In this document: in pieces, positions 1 through 39,580 of the stretch
Layout of the letters: the number at the start of each line of letters is the position of its first letter
Numbering within the stretch: position 1 is the stretch's first letter
From: a virus
Virus record (IMG/VR): IMGVR_UViG_3300044634_000869
Coordinates: 1 to 39,580 of that record
Length of the DNA stretch: 39,580 nucleotides
Direction: 5' to 3' (one strand)
Notes under the pieces: generated by a model
What the model was told of the DNA's origin: nothing
The model's input: the letters and a program-made list of their open reading frames with translations, nothing else
Database searches by the model: none
Made by a program: the position numbers and the translations under genes

Positions 1-230
1 GCATCTGAAGAGCGTAGCTAGAAGGTGTGTGCTTTGAGCCGTCTAAAGTTTTAAAGAACTCATCAACATCAAGATAGCCATCCTTCATACGATTAAAGAA
101 CATCTCAGAGCTTCTATATGCCTCACGGCGTTTAGCCATAATACCTGGAGAAATTGTTTCGCCAGTTCTAGCGTCAACCGTTTTAACCATAGAATCCATC
201 CAAAGAGAAATATCTCTTTCCGATGCATTG
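1..230. repeat. Left copy of the 230-bp terminal direct repeat (circular overlap)
   Basis: Bases 1-230 are repeated at 39351-39580. The only difference is base 128 (G) versus 39478 (A), a synonymous change in an Arg codon (CGC/CGT) on the minus strand. The repeat lies in the middle of a continuous reading frame, so it is most simply the overlap of a circular or concatemeric genome. The mismatch suggests that the two ends come from different genotypes in a population. Confidence 0.95.
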
Positions 231-3200
231 CGTGACATAGGTGTTCTAATCTCTGCGAGCACAGCCTTGCTTGCTGTCTTTAGTCCAGTGCCTTCACCAG
301 CGACGGCGTTCTTTAGAATCTTTTCAGCAGGGTCTTTTGATGCACGAATAGTTGGGTCCATCTCTTTTGCCCAGGGGATAACATAAGTTTTAAAGTACCA
401 ATCAAGCCTCTCCTTCAGTCTTTCTTTTGCTTCAGGAGTCGTGGCACTTCTGATTGAAGACTTGAGGGAACGAACATCTTCAAACATGTCAGCTTTGTCA
501 ACAAGCCTTGTCATTGTAGGGCCAAAAAGCTCAGACAGAATATCAGCCTCTGGACTATCCATAAGCTCATCAAAAGATTCTTTAAACAACCTAGAAACAG
601 GAACCTGTTCTTCTTTTGGAAGACGCTTCATTTCTTGAAGCTTCTTCGAATAGCTAGCATAAAACTCTGTAAACTTTTCTTCAGCTACTTGAATACGGCG
701 AACCTTATCTCCAAACTGGGAGCCATACTCGTCAGCTACAGTACGTAAAACACCACGCCACATATCCTCAGTAGGAACAAGACCATGAGGTGCGAGTACA
801 CCGGACACAGCCTCAAACCTCTGAACAGCATCAGAAATTGACTGGTACTCAATAAGCGTCTGTGTAAGCATATCACGAGTGCCATCTTCAGAAATCATCT
901 TACGTGCTTCTTTAGGGCGGAACTTAAACTCGGAGTAAACCCTAGAAGCCTTGTTTCGTTCCAAACGAATACTCATTTCAGCAGTCTCATACATCTTGAC
1001 AAGATTTTCTCGTGTAGAAGTCATAGACAATGCAGCCACCTGTTCAGGTGTCCAGTCCATGTCCACTGGAGTCATGTCTCCAGCATCTCTCATCTGACGC
1101 AAGTTAGCATACTTCTTCTGCCACTCAGGGCTTAATGGAACAATGGTTTCAGAATATGCTTTTTGCATGTTCTCAACCTTTTGTTTCATGTGTGAAATAA
1201 CATCACCAAGAGTTGCTTCTCGACCGAACAACCTTTCTGCACCCTCAACATATTCGTCATACAGGAATGGAAGGCGTCCACCACCAACAGCTTCTTCAAG
1301 CGCTGGAGCAATAGAATCATCAAAAGGAAGTGTTTCCCAGTCAGAGCCAAGCATTCTAGAAATGTCTTCATCAACAAAACGAATTACGTCAGAATAGTCA
1401 CCTATCGTGTCACGCAAATAAATAGCTTCATCATACGTTGCACCCCACTGTGAACGCAAAGCTTGCTCCTGCTCTTCAAATGTCTTTTTAGCTTTTGAAC
1501 GTGCAACACGAGTTGCCTCTGCCCACTCGGCTTCAGCCAACATGTCAGACAAACGACTGTGGTATCTTTGCACAAACTTAGGAAGGTCTTCTACCTTTTC
1601 GGCGTTGTAAAGTTTAATGTCACGACCAAGCGCATACAAAGACGCCTTGCGCAAATCAACAATATTAACATCAGGAGAAGAAGAGTTCAAAACAATATTA
1701 AAGAACTGCTCTTCAGACATTTCGGAAACATTGCTAGGCTTAAGTCCAGCTTGCCCCTCGCCAGCAACACGTTTCCAGTTTGACAAATAGAAATCGTAAA
1801 CCCTTGCTTCTTTAGAGCCCGCCTCAACATTGCCACGAAGGAAATTCTTTAAAACACCTTCACTGCCAAGAGCCTTAGCTCTTGCTGCTTGTGTTTTCTT
1901 TCTAGAAATATTATCTCGTATACCAAAGATGTCACGAATGTCGTTAACAACCTGTCGTGCTGCAGCATTGCTGGGACGAGGCGAGCCACCCCTAACCAAA
2001 GATTCCCAACTACCCTCAAGTGCGTTACCAATCTCCATAGAAGACTTAATAGACTCATGCGCTTCTTTCATCGACTGGTGAGAAGCCTTCCCAGCCTCTT
2101 CAATCTGACGCAAAGCCTCCTTTGTAGCAAGCGTGTCATACCCTGCCTTCATTGACTGCTCATGAAGTTCCTCAATAATTACACGAAAGTCTTCAAGGTC
2201 TTTAACCATTTCGTCATACTGTCCAAGAACAGGACGCAACATAACAGGGAAATCATCACTAAGGGCATACATCGGAATTTCAGATTCTTTACCCCAAAGC
2301 TTTGAAAGAGTTTCTTTTAACGTAGCAACATACTGAGACTTACGAGTGACATCAGCCATCATGTCGTAAAGATACTTACTCATGTCGTACGTCAACCGCT
2401 CACCAGTAGCAAGACCTTGAGTTACACGAGCCTCTTCAGAACGAACATTATCAACAAGGTCAGTTATCGCCTTACGAAAATCCTGCTCAACACCAACCAA
2501 CATATTGTTCTGCTCATCCAAGAAAGCACGAGCAGAAGCAATATCATCCTCATCAATCTCCAGCTCACGAATACGTTGCTCCTCGATACGCCTCAAGAAA
2601 CCGGTTTCTTTCAAATCAGCGTTACGCTGAATAATACCCAACTCGTCAGCAGTGTCCGAGATGTATTTGCGCATAACATCAACAACATCTGTTTCAAAGA
2701 AATCAAAATCAAGACCACCATGTACACGGCCAATCTCGTTAAGACGTGCCGTCGTCATGTCTGTGTCTTTTAGAATATAACCGCCAAGCCATTTCTTCCC
2801 AGGACGCAAAGAGCGAGGAGTGAAAGCGCCGGGCAAAGCAAAAGGGTCATCCATGTAAATAGCACGTACATCCGAAGCACCAGCAGAATCAGAGTTCATA
2901 TATCTTTGAGCCTCATCGCTACGCACTCTAGGGAAATAATTCTCTGTCTTTCCAATGTCCGCAGCCTCGTCAACGTTCTTCCATGCAGAAGAAACAGCTT
3001 CAAACTGTGAATCCAAGAACCCCTTCCACACTGCATACGCACGCTTTTCAGCGTCGCTAGCAGCAGCAAGCTTAGTTGGGTCTTCAATAAACTTATACAC
3101 AGTCTTGCGATAGGACTCAAGGTTTGGTTCCTCTGACTTGAGAATACCCATCAACTGCTGTTCAAGTGTTTGCTGTGCAGAAGCACGAGCCAAACGTTGC

Positions 3201-4168
3201 TTAGGTACAATTTGGAACAACTTCAAAGCATCAGCAGCGTCTTCGGGATTCAAAGTGCCACGAGAAACACCAAGACGCATATCCAAGAAATCCTTTGGCA
3301 TGGTCATCTTCTGCATGTACTTGCCCATGCGTGTATTCGTTATACCAAGACGGGCACGAGAAAGAGTTGACTCACCAATCTCACCAATAGTTCCACTAAG
3401 AGGAACACGCCAACCCATACCGTCCTTACCCACCTTGACACGCTTGCCAAAGAAGTACACACCAAACTTGTTGGCACCAACCCTCTCAAGAACTTCGGGG
3501 TTGTTGCGCAAAGCAACACGACCACGACGGGCGACATTAGCAGCAAGTGCAGCGTCGCCAGTATTCTCCAAAACTTTTGCAGCTAGGGTTGTCCTTTGAG
3601 CGTAGTTTCCAAGCTTAGCAGAACCAGTAACACCCTTAAGACCGGCGGACGCACCAAAGGTTGCGTACGTCAACGGGTCAAGAGCAACGTCACCAACAAA
3701 ACCAATAGCCCTGTCAAGCCAAATGCTTCCAGTATTAATCTTAAACGCTTTACCAAAACCAAACTGTGAATCCTTGACCTGCTTGCCAAAGTCGCCAAAG
3801 CTAGCCTTGGTTTTGTCGTCACCATCAAAAGCGTCTGTGAGCTCACGAGCAGTTGATACAACAGCACGACCGGGAATAGCAAAAGCTTCAAGACCCTTCA
3901 GAGCTGTCTTTGCAATGGGGTTCCCAAGAACAGTACCCATAAATCCACTAGGCTGTTCATTGCGAGAACCGCTGGCGATGCGTTCAATCTCTTCACGAAG
4001 CTGTGGGTTTTGAATAGCAAACTTGTTGGCTGCTCGACCCAACTGGATAGACTCTTTAGAGCGAGTTGGGGAAGTCGGATTCAGCCCGCCAGGGGCGGAC
4101 ATACCACGGGGCTGAACCTGCCCAAGACGGGCAGTGATAGCCCGCATATCTGTATACGGATTAGCCAT
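1..4168 (-). CDS. Giant internal virion / DNA-ejection protein, N-terminal half (continues at 39350)
   Basis: This frame opens at ATG 4168 and has no stop down to base 1. It continues in frame from 39350 to the stop at 35458, which gives 2,687 codons (2,686 aa), about a fifth of the genome. The left part encodes residues 1-1389. It starts MANPYTDMRAITARLG and is mostly charged and helical, with a Gly/Ala-rich amphipathic stretch at about residues 130-200 and an ENYFPR motif near residue 410. ENYFPR-like motifs occur in very large phage and mobile-element polyvalent proteins. Size, predicted helix content and position at the end of the late arm next to the endolysin suggest an internal core/ejection protein, in the role of T7 gp16 or the giant N4 virion protein. 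No single-subunit RNA polymerase motif or transglycosylase motif was found. The start has no Shine-Dalgarno and follows the GTAACGA/TATAGT motif. Confidence 0.85.
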   Translation of the reverse strand, partial: MANPYTDMRAITARLGQVQPRGMSAPGGLNPTSPTRSKESIQLGRAANKFAIQNPQLREEIERIASGSRNEQPSGFMGTVLGNPIAKTALKGLEAFAIPGRAVVSTARELTDAFDGDDKTKASFGDFGKQVKDSQFGFGKAFKINTGSIWLDRAIGFVGDVALDPLTYATFGASAGLKGVTGSAKLGNYAQRTTLAAKVLENTGDAALAANVARRGRVALRNNPEVLERVGANKFGVYFFGKRVKVGKDGMGWRVPLSGTIGEIGESTLSRARLGITNTRMGKYMQKMTMPKDFLDMRLGVSRGTLNPEDAADALKLFQIVPKQRLARASAQQTLEQQLMGILKSEEPNLESYRKTVYKFIEDPTKLAAASDAEKRAYAVWKGFLDSQFEAVSSAWKNVDEAADIGKTENYFPRVRSDEAQRYMNSDSAGASDVRAIYMDDPFALPGAFTPRSLRPGKKWLGGYILKDTDMTTARLNEIGRVHGGLDFDFFETDVVDVMRKYISDTADELGIIQRNADLKETGFLRRIEEQRIRELEIDEDDIASARAFLDEQNNMLVGVEQDFRKAITDLVDNVRSEEARVTQGLATGERLTYDMSKYLYDMMADVTRKSQYVATLKETLSKLWGKESEIPMYALSDDFPVMLRPVLGQYDEMVKDLEDFRVIIEELHEQSMKAGYDTLATKEALRQIEEAGKASHQSMKEAHESIKSSMEIGNALEGSWESLVRGGSPRPSNAAARQVVNDIRDIFGIRDNISRKKTQAARAKALGSEGVLKNFLRGNVEAGSKEARVYDFYLSNWKRVAGEGQAGLKPSNVSEMSEEQFFNIVLNSSSPDVNIVDLRKASLYALGRDIKLYNAEKVEDLPKFVQRYHSRLSDMLAEAEWAEATRVARSKAKKTFEEQEQALRSQWGATYDEAIYLRDTIGDYSDVIRFVDEDISRMLGSDWETLPFDDSIAPALEEAVGGGRLPFLYDEYVEGAERLFGREATLGDVISHMKQKVENMQKAYSETIVPLSPEWQKKYANLRQMRDAGDMTPVDMDWTPEQVAALSMTSTRENLVKMYETAEMSIRLERNKASRVYSEFKFRPKEARKMISEDGTRDMLTQTLIEYQSISDAVQRFEAVSGVLAPHGLVPTEDMWRGVLRTVADEYGSQFGDKVRRIQVAEEKFTEFYASYSKKLQEMKRLPKEEQVPVSRLFKESFDELMDSPEADILSELFGPTMTRLVDKADMFEDVRSLKSSIRSATTPEAKERLKERLDWYFKTYVIPWAKEMDPTIRASKDPAEKILKNAVAGEGTGLKTASKAVLAEIRTPMSRNASERDISLWMDSMVKTVDARTGETISPGIMAKRREAYRSSEMFFNRMKDGYLDVDEFFKTLDGSKHTPSSYALQM

Positions 4169-4189
4169 ACTATATGTTTAAATCGTTAC
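4169..4189 (-). promoter_or_regulatory. GTAACGA...TATAGT motif before the giant gene
   Basis: Read on the minus strand, GTAACGA is followed by eight bases and TATAGT, which abuts the ATG at 4168. The TAA inside GTAACGA is the stop codon of the upstream gene. The same arrangement precedes the genes starting at 13867, 19424 and 21554/21560, and a partial copy precedes the scaffold gene. It is a likely late-block expression signal. The polymerase or factor that reads it is unknown. Confidence 0.5.
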
Positions 4190-5046
4190 TTAGTTCCAGC
4201 GATGAACTTCAACAGAGTAGATGTTTGGTCCGTAAACGGAGTCTGACCCTTCTCAGAAGCACGCCTAAGAGCTCCTCGACGGATTGACTTTTCAAGCTCG
4301 TCAAATTCCCTTGCAGCATAATCTGCTGCTTCTTGGTCCTGCTTTGCTTGGGCATATTCGTAATCAAGATAGGGCTGATTTTTGTTCGGGCCTTTCTTTT
4401 TAGCGTCTTCTTTAAATTTCCTTTTTGTAGCAGCCTTAAAACGATAATCCATATCTGAATTGTCTACGCTGTCAAGGTAGCCTTGAAGTTCGTCATCGTC
4501 AGCATTCATTGCTCTCTCGGCTTTGTATAAGTTACTTTTAGCCTCGGTAGCTTTACCTTGAAATTCTTTCTTACGCTTTTGTTGATTCTCCAAAAGCTTA
4601 AGCATGCCACCAGTCATTGGCACATCTGCCTCTGTATAGATGTCATTAGGATTGCGAAGACCGGCCTTGGTGAACACATTGGAACCCTTCTTACCGCCTT
4701 CCTTAACCATGTCACGACCCATAGAGATAAGCATTTCATCAGTGTAACCGGAATCCTTGATAACATCATCATCAAGACTATTGATTTGAGCCTCAATTTG
4801 ATACTGATTCATACCCTGGTCAACATAATCCATAACAGCCCTAACAGCAGCAGGTGTGCTAGGGTCATTTGCAAACTGGCCGTATGTTGTGCTACCAGCA
4901 CCAGTGCCGTAATAAGGGTCAATAACGCCAGCCATTGCAAGCAAAACAGGGTCGCTGAGATTGTTGGAAATAGCGCCAACGTTCTTGTTTCCGCCCTTAG
5001 CAGCAGCCATATACTGCATCAACATTTGAACAACTTGTGGGTCCAT
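4186..5046 (-). CDS. Hypothetical virion-associated protein
   Basis: This is a 286-aa protein of unknown family in the late arm, directly upstream of the giant internal protein. Its N-terminus (MDPQVVQMLMQYMAAAKGG) looks like an amphipathic helix. The second half is highly charged, with a Lys/Glu-rich probable coiled coil at about residues 150-270. The ATG follows the previous stop directly (TAAATG), so translation is probably coupled. Its position among virion genes suggests a structural or internal core protein. That role is inference. Confidence 0.75.
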   Translation of the reverse strand: MDPQVVQMLMQYMAAAKGGNKNVGAISNNLSDPVLLAMAGVIDPYYGTGAGSTTYGQFANDPSTPAAVRAVMDYVDQGMNQYQIEAQINSLDDDVIKDSGYTDEMLISMGRDMVKEGGKKGSNVFTKAGLRNPNDIYTEADVPMTGGMLKLLENQQKRKKEFQGKATEAKSNLYKAERAMNADDDELQGYLDSVDNSDMDYRFKAATKRKFKEDAKKKGPNKNQPYLDYEYAQAKQDQEAADYAAREFDELEKSIRRGALRRASEKGQTPFTDQTSTLLKFIAGTK

Positions 5047-5922
5047 TTATTTACCTGCTTTCATGGATTGAAGAATCATCTGCAAAATAGCATTACGGTC
5101 AGGAGCCTGCTTACCCATAAGTTTTGCACCTGTACCAAAAACATTACCCTGAAGTTGAGCCATTAAATCAGAACGTTGCTGAGCAACGTCACTGATAGAA
5201 CCAGCCTGATTAGCTCCGTAAATATCTCGCATTGTGTTAGCTTGATTTTGGAAAGCAGTAGCCTGTCCTTGGTTCTGTGCATTAATAGCTGCAGCAAACT
5301 GCTGAAGGGGGTCCTGAGAAACACCCTGAGACTGAAGAAGCTGAGACAGCTCCGGAGTCGTTTGTGTTTGTTGTGCTTTGAAGTCGGCAAACGGATTAGC
5401 CTGACCCTGAAGCGTCTGCGTCAAAGCATCCATAGAACTATTGATGTTTCCAGCTGCAGAGTCGCCCAAACCACGAAGTGTCGCAAGAAGACGAGCATAA
5501 GGGTCTCCGCCTCGTTTACCGCTACCAGCGCCAGTGGTGGCGCCAGCATTATAAGCGTTAGTCTCTGCCGTGTCAATTTCTTCGTCTGTAGGAGCACCAT
5601 ACTTATCTCTTGCTCGACGTTCACGAAGAATAGCGTTGGCAGTCCTTGAGTCTACATAATCCCCGGAAAATCCATATCTTTCTCGTTCGTCATCCGTCCA
5701 TGGAACGCTCTTTTTCTTCTCCCATTGGCGAGTCTTTGAATTAAATACATTTACCGTGCCTGGGGTTTGGGGACCAAGCTGGCTCGTAGTAGGCGTGGTA
5801 GATGCCTTTCCAGCTTTTCCTGCACCCTTTGTGCTTGTGGTTGCAGGGGCGGTTTTGGGGCTTGTTTTTACCTCTTCCCATCTTTTTGTTGTTTTGTTAT
5901 ACTTCCAACTTTTCTCAGCCAT
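5047..5922 (-). CDS. Hypothetical virion-associated protein, low-complexity N-terminus
   Basis: This 291-aa protein was not recognised. Residues 1-60 are Lys/Thr/Pro/Ser-rich (MAEKSWKYNKTTKRWEEVK), and a similar Trp-Glu-Lys pattern recurs near residue 66 (RQWEKKK). The middle is Gly-rich, and residues 150-280 are Gln/Ala-rich, with many QGQ and NQ steps as in some phage internal and tail proteins. GGAGACTAAAATG gives a good ribosome binding site. It sits in the cluster before the giant internal protein, so a virion role is likely. Confidence 0.75.
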   Translation of the reverse strand: MAEKSWKYNKTTKRWEEVKTSPKTAPATTSTKGAGKAGKASTTPTTSQLGPQTPGTVNVFNSKTRQWEKKKSVPWTDDERERYGFSGDYVDSRTANAILRERRARDKYGAPTDEEIDTAETNAYNAGATTGAGSGKRGGDPYARLLATLRGLGDSAAGNINSSMDALTQTLQGQANPFADFKAQQTQTTPELSQLLQSQGVSQDPLQQFAAAINAQNQGQATAFQNQANTMRDIYGANQAGSISDVAQQRSDLMAQLQGNVFGTGAKLMGKQAPDRNAILQMILQSMKAGK

Positions 5923-5931
5923 TTTAGTCTC

Positions 5932-6369
5932 CTAACTTAAAAACGGCTTAAACGCCGATAACGTCGCAGCAGCCGAAGCAATGCTCGCCTGCTTCTGTGC
6001 CTCTAACTCTGCAATCTGCTGGTCATATTCAGCAGTATTTTGCTTACCCTCAAACTCTAAACGTTGCATCTCTTGGTCCTGTTCATCATTGATGTCAGCC
6101 AAATCACGGAAGTTCTGCTGAGCAAAATCAGTCAAACCCTTCTGATAAATACCGGACTGAACACCAGGTCCAGCCAAACCACGCTTAGTAAACCCACCAA
6201 CAACCTTGGGAGCCTGCTTCTCGTAACCCTGTTGAACATCAAACTTCTTACGTGCACCACGCTGTTGAGACAAAAACTTGGCATACGTATTGGCAGCCTG
6301 CTTCGAGGCGTAGCCCGAACCAGCTGCACGCTTCTTTTGGTTGTACCCCATATAATCGAAATCTGCCAT
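5932..6369 (-). CDS. Hypothetical virion-associated protein
   Basis: This is a 145-aa protein of unknown family. The N-terminus is rich in Tyr, Lys, Ala and Gln. Residues about 85-135 are strongly helical and acidic, a probable coiled coil. The C-terminus is small-residue and hydrophobic (ASIASAAATLSAFKPFLS), possibly membrane-interacting. The ATG is preceded by AGAGG. Its neighbours suggest an internal virion or tail-associated protein, which is inference. Confidence 0.72.
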   Translation of the reverse strand: MADFDYMGYNQKKRAAGSGYASKQAANTYAKFLSQQRGARKKFDVQQGYEKQAPKVVGGFTKRGLAGPGVQSGIYQKGLTDFAQQNFRDLADINDEQDQEMQRLEFEGKQNTAEYDQQIAELEAQKQASIASAAATLSAFKPFLS

Positions 6370-6370
6370 A

Positions 6371-7474
6371 TTAAACCTCTGTTTCGTTACCTTTTAATAA
6401 TTGCTCAAGAATTAAAGACTTGTTCCTAAAGAGCCTTAGCTGGTTGTGCACGTAAGGCCCGACCGTATCGTGGATGTAAATCTCACAATGTTTAATGATT
6501 CTTTCCGTTTCGGTTATTTCCCAATCTTCAGGAATACCGTAGTATTCCCGGAAGCGTTCAATACCAGCTTTAAGCTCAGAAATTTCCAACTCAAGAACTT
6601 CCTGAAAATTAAACAATCCTGGATAAAGCGAGCACAGAAGGGCAACAGAACTAGATGCCATGCGCTTTTTTACAAACTCAACAAGCTCTGGCTTGTTTGG
6701 AACAACACCGGTAGGGCGAAGACGAGCCTGTTCACTGCCCTTGAGGTAGTTGACAACTTGCATGTCTCTTTGGTTGTCAACCAAGTCTGATGTAAACCCA
6801 AAAACATCTAAAAACTGTGACGCCTTTATAGCAATATCTTGCGTGCTGTTAAACGGCTCTTTAGTGACTTCCGACCATTCATGTAAAAGTTTAAATGCTT
6901 CTGAAAGAGTAAGCCCAACACAGGGAACTTCTGAGTTGTTTTTATATTTTTCACGGACTTCTTCATCATCATGTAAATGAAGGTAAATTAAATACCCAAC
7001 ACCGTGTACAGACATTATTGTTTCATATGCTCGTATCTTGTTAATCGTTGGAACAATGCGACCATCCTCCCGTACAAAAGTATGTGGACCGTACAACGTA
7101 TTGTCGCAACGCCATTCTACACTTGGGTCAAAAAGGGCTTGAGAATCACAAAAAGCAAAAAATCCCTGGTCTGTATTGTCAATGTCTGTATCATAAAAAT
7201 CGACAAGACGCTCCCACGCCACAAGATTAACAACCTCTTCGATGTCTTCTTGCTTGGCAATCAAACAGCTATTTGCAGAATATTTAAATGGATGGTTAAT
7301 CGCTACAAGCAGATGACCGTCCTGCATTGTAAACACTTCAGCATCTGTAAACGGGTCGTCACCAGCGGGGGTACGCCTGTATAGTTCTACAATGTTTCCA
7401 GTTATGTAATCCAACACATAAAATAATTTATGTGTTTTAATAACGTTAATATCAAATGGTTTTGCCGTAATCAT
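6371..7474 (-). CDS. Hypothetical late protein
   Basis: This roughly 367-aa protein was not recognised. It has mixed composition with many aromatic and acidic residues and no obvious signal or membrane segment. The start at 7474 (MITAKPFDIN) has GAGGA just upstream and lies just after the previous stop. An in-frame ATG at 7492 would add six residues and overlap the upstream gene by 11 bases without a ribosome binding site. It lies between the adhesin genes and the internal-protein cluster, so it may be a virion or assembly protein. Confidence 0.72.
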   Translation of the reverse strand: MITAKPFDINVIKTHKLFYVLDYITGNIVELYRRTPAGDDPFTDAEVFTMQDGHLLVAINHPFKYSANSCLIAKQEDIEEVVNLVAWERLVDFYDTDIDNTDQGFFAFCDSQALFDPSVEWRCDNTLYGPHTFVREDGRIVPTINKIRAYETIMSVHGVGYLIYLHLHDDEEVREKYKNNSEVPCVGLTLSEAFKLLHEWSEVTKEPFNSTQDIAIKASQFLDVFGFTSDLVDNQRDMQVVNYLKGSEQARLRPTGVVPNKPELVEFVKKRMASSSVALLCSLYPGLFNFQEVLELEISELKAGIERFREYYGIPEDWEITETERIIKHCEIYIHDTVGPYVHNQLRLFRNKSLILEQLLKGNETEV

Positions 7475-7481
7475 AATTTCC

Positions 7482-8663
7482 TCATGGTCCATAGTATTTA
7501 AATGTTACACCACCAGCGACACCGGAACCAAACCAGCCCTGTCCACCAGTTCCTACAATTGGTCCCGAACCTGCTGGGACAGAGCCGTTTGCTCCAACAC
7601 CCTGCGTTCCACGACCACCGCCACCGTTGCCACCACGAAGACCGTAGGCTCCACCGCCGGCACCGCCTGCACCACCAACATGAGAGGTGCTGTTTTGTGT
7701 TGAGGCAGAGGCGCCACCCGAGTCTGTGCCCGCACCGCCACCACCTGCGTAATAGTTGCAGTCGTAGGCGTAGCAGGTCTGATAGCAGGTTTGATAGCAG
7801 GTTTCATAGCAGGTTTGAGTACAGTTACCGAATTTATCAGTAGCACAGCAGTACGGGTTGCAAGCATAAGGGTTGCAGCTATAGGGGTTACATGCGTAAC
7901 TATAGTAGTAGCCGTAGGTGTTGTTCCCACCGCTTCGTGCTGAATTGTTTCCCGAGCCAACGGAACCACCAGTTCCGTTTGGTGCACCACAATTTCCTGG
8001 GTGTGCACCAGTTCCTCCACCGCCAGCAGTCCATGTTGTAGAGCCAACAGTTAAAGTTGTGTTCCCGCCTGTGCCAGCTCCACCAGCGCCAGTTCCACCA
8101 TTTCCACCTGCACCACCTGCGCCAACAGTTCCGCTAACTGTTTGCGTACCGGCAACTGATGATACATGACTAGCAGCAAGACGGTACCCACCGCCACCTC
8201 CGCCAGCATAGTTTGCACCACCACCACCGCCATATGCAATCATTTCAAATATAGAAGGAGAAACTCCAGGTATTGAAGGGACACTAACAGAAAAAGAGCC
8301 AGCAGTCGTGTTGGTGTATGTCTTTACTGACCAAGTAGTAAATAGCGTATTTCCTGAAGTGACCGAACCTACTGCGTTAACAGCGCGCACACGAACATAA
8401 TATACCGTACCTATTGACAGCCCCGTAACAGTAAAAGGTACTGATTGATTTTGGCCAGTAAGTCCCATTGTTGCTGTTACTGTTGCAAAAGAAGAAAAAG
8501 ACGAACTGGTAGAATAGTCGTAATAAACGGTAGTAGTTGCAGCGTTGGCACTAACCGTAGCATTAAATGTTGCTTGATTCTGATTGAAGTTAGTTACAGA
8601 GTTAATACTTGCAGACGGCAGTTCATTAACACTTGAAGCAAACGTTCCTCTACGGATTGGCAT
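7482..8663 (-). CDS. Fibronectin-III / glycine-rich tail adhesin with Cys-Tyr insert
   Basis: This 393-aa protein (start [11 protein letters not shown]) begins at the TAATG junction with the upstream gene, although an in-frame ATG exists at 8711. Residues about 10-120 look like one fibronectin type III domain (GTVYYVRVRAVNAVG). The rest is Gly-rich (GGGGG runs), resembling the glycine-rich loops of phage adhesins. Inside the Gly-rich part is a segment of about 50 residues with 11 cysteines built of short repeats such as CNPY, CYET and CYQT. The likely role is receptor binding at the tail tip. The Cys-Tyr insert could be cross-linked or bind metal, but that is open. Confidence 0.8.
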   Translation of the reverse strand: MPIRRGTFASSVNELPSASINSVTNFNQNQATFNATVSANAATTTVYYDYSTSSSFSSFATVTATMGLTGQNQSVPFTVTGLSIGTVYYVRVRAVNAVGSVTSGNTLFTTWSVKTYTNTTAGSFSVSVPSIPGVSPSIFEMIAYGGGGGANYAGGGGGGYRLAASHVSSVAGTQTVSGTVGAGGAGGNGGTGAGGAGTGGNTTLTVGSTTWTAGGGGTGAHPGNCGAPNGTGGSVGSGNNSARSGGNNTYGYYYSYACNPYSCNPYACNPYCCATDKFGNCTQTCYETCYQTCYQTCYAYDCNYYAGGGGAGTDSGGASASTQNSTSHVGGAGGAGGGAYGLRGGNGGGGRGTQGVGANGSVPAGSGPIVGTGGQGWFGSGVAGGVTFKYYGP

Positions 8664-9676
8664 TATGCACTCAAGTCGCCAATTAAAACGTACTCGTCTG
8701 TTGCCGTGCAAAACAATGTTGCAGAAGAATGTTTTGCTCTAAACTTTAAACCAGGAGTACCGTGAACTGTAGCCGTTCCAGGATTTATGGTTACCTGACC
8801 ATTGCCCATTTGAAGAAAATCAATAGACTGTCCAGGCACTAAACCCAAGCCTGAGTTGACAGTTATTGTTACGGCACTTCCATGACTTGTTGTAATCATC
8901 TTTCCAAGGTCTGAAAGAACCAAAGAATAAGTTGCGTTATGTTGAGCGTTAATGATTTGTGTTGAATTAAAACCACCGGCAGGACCAGTAGCGCCAGTGG
9001 CGCCTGTAGCCCCCGTAGCACCAGTTGGTCCAGCAGGACCAGTTGGTCCAGCAGGACCGGTAGGACCAGTAGGCCCAGGGACAGTAGAGTCAGCACCGGT
9101 TGCTCCAGTGGCTCCAGTCAGACCAATGGGTCCCTGAGGACCAGTATCGCCAGTATCACCCTTGGGACCTTGTGCGCCTGTAGCTCCAGTCGCTCCAGTA
9201 GCCCCTGTAAGGCCCTGTAAGCCTTGAGGACCCGTGTCCCCTGTGTCGCCCTTCAAACCCTGCGGTCCGGTCGCTCCAGTGGCTCCTGTGGCGCCCGTGT
9301 CGCCCTTTAAACCTTGGATGCCTTGAGGACCAGTATCCCCCGTGTCTCCCTTTAGACCCTGAATACCCTGAGGTCCAGTAGCACCAGTAGCTCCCGTCAA
9401 TCCAGTAGGTCCAGTAGCACCAGTTAAACCAATAGGCCCAACAGCACCCTGAGGACCCACAGGACCAATAGGTCCAGCAGGTCCAGTTGGACCAGCAGGA
9501 CCAACAGGACCAATAGGACCACTGGCATACGGCAAAACATTCCAAGTATCTACACCGTTGCCGACCTTGAACTTGCCTGTGTTGTATTCGTAGCCAGGTT
9601 CACCCTGGGCAAGCACAGGGTTAACGCTAGTCCATTGAGAAGCGGTACCACGACGATATTGAATTTGAACAGCCAT
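8663..9676 (-). CDS. Collagen-like tail fibre protein
   Basis: This 337-aa protein has three parts. Residues 1-52 form an attachment-like domain ([15 protein letters not shown], then [14 protein letters not shown]), a motif common at the N-terminus of phage fibres. Residues about 53-235 are uninterrupted Gly-X-Y triplets ([20 protein letters not shown]), which should form a collagen triple helix. The last 100 residues are a globular C-terminal domain, a likely trimerisation or receptor-binding head. It is translationally coupled by TAATG on both sides. Confidence 0.88.
8975..9520 (-). repeat. Collagen-like G-X-Y coding repeat
   Basis: About 180 codons encode Gly-X-Y triplets dominated by GPxGPA, GATGAT and GDTGPQG blocks. 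The DNA is a degenerate 9- and 18-bp repeat. Such tracts expand, contract and recombine easily and are prone to assembly collapse. Confidence 0.85.
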
Positions 9677-10056
9677 TAGATATTACCCGAATCAATCAAA
9701 GGTAAACCACCATACACAGAATCAGGCTGTCCACCATCAAGGTTTAAAGTTGAGAAACCACCAGGACCCTGTGGGCCAGCAGGACCAGTAGGTCCTGTGG
9801 CGCCCTGAGGTAAACTAAGATTTAAAGTTTGGCTAGGGAATGTGCCCGTAATGCTTGCACCGGCAACACCTTGAGAAACAGAACCAATAACAAGGTTGTA
9901 GTAGTTACTGGAGATGGTTGCGTCAATCCCTTTAAGATATTCTTTAAGACTGGTAAAAATATGTTGTAGGGTGCGTGAATCTGCTCCCCGTAATGTTTCC
10001 ATTAGAGGGGCAGTCCATATTTGTTCAGGAGGATTGTTGCGTGGTGTCTCTGTCAT
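9676..10056 (-). CDS. Short tail-fibre-associated protein with collagen-like stretch
   Basis: This roughly 126-aa protein starts [14 protein letters not shown] at the TAATG junction with the upstream gene. An ATG two codons earlier is possible. Residues 1-60 are helical, and residues about 60-90 resemble a small beta domain ([17 protein letters not shown]). A short collagen-like run ([16 protein letters not shown]) follows. It sits directly upstream of the collagen fibre and may be its adaptor or a second fibre. The exact role is inference. Confidence 0.75.
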
Positions 10057-10298
10057 TACCATTTACCTAGCGGGCATGAAGCATGAAGTAGCTTTGACTT
10101 TAGAGGCATAAAACAACCGCATTGTTTACATTGTTTTGTAGCCATGTATTCGGGGCATTCAGAACAGACAGCAAGACGGGAGTCGGCAACGTCCCCGGAC
10201 ACTTCAGGTGTGTCGGGGTTCAACAACGCAGCAGGGGTTACCCTGCCTGCTTGTTGCGCTTCTAGATTGCGTTTTTTCCATTCCTGCCAAGGACTCAT
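10056..10298 (-). CDS. Small zinc-binding protein
   Basis: This 80-aa protein starts MSPWQEWKKRN at an ATGA overlap with the upstream gene, although an in-frame ATG lies at 10325. The C-terminal half carries CSECPEY, CKQCGCFMPLK and ASCPLGKW, a five- to six-cysteine cluster typical of small phage zinc-binding proteins. The cluster predicts a metal-stabilised fold. The function is unknown, and its place in the tail gene block may suggest assembly or virion attachment. Confidence 0.75.
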   Translation of the reverse strand: MSPWQEWKKRNLEAQQAGRVTPAALLNPDTPEVSGDVADSRLAVCSECPEYMATKQCKQCGCFMPLKSKLLHASCPLGKW

Positions 10299-10492
10299 GG
10301 TGTTATATACTCCACTCCATTCCAAATACTTCCGACTTTAGCACTGTCTACAAGTCTCAATACGGGGTTGCTTTCCAATGCAGCTTCAATCATTTCAAAT
10401 CTTCCACCATCACTGAGCGAAGGAATTTGAAACAAAGTCACTACCTCCCCATCAACTTCAACAACCAAATACTTAATCAATACTTCATCCAT
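10295..10492 (-). CDS. Small hypothetical protein
   Basis: This is a 65-aa acidic protein of unknown function (MDEVLIKYLVVEVDGEVV). It has a good ribosome binding site (AGGAG) and overlaps the next start by ATGA. It has no membrane segment and no recognised motif. Its position between tail genes is the only clue. Confidence 0.68.
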   Translation of the reverse strand: MDEVLIKYLVVEVDGEVVTLFQIPSLSDGGRFEMIEAALESNPVLRLVDSAKVGSIWNGVEYITP

Positions 10493-10501
10493 TTTTTACT
10501 C

Positions 10502-11086
10502 CTAACATGGTTCACCAAAAATGTTGGCACAAATACTACAGCTCAATGGGGATGTTTGTCCACGATAACCACCGAGGTTGCACACCTCTATGAAGTAACT
10601 GCCTTCTCTGTAGCAGCCTGTAGGACACGAACCACATCCTGGCACCGACGGGTTTCCAATTCCATACACAGCGTAATAACCGGCAGGACCGACATAGGTG
10701 TATTCAACCCCATCAAAAGTAAGAGTGCTAGAGGACACAGCGCTCCAAGAACCGGTACAGCCGGTACAGCCGGTCTCAGAAGCACGGGTATAAACAGGGC
10801 AACCCTCTTTTGTGTATGTCACAGTAGTGACAACTTTTGTGTTAGTTCCGCAACCACCACAACCACCACAAGAAACAGTTGAGGAAGAAGACGACGAACC
10901 CCAGTCACGACCACCAGCATCATGCTGACGGCAGTCAGTCCATGCACGTGTCCATGTACCATTGTTGTTTGCCCAAACGCTTTTAGCGTAAAGCCAATCA
11001 TTGCCTAGTTTCCCATATACGGTAGTTCCTTGGGATTGGTCATCACCACCAACCCAGCTGCCGTTTTTATTGGCCCTAAAAGTCAT
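10502..11086 (-). CDS. Cysteine- and glycine-rich tail protein
   Basis: This 194-aa protein opens with a Trp/Asn-rich part (WVGGDDQ, WANNNGTWTRAW) that resembles short repeat units of phage tail tip proteins. A poly-Ser run follows, then a Cys/Gly-rich region. There are 14 cysteines in all, many in CGGCGGC, CTGC and CGSC clusters. So many cysteines in a cytoplasmically assembled virion protein suggests metal binding or oxidation after release. It lies between fibre genes, so a role in adsorption is likely but unproven. Confidence 0.72.
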   Translation of the reverse strand: MTFRANKNGSWVGGDDQSQGTTVYGKLGNDWLYAKSVWANNNGTWTRAWTDCRQHDAGGRDWGSSSSSSTVSCGGCGGCGTNTKVVTTVTYTKEGCPVYTRASETGCTGCTGSWSAVSSSTLTFDGVEYTYVGPAGYYAVYGIGNPSVPGCGSCPTGCYREGSYFIEVCNLGGYRGQTSPLSCSICANIFGEPC

Positions 11087-11089
11087 GTC

Positions 11090-11353
11090 TTAAACTACAA
11101 TCCAAACATCGCCAGCTTTGCCACCTGTGGCTGCACTAGTAGAAACAGTTAAACGAGGAACAGTAGTGTAATCAATCTTTGCATTAGTAATGGCCGAATC
11201 AGCAATAGCAGAAGAACTAGCCTTAACAGAACCATCAGTACGAACAACCTCTGTGTTTGTAAAGTCCCTGATAGCGTTAAGGTCGGCCATAACATGGTTT
11301 GCATCAGCAACCGTGTTATTGCTTAAAGTGTGTGGAAAATTTAAACTAGGCAT
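11090..11353 (-). CDS. Small tail-fibre-like protein
   Basis: This 87-aa protein (MPSLNFPHTLSNNTVADANHV) has the N-terminal pattern seen in many phage fibre or baseplate-associated proteins: a short NNTVADAN helix, then DLNAIRDF and repeated SAIADSAITNAKI. It is coupled by TAATG to the nozzle-like gene upstream, which fits a fibre or plug attached to the tail nozzle. The assignment is moderate. Confidence 0.7.
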   Translation of the reverse strand: MPSLNFPHTLSNNTVADANHVMADLNAIRDFTNTEVVRTDGSVKASSSAIADSAITNAKIDYTTVPRLTVSTSAATGGKAGDVWIVV

Positions 11354-12954
11354 TATTTAGTCACCTTTCGTGGATTGTATTTTAAAGTAAAACTATTAAT
11401 ACCCCAAGGCACGCCCGGGGTTCCTGAAAACTCAACCTGAATAGCTTTAGCTAAACCAATAGAACGAGCGTTAATGATTTGAGAACCAACATTGTTTGCT
11501 CCCCAATTAGATTCAAGCCATCTATTAACGCCCCAAATCATGCCGGCACTGGCGCTGGGGATAAAAACACTATAGTTTTTAACAACGCTCGCTTCTTCAT
11601 AGTCAGAGAAAATATCAAAATTTAAACTAGCATTAAAGCTTGCTTGTTTAACAACAACATCAGGACGACGCCACATTTTACGTTGACTGTAGGAACCAGC
11701 GTCAACCCAGCGTGTTCTGTACCTAGAAAAGAACGGCTGATTGGAGCCAGCAGTGTTATCAAATCCACTGGTGTACTGGTCAACCTCCAGTACATTCGGA
11801 GAAGTCGAATGGGCAGCAAGATGCAGCGTGTCACCATTCTTCTGAACAAAAGTACACCCACCCGAAACACCCCTAGAATCCCAGGTGCTAAACATTAACC
11901 AAGCACCACGCTGAGAAACGCTAGGGTCATAAACAAAAACAGCGGTTGTATATGTGGGGGTGGATGTTTCACTATATGGAACAGAGACCCAAACACGACG
12001 GTTTATATAGTTAACACAAACACTATTAATTGCTGCAACCTTGATGTTACCATCAATAATTGCCGGACGAATAGGTTCAAAAATATCAACAACATTTGTG
12101 CCGTTGTAAAGCATTAAACCATCGGGATATGAAAAGAAGTAAACACCACGTTCTGTGGTGCAAATCGCCTGTGGCGTTGCTGCACCAACATTGCGAGAAA
12201 TCTCAACAACTTGGAAAGTATCGGAGTCGTAACCAAAGATAGCGTATACAGCATTGTTCTTGAATACAAGAAGATGTCCACCAAATGAAGCAAGGCCTGT
12301 AATCTCTTGACCACCGTCATTGATTTCAATAAAGTCCTGCTCAGCCCAGTTGGTTGGATTGTTTGGATGTGACCAGCGAAGAACGTTTGGTCGGGGCAAG
12401 CCGTTCTCTCTTGTGTTAGCAACAAATATTTTACCGGCATGAGTGATTGAGTGTGCAGCCTGGGGGAAATACTCAGGAGTAATGGTTGGAGTTGCGTAGC
12501 TGTTCTGCCATACGGGACCACTCGCAGTTAAGGCAGTTTTAGTTGTGCCATTCCATTTATGAGAAACTTTTGTTGGACCACCCGTAATAAACAACGTTTT
12601 ACCCCACGGCGCAAAAGAAGCTCCATGTTCGTATCCGACAGGAATAGACAAGTTGCTAAAATCTGAACCAGTTGAATAATAAACACTACCATCTACACCG
12701 CCTGAGTTTCCGGTACTCATCATGGCATAATATACTTCACCGTAAAAAGGAAACATATTTTTAGGAAACCAGTGAGCAGCTATACTAGAGTCGTTAATAC
12801 GACGCATAGCGCCACGAGAGAACACGCCACCACGGGGGTCAATCTCAACGTTCAACATCTTAGGAGACTCATTAGGTCCCAACTGAAACTGGTCGGCTCT
12901 AAGATTCAAACCACCAGTAAAATCATCCTGGCGAACAACTTGCAAACTAGCCAT
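11353..12954 (-). CDS. Tail nozzle / tubular protein B-like (T7 gp12 role)
   Basis: This 533-aa protein begins with DDFTGGLNLRADQFQLGPNESP, the pattern of phage stabilisation and tail-tubular B proteins. The body is a run of beta strands with repeated motifs such as VFVYDPS and GVYFFSYPDGLMLYNG, as expected for a beta-propeller nozzle. It is coupled by TAATG to the adaptor gene upstream, the same gene order as T7 gp11-gp12. The assignment rests on length, N-terminal motif and order. Confidence 0.82.
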   Translation of the reverse strand: MASLQVVRQDDFTGGLNLRADQFQLGPNESPKMLNVEIDPRGGVFSRGAMRRINDSSIAAHWFPKNMFPFYGEVYYAMMSTGNSGGVDGSVYYSTGSDFSNLSIPVGYEHGASFAPWGKTLFITGGPTKVSHKWNGTTKTALTASGPVWQNSYATPTITPEYFPQAAHSITHAGKIFVANTRENGLPRPNVLRWSHPNNPTNWAEQDFIEINDGGQEITGLASFGGHLLVFKNNAVYAIFGYDSDTFQVVEISRNVGAATPQAICTTERGVYFFSYPDGLMLYNGTNVVDIFEPIRPAIIDGNIKVAAINSVCVNYINRRVWVSVPYSETSTPTYTTAVFVYDPSVSQRGAWLMFSTWDSRGVSGGCTFVQKNGDTLHLAAHSTSPNVLEVDQYTSGFDNTAGSNQPFFSRYRTRWVDAGSYSQRKMWRRPDVVVKQASFNASLNFDIFSDYEEASVVKNYSVFIPSASAGMIWGVNRWLESNWGANNVGSQIINARSIGLAKAIQVEFSGTPGVPWGINSFTLKYNPRKVTK

Positions 12955-13652
12955 TACTGTCCTAAGGTGCGCCCCATAGATTCAAGCCAATACTTAGACG
13001 ACGGACGAACATAACCACGTGACATAATCATCGGACGATGAGAAGGAGGACGCATAATCTCCAGCTTGGCCAACTGCACAGCCTCATCAAAAGACTGTTT
13101 GTACTGGTTGGTCATCTCAGTATCTTCCTGACGCTTATAAGCCTGGGAAATAGCATAGTAAGCTAACGCAGTATGGAAACGATAATCCAAATCAGGTTGC
13201 AACGTAGTGTCAGTCACCCACGTATAGCTGGGCTTGCGGTATCCACGGACAGACAAAGGGTAGACAGCATCAGGCTTGGGGTAAAGCTTTATAGTTTCGC
13301 CCCACTCAGTATAAAACAAAGGACGAGTAGGAACGTCAAACGAGCCATGCCACAAAGCCTCGGCATCGTCAATAGATGTAATCGTTAAACGATTACCGGC
13401 AGAACTATTGTCAAGAATAGAAACTACTTCTCGTAAGTCTCCAGCGCCAATAGACCCAATAGGATAATCACGCTGACTAGGGGTTGTATTAAGAGTGTAT
13501 GACGACTCATAAAAAGGCCAACGGCGTTCAAGATTAACAATACGGTCAAAGCCATCACGCATAAACTGACGCACAAGTGCGCCCGGAAGGTCCACTTCTT
13601 CAAGGTCCATCACATCCCATACAAATTGTGTAAGCTCAGCCGTAGTAGCCAT
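12954..13652 (-). CDS. Head-to-tail adaptor / tubular protein A-like (T7 gp11 role)
   Basis: This is a 232-aa protein with an N-terminal helical part (LTQFVWDVMDLEEV, then FDRIVNLERRWPF) and a beta-rich centre (LYPKPDAVYPLSVRGYRKP). It ends in a helical region containing YRFHTALAYYAISQAYKRQ. This layout is typical of podovirus adaptor proteins that connect the portal to the nozzle. It is directly followed by the gp12-like gene with a TAATG overlap. Confidence is good for the family type, less for detail. Confidence 0.8.
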   Translation of the reverse strand: MATTAELTQFVWDVMDLEEVDLPGALVRQFMRDGFDRIVNLERRWPFYESSYTLNTTPSQRDYPIGSIGAGDLREVVSILDNSSAGNRLTITSIDDAEALWHGSFDVPTRPLFYTEWGETIKLYPKPDAVYPLSVRGYRKPSYTWVTDTTLQPDLDYRFHTALAYYAISQAYKRQEDTEMTNQYKQSFDEAVQLAKLEIMRPPSHRPMIMSRGYVRPSSKYWLESMGRTLGQ

Positions 13653-13867
13653 TAAACTTCCTTTTTAGCCATTGAACGCAGGTGACCTGCGCAATACTCT
13701 GTGCCCTTAGCTTTAGGGCCTTCACATGTATCCTCATTAGCAACACAACGGTTGCGCCCAACATAGGGCGCACCCGCTGGTGCCAGGCGACTACCCGGGG
13801 CTTCGCCCGCAGGTCGGATACCTTTAACTGGTTCACCATATAGGGTGTGTGCAAGTTGTTTACTCAT
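13652..13867 (-). CDS. Small Cys-containing hypothetical protein
   Basis: This is a 71-aa basic protein (MSKQLAHTLYGEPVKGI). Its C-terminal half has two cysteines, then C-A-G-H (NRC, DTC, EYCAGHLR), a plausible zinc site of the CCCH kind seen in small phage proteins. It is the first gene after a GTAACGA motif, and its start codon lies at the base of the loop of a 14-bp perfect inverted repeat. It overlaps the adaptor start by TAATG. Confidence 0.7.
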   Translation of the reverse strand: MSKQLAHTLYGEPVKGIRPAGEAPGSRLAPAGAPYVGRNRCVANEDTCEGPKAKGTEYCAGHLRSMAKKEV

Positions 13868-13881
13868 ACCCTATATGGTGA
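13833..13881. repeat. 14-bp perfect inverted repeat around a start codon
   Basis: Arms TCACCATATAGGGT (13833-13846) and ACCCTATATGGTGA (13868-13881) are exactly complementary across a 21-nt spacer (13847-13867). On the minus strand the ATG at 13867 is the first codon after the 5' arm, so the transcript would fold with the start codon in the loop. The right arm also contains the TATAGGGT part of the late-block motif. Confidence 0.85.
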
Positions 13882-13889
13882 TTCGTTAC
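13868..13889 (-). promoter_or_regulatory. GTAACGA...TATAGGGT motif before the tail block
   Basis: On the minus strand GTAACGA is followed by seven bases and TATAGGGT, immediately before ATG 13867. The core ACGA-N7-TATAGGG resembles a T7-class promoter (ACGA-N5-TATAGGG) but has a longer spacer, and no T7-like polymerase gene was recognised. TAA in GTAACGA is the upstream stop codon. Confidence 0.5.
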
Positions 13890-14401
13890 TTAATTTTCTT
13901 CTTTGTGGATGAAGACGCCAAACCACCGGCAACGTTTTTGGTTTTCTTTACAGAAGACTGAGCCAGCCCTCTAGGTACTGTTGTCGTTGTCGTTGTTTTT
14001 GGTTTTGGAACACGTGGTCCTACTGGAGGTCTTTTAGGGGAAGAAGATGGACGTTTCCCCGAAGGACTACGTTCTTTCCATGGAGTACCAGGAGGCATAC
14101 TTCTGCCAGGAACTTTTGGAGATTGTCCCATTGGTGTTTTTTGTCCACCAGCACCAAAATAAGAGTTACCATTTGCGTCCTTAGGGTTACGTTTTGTTTC
14201 CCTGTAGATTCTCATGGATTCTTGGTCTGCTTTACGAAAATCCGCTGCAGAAGAAGAATACTTTTTATTTTTAGGGTCAGGTTTCTTTGCTGCCGCAGAT
14301 TTCTTAGTAGCAACATTCTTACCGCTCTTCTTGGCTTCAGCCTTAGCCATAGCCATTCCTTTTGCGGTATAAGGAAACTCTTTCTTACCAACTTTAGGCA
14401 T
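13886..14401 (-). CDS. Lysine-rich basic protein
   Basis: This is a 171-aa strongly basic protein. Residues 1-45 are Lys/Ala-rich (AKAEAKKSGKNVATKKSAAA), similar to histone-like tails. The centre is Pro/Gly/Lys-rich, a poly-Thr run follows, and the C-terminus is basic again (STKKKIK). No folded domain is obvious. The gene lies in the same cluster as the capsid protein, so it could be a nucleic-acid-binding or packaged protein. The start is preceded by TAGGTT next to the ATG rather than a spaced ribosome binding site. Confidence 0.7.
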   Translation of the reverse strand: MPKVGKKEFPYTAKGMAMAKAEAKKSGKNVATKKSAAAKKPDPKNKKYSSSAADFRKADQESMRIYRETKRNPKDANGNSYFGAGGQKTPMGQSPKVPGRSMPPGTPWKERSPSGKRPSSSPKRPPVGPRVPKPKTTTTTTVPRGLAQSSVKKTKNVAGGLASSSTKKKIK

Positions 14402-14404
14402 AAC

Positions 14405-15067
14405 CTAGTATTTCCCAGGCTTCTTCTTGCCGTACTCTGCAGCACGCATAGACTGGTTAACACGAGGCTTAACCTGTGCACTAGCACCCTTTACACCTTT
14501 TCCGAAGCGCTGAGCACGGAAAGACGAAGGCTGAGTATCGTTTGCCTTAGCCTTAGCACCAGCAGCACGAACAGACTGAGGATAAGAAGAAGCTTTAGAA
14601 GCTGCCTTCTTTACTCCACCAGTTTCAACTCCACGTGCACGAAGCGAAGAACCGCCACGCTTGCCGGTTACACCCATACGCTCTGCACCGGTAGAACGAG
14701 CGGTTCCGCCAGTCATTGCAGAACGTGTGCGTGTCTTAGACTCTGCACCAGCAGCACGAGCTGAACGTGGAGCAGTAGCATTAGCTTTTGCTCTTGCACC
14801 TGCAGCATGGACCGATGAAGGCTGTGTGCCACGTCCACGCTTAGATTCTGCTCCAGCAGCACGAGCTGATTGTGCACCCGTAGCTGTTACACGACGAGGA
14901 CTTCCCTTTTCAACACCACGTGCACGAAGCGAAGAACCACTACGAGAACCAGTGGTTTTGTCTTTCCCTGTAGAACGAATTGATTGTGCGTTTGAAGTAA
15001 CCTTGCGTGGCATGACCACCTTGTTACCGAACTCGTCCTCCGACGATGATGACTTCTTAGAGGCCAT
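14405..15067 (-). CDS. Arg/Ala-rich repetitive basic protein
   Basis: This 220-aa protein is built of about eight degenerate repeats of a pattern S-x-R-A-x-G-(A/V), for example SARAAGAESK, SVRAAGAKAK and SLRARGVEKG. It is very rich in Arg, Lys, Ala and Ser and probably disordered. It has the same strong AAGGAG-TTAAA-ATG start as the capsid gene, and the terminator after the capsid gene stands in front of it. DNA condensation inside the head or capsid cementing are possible roles, both inference. Confidence 0.75.
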   Translation of the reverse strand: MASKKSSSSEDEFGNKVVMPRKVTSNAQSIRSTGKDKTTGSRSGSSLRARGVEKGSPRRVTATGAQSARAAGAESKRGRGTQPSSVHAAGARAKANATAPRSARAAGAESKTRTRSAMTGGTARSTGAERMGVTGKRGGSSLRARGVETGGVKKAASKASSYPQSVRAAGAKAKANDTQPSSFRAQRFGKGVKGASAQVKPRVNQSMRAAEYGKKKPGKY

Positions 15068-15100
15068 TTTAACTCCTTAATTATTAAGTGAATAGAGTGA

Positions 15101-15118
15101 GGGGGGCTTGCGCCCCCC
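15101..15118 (-). terminator. Hairpin downstream of the major capsid gene
   Basis: GGGGGGC and GCCCCCC form a 7-bp GC-only stem. On the minus strand the loop is GCAA (a GNRA tetraloop). It lies 17 bases after the capsid stop. The downstream tract (TCACTCT) is only weakly U-rich, so it may be a partial terminator or a 3'-end stabiliser that raises capsid mRNA over downstream genes. Confidence 0.65.
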
Positions 15119-15134
15119 AAACAATATGGTTAAC

Positions 15135-16091
15135 TTACGCAGTCTTTGCGGTAAGCTTACCCTGCTTTGCACGGTTTGAACAAACAAGGTTACCGTAGCA
15201 CATGATAAGAGCGAAACGAGCGTCCTGGTTTTCAGGGCGAACGAAATCAGTCTGTGCAAACCACTTGTCGGAGTGACCAACAAGCTTGAGGTACTTGGAG
15301 TTAATGAAGAACATCGTTCCGGCAGGAGCGTGCACATCATACATGATTGGAGCACCCTTGAACAGCAAGTTCTGGAATCCAGCTTCTGCGGTCTTGGTGT
15401 CGGTGTAGCGAAGCTGTGGTTGAAGCAGCGACTCATACTTTTCAAACAATGTTTGTGTCGTAAGGATAAGGTCGGGATGGTCGTTACCAACAGACACGCT
15501 GTTGTATGCGGTTGCCATCTGCAGCAAGGTCAAAGCACCTGCGGTGTTTTCCTCGTATGAGTTCCAAAACTCGTTGCCAACAACTCCAGGAGCTGTAACA
15601 ACTGACGAGTCAATACCACCAAGTGTGTTGCCACGCTCAATGATGTTGCCAAGGCCGTTCCAGTTCTTGCCTGAGTTTCCTGTACCGTTGCTAAAGAACA
15701 TTTGGTTGAAACCTTCACGCAATGACTCTTCAGCCTGCATAATCTTAGCTTCAAGCAAGTCAATGATGGCATGCTCGCCATTGTTCTTTGCTTCTTCGAT
15801 ACCGCTGATAGCGATTGAAGCACCATACTGCTTCCAATCGTATTCTGCAGCTGTGATACCTTCCTGAGGTGTCAAAGCAAGTGTTTCATAGCCTGAGTAC
15901 GACTTAACAGTGTCGTTCTGACCATAAATCAATTGTTCAACAATCTTGGTACCGCCGGACTCGGTGCGAATGCGACCCTTGTCTGAAAGCCAGTATGTGA
16001 GAGGACGTGCGGTGAACACGTTGTCGGTAAGCTTGTCACGGTAGTTGGCAAGCGTAGTTGAAAGTAGTGCGTCAAAATTTGCGTTCGGCAT
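15135..16091 (-). CDS. Major capsid protein (HK97-fold type)
   Basis: This 318-aa protein has features of phage major capsid proteins. The N-terminal helix is NFDALLSTTLANYRDKL. An extended beta region with ESGGTKIVEQL follows, then an alpha/beta core with HPDLILTTQTLFEKYESLLQ, and a C-terminal part with GTMFFINSKYLKLVGH. Gene order (portal, scaffold, capsid) and a strong AAGGAG ribosome binding site agree. A hairpin terminator follows. The size suits an unprocessed HK97-fold capsid subunit assembled on the separate scaffold. Confidence 0.9.
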   Translation of the reverse strand: MPNANFDALLSTTLANYRDKLTDNVFTARPLTYWLSDKGRIRTESGGTKIVEQLIYGQNDTVKSYSGYETLALTPQEGITAAEYDWKQYGASIAISGIEEAKNNGEHAIIDLLEAKIMQAEESLREGFNQMFFSNGTGNSGKNWNGLGNIIERGNTLGGIDSSVVTAPGVVGNEFWNSYEENTAGALTLLQMATAYNSVSVGNDHPDLILTTQTLFEKYESLLQPQLRYTDTKTAEAGFQNLLFKGAPIMYDVHAPAGTMFFINSKYLKLVGHSDKWFAQTDFVRPENQDARFALIMCYGNLVCSNRAKQGKLTAKTA

Positions 16092-16109
16092 TTTAACTCC
16101 TTATGATAA

Positions 16110-16895
16110 TTAGTTTGAGATACCTAACTGCTGTTTAGCAGCAGAGAAAGCATCCCTTAGTGAAGTGATAGGTGCTGAGTCTGCAGATGAACCCTGAGCT
16201 GACGAACCTCCAGCAACAATCCCGCTAGACCGCTTAGCCTGAACAATTTTTTGTTCCTGCTGAGTCTTGCGTGACTGCAACTCTCGTTGTGCCTGCTCTC
16301 TGCTAAAAAGTCTATCAAAAGCCATTTGCTTGTACACCGCCTCTAAATTGCTAGTGCCCTGAGCAAGGGCTGATGAAACAACCTCATTTGCGTCAAAGTC
16401 ATCTCCATACTTTTGCTGAAGTCCGTTAATAGTACGTTCAAGCTCGTTCATCGCTTGCTGTTCCTCAAATGAGGCCAAACGCTTTTCAAGTTGCTTATAC
16501 TGTTTTTCCATTGGGTCTGCCCACAAGTCATCTTCTTCAAGAATGTCTTGCTGTGCTAAACCATAATGGCTTTTAAGAAGTTCAACTGTGGCTGCAGGGT
16601 CATTGTCCAACGCTTGTTGGATTGCCTGAGCGAATTGTACGTTCTTACGTTCTTCTGCTAGTTGCTGCGTCTTGCGGGTATAATCCGCTTGACGCTGATA
16701 TCCGGAAACCGCCTCCTTGAGTGGTACTTCAAGTTCCTCACCATCCAACGTCACCTTGACATACTTGTCGGCAAAGTTATCATAGTCGAGATACTCGGGA
16801 GTATACTCTTCAGTAGTAGTTTCTTCTCCACCATCAACTTGTCCATCATACTCAATGGGGTCTACGGCTTCAGATTCAAAATTTTCAATTTCCAT
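16110..16895 (-). CDS. Capsid scaffolding protein
   Basis: This 261-aa acidic protein starts MEIENFESEAVDPIEY. It has an N-terminal acidic stretch, a YVKVTLDGEELEVPLKEAV segment, then long Gln/Glu/Lys-rich helices (residues about 85-215). The C-terminus is basic and Ser/Ala-rich and ends in a short helix (LRDAFSAAKQQLGI). This composition and the position between portal and capsid genes are typical of phage scaffolds, whose C-terminal helix binds the capsid protein. Confidence 0.85.
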   Translation of the reverse strand: MEIENFESEAVDPIEYDGQVDGGEETTTEEYTPEYLDYDNFADKYVKVTLDGEELEVPLKEAVSGYQRQADYTRKTQQLAEERKNVQFAQAIQQALDNDPAATVELLKSHYGLAQQDILEEDDLWADPMEKQYKQLEKRLASFEEQQAMNELERTINGLQQKYGDDFDANEVVSSALAQGTSNLEAVYKQMAFDRLFSREQAQRELQSRKTQQEQKIVQAKRSSGIVAGGSSAQGSSADSAPITSLRDAFSAAKQQLGISN

Positions 16896-16922
16896 GTGTC
16901 TCCAGAGTCCTAAAAGGTTGCT

Positions 16923-16946
16923 CTAAATAGTAGGTTAATTCGTTAC
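16923..16946 (-). promoter_or_regulatory. GTAACGA motif before the scaffold-capsid block
   Basis: On the minus strand GTAACGAATTAACC is followed by TACTATTTAG. The TAA in the motif is the portal stop codon. Unlike the other copies it stands about 30 bases before the next start (16895), so this block has room for a leader. Confidence 0.4.
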
Positions 16947-18829
16947 ATTGTATTTGGTAAACCACCCGTTGCGTTCTCAATCATAGCGAGAACTTGCGGT
17001 GGAATATTTGTAGGTTGCGGCATGCCACCCTGAGGTGGTGCCCCTTCCATAATCGCAGCAGGGTCAAGCCCTGGTGGAAGATTTCCCATTTGTGGTGGAC
17101 CTTGTGGAGGTGCACCTTCAGGAGACATTGGCTGACCATCAGGGCCAACGGGTCCTTGTTGAGGTGGTGGAGCAAGGAAAGCTTCAGGTGTTTTAACACC
17201 AAAACCAAACTGCAATACGTGACGAGCCAAAGCGCTCATATCAATAATTCCAGCACCAACGAATGGTGCCATGGCATCAACCATCTGCAACGCCATTTGA
17301 CGGCGGAATGATTCGTTAACCGGCTGTGTAGAGCCAGCTTCAACTTCAAAGTCAAACTCACCCATGATGTAGTCACGGTCAAAGTTGACCCAAATAGGCA
17401 TTGCCATAGAACCGACAACACGGGCAACATGTTCGCCGGTAAGGAACTGTTGAGCCAAGCCAATAAGACGCTTAGCAGAAGATGCAATAGCACGTTCAAC
17501 TTCAGCAAGCTTATCGGATGTGCGTGCGTTCATGGCATCCTGCATCATTGCAGCTTCGGTAGCGGTACGGTTAATTTCCGAAGCACCACCACGCATAAAC
17601 TCTGCAACACCTGAAACACGGTCCATATCCTGCATAATCTGATTGGTCAGATTATACATGTCAGGAGGGTTAACCACAGCAGGCATAGCTTGCACAACGG
17701 ATTGCAACGGCTCATCGCTGATGACGGGAACCATTACGTTATCTTCATCCGACTCTAGGGCGTCACGGCCTGGGGTGTCGAAGGCATTTTCCTTGTACAG
17801 CCACTTACGTGAGAAACGCTTGCGGTGGTTCATCATTTGTGTACGTGTAGCGTTAAGCTCGTACTGCAAAGGCTCAATAGCTTCAAGTTCACCCATTGGG
17901 TAGAAGTGTTCAGGGATATCGTAGTTGCGCATCATCACAAAAGGATGACCAAAAGCGTATGGCATTGGTGTAGGGTTAACTAGGAAACCATCCGAACCGT
18001 TGCAGAATACGGCCATTGTTCCACGCTTAATGTCATAAAATTCCCACACGTCAACATAGGCGTCACGGTCGTCTTTGGATGCACGAGGACGTTCTTCATC
18101 GCCGGCCCACTTGTTGTACTGGGTAGCCTGTGCATCATTTCGTGCCTGACGGTTGTAGCGCTGGTCGCTACGAACGTCCAACAGTCCACGACGTATGCGC
18201 TGAGCAATCCACTTAGCGTCCTCAAGAGAGGTTGCGTCAGGGTCTACAAAAACGTCAAAAGGAGAAACACGCTCAACGAATGGACGGTCCTCGGTAACGA
18301 CAATTTCTGTTTCCATTGGTGAATCTTCTGCAACTGAATCAAGGTCGGAAGATTCGTCTTCCATTTCTTGTCCGGGAGCAGGTGCATCAGACATTGGAAG
18401 CGGAGCAGCCTTAGGCTTTTTGCGCTCCTCTTCAACAAACTTATATCCAACCTTTAACCAGCTGTGTCCGATAATCAGATAGTCATCAACTGCTCGACGC
18501 AGTTGCTTCTGACAATCAAAGTGACGCCACCAGTAGTTAATGATGGCTTCTGTAATGATGGCTTTATCTCCATCTTCGGGTTTCCTAGCGCCGACAGTAA
18601 TTTTGGGGTGGTTTACTGCGACGCTGGGTGCGATAACGTTGATAGTAGAGAATGCAGCATTAATAAGCATTTGGTCTTCACTGGATACGTGGTCGAAATG
18701 CTTGCCTCGGTAGAGGTCAATCATTCGACGCCAAAGCTTATCGTATTTTTCTTCTTTGCGCCACTTGCGGGAATTGTCAATCTTTCCCCGGTAGTTAGCG
18801 AGTGTACTGCGGTGAGTAGGACGGGCCAT
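16943..18829 (-). CDS. Portal protein
   Basis: This 628-aa protein has portal hallmarks. The N-terminal part contains WRRMIDLYRG. A central beta region holds RVSPFDVFVDPDA, often seen in podoviral portals. Helical segments with ELNATRTQMMNHRKRF and VSGVAEFMRGG follow. The C-terminus is Pro/Gly/Gln-rich and disordered. Portals form the dodecameric DNA channel at the capsid vertex and dock the terminase. It lies between terminase and scaffold and overlaps the upstream small gene by TAATG. Confidence 0.9.
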   Translation of the reverse strand: MARPTHRSTLANYRGKIDNSRKWRKEEKYDKLWRRMIDLYRGKHFDHVSSEDQMLINAAFSTINVIAPSVAVNHPKITVGARKPEDGDKAIITEAIINYWWRHFDCQKQLRRAVDDYLIIGHSWLKVGYKFVEEERKKPKAAPLPMSDAPAPGQEMEDESSDLDSVAEDSPMETEIVVTEDRPFVERVSPFDVFVDPDATSLEDAKWIAQRIRRGLLDVRSDQRYNRQARNDAQATQYNKWAGDEERPRASKDDRDAYVDVWEFYDIKRGTMAVFCNGSDGFLVNPTPMPYAFGHPFVMMRNYDIPEHFYPMGELEAIEPLQYELNATRTQMMNHRKRFSRKWLYKENAFDTPGRDALESDEDNVMVPVISDEPLQSVVQAMPAVVNPPDMYNLTNQIMQDMDRVSGVAEFMRGGASEINRTATEAAMMQDAMNARTSDKLAEVERAIASSAKRLIGLAQQFLTGEHVARVVGSMAMPIWVNFDRDYIMGEFDFEVEAGSTQPVNESFRRQMALQMVDAMAPFVGAGIIDMSALARHVLQFGFGVKTPEAFLAPPPQQGPVGPDGQPMSPEGAPPQGPPQMGNLPPGLDPAAIMEGAPPQGGMPQPTNIPPQVLAMIENATGGLPNTM

Positions 18830-18987
18830 TAGGCTTCTTTCTTAACATACACAAGACGCAGTGCTGATTCAACTACAAGCTGAATAGAAGCGACTTGTTC
18901 TCCACTGAGGTCTAAACCGAATGCGGTTACCAAAACTGTGAGTGAGCGCACAAGCGCACGAACATTACCACTGGTGAACTTTGTCAT
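18829..18987 (-). CDS. Small protein upstream of portal
   Basis: This is a 52-aa protein (MTKFTSGNVRALVRSLTVLV...) between the small membrane protein and the portal, with ATGA and TAATG overlaps. The pattern FGLDLSGEQVASIQLVVESAL resembles short actinophage proteins with a D-L-x-x-E-Q-V helix that often lie in holin-like cassettes. It is only partly hydrophobic and may be a peripheral partner of the membrane protein. The function is inferred weakly. Confidence 0.7.
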   Translation of the reverse strand: MTKFTSGNVRALVRSLTVLVTAFGLDLSGEQVASIQLVVESALRLVYVKKEA

Positions 18988-19193
18988 TGGATTTCCTTTC
19001 GGGTATGGGGTGTAGGGTCTGCAATATGCTCATCAAGTTTGTCATCAATGTTATCAATCTTGATAACAAGATGCTCAAGCAAACCACGAGACTCAGCATG
19101 CTGGCTGGTATTTTCGTTGCGTAGCTTTTGAAGTATTACAACTACCGGACCTGTGAGTACGGCAACGATAATGGGTACAAGCCACGCTTCCAC
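18984..19193 (-). CDS. Small membrane protein, holin-like (DUF2746-type)
   Basis: This 69-aa protein uses a GTG start. Residues 4-22 (WLVPIIVAVLTGPVVVILQ) form one membrane helix. The remainder is a charged helix with NIDDKLDEHI, so the topology is a short N-terminal anchor plus cytoplasmic coil. Similar one-helix proteins in actinophages are annotated as DUF2746 or holin-like. No experimental role follows from sequence. It lies far from the endolysin on the linear window but in the same late arm. Confidence 0.7.
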   Translation of the reverse strand: MEAWLVPIIVAVLTGPVVVILQKLRNENTSQHAESRGLLEHLVIKIDNIDDKLDEHIADPTPHTRKEIQ

Positions 19194-19196
19194 GTC

Positions 19197-19424
19197 TTAC
19201 ACCCAACGGCTTCCAGCAGGTTCAATGGTACGACCTTCTTTAGCTGCAGCAGCAATTGTTTGACGCTGACGCTCACCAATAGTAGGACCACTAAACTCTG
19301 ATTTGCCATGAGTAAAGCCAATACGGATAGATTTAAGGTGGCAAGCAAAGCAAATTTCTCCACGGCGAGGCAAAGTATCCTCAATCCAAGTAGATTCACA
19401 TCGCTCACATTTAAATTCAGCCAT
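19197..19424 (-). CDS. Zinc-ribbon protein
   Basis: This 75-aa protein has CERC near the N-terminus and CFAC about 20 residues later, a C2-C2 zinc ribbon. A basic tail with GERQRQTIAAAAKEGRTIEP follows. It is the first gene of the portal block, preceded by the GTAACGA/CATAGGTT motif with the ATG right after it. It may bind nucleic acid or support packaging. The function is unknown. Confidence 0.72.
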   Translation of the reverse strand: MAEFKCERCESTWIEDTLPRRGEICFACHLKSIRIGFTHGKSEFSGPTIGERQRQTIAAAAKEGRTIEPAGSRWV

Positions 19425-19445
19425 AACCTATGTGAAAATCGTTAC
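19425..19445 (-). promoter_or_regulatory. GTAACGA...ATAGGTT motif before the portal block
   Basis: On the minus strand GTAACGA is followed by TTTTCAC and ATAGGTT, which abuts ATG 19424. The TAA of the motif is the terminase stop codon. This is one of four close copies of the late-block motif. Confidence 0.5.
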
Positions 19446-21016
19446 TTACGAGCGTTAAAGGAACCCAAAACAAACTTTTCTTTCTTTTCGGGTTCAATTT
19501 GGTTAGCAAACCAATCAAAAGAGAACTTAGGTGGGGCCAAGTCGGGCGTATACTCAGGAAGCCACACATGCTTTAGCATTTGATTGGCGATAGCAATAGC
19601 CATAACAAGGTCGTCATGAGGAGAACCATGCATCTTTCCATTTTCATCACGAACAAACGTTCGCAACTCAGCAAGAGTGTGCTCATCAAAGATGCCTAAC
19701 TCACCATCACGGATAGCTTTACCAAGTTCGTCAATAGCCAACGGCTTAGAAGCAGCCGTAGTACGCCAACCAAGAATCTCGGTAGCTTGAGGAGCACGAT
19801 TAGCCAGTCTGCGCTGCCTGTATATGTTTCTATAACCTGCACGTTGCAACGCCTTCAGCGTTGTCAACCCATGGTTGTTATTCTCAACACCAATCAAAGC
19901 ATGGTTATACCAGTCACCCAAATCATACAATACATCAGAACCAAACAAGTCAGGGTCAACATGACCACGCCACCTAGCCACAACCTCAAGAGTTTCAGCA
20001 TTGATAACCTGAGCTACACTATAGTCACCATGTAGTAAACCTTCAGCAACGTCAGCCCCTATGCAATACACTTGACCAGCCTCGGGTTCAGCCCATACAG
20101 TAAGGGCGCCACCATCGGCTTTAAAATAATAGTCCCCATCGATAAGCAATGTACCCTTGATTCCGTCTACGGGAACAATAGCACGAATAATGTCAATATC
20201 GAATACAGGACGACCAGACCGGACAAACGCTTCATCAGGGTCAGACGGGTATTCCTGGGCAAGCTGCCAGTCAGGAAGCTGCGCCTTTTTGACTGCATAC
20301 CATGAGTTGTCACGGTCACCAGCTGACCACGGAAAGAAAATACCTTTGAAATCATTCGTCCCATTCTGTGACCCGACCCAAAGCTTATGAAATATATTGC
20401 CTTCACCTCTAGCGGTGGATAGACACACAATACGACCACCCACATCGGCAATCGGCTCAATAGACGCCCATGCTTCCTCCGAGTTCGGAAGGAAGGCCAT
20501 CTCATCAATAAAGACACGATACACGGATTCACCACGAGCAGGGTCATTACCACTAGGAAGAGACTCAAGAGCAGATTCATTACTAAACACCATCTTCAGT
20601 TGATTGTCGGAAACCAAGCCAGGTCCCCGGGCTTTCATCCAGTCAGGCAACATCTTAAACCCATACTTAGACTTTTGTAGAAGCTTGGCAGCTTCACGTT
20701 CAGTACGGCTAAGCATAACCTCAAAACGGTCTGACCAAAAGAAAACCTCCCAAAAAGCGAACGCAGCAGCTAGGGTTGAGAATCCAATCTGACGGGCTTT
20801 GAGAACGATACTGTTGCGGTTTGATATCCAAGCGTACGCAGTTTCCTTCTGCGCATCACGCATAGGAAATAAAATACGCCCACGTTCAGGATGGCGAATA
20901 AACCAATAGTTAGAGCAGAAATACTCAAAAGCATCCGCAAGGTCCGAATCACTCGCATCGTCAGGTCCTTTACATAAGCGCCACTCACGCTCATTAATAA
21001 GTTCAGTTAATTCCAT
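19442..21016 (-). CDS. terL: Terminase large subunit
   Basis: This 524-aa protein is the DNA-packaging motor ATPase and nuclease. The Walker A-like motif KARQIGFST is at residues 73-81, the Walker B motif VFIDEM near residue 167, and the coupling motif LSTARGEGN near residue 200. The C-terminal RNase H-like nuclease shows GADVAEG (first Asp, about residue 315), GVENNNHG and SPHDDLVMA (last Asp, about residue 485). It acts at the portal vertex. It overlaps the start of a 39-codon zinc-ribbon gene by 10 bases. Confidence 0.95.
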   Translation of the reverse strand: MELTELINEREWRLCKGPDDASDSDLADAFEYFCSNYWFIRHPERGRILFPMRDAQKETAYAWISNRNSIVLKARQIGFSTLAAAFAFWEVFFWSDRFEVMLSRTEREAAKLLQKSKYGFKMLPDWMKARGPGLVSDNQLKMVFSNESALESLPSGNDPARGESVYRVFIDEMAFLPNSEEAWASIEPIADVGGRIVCLSTARGEGNIFHKLWVGSQNGTNDFKGIFFPWSAGDRDNSWYAVKKAQLPDWQLAQEYPSDPDEAFVRSGRPVFDIDIIRAIVPVDGIKGTLLIDGDYYFKADGGALTVWAEPEAGQVYCIGADVAEGLLHGDYSVAQVINAETLEVVARWRGHVDPDLFGSDVLYDLGDWYNHALIGVENNNHGLTTLKALQRAGYRNIYRQRRLANRAPQATEILGWRTTAASKPLAIDELGKAIRDGELGIFDEHTLAELRTFVRDENGKMHGSPHDDLVMAIAIANQMLKHVWLPEYTPDLAPPKFSFDWFANQIEPEKKEKFVLGSFNARK

Positions 21017-21126
21017 TCATCCTCGGCATGACGCCCATCGTGTTTACGTTCAGCAGCACAAAACGGACATTCAGCCCATCCATCGGGGTAATCCTCCCCG
21101 CACCGTTTGCACTCTATAATGTCCAT
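21007..21126 (-). CDS. Tiny zinc-ribbon protein between terminase subunits
   Basis: This is a 39-aa protein (MDIIECKRCGEDYPDGW...) with CKRC and CPFC spaced 12 residues apart, a minimal zinc ribbon, and a charged tail. TAATG coupling to the small terminase gene and a 10-base overlap with terL show that it belongs to the packaging operon. It may be an accessory of packaging or nuclease control. The function is unknown. Confidence 0.72.
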   Translation of the reverse strand: MDIIECKRCGEDYPDGWAECPFCAAERKHDGRHAEDEWN

Positions 21127-21560
21127 TAGACAACCTTAAGAGTACGGGTCTCCTTCTCCCTAGAAGCCACAGACGCAATCAAGGCGTCCAGCTCGGCATC
21201 AGACATTTCACTCATCTTACGGTCGGTCTTAACCTCCACCGTAGGCGGAGCCATACGGTTCGTAGCCTGGAGATATAACTGAGCCGACTTCACATCGTTA
21301 TCCTGTGTGGCTTTGTTGTACAACATATCCAGCACAGCCTGAGTACGCTCGGGGGACCCCTGGATGTCATCCACCCTGTCCTGCCACTGCTGACGGAAAT
21401 TAGGCTTCTTCTCCCACCGGCGAAGCGTTGTAATATCCACACCTAAATGAACAGCCATCTTGTTCTTGGAAGGTGGAGTGCGCTCAGAAGGAGCAGTGCA
21501 AAGCCAGTCCAAATACTCGGTCTGTGTCTGCGTAAGAATTAATTCTTCTTTCATACCCAT
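21126..21560 (-). CDS. terS: Terminase small subunit
   Basis: This is a 144-aa protein (or 142 if started at the third codon, 21554) with an N-terminal helix-turn-helix (SKNKMAVHLGVDITTLRRWE). A helical oligomerisation region follows, then a charged tail (KMSEMSDAELDALIASV) that would contact the large subunit. It is the first gene of the minus arm next to the control region and lies just before terL, as usual. It recognises phage DNA for packaging. Confidence 0.85.
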   Translation of the reverse strand: MGMKEELILTQTQTEYLDWLCTAPSERTPPSKNKMAVHLGVDITTLRRWEKKPNFRQQWQDRVDDIQGSPERTQAVLDMLYNKATQDNDVKSAQLYLQATNRMAPPTVEVKTDRKMSEMSDAELDALIASVASREKETRTLKVV

Positions 21561-21577
21561 ATAGGTAACTTCGTCAC
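21555..21577 (-). promoter_or_regulatory. GTGACGA...TATATGGGT motif at the start of the late arm
   Basis: On the minus strand GTGACGA is followed by AGTTACC and TATATGGGT, which abuts the ATG at 21554. It matches the other late-block motifs with one change (GTGACGA for GTAACGA). The GGTGACGAAGTTACC part is also an imperfect palindrome. Confidence 0.5.
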
Positions 21578-21605
21578 CTGAGGGGCAGTCTGATGGACTG
21601 CAAAG

Positions 21606-21620
21606 TGAGAATGATTCTCA
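21606..21620. promoter_or_regulatory. 15-bp palindrome, operator candidate
   Basis: TGAGAATGATTCTCA is a perfect inverted repeat with 7-base arms around a central G. A dimeric repressor or activator of either arm could bind here. No cI-like repressor was recognised in the genome. Confidence 0.5.
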
Positions 21621-21659
21621 GGTTACGAATGGGGGGGACTATAGGGGGGGTAGCAAGAA

Positions 21660-21678
21660 AACTGCCCCAAAGGCAGTT
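21660..21678 (-). terminator. Hairpin with T-rich exit in the minus-strand leader
   Basis: AACTGCC/GGCAGTT forms a 7-bp stem with a 5-base loop. Read on the minus strand, the stem is followed by TTCTTGC (four T in a row counting the last stem bases), so it looks like an intrinsic terminator or attenuator for transcripts entering the late arm from the right. Confidence 0.5.
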
Positions 21679-21744
21679 CTAGACAGGTATAGCGGATACA
21701 TCGGGGCAAGCCATAAGCGAAGCCCCGTTCATGAAAGATAGGTT

Positions 21745-22047
21745 ATGAGTCCCGAACAGATTAAGCATATACAGCCTTGGACAGAACTACGGGTTCGTTG
21801 GCGTGACGCTTATGCGCCACACTCCGGTTGGCATGAGGTAGAGGATTACGAACCTGAGGATGCTATAGCTGTGACGACAGGACGGTTTTGGCCGGACTGT
21901 CAAGACCACTATCTGACCCTAGCAGGAACCGTCTTTGAGTTTGAGGGGGACTCCCCCAAAACTGTAGGCGACATCAACCACATCCCCTTCGGGTGGATAC
22001 TATCAATAGAGGTAATCAATGCCATCCAAACCTACCCCCAAGCGTGA
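21745..22047 (+). CDS. Hypothetical early protein
   Basis: This 100-aa acidic protein is the first gene of the plus arm (MSPEQIKHIQPWTELRVRWRD). It is rich in Trp and charged residues, with no recognised domain. The ATG is preceded closely by GATAGGTT. It overlaps the next gene by 29 bases. As the first early gene it may act on the host or on control of expression, but nothing in the sequence proves this. Confidence 0.75.
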   Translation: MSPEQIKHIQPWTELRVRWRDAYAPHSGWHEVEDYEPEDAIAVTTGRFWPDCQDHYLTLAGTVFEFEGDSPKTVGDINHIPFGWILSIEVINAIQTYPQA

Positions 22048-22318
22048 CCCACGTTTAGCCCGTGCCGGTGTTAGCGGATACAACAAACCCAAGGCCACAC
22101 CCGACCATCCCAAGAAGTCACACATCGTAGTAGCCAAGTCCGGTGGTCAAGTAAAGACCATCCGCTTCGGACAGCAAGGTGTAAAAGGTTCACCCAAGAA
22201 AGCAGGGGAATCCGCAGCCTATGCAAAACGCCGGAAAGCCTTTCAGGACAGGCATGCCAGCAACATCAACAAAGGACCCATGTCAGCAGCATACTGGGCC
22301 AACAAGGTGAAATGGTAA
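22019..22318 (+). CDS. DUF6321-like basic protein
   Basis: This is a 99-aa basic protein with PKRDPRLARAGVSGYNKPK at the start, KTIRFGQQG in the middle and a C-terminal PMSAAYWANKVKW. This combination is characteristic of a widespread small phage family that I recall as DUF6321, of unknown function. The basic composition suggests nucleic-acid contact. The start lies within the 3' end of the upstream gene. Confidence 0.8.
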   Translation: MPSKPTPKRDPRLARAGVSGYNKPKATPDHPKKSHIVVAKSGGQVKTIRFGQQGVKGSPKKAGESAAYAKRRKAFQDRHASNINKGPMSAAYWANKVKW

Positions 22319-22611
22319 AATAAACCCTTAGTCTAGGGGGGTATCCAAGAATCAACGCTCTCGCCCTGCGTGAGATGAGTCCCTTATATGTCGAGCGGCA
22401 CGGGGGGGCGTACACCGAGGGGGGCGCGTGTGCGTGTCTGTGTCCGCATAAACCCCAACAAGCACAAGGAAGCAAGGCAGGATAAGTCCGACACTTTCAT
22501 AGGTGAGAGGGCGCACAGCCCGCTGGCGATTCATCGCTGGTTGTCTGTGTTCCTATCTCGCTAATCCATCAACTCCCCAACCGTGGGGAGTTTCTAACAA
22601 AAGGAAAAACA
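22319..22611. other. Non-coding stretch with G-runs and a hairpin
   Basis: No convincing gene was seen. The region contains G-runs at 22336-22341 (six), 22402-22408 (seven) and 22419-22424 (six), a small GCGA/TCGC hairpin near 22530, and the first copy of the AACTCCCC hairpin family (22571-22592). A leader TAACAAAAGGAAAAACA then precedes the next gene. A promoter for the small-gene cluster is likely here but cannot be pinned down. No tRNA fold was found. Confidence 0.6.
22571..22592 (+). repeat. Hairpin repeat copy 1
   Basis: AACTCCCC-AACCGT-GGGGAGTT has perfect 8-base arms. It lies 19 bases before the probable AUU start at 22612. Confidence 0.85.
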
Positions 22612-23088
22612 ATTAGCACCACCAAGGCAAGCGGACTTACCGCATGGAATACATCACGCAAGGCAGACTTGCTCAACAAGAAAGGAAACGAGCACTTTTG
22701 GGAAGAGTGGTGCTTGCGTCATGGCGACATGGTGAAGCGTGGCGATTCGCCTGCGAAGTATCACAAGTTCTACGCAAGTGACACGAAGCGCATTACTGAT
22801 TACAAACTCAAGTCGTTTGAGAACACGCTTGGCGCTATCACTCGTGCTGTTCGCAAGTACGGTTCGTACGAGGCTGCAAAGCAAGCGTTCCTCAAGGACA
22901 CTCGTTACGAGTATGTGACTATCGGCGCTTTCATCACTTGGGCTCCTGCTGGTCAGCGTGCGAAGAGCGATAGCAAGCCTGTGCCTGCAACGGCTATCAC
23001 GATTACTGCGTCAGAGGCTCGCAAGCGTCTCGCTAAGTATTCGCCAGCCGTTCGTGATGAAATCATCAAGGCGCTTGGTCTCAAGTAA
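22612..23088 (+). CDS. Hypothetical protein with probable AUU start
   Basis: The frame encodes up to 158 aa. The only well-placed start is ATT at 22612 (reading (M)STTKASGLTAWNTSRKADL). It is preceded by AACAAAAGGAAAAACA, nearly the same leader as those before the ATG starts at 23189 and 23483. The first alternative, TTG at 22669, has no ribosome binding site. The protein is basic, with HFWEEWCLRHGDMVKRGDSP and a C-terminal ITASEARKRLAKYSPAVRDE helix. No family was recognised. Its stop codon lies inside hairpin copy 2. Confidence 0.7.
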   Translation: MSTTKASGLTAWNTSRKADLLNKKGNEHFWEEWCLRHGDMVKRGDSPAKYHKFYASDTKRITDYKLKSFENTLGAITRAVRKYGSYEAAKQAFLKDTRYEYVTIGAFITWAPAGQRAKSDSKPVPATAITITASEARKRLAKYSPAVRDEIIKALGLK

Positions 23089-23117
23089 TCTCCCCATGCT
23101 TGGGGAGTTGTCATTAC
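23085..23117 (+). repeat. Hairpin repeat copy 2
   Basis: CTCCCC-ATGCTT-GGGGAG forms the core. Flanking GTAAT (23085-23089) and ATTAC (23113-23117) pair as well, so the stop codon of the upstream gene is inside the stem. It ends two bases before the first hammerhead ribozyme. Confidence 0.8.
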
Positions 23118-23118
23118 A

Positions 23119-23169
23119 TGACGAAACGCCGTGAGGCGTCCACGAGTTAGTGCTCGTGCTGATGAGTCA
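23119..23169 (+). ncRNA. Type II hammerhead ribozyme 1
   Basis: All core parts are present in order: stem II strand TGAC, then GAAA. Stem III is CGCC-GTGA-GGCG, and the cleavage triplet is GTC (23138-23140). Stem I is CACGAG-TTAGTG-CTCGTG, then CTGATGA and stem II strand GTCA. Stem II is open to the flanks, so this is type II. Cleavage is predicted between 23140 and 23141, leaving a downstream mRNA that starts with the stem I hairpin 20 bases before the ribosome-binding leader ends at ATG 23189. Confidence 0.92.
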
Positions 23170-23188
23170 GTTAACAAAGGAAACAACA

Positions 23189-23407
23189 ATGATTACCAAG
23201 GAAGATGCTGTTGCGATTAGCAATGGCGATATTGAATGGCATGTAGTAGTCGCTAAGGCTCATGCTGTGCGCTGTCGTGAGGCAATGAAGAATGACGACA
23301 CAGACGAAACTCGTTTGAGTTTTAACGAGTGGTTCCGCTTTCTCAACAGTTTGTCTGCGTCTGCAAAGTGGGACGCTTACAGCGCATTTGCAAATACTGT
23401 CAAGTAG
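23189..23407 (+). CDS. Small hypothetical protein downstream of ribozyme 1
   Basis: This is a 72-aa protein (MITKEDAVAISNGDIEWHVV) with a mostly helical prediction and FNEWFRFLNSLSASAKW near the end. It has no recognised family. The start is fixed by AACAAAGGAAACAACA-ATG directly after the ribozyme. It lies in its own small transcription or processing unit between two hammerhead ribozymes. Confidence 0.75.
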   Translation: MITKEDAVAISNGDIEWHVVVAKAHAVRCREAMKNDDTDETRLSFNEWFRFLNSLSASAKWDAYSAFANTVK

Positions 23408-23411
23408 TTGA

Positions 23412-23462
23412 TGACGAAACGCCTTCGGGCGTCTACGGATAAATGTCCGTACTGACGAGTCA
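23412..23462 (+). ncRNA. Type II hammerhead ribozyme 2
   Basis: It has the same 51-nt architecture as ribozyme 1: TGAC, GAAA, stem III CGCC-TTCG-GGCG, cleavage triplet GTC (23431-23433), stem I TACGGA-TAAATG-TCCGTA, CTGACGA, GTCA. Stem I differs from ribozyme 1 by compensatory changes, the stem III loop is UUCG instead of GUGA, and only the variable core base differs (CUGACGA versus CUGAUGA). Predicted cleavage is between 23433 and 23434. Confidence 0.92.
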
Positions 23463-23482
23463 GTAAACAAAAGGAAATAATC

Positions 23483-23659
23483 ATGACTACATCTGAAATG
23501 TTGGAGCAAATTGAAATTGAATTGTTTGGTTTCAACAAGAAGCCTTCACGACATGTGGAGAACATCTGCCTTGAGCAGGAGTTGCTTGCTGACCAAGCGG
23601 AGTACGAGCGTTCTTTGCTCAACAATCGCAACGGCATCAAGGCTGACCGTATCGCCTAG
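23483..23659 (+). CDS. Small hypothetical protein downstream of ribozyme 2
   Basis: This is a 58-aa acidic protein (MTTSEMLEQIEIELFGFNKK...) with a helical, Leu/Glu-rich body. No family was recognised. The start is set by AACAAAAGGAAATAATC-ATG 20 bases after ribozyme 2. It is followed by a long hairpin. Confidence 0.72.
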   Translation: MTTSEMLEQIEIELFGFNKKPSRHVENICLEQELLADQAEYERSLLNNRNGIKADRIA

Positions 23660-23678
23660 TTACTAGATAGTTCCTGTC

Positions 23679-23737
23679 GGGTACAAGTGCATCAGCATCT
23701 CCCCATGCTTGGGGAGTTGTTGGTGCCCTTGCTACTC
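23679..23737 (+). repeat. Hairpin repeat copy 3 within a long stem
   Basis: The CTCCCC-ATGCTT-GGGGAG core (23699-23716) is extended on both sides into a near-continuous stem of about 25 pairs, from GGGTACAAG (23679) to CTTGCTACTC (ending at 23737), with one bulge, two mismatches and a few G-U pairs. It sits 35 bases before ATG 23772. Confidence 0.82.
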
Positions 23738-23771
23738 AATAGAAATGTTGAGTTCACAGAAAGGGCTAACC

Positions 23772-24017
23772 ATGCCTACTACATCATTATCCATCAACGG
23801 TGTTCCGTACACTGACACTCAGAACTTCCTTGCGGAGTTCAATCGTGTCATTGCTCGTGATACCGACAACATTGAATCAATTCTCCTTGATTGGGCTGAG
23901 TTGGAAGAAGCAGGCACAGATGAGTATGAGACTTATCTTCATTGGGAGGCTGTGCGTGTTCCTAAGTATGACTCTTCTCATGTTGTTGAGCGCCGTGTTT
24001 CTAAGGAGGCAAAGTAA
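23772..24017 (+). CDS. Small hypothetical protein
   Basis: This 81-aa acidic protein starts MPTTSLSINGVPYTD. The in-frame extension upstream would run through the hairpin and is unlikely. It is rich in Glu and Asp with a helical centre (FLAEFNRVIARDTDNIES). The function is unknown. The stop overlaps the next start (TAATG). Confidence 0.72.
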   Translation: MPTTSLSINGVPYTDTQNFLAEFNRVIARDTDNIESILLDWAELEEAGTDEYETYLHWEAVRVPKYDSSHVVERRVSKEAK

Positions 24018-24298
24018 TGCTTTACTCACTTGATTACAACGAACGCATTGCGTTAGGCACTGCTATGCATCTTGTATTGACCGATTGGAAAAATGGATTA
24101 CCACTACAAGTTGTGATGGAAGCCATTCATATTGGTGACGAAATTGCAGAAGTGGTCGTTAGTCAAATGTATGAAGACTTGTCAAAAGAAGATGTTTACA
24201 ATTTGATTTGGCAATTCCAAGAAGCAATATATGAAGCAATGTGTGTCAGCGATTTCAATCAAGGCATTCGTAGCGAGTTCACGAAAGGAAACAAATAA
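24017..24298 (+). CDS. Small hypothetical protein
   Basis: This is a 93-aa, acidic and helical protein (MLYSLDYNERIALGTAMHLV). No membrane segment or known motif was seen. It is coupled by TAATG to both neighbours and forms an operon with the two genes that follow. Confidence 0.72.
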   Translation: MLYSLDYNERIALGTAMHLVLTDWKNGLPLQVVMEAIHIGDEIAEVVVSQMYEDLSKEDVYNLIWQFQEAIYEAMCVSDFNQGIRSEFTKGNK

Positions 24299-24510
24299 TG
24301 GATAAGCGTACTGAGTTGTATTTGCGTTTCGTTGTTCCGATGAAGTATCGGATGCGTAAGCGTGTGACATGGTGGCTTGAGAACGCCATTGACCGTCTTG
24401 ACATTGAGCGTTGCCATCGTTATGACAATGCTGTTACTTTCCGCCAGTTCATTACTGATGATGAACTCTATACCTTTGACACCGACAACGATTTCTTTGA
24501 GGAGAACTAA
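24298..24510 (+). CDS. Small hypothetical protein
   Basis: This is a 70-aa protein with a basic first half (MDKRTELYLRFVVPMKYRMR) and an acidic tail (FDTDNDFFEEN). No family was recognised. It lies in the small-gene operon with translational coupling. Confidence 0.7.
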   Translation: MDKRTELYLRFVVPMKYRMRKRVTWWLENAIDRLDIERCHRYDNAVTFRQFITDDELYTFDTDNDFFEEN

Positions 24511-24732
24511 ATGAAGCCCGATAACAACATTGACCGTGTAGCAACCAAAGCACGCAACGCTGGTGCGTTGCTGTATTGGCAAGCAATCAACACGGACACC
24601 AACTACCGCACATTCGTAGACGAGGCAGACTTGCCTATGTTTGAGCGTGAGAACAATGTCGGCATGACATGGTTATTGACACCCGTCCTTGACCTAAGTG
24701 TCGTAGATGTGAATGGCAACCACCGTTCATAA
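24511..24732 (+). CDS. Small hypothetical protein
   Basis: This 73-aa protein (MKPDNNIDRVATKARNAGAL) is of unknown function and is the last gene of the small operon. Its stop codon TAA lies in the 5' arm of hairpin copy 4, as also happens at copy 2. Confidence 0.7.
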   Translation: MKPDNNIDRVATKARNAGALLYWQAINTDTNYRTFVDEADLPMFERENNVGMTWLLTPVLDLSVVDVNGNHRS

Positions 24733-24752
24733 CTCCCCATGCTTGGGGAGTT
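24731..24752 (+). repeat. Hairpin repeat copy 4
   Basis: AACTCCCC-ATGCTT-GGGGAGTT has perfect 8-base arms and overlaps the stop codon of the upstream gene. It stands 33 bases before the amidoligase start. Confidence 0.85.
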
Positions 24753-24785
24753 CCAACAAACAACAACAAAACAAAGGAGTCAGCA

Positions 24786-25940
24786 ATGACAAACATCAAT
24801 GAAAACCCAGTCAACGACGATGACGCAGTACCTGACACTCAGGACTGTTCGTGGTGTGACGAGACATACCCAACAGATGAACTCAACATCCATGAGTTCT
24901 ATCAGGGCTATTGGAACCGTCGCAACGGCAACCTCACAACGATTCATCTTTGTGATGACTGTGACGAACACCGAGAGACATGCAATGAATGCGACTCGAT
25001 GTATCACACATACTCGGATGAAGCAATCGTTGTCAATCACAACACAATCTGTCCTGATTGTTCACAGAACTACTCCTACTGTGATAGCCATGACGAGTAT
25101 TACAACGGTGACATATGCGACGAATGCAGCGAGGAGCAAAACGGTTTGATTCACGACTACTCATATCGTCCTGACCCACAGTTCTTTATCGTTCGCAAGG
25201 ACGGCAGTACCACCAGCACATCATTCGGTTTCGGTCATCAGACTGTGACCGGCTTTGAGTTGGAGATGGAAGCGACAGAGTGCGAGCGTTACGAAGGTGC
25301 AGAACTTGCATCATCCATCTACGACAAGTGGTGCTACCTAAAGCATGACGGCTCACTCAACGACGGCTTTGAAATGGTTTCACATCCGTTGTCTCGTGAG
25401 TTTGTTGCTGAGCATTTCCCATGGCAACGACTCAGTGAGTTGTCTGCAATCGGTATGCGTTCCGCTAACACCCGTACATGTGGTTTGCACATTCATATCA
25501 ACAAGGACTTCTTTCAGAAGAACCCAACAACCATGTACCGCTTCATGTCAATGTTCTACCGCAACGCAGAACAATGGAAGAAGATTGCTGGTCGTTCTGA
25601 GTCCTCGTACGCATCGTGGTCTGACTACGAGTTAGAGCGCATGCTTGACTACACCAAAGGCATGGCCGTTGGTGCTCATGTGCGCAACAACGACCGCTAT
25701 GTTGCACTGAATTTGCAGAACCGCAACACGATTGAGTTGCGCTTCTTCAAGGGCACGCTACGCCCACAAACATTCATTGCTCGTATCGAGGCTGCTCACG
25801 CTGTCGCTGAGTACGCCTACGCCACACGCAATGCCGTATCCATCAAGTCCGCCCACGACTGGGACAGGTTCCGTGAGTGGACTATCCAACAAAAAACATA
25901 CACAAACTTCAATACATACGCAGAAAGCAAGGGGGTCTAA
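24786..25940 (+). CDS. Amidoligase-type ligase with zinc-binding N-terminus
   Basis: This 384-aa protein has residues 20-110 forming a Cys-rich region with CSWC, CDDC, CNEC, CPDC and CDEC pairs, a tandem zinc-ribbon or LIM-like module. From residue 155 the pattern fits the Amidoligase_2 family of the glutamate-cysteine-ligase-like superfamily: GFELEME (metal-binding acidic strand), KHDGSL with an E-x-V-S-P-like turn, CGLHIHI near residue 232, and NTIELRFFKGT near residue 316. Family members form amide bonds using ATP. The start has AAAGGAG. The next gene is a glutamine amidotransferase, which could supply ammonia. The substrate is unknown. Confidence 0.85.
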   Translation: MTNINENPVNDDDAVPDTQDCSWCDETYPTDELNIHEFYQGYWNRRNGNLTTIHLCDDCDEHRETCNECDSMYHTYSDEAIVVNHNTICPDCSQNYSYCDSHDEYYNGDICDECSEEQNGLIHDYSYRPDPQFFIVRKDGSTTSTSFGFGHQTVTGFELEMEATECERYEGAELASSIYDKWCYLKHDGSLNDGFEMVSHPLSREFVAEHFPWQRLSELSAIGMRSANTRTCGLHIHINKDFFQKNPTTMYRFMSMFYRNAEQWKKIAGRSESSYASWSDYELERMLDYTKGMAVGAHVRNNDRYVALNLQNRNTIELRFFKGTLRPQTFIARIEAAHAVAEYAYATRNAVSIKSAHDWDRFREWTIQQKTYTNFNTYAESKGV

Positions 25941-25943
25941 GCA

Positions 25944-26891
25944 ATGTGTTTGCTGACTTTTATTCCTGAATACACAACACCCGACATCGACAGTCTCACT
26001 AACGGTGCCTACAACAATCCTGATGGTTTCGGTTTTGCAGTGCATGCCGGCACCAGCATCATTCACAACAGCGGTCTAGACTTTGACAGAATCCTGCAAG
26101 AGTTTCTTGATGTGCGTGCTAAGCACAGTGGGCCTGCATTGTTCCACTCTAGGATTACTACGCATGGCGGTACGACCGTAGAGAATTGTCATCCATTCCA
26201 AGTTGGTCGTGACACTCAAACTGTTATGGCACACAACGGCATGCTCCCTATCAAGGAGCGTGATGGCAAGTCTGACACCCGCATCTATGCAGAGGAAATG
26301 ATTCCACAGATGGGTGGCTCTCCAATCCTCAACAGCAAGAAGATGCGCAAGAAGATGAGTAAGTTTGCTGCTGGTTCTAAACTTGTGTTCCTATCTGCTA
26401 ATCCTGATGTGCAGAATGATTACACAATCATCAACGAGGACTTGGGTGCTTACGATGCTGACGGTGTGTGGTGGTCTAACACGAGTTACAAGTATGCTCG
26501 ATACACCTACAGCGGTTCGGGCATGTACACCAGTGGTTGGACTAAGCAGTCCGAGTCACCTATCTATGTGCCCAAGGAATACGCTGACGCTGACCGTGGT
26601 ATCGTTGACTGTTCATATCGTGAAGCCAATGGCGAATGGGTGTGGGCAGAGATGTGGACATGTTCACATTGTGACTTCCAGCATTACTTTGACGAGGACA
26701 ACATTGACACCGCCGACCTGTGTCCGCAGTGTGACGCATGCTGGTTCTGTGAGTCAGAACGCCTGCTGTGTTCATGCTATGAGCGCCAGTCCGACCTCGT
26801 TGAGGAGTACCGTGACGAGATGCGAGAGCAGGAATACGCCGAGTCTCTCGCTATCGGCAACTATGACCAAGGAGTTATTGACTTCTTCTAA
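25944..26891 (+). CDS. Class II glutamine amidotransferase with zinc-ribbon C-terminus
   Basis: This is a 315-aa protein. The sequence MCLLTF exposes Cys2 as the N-terminal nucleophile once Met is removed. The family's YNNPDGFGFAV, HSRITTHG (about residue 67), NCHPF and AHNGML (about residue 95) motifs follow, so the glutaminase site looks intact. The C-terminal part has CSHC, CPQC, CWFC and CSC, a probable zinc domain. The gene starts three bases after the amidoligase stop, so the two enzymes are probably made together and cooperate. No synthase domain is fused, and the ligase may be the acceptor partner. Confidence 0.85.
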   Translation: MCLLTFIPEYTTPDIDSLTNGAYNNPDGFGFAVHAGTSIIHNSGLDFDRILQEFLDVRAKHSGPALFHSRITTHGGTTVENCHPFQVGRDTQTVMAHNGMLPIKERDGKSDTRIYAEEMIPQMGGSPILNSKKMRKKMSKFAAGSKLVFLSANPDVQNDYTIINEDLGAYDADGVWWSNTSYKYARYTYSGSGMYTSGWTKQSESPIYVPKEYADADRGIVDCSYREANGEWVWAEMWTCSHCDFQHYFDEDNIDTADLCPQCDACWFCESERLLCSCYERQSDLVEEYRDEMREQEYAESLAIGNYDQGVIDFF

Positions 26892-27670
26892 TGCCACACA
26901 CAAGACCACACGTAGCACCGCTTCAGTATGACGCCGATGGTTTACCCATCGTCGTCAACACAACAACCGACTACATGCGTACCCTCATGGCTCGTGCTAA
27001 CGCAATGCGTGAGCGTAACACCGAGTGGTACAGCATGGCTGAAACAATTACACAACCAACACAACAGGAGACAACAATGCCTACACCAAACCCAACCAGC
27101 AAGCACGAAACATTCATAATCACACATGTTCGCTTTGACATGAACACACCTGACGCATGGTGTGCACAGAACGCAACCGAGCGCATCGCTAGCGTCATCA
27201 GTCACGCCATTCAGACTGCACCATCCATGAATGTTGACCTGACAGGTGAGAACATCAGCATCAGCGACATGAAACAGACATGGGTTAACCATGTCCAATC
27301 TAAGACTGTGCTCGCTAGTGAGAACCGTCGCCGTCCTAACCTGTGGCTGACAGGACAGATTCAATCCGTGATGGATACAATCACCAACTGGAATGACAAC
27401 TGGCGTTCAATCCGCAAGACCGACAAACTTGCCGAGACATGTACGCACCTGAACACCGTGTCCCCGGATGCGTCATTTATTCAGTTGCCAACACTACCTG
27501 TTCAGTTGATGACACAGATTGTTGACGAGGCTCGTCGTAACCACGATGTCATGCACACAGACCGCTGGGTGACCAGCGTCCGTGAGGCTGTCATCACCCG
27601 TCTCGACGGTTTGTTTGAGGACTGTGTGCCTGTTGATTCACAGTCTGCAACCAGGGTAGAACCATTCTAA
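26891..27670 (+). CDS. Hypothetical protein in the amidoligase cluster
   Basis: This protein has 259 aa from the ATG at 26891, directly at the previous stop. An in-frame ATG at 27077 has a better ribosome binding site (AGGAGACAACA) and would give 197 aa (MPTPNPTSKHETFIITHVRF). The first 62 residues are low-complexity, so the shorter form may be the main product, or both may be made. The body is mixed alpha/beta with no known motif. It could be the substrate or partner of the ligase pair, but only position suggests this. Confidence 0.7.
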   Translation: MPHTRPHVAPLQYDADGLPIVVNTTTDYMRTLMARANAMRERNTEWYSMAETITQPTQQETTMPTPNPTSKHETFIITHVRFDMNTPDAWCAQNATERIASVISHAIQTAPSMNVDLTGENISISDMKQTWVNHVQSKTVLASENRRRPNLWLTGQIQSVMDTITNWNDNWRSIRKTDKLAETCTHLNTVSPDASFIQLPTLPVQLMTQIVDEARRNHDVMHTDRWVTSVREAVITRLDGLFEDCVPVDSQSATRVEPF

Positions 27671-27713
27671 CAAGCCCAATCAAATCCCAGTCAACACAAA
27701 GTAAGGTACAACA

Positions 27714-27932
27714 ATGACACCACAAATATATACAGAACTATCCTTTGACGAACTTCGTGCCGTCATGAAGTCACTCAGCATCGGCTGTGACCAACTATCC
27801 AAGAAACTTGATAGACTTACATCAACCAAATACCACACCGACGTTCAGGAGGAACTCATGATTCTTATGTCAGCCAACAACAAGTTTGGACACTCTATGT
27901 CTAGGGCATTAAGTGAGATGCCGGATGCTTAG
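27714..27932 (+). CDS. Small hypothetical protein
   Basis: This is a 72-aa helical protein (MTPQIYTELSFDELRAVMKS) with no known domain. Its last eight bases overlap the start of the secreted Rpf-like gene, which suggests coupled translation. Confidence 0.7.
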   Translation: MTPQIYTELSFDELRAVMKSLSIGCDQLSKKLDRLTSTKYHTDVQEELMILMSANNKFGHSMSRALSEMPDA

Positions 27933-28476
27933 AATACTTCTGTCATCTCTCGCTGTAATAAGTGTACACGTAAACCAAACCAGTCAACCAATAAACTCCC
28001 CAAGTGTGGGGAGTTCCACAACACAGGAACCAAATGCCGAAACATCTACTGACATACTTACCATTGCAACAACGACAAGCACTACCAGTACCACAGTACG
28101 ACCGCAGACCGAGCCAAATGCGTGGCCGATGGATTGGCTCGCTACGCTACGAACTCCAAAGGATTCATATTGGGATGCTGTTGCTCAGTGTGAGACTGGA
28201 AGCAATTGGCAAGACCTTGGCATGTGGGGTGGCGGACTTGGCATCTACGTACCCACTTGGAGGGCGTTCGGTGGCAGACAGTTCGCAGGACGGGCTCAAG
28301 GCGCTACACGAGAAGAGCAAATTCTTGTAGCCAACCGCATCGCCTTGCATGGCTACCTACGGCAGGACGGGGTATTCCAACAGCCAGTTGGATTCCTCGG
28401 CTGGGGCTGTATCAGAAACAACAAATATCTAAAACCTACGGTGCCGACACCTTGGTCGGCTTGGAGAAACAAATGA
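27925..28476 (+). CDS. Secreted Rpf-like muralytic protein
   Basis: This is a 183-aa protein. Residues 1-16 (MLRILLSSLAVISVHV) look like a signal peptide. Residues about 20-70 are a Ser/Thr/Pro-rich linker. From about residue 80 the domain YWDAVAQCETGSNW, then GLGIYVPTWRAFGG, matches the resuscitation-promoting-factor/transglycosylase-like family. The catalytic Glu is retained in QCETG. It should cut peptidoglycan outside the membrane. A GTG start four codons upstream is possible. Hairpin copy 5 lies inside the linker codons. Confidence 0.8.
   Translation: MLRILLSSLAVISVHVNQTSQPINSPSVGSSTTQEPNAETSTDILTIATTTSTTSTTVRPQTEPNAWPMDWLATLRTPKDSYWDAVAQCETGSNWQDLGMWGGGLGIYVPTWRAFGGRQFAGRAQGATREEQILVANRIALHGYLRQDGVFQQPVGFLGWGCIRNNKYLKPTVPTPWSAWRNK
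27994..28015 (+). repeat. Hairpin repeat copy 5 (inside a coding sequence)
   Basis: AACTCCCC-AAGTGT-GGGGAGTT has perfect arms and lies in frame in the linker of the Rpf-like gene (codons 24-31, NSPSVGSS). It is the only copy within a gene. Confidence 0.85.
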
Positions 28477-28661
28477 ACCACACAGAAGAAATCATCAAAG
28501 CATCACTCGTTGTCAGCAACCTGTTGGGTGACGCACTAGACCGCTGGGGGGACAACATGGAAGAGTCAGAAACAATCTACGACGCTATGGATGCCTTGTG
28601 GTACGCCATTGAGGCGTACAAGGTCGCCACAGCCCACGAGAGGCTGGTAGCCAATGGCTAA
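28473..28661 (+). CDS. Small hypothetical protein
   Basis: This is a 62-aa acidic helical protein (MNHTEEIIKASLVVSNLLGD) that starts in an ATGA overlap with the Rpf-like gene and ends overlapping the next gene. No family was recognised. Confidence 0.7.
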   Translation: MNHTEEIIKASLVVSNLLGDALDRWGDNMEESETIYDAMDALWYAIEAYKVATAHERLVANG

Positions 28662-28782
28662 AGCCAAGAACCGTTGGGTCTGCCCCAAATGCGGTAACGC
28701 CTTTGATACCGACCTAGAACTGAAAGAGCCACCAACCTGTTATGGGCACAACGGCAAGACCTACAAAATGGTCAAGCGTTGA
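28654..28782 (+). CDS. Tiny zinc-ribbon protein
   Basis: This is a 42-aa basic protein (MAKAKNRWVCPKCGNAF...) with CPKC followed by C-x2-H, a plausible zinc knuckle. The start overlaps the previous gene by eight bases. Nucleic-acid binding is likely. The role is unknown. Confidence 0.68.
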   Translation: MAKAKNRWVCPKCGNAFDTDLELKEPPTCYGHNGKTYKMVKR

Positions 28783-28819
28783 CAGGTTCCCAACCCACCC
28801 TGTTAGTCTTACGACCGCA

Positions 28820-28845
28820 GGGGAGGGGGACAACAGGGGGTGGGG
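28820..28845 (+). other. Potential G-quadruplex
   Basis: Four G-runs of 4, 5, 5 and 4 are separated by A, ACAACA and T, a canonical quadruplex pattern in the gap before the replication module. A bulged GC hairpin (28861-28885, CGCCC-AGCA-GGGCG core) follows. The 28783-28921 gap holds no gene. Confidence 0.65.
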
Positions 28846-28860
28846 TCACAAGACCAAGAA

Positions 28861-28885
28861 GCGCACCGCCCAGCAGGGCGTGCGC
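28861..28885 (+). promoter_or_regulatory. GC-rich hairpin before the replication module
   Basis: GCGCA-C-CGCCC and GGGCG-TGCGC pair with one bulged C around an AGCA loop. No T-run follows, so it is more likely a leader structure than an intrinsic terminator. AAGGAGAAC precedes the next ATG at 28922. Confidence 0.55.
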
Positions 28886-28921
28886 ACCTGAACCAGTAAG
28901 CAGATACATGACAAGGAGAAC

Positions 28922-29356
28922 ATGACAGCCAGCCCCGAGGGATGCGGAGTACCCGAACATCCCGTTGAATGCTTATGTGATGTCATCATTACAAAGCCGA
29001 CCACAACCAAACTTGCCATACCACACGAGATGCACAACGGCGAAGCCATTGCGTACTTCGGTAAATGGAACGGCACACTACTTAACTGGTTTGAACTAGC
29101 AGACGTAGCATGGCAAGCCATCCACAAGTACAGACAGGAACTAGAAGACCCGCCTGTGCATGCTAACCCATCGTACGCCACACGATACAAACGAACCATG
29201 CCCGACGATGCATACCACTATTTGGTGGAAGGTATCAGAGACGGCAAACAACCAACGCCACTACGACAAGAACTGATTGACATCTTTGGTGTCACCATCC
29301 ACAAGTCTTATGTGACGAAACTTCGACAACGATTAGAAAGACGAGGCGAACTATGA
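28922..29356 (+). CDS. Hypothetical protein with C-terminal HTH
   Basis: This is a 144-aa protein. The C-terminal segment LRQELIDIFGVTIHKSYVTK followed by LRQRLERRGEL has a helix-turn-helix pattern, suggesting DNA binding. The N-terminal half is of unknown fold. It is the first gene of the replication module and overlaps the nuclease gene by ATGA. It may regulate this module or load replication proteins, both inference. Confidence 0.72.
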   Translation: MTASPEGCGVPEHPVECLCDVIITKPTTTKLAIPHEMHNGEAIAYFGKWNGTLLNWFELADVAWQAIHKYRQELEDPPVHANPSYATRYKRTMPDDAYHYLVEGIRDGKQPTPLRQELIDIFGVTIHKSYVTKLRQRLERRGEL

Positions 29357-30210
29357 GAGTAGCCGACGACGGAAAAGTATGGGTACGCCAATCCTGGCTG
29401 AATGACATTATGATTTGCCCCGAGCGTTCACGATTGGCAGTGACAATGCCTGAGTGGCGCATGGGGTCAGACGCAACGCACATCGGTACGGCCGTACACG
29501 CAGGCATTGAACACTACCTGACACACGACGAAGTAGAAAAATCCTACTGGGTTGCCAACGCAGAGCTTGAGCGTCTCGTTGAGGAAGAACCATTCCGTAT
29601 CAACTCAACCAACGGTATTGCCCACATGGGGGAGTACGTCATCACGTTGATGAAGACATTCCACGGCGACGTCGCACCGTCCGTTACCAAGGGCGGTGTG
29701 TGTGAGCAGAAGTTCGGTGTCAAACTGTACGACCTGCCCGAAGACACCAGCGTCCCCTTTGATGCACAGCCAGCCGTATGGCTTGGTGGCACCATTGACT
29801 ACATCGACCCTGACGGTGTGATTTGGGACTGGAAAACAGCAGGACGTAAATACTCACAAGGTGAGAAGCAACGCCAATCCATCCAAGCCTCAGCGTACGC
29901 CTACGCTTGTGTGGAGAACGGATGGTCACCGGCATACCCCGTACGCTTCAACTATGGTGTGATGACACGCACATCAAAGAGCGTCGGACAAATCGTTCCA
30001 GTCATTCGTACCGAACAGCACGTTGACTGGTTCAAACATCAGGTACAATCTGTACTGCAATCATGTTTATCACTAGGAGTGGAGACACCGTGGATGGCAA
30101 ATGACCAACACGGACTGTGTTCAGAAAAGTGGTGCCCATACTGGTCAATCTGTAAGGGCTCACGACTTAGCGATATCGACAACAACCTTTTGGAGGTTAA
30201 CAATGGATAA
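29353..30210 (+). CDS. Cas4/RecB-like PD-(D/E)XK nuclease
   Basis: This is a 285-aa protein. The pattern ICPERS, GTAVHAGIEHYL (residues 45-56), GTIDYID followed by WDWKTAGR (Asp and Asp-x-Lys of the active site) and QASAYAYA is that of the PDDEXK_1/Cas4-RecB family. A C-terminal cluster, CSEKWCPYWSIC, with the Cys in ICPERS gives the four cysteines of a Cas4-type iron-sulfur site. In phages such enzymes are exonucleases for recombination or end processing. There is no CRISPR array or other cas gene here. Confidence 0.85.
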   Translation: MRVADDGKVWVRQSWLNDIMICPERSRLAVTMPEWRMGSDATHIGTAVHAGIEHYLTHDEVEKSYWVANAELERLVEEEPFRINSTNGIAHMGEYVITLMKTFHGDVAPSVTKGGVCEQKFGVKLYDLPEDTSVPFDAQPAVWLGGTIDYIDPDGVIWDWKTAGRKYSQGEKQRQSIQASAYAYACVENGWSPAYPVRFNYGVMTRTSKSVGQIVPVIRTEQHVDWFKHQVQSVLQSCLSLGVETPWMANDQHGLCSEKWCPYWSICKGSRLSDIDNNLLEVNNG

Positions 30211-30592
30211 GGACAAATCAATCATCACGCAGGTCGCTGCAAAGATTGCATCCGAACTGACAACGAACAACGCAAGTGTTGCACAGTTCGCTGACAACTT
30301 CGATGCAGTAACCGAACTGTTGATGAACGCAATCTACAAGGGTGCGCCAGCGCCATCAGATGAGCAGTTGATTACAACAGCATTCCCACAAGCAACAGGT
30401 CAGGACTTCACAGTCCGCATCAAGAACGACCAGCAAGGTCCAATCCCATCGTGGCTTGTGTCCGCTTGTCAGCGTGACGGTGTAACCGAAGTGTACGACA
30501 ATCGTGCAGACCTCGCAGCCAATCCAAAGCGTCCATGGTTCAAAGCCGTGAACGACAAGGAAAAGGCTTACTGGCCACCAAAGGGAGCCTGA
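30203..30592 (+). CDS. Hypothetical protein of the replication module
   Basis: This is a 129-aa protein (start MDKDKSIITQVAAKIASEL after TTGGAGGTTAACA). The N-terminal part is helical. The C-terminal part, GPIPSWLVSACQRDGVTEVY and NPKRPWFKAV...YWPPK, resembles a recurrent phage protein found beside nuclease and helicase genes. No enzymatic motif was seen. It may be a DNA-binding accessory, with ssDNA binding a reasonable guess only. It overlaps the nuclease gene by eight bases. Confidence 0.75.
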   Translation: MDKDKSIITQVAAKIASELTTNNASVAQFADNFDAVTELLMNAIYKGAPAPSDEQLITTAFPQATGQDFTVRIKNDQQGPIPSWLVSACQRDGVTEVYDNRADLAANPKRPWFKAVNDKEKAYWPPKGA

Positions 30593-30593
30593 T

Positions 30594-31649
30594 TTGAGAC
30601 TCTCGCTTGATGACATCAAAGCGGGATGGGACAACGTGGGGGCCAGTGCTAATGCGCTGGCTCCCATTTCGTCTTTGTCTCGTGAATACAAACACTATGT
30701 GCCACTCACAGAAGCAGCCCACTCATTCGTGCGCTGGGCACAATCACCCGAGGAACGAGTCTATCTAGGTATCGAACCATTGGACAACGAGATGCGTGGC
30801 ATCGCCCCCGGCGAACTAGCCATGATGCTCGGCTACAGCCACGGTGGTAAAACACTGGTGCTGTTGCACACACTTCGTAATAACCGTGACAAGAAAGTAG
30901 CGTTGTTCATCCCTGATGAACCCAAGACGCTGGTACTTACCAAGTTGGTTTGTATGCACCACAATATTGATGCCCGCATTCTTGAACAACGAGTAGCCGA
31001 AGACGACAAGGAAGCCATCGACCTGTTGCGTCAAACAGCAGAAGAAGACTTCCCTAACCTTGCTGTGTTTGACCAACCACTTGTGCCCGCTGATATGGAG
31101 CGAGCCTACGGCGAGGTGTGCGACGTGTGGGGAGCCAAGCCTGACCTGATGGTGGTTGACTATCTTGAACTGGTAGAAGCAGGAGAGATGGTGCCTGAGA
31201 AGGCTGGCTACCTCAAAGGTTTCGGCAGGCGACACGACATCCCAATGCTCGTGTTGCATCAGACTTCACGCTCAAGCGGTGCCGAAGGACGCAAACTAAC
31301 AATGTCCTCAGGTGCCTACGGCGGTGAGCAACAAGCCACATCCATCATCGGTGTACGACGCAAGAAGTACGAAATCATGGCAGAGATAAACGACCTGCGA
31401 GAAAAGCTTGACCGCAACCACAGCGAGAAAGCACAAGAACGCATGGAGTCCCTCATCTATGACCAGCGCATCCACGAATACACAGTCACACTAAGCCTGC
31501 TCAAGAACAAGCGACCAGGCGGTACACTGGTAGACGACGTAGACTTTGAATTAGATATCAAGACAGGACGACTGTGGGAACTGAAGCACGGCGAACTGCC
31601 TGACCAGTATCTACGGAGGGCCCAATGGCAACAGCCCGAGTTGGGATAA
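30594..31649 (+). CDS. DnaB/RecA-fold replicative helicase-like ATPase
   Basis: This is a 351-aa protein with a TTG start well spaced from AAGGGAG. No ATG gives a full-length product. GYSHGGKT (residues 80-87) is Walker A, LMVVDYLE (about 184-191) is Walker B, and LVLHQTSRSS is the sensor strand of RecA/DnaB-type ATPases. LGIEPLDNEMRGIAPGEL is the typical lead-in of DnaB-type helicase domains. The usual N-terminal primase-binding domain of DnaB is absent. It lies between nuclease and primase genes, so it should drive fork unwinding. Confidence 0.85.
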   Translation: MRLSLDDIKAGWDNVGASANALAPISSLSREYKHYVPLTEAAHSFVRWAQSPEERVYLGIEPLDNEMRGIAPGELAMMLGYSHGGKTLVLLHTLRNNRDKKVALFIPDEPKTLVLTKLVCMHHNIDARILEQRVAEDDKEAIDLLRQTAEEDFPNLAVFDQPLVPADMERAYGEVCDVWGAKPDLMVVDYLELVEAGEMVPEKAGYLKGFGRRHDIPMLVLHQTSRSSGAEGRKLTMSSGAYGGEQQATSIIGVRRKKYEIMAEINDLREKLDRNHSEKAQERMESLIYDQRIHEYTVTLSLLKNKRPGGTLVDDVDFELDIKTGRLWELKHGELPDQYLRRAQWQQPELG

Positions 31650-32557
31650 CCCCATACCTAGTTGACTCGTTCACCACACTCTTTCGTGGACGTGCAGACG
31701 TATACGGAGCATGGGCTGGTGGCTGTGTCCGCAAACCATTAACACCTGACACCTTCATGGGTCACCTGCAAGGTGACGAACTGATTGGTGTGTACCCACT
31801 GGTGCCATACAAGTCCAGTTGGTTCTGCGTGTGGGGATGCACAGACATTGATGTCGACGACCTAGACGCTGCACGTAATCTGCAGATGGCGTTCGCCGTC
31901 AAAGATATCAAAGCATGGGTTGAGAAGACACGCAAGGGCTACCACATTTGGGTGTTCGCAGACAGCCTCGTTCCAGCAGCGACAATGCGTAGAGCATTCC
32001 TCGCAGCCCACCAAGCAATCAACTATCCAGCAAAAGAAGTAAACCCAAAGCAGGAGTCAGCCGGTACTGGATACGGCAACTATGTGCGCCTGCCATACCC
32101 AAACGCATACGAAGGAAGATTAGATGAAAGAATCATACTGGACGAAGAAGACAAGCCAATGGGGTTGCACAGCTTCTTGTCCGAAGCACTGCAACACAGA
32201 ACAACCCTCGAACACCTCGAAGGAATCGCCACACTCTATGTACCCCCACAAAGGGTCCACGCCGTTCAAGAAGGAGTCACAGAAGACGTCCGTGTCCTAC
32301 TCAGAAGGGCAGGAGCAATCCCCTACGTCATCTGGAGAGACGGACCCCTTGAAGGGACAGACCGTTCTTCAACTCTCTTTAGACTTGCATGTAAACTCAG
32401 GGACAACAGCCTTACTGCTGGAGAAGCTCTTTCTATTCTTAGGTCTGCAGACGGGCGTTGGGGTAAGTTCTATCTCCGTTCGGACGGTGAACAAGAACTA
32501 ATCAAAATCATTGAACGGTCATACAACATAGTATTCGGAGCACAACCTAATGACTAG
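31625..32557 (+). CDS. Archaeo-eukaryotic primase (AEP, prim-pol type)
   Basis: This is a 310-aa protein. TDIDVDD (residues 73-79) supplies the catalytic acidic pair, KGYHIWVFAD (about 104-113) the His motif, and GNYVRLPYP (about 150) the third AEP motif. The C-terminal part (DRSSTLFRLACKLRD ... RWGKFYLR) looks like a primase C-terminal helical domain. It probably makes primers and may extend them, since no separate DNA polymerase was found. It overlaps the helicase gene by 25 bases. Confidence 0.85.
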   Translation: MATARVGITPYLVDSFTTLFRGRADVYGAWAGGCVRKPLTPDTFMGHLQGDELIGVYPLVPYKSSWFCVWGCTDIDVDDLDAARNLQMAFAVKDIKAWVEKTRKGYHIWVFADSLVPAATMRRAFLAAHQAINYPAKEVNPKQESAGTGYGNYVRLPYPNAYEGRLDERIILDEEDKPMGLHSFLSEALQHRTTLEHLEGIATLYVPPQRVHAVQEGVTEDVRVLLRRAGAIPYVIWRDGPLEGTDRSSTLFRLACKLRDNSLTAGEALSILRSADGRWGKFYLRSDGEQELIKIIERSYNIVFGAQPND

Positions 32558-32891
32558 GAAACACAACCAAACCTTTAGGTTCAAACCGAAAGTAAAACAA
32601 CGACCACGACTTGGCAGGAGAGGACGGGTATTCACGCCCGTCCAAACCCTGGAGTTTGAACGCATGGTACGTGAAGCGTGGGACGGCTTCTGCGCAGAGA
32701 AGCCGGTCTCGCTTGTCATCAGTCTATACAAAGACAAGTTTACGGTGACCGTCACAGAGTATGATACTATGGAGCCTAGCCCACTACGGGGCGACATTGA
32801 CAACTATGCGAAGTCAATCCTAGACGGGCTTAACGGTGTGGCATACACAGACGACAAGCTTGTATATAAACTACAGGTAACCAAACGATGA
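32550..32891 (+). CDS. RusA-like Holliday junction resolvase
   Basis: This is a 113-aa protein. The C-terminal half has RGDIDNYAKSILDGLNG followed by YTDDKLV, the D-x-D-N-x-x-K and second-Asp pattern of RusA. The N-terminus is basic (RFKPKVKQRPRLGRRGR) for DNA contact. RusA dimers cut four-way junctions formed in recombination and concatemer resolution. It overlaps both neighbours by a few bases, within the replication operon. Confidence 0.88.
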   Translation: MTRKHNQTFRFKPKVKQRPRLGRRGRVFTPVQTLEFERMVREAWDGFCAEKPVSLVISLYKDKFTVTVTEYDTMEPSPLRGDIDNYAKSILDGLNGVAYTDDKLVYKLQVTKR

Positions 32892-33349
32892 CAAAGAACT
32901 CAGACTGGGATATCCCAGCATCCAAATTTAATTTTCAAAAGGATTTAGCATATGGCCAACAGGGAGAAAAACTCGTACAATCGTTTCTTGACTCGCTCAG
33001 CGACGGAGCGTTTGAAGTCAAAACAGACCGCTACAGGAATGGCAGGATGGCAGTCGAGGTTGAACAAAACCCTTTCCGCAAAACAGACGAAGAAGGAAAC
33101 CAAGTTTGGAACCCCTCCGGAATAAATGTAACTAAAGCAAAATGGTGGGTATATGTATACACACTAGATGGTACGGGCGGTGCATTCATTGTCGTATCGG
33201 TAAAGCGCCTCAAGAAGTACATCCGCAAAAACAAAAAGAATCTAAAGATGATGGACTTTGCCCGACGCTCCAACAACCCAGCACGAGGATGGATTATAGA
33301 ACCCGACCAAGTGATGAGCATGATGTACAGTGAACTATATGATGAATGA
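32888..33349 (+). CDS. Probable PD-(D/E)XK-fold nuclease
   Basis: This is a 153-aa protein. GEKLVQSFLDSLSDGAFEVK, then TDRYRNGRMAVEVE, gives an E ... E-V-K-x-D ... V-E layout as in restriction-enzyme-like nucleases. The rest is basic, with KRLKKYIRKNKKNLK. It has no close family in memory. It follows RusA with an ATGA overlap, so it is probably a DNA-processing enzyme. Confidence in the fold is moderate. Confidence 0.65.
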   Translation: MTKNSDWDIPASKFNFQKDLAYGQQGEKLVQSFLDSLSDGAFEVKTDRYRNGRMAVEVEQNPFRKTDEEGNQVWNPSGINVTKAKWWVYVYTLDGTGGAFIVVSVKRLKKYIRKNKKNLKMMDFARRSNNPARGWIIEPDQVMSMMYSELYDE

Positions 33350-34172
33350 GTTCAGACCCATCAGGTCAACCGCTGACCGCAGTCCCGACACGGACATTGA
33401 AGCGCTCATGCAGACCAAACCCTTTGAGGAACCACCAACCTCCAACGAGGAACTACTGGTGCTACGGGAAGCCGTAGCATCAATAGTAGACGATTTAGAA
33501 CCACGAGACCTGTGGATAATCAACGCATGTATAAGCGAAGGCAAATCTTTACAGAAGATTGCCGACGAACTGAACATGACCAAAACACACGTATGGCGCC
33601 TGCGTAATCAGGCGTTTGAAAAGCTAAAGGTAGCAATGTCAACAAACACAACAATCCGCAAATCAATCCGTCTAGCAGACACATGGGAACAATCAGCCAT
33701 GCAATGGGTGATGTACATCGCAGGGCTAGGAAGCACAGAAGATTCCGAACCGCTGGACATTGAACGCATGCGCTCATACATCACAGCGCTAGAGGCTGTG
33801 TACCGAACCGACCGGGAGGTCATGGTCAGGCAGGAAACGTTTACCGACATCGCAGTGTCAGCCATTAACGAGATGCGCTTTGCAGAGACATGGGACACAG
33901 GAGAAATGGTAGCAACCCTGTGCCGTAAACAGCACGACTATGGTCACGGCAACATCAACCGCTTCGGAATGTACGGAGTAGTTGTCCGTCTCAGCGACAA
34001 GATTGAACGACTAGACAACTTAAAAAACAGAAACACAAAAGCATTCCACGAGTCAACCAATGATACACTTATGGATATCGTTGGATACTGCGTGATTGCT
34101 CTGATGATACTAGACGATACTTTCAATCTTGAACTAGGAGACTACGATGGAAACACCGAACCCCACGAATAA
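33339..34172 (+). CDS. Sigma region 4 HTH fused to a DUF1599-like domain
   Basis: This is a 277-aa protein (starts at GTG 33330 or ATG 33342 are alternatives). Residues about 50-100 (LEPRDLWIINACISEGKSLQ, IADELNMTKTHVWRLRNQAF) form a sigma-70 region 4 type helix-turn-helix. Residues about 185-270 carry KQHDYGHGNINRFG, VVVRLSDKIERLDNL and a D-x-x-GYCVIALMIL helix, the pattern of DUF1599 (nucleotide modification associated domain 1, an all-alpha NTP-pyrophosphatase-like family). It could link promoter choice to nucleotide state, but this is speculation. Confidence 0.78.
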   Translation: MMNEFRPIRSTADRSPDTDIEALMQTKPFEEPPTSNEELLVLREAVASIVDDLEPRDLWIINACISEGKSLQKIADELNMTKTHVWRLRNQAFEKLKVAMSTNTTIRKSIRLADTWEQSAMQWVMYIAGLGSTEDSEPLDIERMRSYITALEAVYRTDREVMVRQETFTDIAVSAINEMRFAETWDTGEMVATLCRKQHDYGHGNINRFGMYGVVVRLSDKIERLDNLKNRNTKAFHESTNDTLMDIVGYCVIALMILDDTFNLELGDYDGNTEPHE

Positions 34173-34332
34173 CGAACAACAACCAATCGACCAATACTGG
34201 GTCGTATCAAACATCTTCGCTTTGATTGCATTCCTTGAAGACAAGTTCGGACCAACATCTGTAGAACAGATTGTTGCAGCAGCCACAACTATCGAAGAGG
34301 CAATGCGTAAGGAGTCCGAAGGTACCGAATGA
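34147..34332 (+). CDS. Small hypothetical protein
   Basis: This is a 61-aa acidic protein (METPNPTNNEQQPIDQYW) with one helical segment. It overlaps the fusion gene by 26 bases and the next gene by ATGA. No family was recognised. Confidence 0.7.
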   Translation: METPNPTNNEQQPIDQYWVVSNIFALIAFLEDKFGPTSVEQIVAAATTIEEAMRKESEGTE

Positions 34333-34508
34333 TATCCACCCAGTTCACGGTCGCCTTTTATCTACCGATAAGCGTCCAGGAACTGTATGAAGTCTTGGCC
34401 CGACACTATGGAATGCCACTCGTAGAGTTGGGTCAGGGCGTCTTGGTAAATGGATTACCGCAAGATTGGATTGTGATAGCAAATGAGCGACGAACCCGAT
34501 TGGATTAA
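34329..34508 (+). CDS. Small hypothetical protein
   Basis: This is a 59-aa protein (MISTQFTVAFYLPISVQELY) with a beta-rich start and the pattern LGQGVLVNGLPQDWIVIAN. The start is in an ATGA overlap. It overlaps the next gene by 26 bases. The function is unknown. Confidence 0.68.
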   Translation: MISTQFTVAFYLPISVQELYEVLARHYGMPLVELGQGVLVNGLPQDWIVIANERRTRLD

Positions 34509-34761
34509 AAACTTTCTACCACCCGAAGATGTGGCAGACATTGAATCCAAAGCAAAACGAATAGTAGAACAACACGGAACATTCTACGAGATGAGCGTAA
34601 TGATGAGTCAAGAAGATATGATTGACGCAGTACGAGCAGGCTACGGAATGCGACTAGCCGACAGAGAATCATGGATAGTCGGTATCGGTGTTCTGATGAG
34701 TCTCCTTGGCACTATGGAGATGGCCTTAAAGAATGACAAGATAAACATTTGGGAGGAATAA
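34483..34761 (+). CDS. Small hypothetical protein
   Basis: This is a 92-aa helical protein (MSDEPDWIKNFLPPEDVADI) with a hydrophobic part (IVGIGVLMSLLGTMEMAL) that could be a membrane helix or a buried core. No family was recognised. It is the next-to-last gene of the plus arm. Confidence 0.7.
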   Translation: MSDEPDWIKNFLPPEDVADIESKAKRIVEQHGTFYEMSVMMSQEDMIDAVRAGYGMRLADRESWIVGIGVLMSLLGTMEMALKNDKINIWEE

Positions 34762-34919
34762 TGGGACGGAGCATACGGCCCACCAAGCGCAGAAAGCTTA
34801 GAGCGTGCAGGCCACGCTCACCATACACAAGTTCACACCCCCGACCTGTAAAGATAACTTACATGGAAGGGTTTGGACCTGAAGGTAAAATTAAAGAACA
34901 GACAGAAGACCACCCTTAG
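34761..34919 (+). CDS. Small basic hypothetical protein
   Basis: This is a 52-aa protein with a strongly basic start (MGRSIRPTKRRKLRACRPRS), preceded by GGGAGGAATA. Its TAG stop lies in the loop of the terminator hairpin. It may bind nucleic acid. The function is unknown. Confidence 0.68.
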   Translation: MGRSIRPTKRRKLRACRPRSPYTSSHPRPVKITYMEGFGPEGKIKEQTEDHP

Positions 34920-34925
34920 GGGTGG
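34910..34925. terminator. Bidirectional terminator between convergent arms
   Basis: CCACCC-TTAG-GGGTGG forms a 6-bp stem. On the plus strand it is followed by CTTTCGTCGTTT, and on the minus strand by TCTTCTGTCTG. It lies exactly between the last plus gene and the endolysin stop at 34937, so it can end both arms. Confidence 0.75.
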
Positions 34926-34936
34926 CTTTCGTCGTT

Positions 34937-35458
34937 TCAGGCATCAACTTTTTGCCAGTGCCACGCCTCAAACTCGGGGTTCTTCTTACCGTTCGGCAAC
35001 GTCGGCTTACCCTGCAAATAAAAACCATACGTCGGAGCGTGCATGTCCAGCCATGCGTACACCTTCGGGTTCGTAACATCAAGGTCAATAGCCAAACCAT
35101 AACCATGGTTAGAAGCGCCAGGAGTCGCAGCCGGCGACATCCCCTTCTTCAGATACCAAATACGACCATCAAACTTGCGTGTCACCTGAGGAACACGACC
35201 CTCATCCTTAAGGCTGTATCTGCTAATAAACAAATCATACTGCTTCTCATACGAACGATAAGAACCAATAGACTTAAGCTTGATGCCACAAGACAACGCA
35301 TGCTTATACATCTCGTTGAACGACTTAGCAGCCGGACGGTACAACCATCCGCCAGCCTTACACTTGCCCATCAAGCCAGCGGGGAGCTTCCCACTAGGGA
35401 TGCGACCCAGCGCTTCGGGCACCACAAGTCGTTTAGTTGGATATGTTAACTTAGCCAT
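34937..35458 (-). CDS. Endolysin, M15 (VanY-like) peptidase
   Basis: This is a 173-aa protein. SNHGYGLAIDLD (His118, Asp125) and E-x-x-H at Glu164/His167 (EAWHW) are the zinc-binding and catalytic residues of M15 D,D- or L,D-peptidases, as in phage endolysins. It has no signal peptide, so a holin is needed for release. GSYRSYEKQ is the usual substrate-pocket segment. It is the last gene of the late arm, coupled to the giant gene by TAATG. Confidence 0.9.
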   Translation of the reverse strand: MAKLTYPTKRLVVPEALGRIPSGKLPAGLMGKCKAGGWLYRPAAKSFNEMYKHALSCGIKLKSIGSYRSYEKQYDLFISRYSLKDEGRVPQVTRKFDGRIWYLKKGMSPAATPGASNHGYGLAIDLDVTNPKVYAWLDMHAPTYGFYLQGKPTLPNGKKNPEFEAWHWQKVDA

Positions 35459-38400
35459 TACGCTCCTTCGGTATTTCTCTGTAGTTGTTGAAGTTCAATC
35501 AATCGTCTCTGCAGTTCATTGTTGCGCTTCTCGTCGGTCATACCCCTGATGGGGATACCGAGATATCTTGCTAGACCAAGCTGGTCAGAACCTGCACTGG
35601 TGTCTGTGATGCGGTCAATCTGTCCAAGCATTGGCAATAAGTTCTGTGCGGAATATCCCATAGCACTTTGCTGTCCGGGCTCGCTACCAAACTCACGGCC
35701 AGTAAAGAAAGTCTTACCAGCAGCAAGTTCCAAAGGAACACGCAAACCAGGGTTAACCATCGCCAAAGCCTTGCGTGGGTCGTTAGCAAGATTGATTGTT
35801 TCCTGAGCAGCCATGAACGGAAGGTCAGGAGCCAAGAACGTACCCTTGCCAACCTGGATAGGATTCTTACTCCTCAAGTATGGAGGCAACTGCTCATCCT
35901 CGTCGGTGCTAAAGTTGTTGGCAAAACGCTGATAGATAACATACGGCTTAGGGTTAGTCCACTGTGTCGTAATCTGCACCGGCAGGTTACGGCTCATCCA
36001 AGTCCAAAACGGAAGGATATTGCGAACTGATTCATCCAACAACGTTGGGTTGTTGTAGTCAACTAAGAAACGTCCAGTACGGTTAAAAGCATCATTGAAT
36101 CCATCGCCCTTAACAGCCGAGTCAAACGCTAACATGAAACGAGCAGAACCCTCGACACGTTGACCAAAGTTACGTGAAGCACGAGTAGCAGCGTTATCGG
36201 TAAGAATGTTCTTACCCATACCAACAAAGTCAGCAAAAGCATCATCGGTCTTGCCGCCACCCAAAGCTAACGCAACCTCGCCAGCAATACGTGCCTGTGT
36301 TTCCATGCCTGCAGGCACAGCACCGCTAGCAAGCCAGCTTTCCAAAGTTCCACCATCTTTCACATGCTCGCCAAGAGAACGCCACAACTTCAAACCAGCC
36401 TTCATGTTCTTCACTTCAGCACCAGCAGCAAACAACTGGAAGCTGTTGCTGATGGAGTTGCGCACATGGAACCCGGGGCTAAGCGTAGCATAAGCCTTGA
36501 AGAAACCAGTGTACGAACTCATGAAACCACCAAGTTCACGAAGAATGGCACCATCATTAATGCGGGCAAGGTTGTTCATAATCTCATTCAACGGTGCGCT
36601 AACAGAATAGCTAGGCATATTGAAGTCATCAGCAATAGTCCGCCCCTGTGCTTCAAGCATCTTGCTAGCAGCATCGCGGAACTTCTTAGAAGCAGGGTCC
36701 AACACCTTTTCGACATATGTTCCAGCCTGTGCCGTATCCAAAGCAGAACGAGCACCAGCAATACGGCCCTCCTGCAAAGTAAACCTAGCCTCAGCAGCAA
36801 ACGCATTCAAGAAAGCATTCCAAACACGAGCCTCGCCAGGATTAGTCAAGTCAGCCTGAGCCATCGCCCGCAACGCAGAACGATTACCATTAATCCAATC
36901 AAGATGAACCTGCATCCACTTAGCACGAGTAGCAGGCTTCTTAGAAGCATTCAACGCAGCTGTGTCCGCCTTTGTTGGCATGTTCTGAACTATGCGCTCC
37001 ATAAGAGTAGAACGCTTACGCAAATTGGAAATCAAAGTTTCCATTTGCATCATGCCATCCTCGCTCAACTCTAGCGACGGGTCAAAATCATCAAGAGTTG
37101 CACGAAGCTCAGCTGCAAACTCAAACATATCAAGCTTTACACCATCAAGTTCCATTTCCGACATATAAGCCTTCATACCCAAAGATTCACGCTCCGTCGC
37201 AACAGCAGCACGAACAGTCTTGATTTTATCAGCTAACGCCGTTGCGTCCTCAGACCAACGGACCATCGTGGTATATGCTTCACTACTTCTAGCAACAGAA
37301 GGATTAACAACACCTGCCTCAAACATTAAGGCAGCATCCTCCAACAAAGACCTTTGAACACCAAACAAAGCAATAGACGCACGAGTAGCCTCGTTGGCTT
37401 CGTTAAACATTGCAACGTTTCCAGGTTTCTTTAGGTCATAGAACAAGTCACCACGTTTCTTTGACCTATTAACATACTTCCTTGGGTCATTAAGCATGTC
37501 AGCAACAGTAGGTACAACGTACTCCTTGCCGTTAAGCACGTACTTGATTTCTGTGTTGGTAGACCAAAACGGATTCTTAACATTAAAATCTGCACCAGCA
37601 GCTTTCGCTGCCTGAAGTTCAGAGTTGCGCATTTCAACAATGGCCTTACGGAAAGACTCTTTAACATCGTCAACCACAAACCTTGCTTCTTCAGAAACCT
37701 TACGTGCTTGGTCAGCAGCCTTAGCAGACATGCGTGCATACTTTTCAAAATCGTCATACGCTGTTAAAGCAGCAGCACGAGCAAGTTCTTCACGCTGGTT
37801 AAGCACAGCATTAGAACTGTTTTCAAGCCACATGTTTTGAAGCGAGTTACGGCGCAAATACAAACCATTCTCAACATTAGTCCAAGAAGAAGGAGTTCTA
37901 AAGGTGTTTGGATTATCTCTTACAAGCTTGTCAAAGTAATAAGAGAAAGTGTAGTTGGCATTACCGTTTCTGTGTGCCAAGGCATTAACCCAAGAGACAC
38001 CAGCAGCATTTTCTGTTGCTACATATGCTCCAGTAACTTGACCAGAGGACCAAACCTTACGGGCTTGCAAATTGGTTACACGCTGAGAGGTATAAGCCTG
38101 CTCGGCTGCATTCTCCCACTGCTTCATCCAACTAAACCCAGCATCCTGAGGTGTTGTTTCCTGCATCTGCTTAATCAAAATTCTAACTTTTTCTAAAGCG
38201 GAGTTTTGAACAACCTTCATGTTTCTTTCAATCTTCAATTCAGAAGATTTAATTTGCCCATCAAGTATTCCTAAACGCTTTTCAAGTTCACGCACATAAC
38301 GCTTTTTACCTGCATCCCAACTAGACCTTTGAGAACGTTCTACAGCACCATCCAAAAGACCTTGAACTTTTTTGCGTTCAGCAATCAATGCACGAGTTGT

Positions 38401-39580
38401 ACGACCCCTCTTTGCAAGTCCCTCCTGTGTGTATGGCTTAATGTAAAGCGAATCCCATTCTGCCTGAGTAAACTTAACAGCAGAACCATCAGGCATCTTA
38501 GCAAACACAGGAACAAACTCAAACCCAATAGACTCACGAGTAGAAGCAACAATACGAGACTCGGCTGTGTCAATCAGCTCCTGAAGCCTGATTCGTTCAC
38601 TTCTAAACTTGCCTTGTTCGTTTGTCCGCCACTGGTCAAGCTTGATGGTAGCAACTCTCTTATGGTCCGGACTCATCCAACGTCTCTTGCCATTGCTTAC
38701 AACAGTATAAGGTTCTAAAACTTTAGCTCGGCTTTCAGCCTCAAACCTGTCAATCTCCTTAAGTTGTATCTGCAAACGTTCAGTTTCTGCAGCAACACTC
38801 CCAGTAGTTTCAGGAATGAAATCATCAGCGAACTTCTCAACTTGAGTAGTTCCGATAACGATACCATCATCAAACTCTGCAAAGTTAACACCAGCAACAG
38901 AATCCAAGAAAGAAACCATCTCCCTATCTTGAACAGCCTTGGCGTAATCAAGGGTAGACTCAAAACGCTGAAGAGCCAAAACCTCTTCACGTTCCGCAAG
39001 CATCTGCTTGCTGAACCCAATCTCCTTCAGTTGCTCAACTGTTAAATCAGGATTAGAATACGCATCCGCCATCTCACGTGCAGTACGAGCAAGACCAGCA
39101 GCCTCAGCAGCCTCAGACTCAATACGTGCAACAGCCTTGTCGCCCGCTTTGTATATGCCCATATAGTCAGAGCCAAGCTTATCAAGTTGATTCATCTGAT
39201 TCTGAAGGCGAGTATATTGAGCCTTCTGAGCGGTAGACAATTCACCTCTTTCGCTGATGTACAAATCAAGCTCATCAATACCTTGCTGAAGTTCTAATCT
39301 CTTTCGGAAAATAACATTGTTAGGACCATCAAGCCTGTTTGCAAGTTCAAGCATCTGAAGAGCGTAGCTAGAAGGTGTGTGCTTTGAGCCGTCTAAAGTT
39401 TTAAAGAACTCATCAACATCAAGATAGCCATCCTTCATACGATTAAAGAACATCTCAGAGCTTCTATATGCCTCACGACGTTTAGCCATAATACCTGGAG
39501 AAATTGTTTCGCCAGTTCTAGCGTCAACCGTTTTAACCATAGAATCCATCCAAAGAGAAATATCTCTTTCCGATGCATTG
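35458..39580 (-). CDS. Giant internal virion / DNA-ejection protein, C-terminal half
   Basis: This is the continuation of the frame that starts at 4168. It enters at 39350 (base 1 of the other end) and stops at 35458. The ATG at 39549 is an internal methionine, not the true start. The C-terminal part has long coiled segments (Glu/Ala/Lys-rich), then two motifs known from very large phage and polyvalent proteins: PGFHVRNSISNSFQLF (about residue 2350) and ILPFWTWMSRNLPVQ (about residue 2500). The end is Gln/Arg-rich. The LPFWTW segment is hydrophobic and could touch membrane during ejection. Confidence 0.88.
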   Translation of the reverse strand, partial: NASERDISLWMDSMVKTVDARTGETISPGIMAKRREAYRSSEMFFNRMKDGYLDVDEFFKTLDGSKHTPSSYALQMLELANRLDGPNNVIFRKRLELQQGIDELDLYISERGELSTAQKAQYTRLQNQMNQLDKLGSDYMGIYKAGDKAVARIESEAAEAAGLARTAREMADAYSNPDLTVEQLKEIGFSKQMLAEREEVLALQRFESTLDYAKAVQDREMVSFLDSVAGVNFAEFDDGIVIGTTQVEKFADDFIPETTGSVAAETERLQIQLKEIDRFEAESRAKVLEPYTVVSNGKRRWMSPDHKRVATIKLDQWRTNEQGKFRSERIRLQELIDTAESRIVASTRESIGFEFVPVFAKMPDGSAVKFTQAEWDSLYIKPYTQEGLAKRGRTTRALIAERKKVQGLLDGAVERSQRSSWDAGKKRYVRELEKRLGILDGQIKSSELKIERNMKVVQNSALEKVRILIKQMQETTPQDAGFSWMKQWENAAEQAYTSQRVTNLQARKVWSSGQVTGAYVATENAAGVSWVNALAHRNGNANYTFSYYFDKLVRDNPNTFRTPSSWTNVENGLYLRRNSLQNMWLENSSNAVLNQREELARAAALTAYDDFEKYARMSAKAADQARKVSEEARFVVDDVKESFRKAIVEMRNSELQAAKAAGADFNVKNPFWSTNTEIKYVLNGKEYVVPTVADMLNDPRKYVNRSKKRGDLFYDLKKPGNVAMFNEANEATRASIALFGVQRSLLEDAALMFEAGVVNPSVARSSEAYTTMVRWSEDATALADKIKTVRAAVATERESLGMKAYMSEMELDGVKLDMFEFAAELRATLDDFDPSLELSEDGMMQMETLISNLRKRSTLMERIVQNMPTKADTAALNASKKPATRAKWMQVHLDWINGNRSALRAMAQADLTNPGEARVWNAFLNAFAAEARFTLQEGRIAGARSALDTAQAGTYVEKVLDPASKKFRDAASKMLEAQGRTIADDFNMPSYSVSAPLNEIMNNLARINDGAILRELGGFMSSYTGFFKAYATLSPGFHVRNSISNSFQLFAAGAEVKNMKAGLKLWRSLGEHVKDGGTLESWLASGAVPAGMETQARIAGEVALALGGGKTDDAFADFVGMGKNILTDNAATRASRNFGQRVEGSARFMLAFDSAVKGDGFNDAFNRTGRFLVDYNNPTLLDESVRNILPFWTWMSRNLPVQITTQWTNPKPYVIYQRFANNFSTDEDEQLPPYLRSKNPIQVGKGTFLAPDLPFMAAQETINLANDPRKALAMVNPGLRVPLELAAGKTFFTGREFGSEPGQQSAMGYSAQNLLPMLGQIDRITDTSAGSDQLGLARYLGIPIRGMTDEKRNNELQRRLIELQQLQRNTEGA
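39351..39580. repeat. Right copy of the 230-bp terminal direct repeat
   Basis: It is identical to 1-230 except A at 39478 for G at 128, a silent difference. It should be merged with the left copy to give a genome of about 39,350 bp. Confidence 0.95.

What the first reader, a model, noticed from the sequence alone, without database searches (positions are those of the whole stretch)
23119..23462. Two tandem type II hammerhead ribozymes in front of two small phage genes
Both 51-nt elements have every conserved core base (GAAA, GUC cleavage site, CUGANGA) and three stems. Stem I differs between them by compensatory changes and the stem III loops are GUGA and UUCG, which is strong internal evidence for selected RNA structure. 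Each lies 20 bases before an ATG with the same AACAAAGGAAA-type leader. Cleavage would give the downstream mRNA a 5'-hydroxyl end capped by the stem I hairpin, and would detach it from upstream genes. Hammerheads are known in some phages. A tandem pair that separates single small genes suggests a self-processing operon.
Basis: partly seen in the sequence, partly recalled or inferred. Interest (0 to 1): 0.88.

Follow-up and report, generated by a model that had tools for sequence, protein, structure and literature searches.

The report
Self-cutting ribozymes separating phage genes
Two tiny self-cutting RNAs (type II hammerhead ribozymes) sit between neighbouring genes of a freshwater phage, and the same arrangement, up to a dozen ribozymes each filling the gap between two genes, recurs in many unrelated phages, which makes it testable why phages cut their own messages.

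Summary
Window 23119-23169 and 23412-23462 are intact type II hammerhead ribozymes, predicted to cut after C23140 and C23433. A covariance model scores them 72.0 and 70.3 bits against 12.7 for the next-best place; Rfam misses both at its gathering score. Relatives of this phage keep hammerheads at the same spot, with compensatory stem changes, while the genes behind them differ. Elsewhere, type II hammerheads form arrays of up to 12-13 per phage, including the Streptomyces phages R4 and Paedore, whose records do not annotate them. The geometry is strict: the upstream stop codon lies at the ribozyme's 5' end (median +3 nt, often inside stem II) and the next start codon about 25 nt behind it. 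I read them as ribozyme punctuation: one transcript is cut into single-gene messages. Perreault et al. (2011) already proposed this, so the kind is known. What I did not find described is the stop-ribozyme-start geometry, a pseudoknot-less subclass below Rfam's cut-off, and a covarying hairpin that competes with the catalytic core. Circular-RNA excision gets no support. Cleavage was not tested.

The parts
23119..23169 (+). Type II hammerhead ribozyme, copy 1; predicted cut after C23140; stem II 23119-23122/23166-23169
   Evidence: descriptor, covariance model 72.0 bits, covariation on A1
23412..23462 (+). Type II hammerhead ribozyme, copy 2; predicted cut after C23433
   Evidence: descriptor, covariance model 70.3 bits, Rfam RF02276 29.7 bits, below the gathering score of 37
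23159..23170 (+). Competing hairpin CUGA-UGAG-UCAG of copy 1; would sequester the catalytic core strand
   Evidence: in the predicted MFE and in the fold of the downstream product; partly built into the stem II sequence; stronger version in relatives
23452..23463 (+). Competing hairpin CUGA-CGAG-UCAG of copy 2
   Evidence: in the MFE of the uncut element but not in the MFE of the downstream product;
23170..23188 (+). Leader with Shine-Dalgarno-like AAAGGAAA between copy 1 and gene 1
   Evidence: sequence
23189..23407 (+). Gene 1, 72 aa, no PHROG or Pfam match; its stop codon lies 4 nt before copy 2
   Evidence: translation; replaced by unrelated genes in relatives
23463..23482 (+). Leader with Shine-Dalgarno-like AAAGGAAA between copy 2 and gene 2
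   Evidence: sequence
23483..23659 (+). Gene 2, 58 aa (MTTSEMLEQ...), no family match, kept behind copy 2 in relatives
23090..23107 (+). Hairpin CTCCCCATGCTTGGGGAG between the upstream gene and copy 1 (repeated at 23699-23716); terminator-like score only
22669..23088 (+). Upstream gene (start codon uncertain), conserved in relatives; stop codon 30 nt before copy 1

Best explanation
The two elements are type II hammerhead ribozymes that act as intercistronic punctuation in the early operon of a tailed phage, probably of a freshwater actinobacterium. In the nascent polycistronic RNA each ribozyme is complete as soon as the 3' strand of stem II has been transcribed, and it cuts about 22-26 nt behind the stop codon of the gene before it (about 52 nt for copy 1 of the window). 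The upstream message then ends in the stem III hairpin with a 2',3'-cyclic phosphate. The downstream message starts with a 5'-hydroxyl directly on the stem I hairpin, about 48 nt before its start codon and with the ribosome-binding site free. The result is one message per small gene, whose stability and translation are uncoupled from its neighbours. Shown here: fold, conservation, covariation, position and geometry. From established hammerhead chemistry: the cut sites and end groups. Inferred: cleavage in the infected cell and the benefit. My odds are about 0.93 that both elements are catalytically competent hammerheads, about 0.8 that they cut in vivo, and about 0.6 that separating cistrons is the selected function.
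For: Complete consensus, no descriptor hit by chance, 72.0/70.3 bits against a 12.7 background. In 14 diverse copies all 17 stem pairs are kept, 10 with changes on both sides. Hammerhead-like elements recur 1.8-2.75 kb from the terminase start in about ten relatives with roughly 80-98% identical terminases. The same ribozyme variant precedes unrelated genes (L003, L059, L069, L078), and homologous genes (MATEIHK/MTVIHK) follow different variants, so the ribozyme belongs to the junction and not to a gene. Among 284 phage hammerheads, the upstream stop codon lies at median +3 nt (60 of 231 overlap the ribozyme, i.e. lie inside stem II) and the downstream start at median 25 nt; 149 of 173 with both neighbours have stop <=25 nt and start <=40 nt, against 43 of 4170 random positions. 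L018 has 12 consecutive genes each with its own hammerhead. R4 has 9 and Paedore 11 Rfam hits, 13 in Paedore with R1 added. Clustered type II hammerheads in prophages cut in vitro, and the A. tumefaciens set also in E. coli (PMC3088659).
Against: No cleavage or expression data for this phage. Secondary-structure energies slightly favour the competing inactive hairpin. The loop I-tail pseudoknot of most type II hammerheads is absent in this family, so the source of the fast-folding tertiary contact is unknown. Many relatives lack a hammerhead here, so it is not essential. Part of the stop-codon overlap follows from stem II containing UGA. A 5'-hydroxyl product is not always stable: the glmS product of Bacillus is degraded by RNase J1 (my own knowledge, not checked).
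Confidence: 0.72

Rival explanations
1. Switched or timed ribozyme. The conserved UCAG/UUAG behind stem II pairs with the catalytic strand CUGAY, so that the 3' strand of stem II chooses between the active fold and an inactive hairpin. This hairpin either locks the product after cleavage (no re-ligation, upstream RNA released) or keeps the ribozyme off, for instance while a ribosome terminating at the adjacent stop codon covers the 5' strand of stem II.
For: All 33 distinct copies of the window and L017 families can form this hairpin (4-6 bp). Position 7, free in the hammerhead, covaries with its partner: U-A 12, U-G 3, C-G 13, C-A 1; Fisher p = 1e-4 pooled. The hairpin is in the MFE of both window copies and is computed as more stable than nested stem II in 28 of 33. 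Stop codons lie in or next to stem II.
Against: Copies within an array are related, so the p-value is inflated; two haplotypes copied around could give the same association. In the window's own copies three of the four pairs follow from stem II being TGAC/GTCA, and the product fold of copy 2 does not show the hairpin. Found after the fact. Pseudoknot-type arrays hardly show it. Energies ignore tertiary contacts.
Confidence: 0.3
2. Excision and circularisation: the tandem ribozymes release the 293-nt RNA that carries gene 1, which is ligated into a circular RNA or mRNA.
For: Two ribozymes 293 nt apart with identical stem II strands, so the halves left on the excised RNA could form a hybrid hammerhead. 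Tandem hammerheads do this in retrozymes (PMC7761336).
Against: In arrays, the stem II strands left on one excised RNA match no more often between neighbours (22 of 105) than between other copies (135 of 603). Many phages have one hammerhead only. No RNA ligase among the window proteins searched (not exhaustive). Perreault et al. looked for such products and found none.
Confidence: 0.05
3. A 5'-leader control element (translation or message stability of the gene behind it) in which cleavage is incidental or lost.
For: Ribosome-binding site and start codon at a fixed distance behind the ribozyme; a U.U mismatch at 10.1/11.1 in L003, L059, L069, L078, L073 and L252 might slow cleavage while the structure is still kept by compensatory changes.
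Against: The strict catalytic core and the NUH cleavage site are intact in all family copies, which a mere hairpin leader would not need; the position is tied to the stop codon of the gene before as much as to the start of the gene behind.
Confidence: 0.15

Closest known systems
Type II hammerhead ribozymes (Rfam RF02276; Perreault et al. 2011, PMC3088659)
   Same: Same catalytic core, open stem II, GUC cleavage site; phage and prophage context
   Different: No loop I-tail pseudoknot, score below Rfam's gathering threshold; a competing core hairpin that covaries with position 7
Clustered hammerheads in prophages, e.g. the ardA triple of Agrobacterium tumefaciens (PMC3088659)
   Same: Several hammerheads flanking single small genes on one strand; same proposed role, cutting long phage RNAs into gene-length messages
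   Different: Here the ribozyme fills the stop-to-start gap quantitatively, and arrays reach 12-13 copies in L018 and Paedore
Hammerhead 13 nt before the helicase start codon in haloviruses HF1/HF2 (PMC3088659)
   Same: Ribozyme close before an early phage gene
   Different: A single core variant, not an array; archaeal virus
Retrozymes with tandem hammerheads (PMC7761336)
   Same: Two hammerheads a few hundred nt apart
   Different: Those yield circular RNAs of retrotransposons; no support for circles here

Membership tests
Type II hammerhead ribozyme | Core CUGANGA and GAA(A), with NUH at the cleavage site | tested here: met
Type II hammerhead ribozyme | Three stems, with 5' and 3' ends in stem II and stems I and III closed by loops | tested here: met
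   covariation on 10 pairs
Type II hammerhead ribozyme | G10.1-C11.1 pair next to the core | tested here: met
   both window copies have it; U.U in L003 copy 1, L059, L069, L078, L073 and L252 copy 3
Type II hammerhead ribozyme | Self-cleavage | not testable with these tools
   needs in vitro transcription
Type II hammerhead ribozyme | Loop I to 3'-tail pseudoknot (present in a majority, not defining) | tested here: not met
   >=4 bp in 1 of 17 window-family copies, like shuffles, against 12 of 12 in L018
Rfam RF02276 record (database threshold, not a biochemical definition) | Gathering score of 37 bits | tested here: not met
   29.7 bits for copy 2, copy 1 not listed; R4 and Paedore arrays pass
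Clustered phage or prophage hammerheads | Several hammerheads on one strand flanking single genes or short gene blocks | tested here: met
Retrozyme-like circular RNA | Circular RNA product | not testable with these tools
   indirect stem II compatibility test gave no support

The most novel reading that the evidence does not exclude
A subclass of phage type II hammerheads is a bistable device. The 3' strand of stem II with its conserved UCAG tail pairs either with the 5' strand, which holds or adjoins the stop codon of the preceding gene, or with the catalytic strand CUGAY. Translation termination upstream, or cleavage itself, would decide which fold wins, so that each junction of the operon is cut when its upstream gene has been read, or the cut is made irreversible.
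Probability: 0.2. Interest if true: 0.82.

Novelty: new variant of a known kind. Interest (0 to 1): 0.6.

Why it matters
Hammerheads in phages have been known since about 2011, but the papers I could read (PMC3088659, PMC6155905, PMC10085705) call their purpose unclear or unknown. The stop codon-ribozyme-start codon geometry says they belong to gene junctions. The arrays in Streptomyces phages R4 and Paedore, which have named laboratory hosts, make the question testable: knock out one or all ribozymes and watch message ends and protein output. It also shows that Rfam's type II model misses a whole subclass, and that genome annotators have placed small, probably spurious genes on top of ribozymes.

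Tried and rejected
Chance match: rejected. Other permutations or further copies in the window: none. Pseudoknot in the window family: not found. Circular RNA through hybrid hammerheads: no enrichment of compatible stem II strands between neighbours; with the 4-bp criterion even many ribozymes fail against themselves, so the test is weak. Gene-specific riboswitch-like role: unlikely, since the same ribozyme variant precedes unrelated genes. Function of genes 1 and 2: no PHROG or Pfam match. Nearby sigma-70 promoters: none above chance; the one match overlaps copy 2. Bacterial genomes: only two hits, Bacillus sp. AFS073361 and a Planctomycetota MAG, with one strict pattern. Rfam for the second structured element in relatives: no credible match.

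Full report
WHAT IS THERE. Each is 51 nt with stem II open (TGAC/GTCA), GAAA, stem III CGCC/GGCG with a GTGA or TTCG loop, GUC as cleavage site, stem I of 6-7 bp, and CUGAUGA or CUGACGA. A descriptor covering all three permutations finds these two and nothing else in the window; the type II descriptor finds none in 20 shuffles. A covariance model from 14 copies gives 72.0 and 70.3 bits; the third-best place scores 12.7. On that alignment all 17 pairs are kept in every sequence with letters there and 10 carry changes on both sides. Rfam 15 misses both at its gathering score; RF02276 gives copy 2 29.7 bits against a threshold of 37.

RELATIVES. A terminase search gave 80 loci. Hammerhead-like elements recur in the same early region, 1.8-2.75 kb from the terminase start, in about ten distinct relatives: two in L003, L010, L016 and L012/L013 (one contig), one in L044 and L062, three in L066, and a variant in L003, L059, L069, L078 and L073; L252, a piece of another relative, has three. 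The variant has a U.U mismatch at pair 10.1/11.1 but an intact strict core and compensatory changes in stem I. L062 has an extra A between stem II and GAAA. Relatives such as L063, L067, L081 and L085 have none there. The gene behind copy 1 differs: MITKEDAV in the window, MATEIHK in L010 and L016, other genes in L066, L069 and L078. Gene 2 (MTTSEMLEQ) stays behind copy 2. The same ribozyme variant precedes unrelated genes and homologous genes follow different variants, so the ribozyme belongs to the junction.

A WIDER PATTERN. Many carry arrays. L018 has 12 consecutive genes each with its own hammerhead; L017 has 7; L036 and L039, one contig, have 8; the Streptomyces phages Paedore and R4 have 13 and 9. 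Of 137 loci none has hammerheads on both strands. In 284 distinct hammerheads the stop codon of the gene before lies at a median of +3 nt from the 5' end (60 of 231 inside stem II), and the next start codon at a median of 25 nt (interquartile 23-28). Both neighbours that close occur in 149 of 173, against 43 of 4170 random positions. In the window itself the stop-to-ribozyme distance is 30 nt for copy 1 and 4 nt for copy 2. None of the annotated records read (R4, Paedore, Spernnie) lists a ribozyme in the stretches shown.

MECHANISM. From hammerhead chemistry, cleavage leaves the upstream message ending in stem III with a 2',3'-cyclic phosphate, and the downstream message beginning with 5'-OH on stem I. 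Cutting between a stop codon and the next ribosome-binding site separates cistrons without damaging either. I therefore read the ribozymes as punctuation of polycistronic early transcripts. The benefit is inferred: independent stability and translation of small, swappable early genes. Perreault et al. 2011 made the same proposal for clustered prophage hammerheads and showed cleavage in vitro, and in E. coli for the A. tumefaciens set (PMC3088659); a 2023 paper still calls the reason for these associations unknown (PMC10085705). The concept is thus known; the geometry sharpens it.

A COMPETING HAIRPIN. The window family and the L017 family lack the loop I-tail pseudoknot (>=4 bp in 1 of 17 and 0 of 15; 12 of 12 in L018), which probably explains the low Rfam scores. 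Instead all 33 copies carry a UCAG or UUAG that can pair with the core strand CUGAY. Position 7, which pairs with nothing in the hammerhead, covaries with the base before that tail (U-A 12, U-G 3, C-G 13, C-A 1). Computed energies favour this hairpin over nested stem II in 28 of 33, against 102 of 255 in other families. In the window copies the hairpin is only 4 bp and three of its pairs follow from the stem II sequence, so the argument rests on relatives. It may lock the products after cleavage or hold the ribozyme off. Copies in arrays are related and the pattern was found after the fact, so I give it about 0.3.

A SECOND ELEMENT IN THE SAME SLOT. Relatives with no or one hammerhead (L062, L063, L067, L069, L073, L078, L081, L083) carry another structured element before genes of the same region: a 10-12 bp hairpin, then a second hairpin whose loop pairs with a segment upstream. 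Twelve of 17 tested pairs, pseudoknot included, show changes on both sides. Rfam has no credible match. Genomes with two or more hammerheads have none of it, and those with it have at most one hammerhead, though shared ancestry could explain this. It may be a functional substitute, possibly another ribozyme; that is a lead, not a result.

HOST. The window encodes an Rpf-type transglycosylase domain (PF06737), which points to an actinobacterial host (inference), and its terminase is closest to that of MW202803, a podovirus-like genome from a Florida spring.

VERDICT. Real, correctly identified, and of a known kind, with features I did not find described. Literature was limited to open-access full texts, so novelty claims are provisional.

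Noticed in passing
L062:3349-3427(-); L063:3788-3872, 3535-3618, 3222-3307, 2803-2892(-); L067:3740-3821(-); L069:3413-3498, 3122-3204(-); L073:3765-3843(-); L078:3236-3314(-); L083:338-416(-); L059:3238-3320(-): Unnamed structured RNA element before early genes of relatives, in the slot that holds hammerheads in the window lineage: 10-12 bp hairpin plus a second hairpin whose loop forms a covarying pseudoknot with an upstream segment. No Rfam match; candidate new ribozyme or leader element.
   Followed up: partly
L248 (Streptomyces phage R4, JX182370.1 38000-51071): 3777-3841, 6145-6209, 9097-9161: Three tiny annotated genes (R4_60.1, R4_67.1, R4_75.1) lie on top of hammerhead ribozymes and are probably spurious; in MW202803.1 the CDS at 1985-2233 begins inside a hammerhead (1949-2004).
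   Followed up: partly
L003:2960-3010(-), L059:3821-3871(-), L069:3703-3753(-), L078:3487-3537(-), L073:3269-3309(-): Hammerhead variant with U.U at pair 10.1/11.1, kept in several phages with compensatory stem I changes; activity worth testing.
   Followed up: partly
L017, L036, L039: just behind each hammerhead: The Shine-Dalgarno sequence sits in a small conserved hairpin (GCC-TGAGGA-GGC or GACC-TGAGGA-GGTC) with compensatory changes, a second structured element behind each ribozyme.
   Followed up: no
window 23090-23107 and 23699-23716: Identical hairpin CTCCCCATGCTTGGGGAG before genes; replaced by other hairpins (ACTCGG...CCGAGT) at equivalent places in relatives; function unknown.
   Followed up: partly
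window 24786-25940 and 25944-26891: Adjacent amidoligase-like (PF12224) and class II glutamine amidotransferase-like (PF13230) genes in the early region.
   Followed up: no
L249 (MW202803.1) 20569-21669: A distant relative with a hammerhead in its early region also has a gene annotated as RNA ligase; no counterpart among the window proteins searched.
   Followed up: no
L018:5647-6375(-) and L014 near 4689(-): The gene behind a hammerhead in L018 is a DUF2786 protein (PF10979); a similar-looking protein (MTEQNPKAATIRALLAKAED...) follows a hammerhead in the Streptomyces phage locus L014.
   Followed up: no
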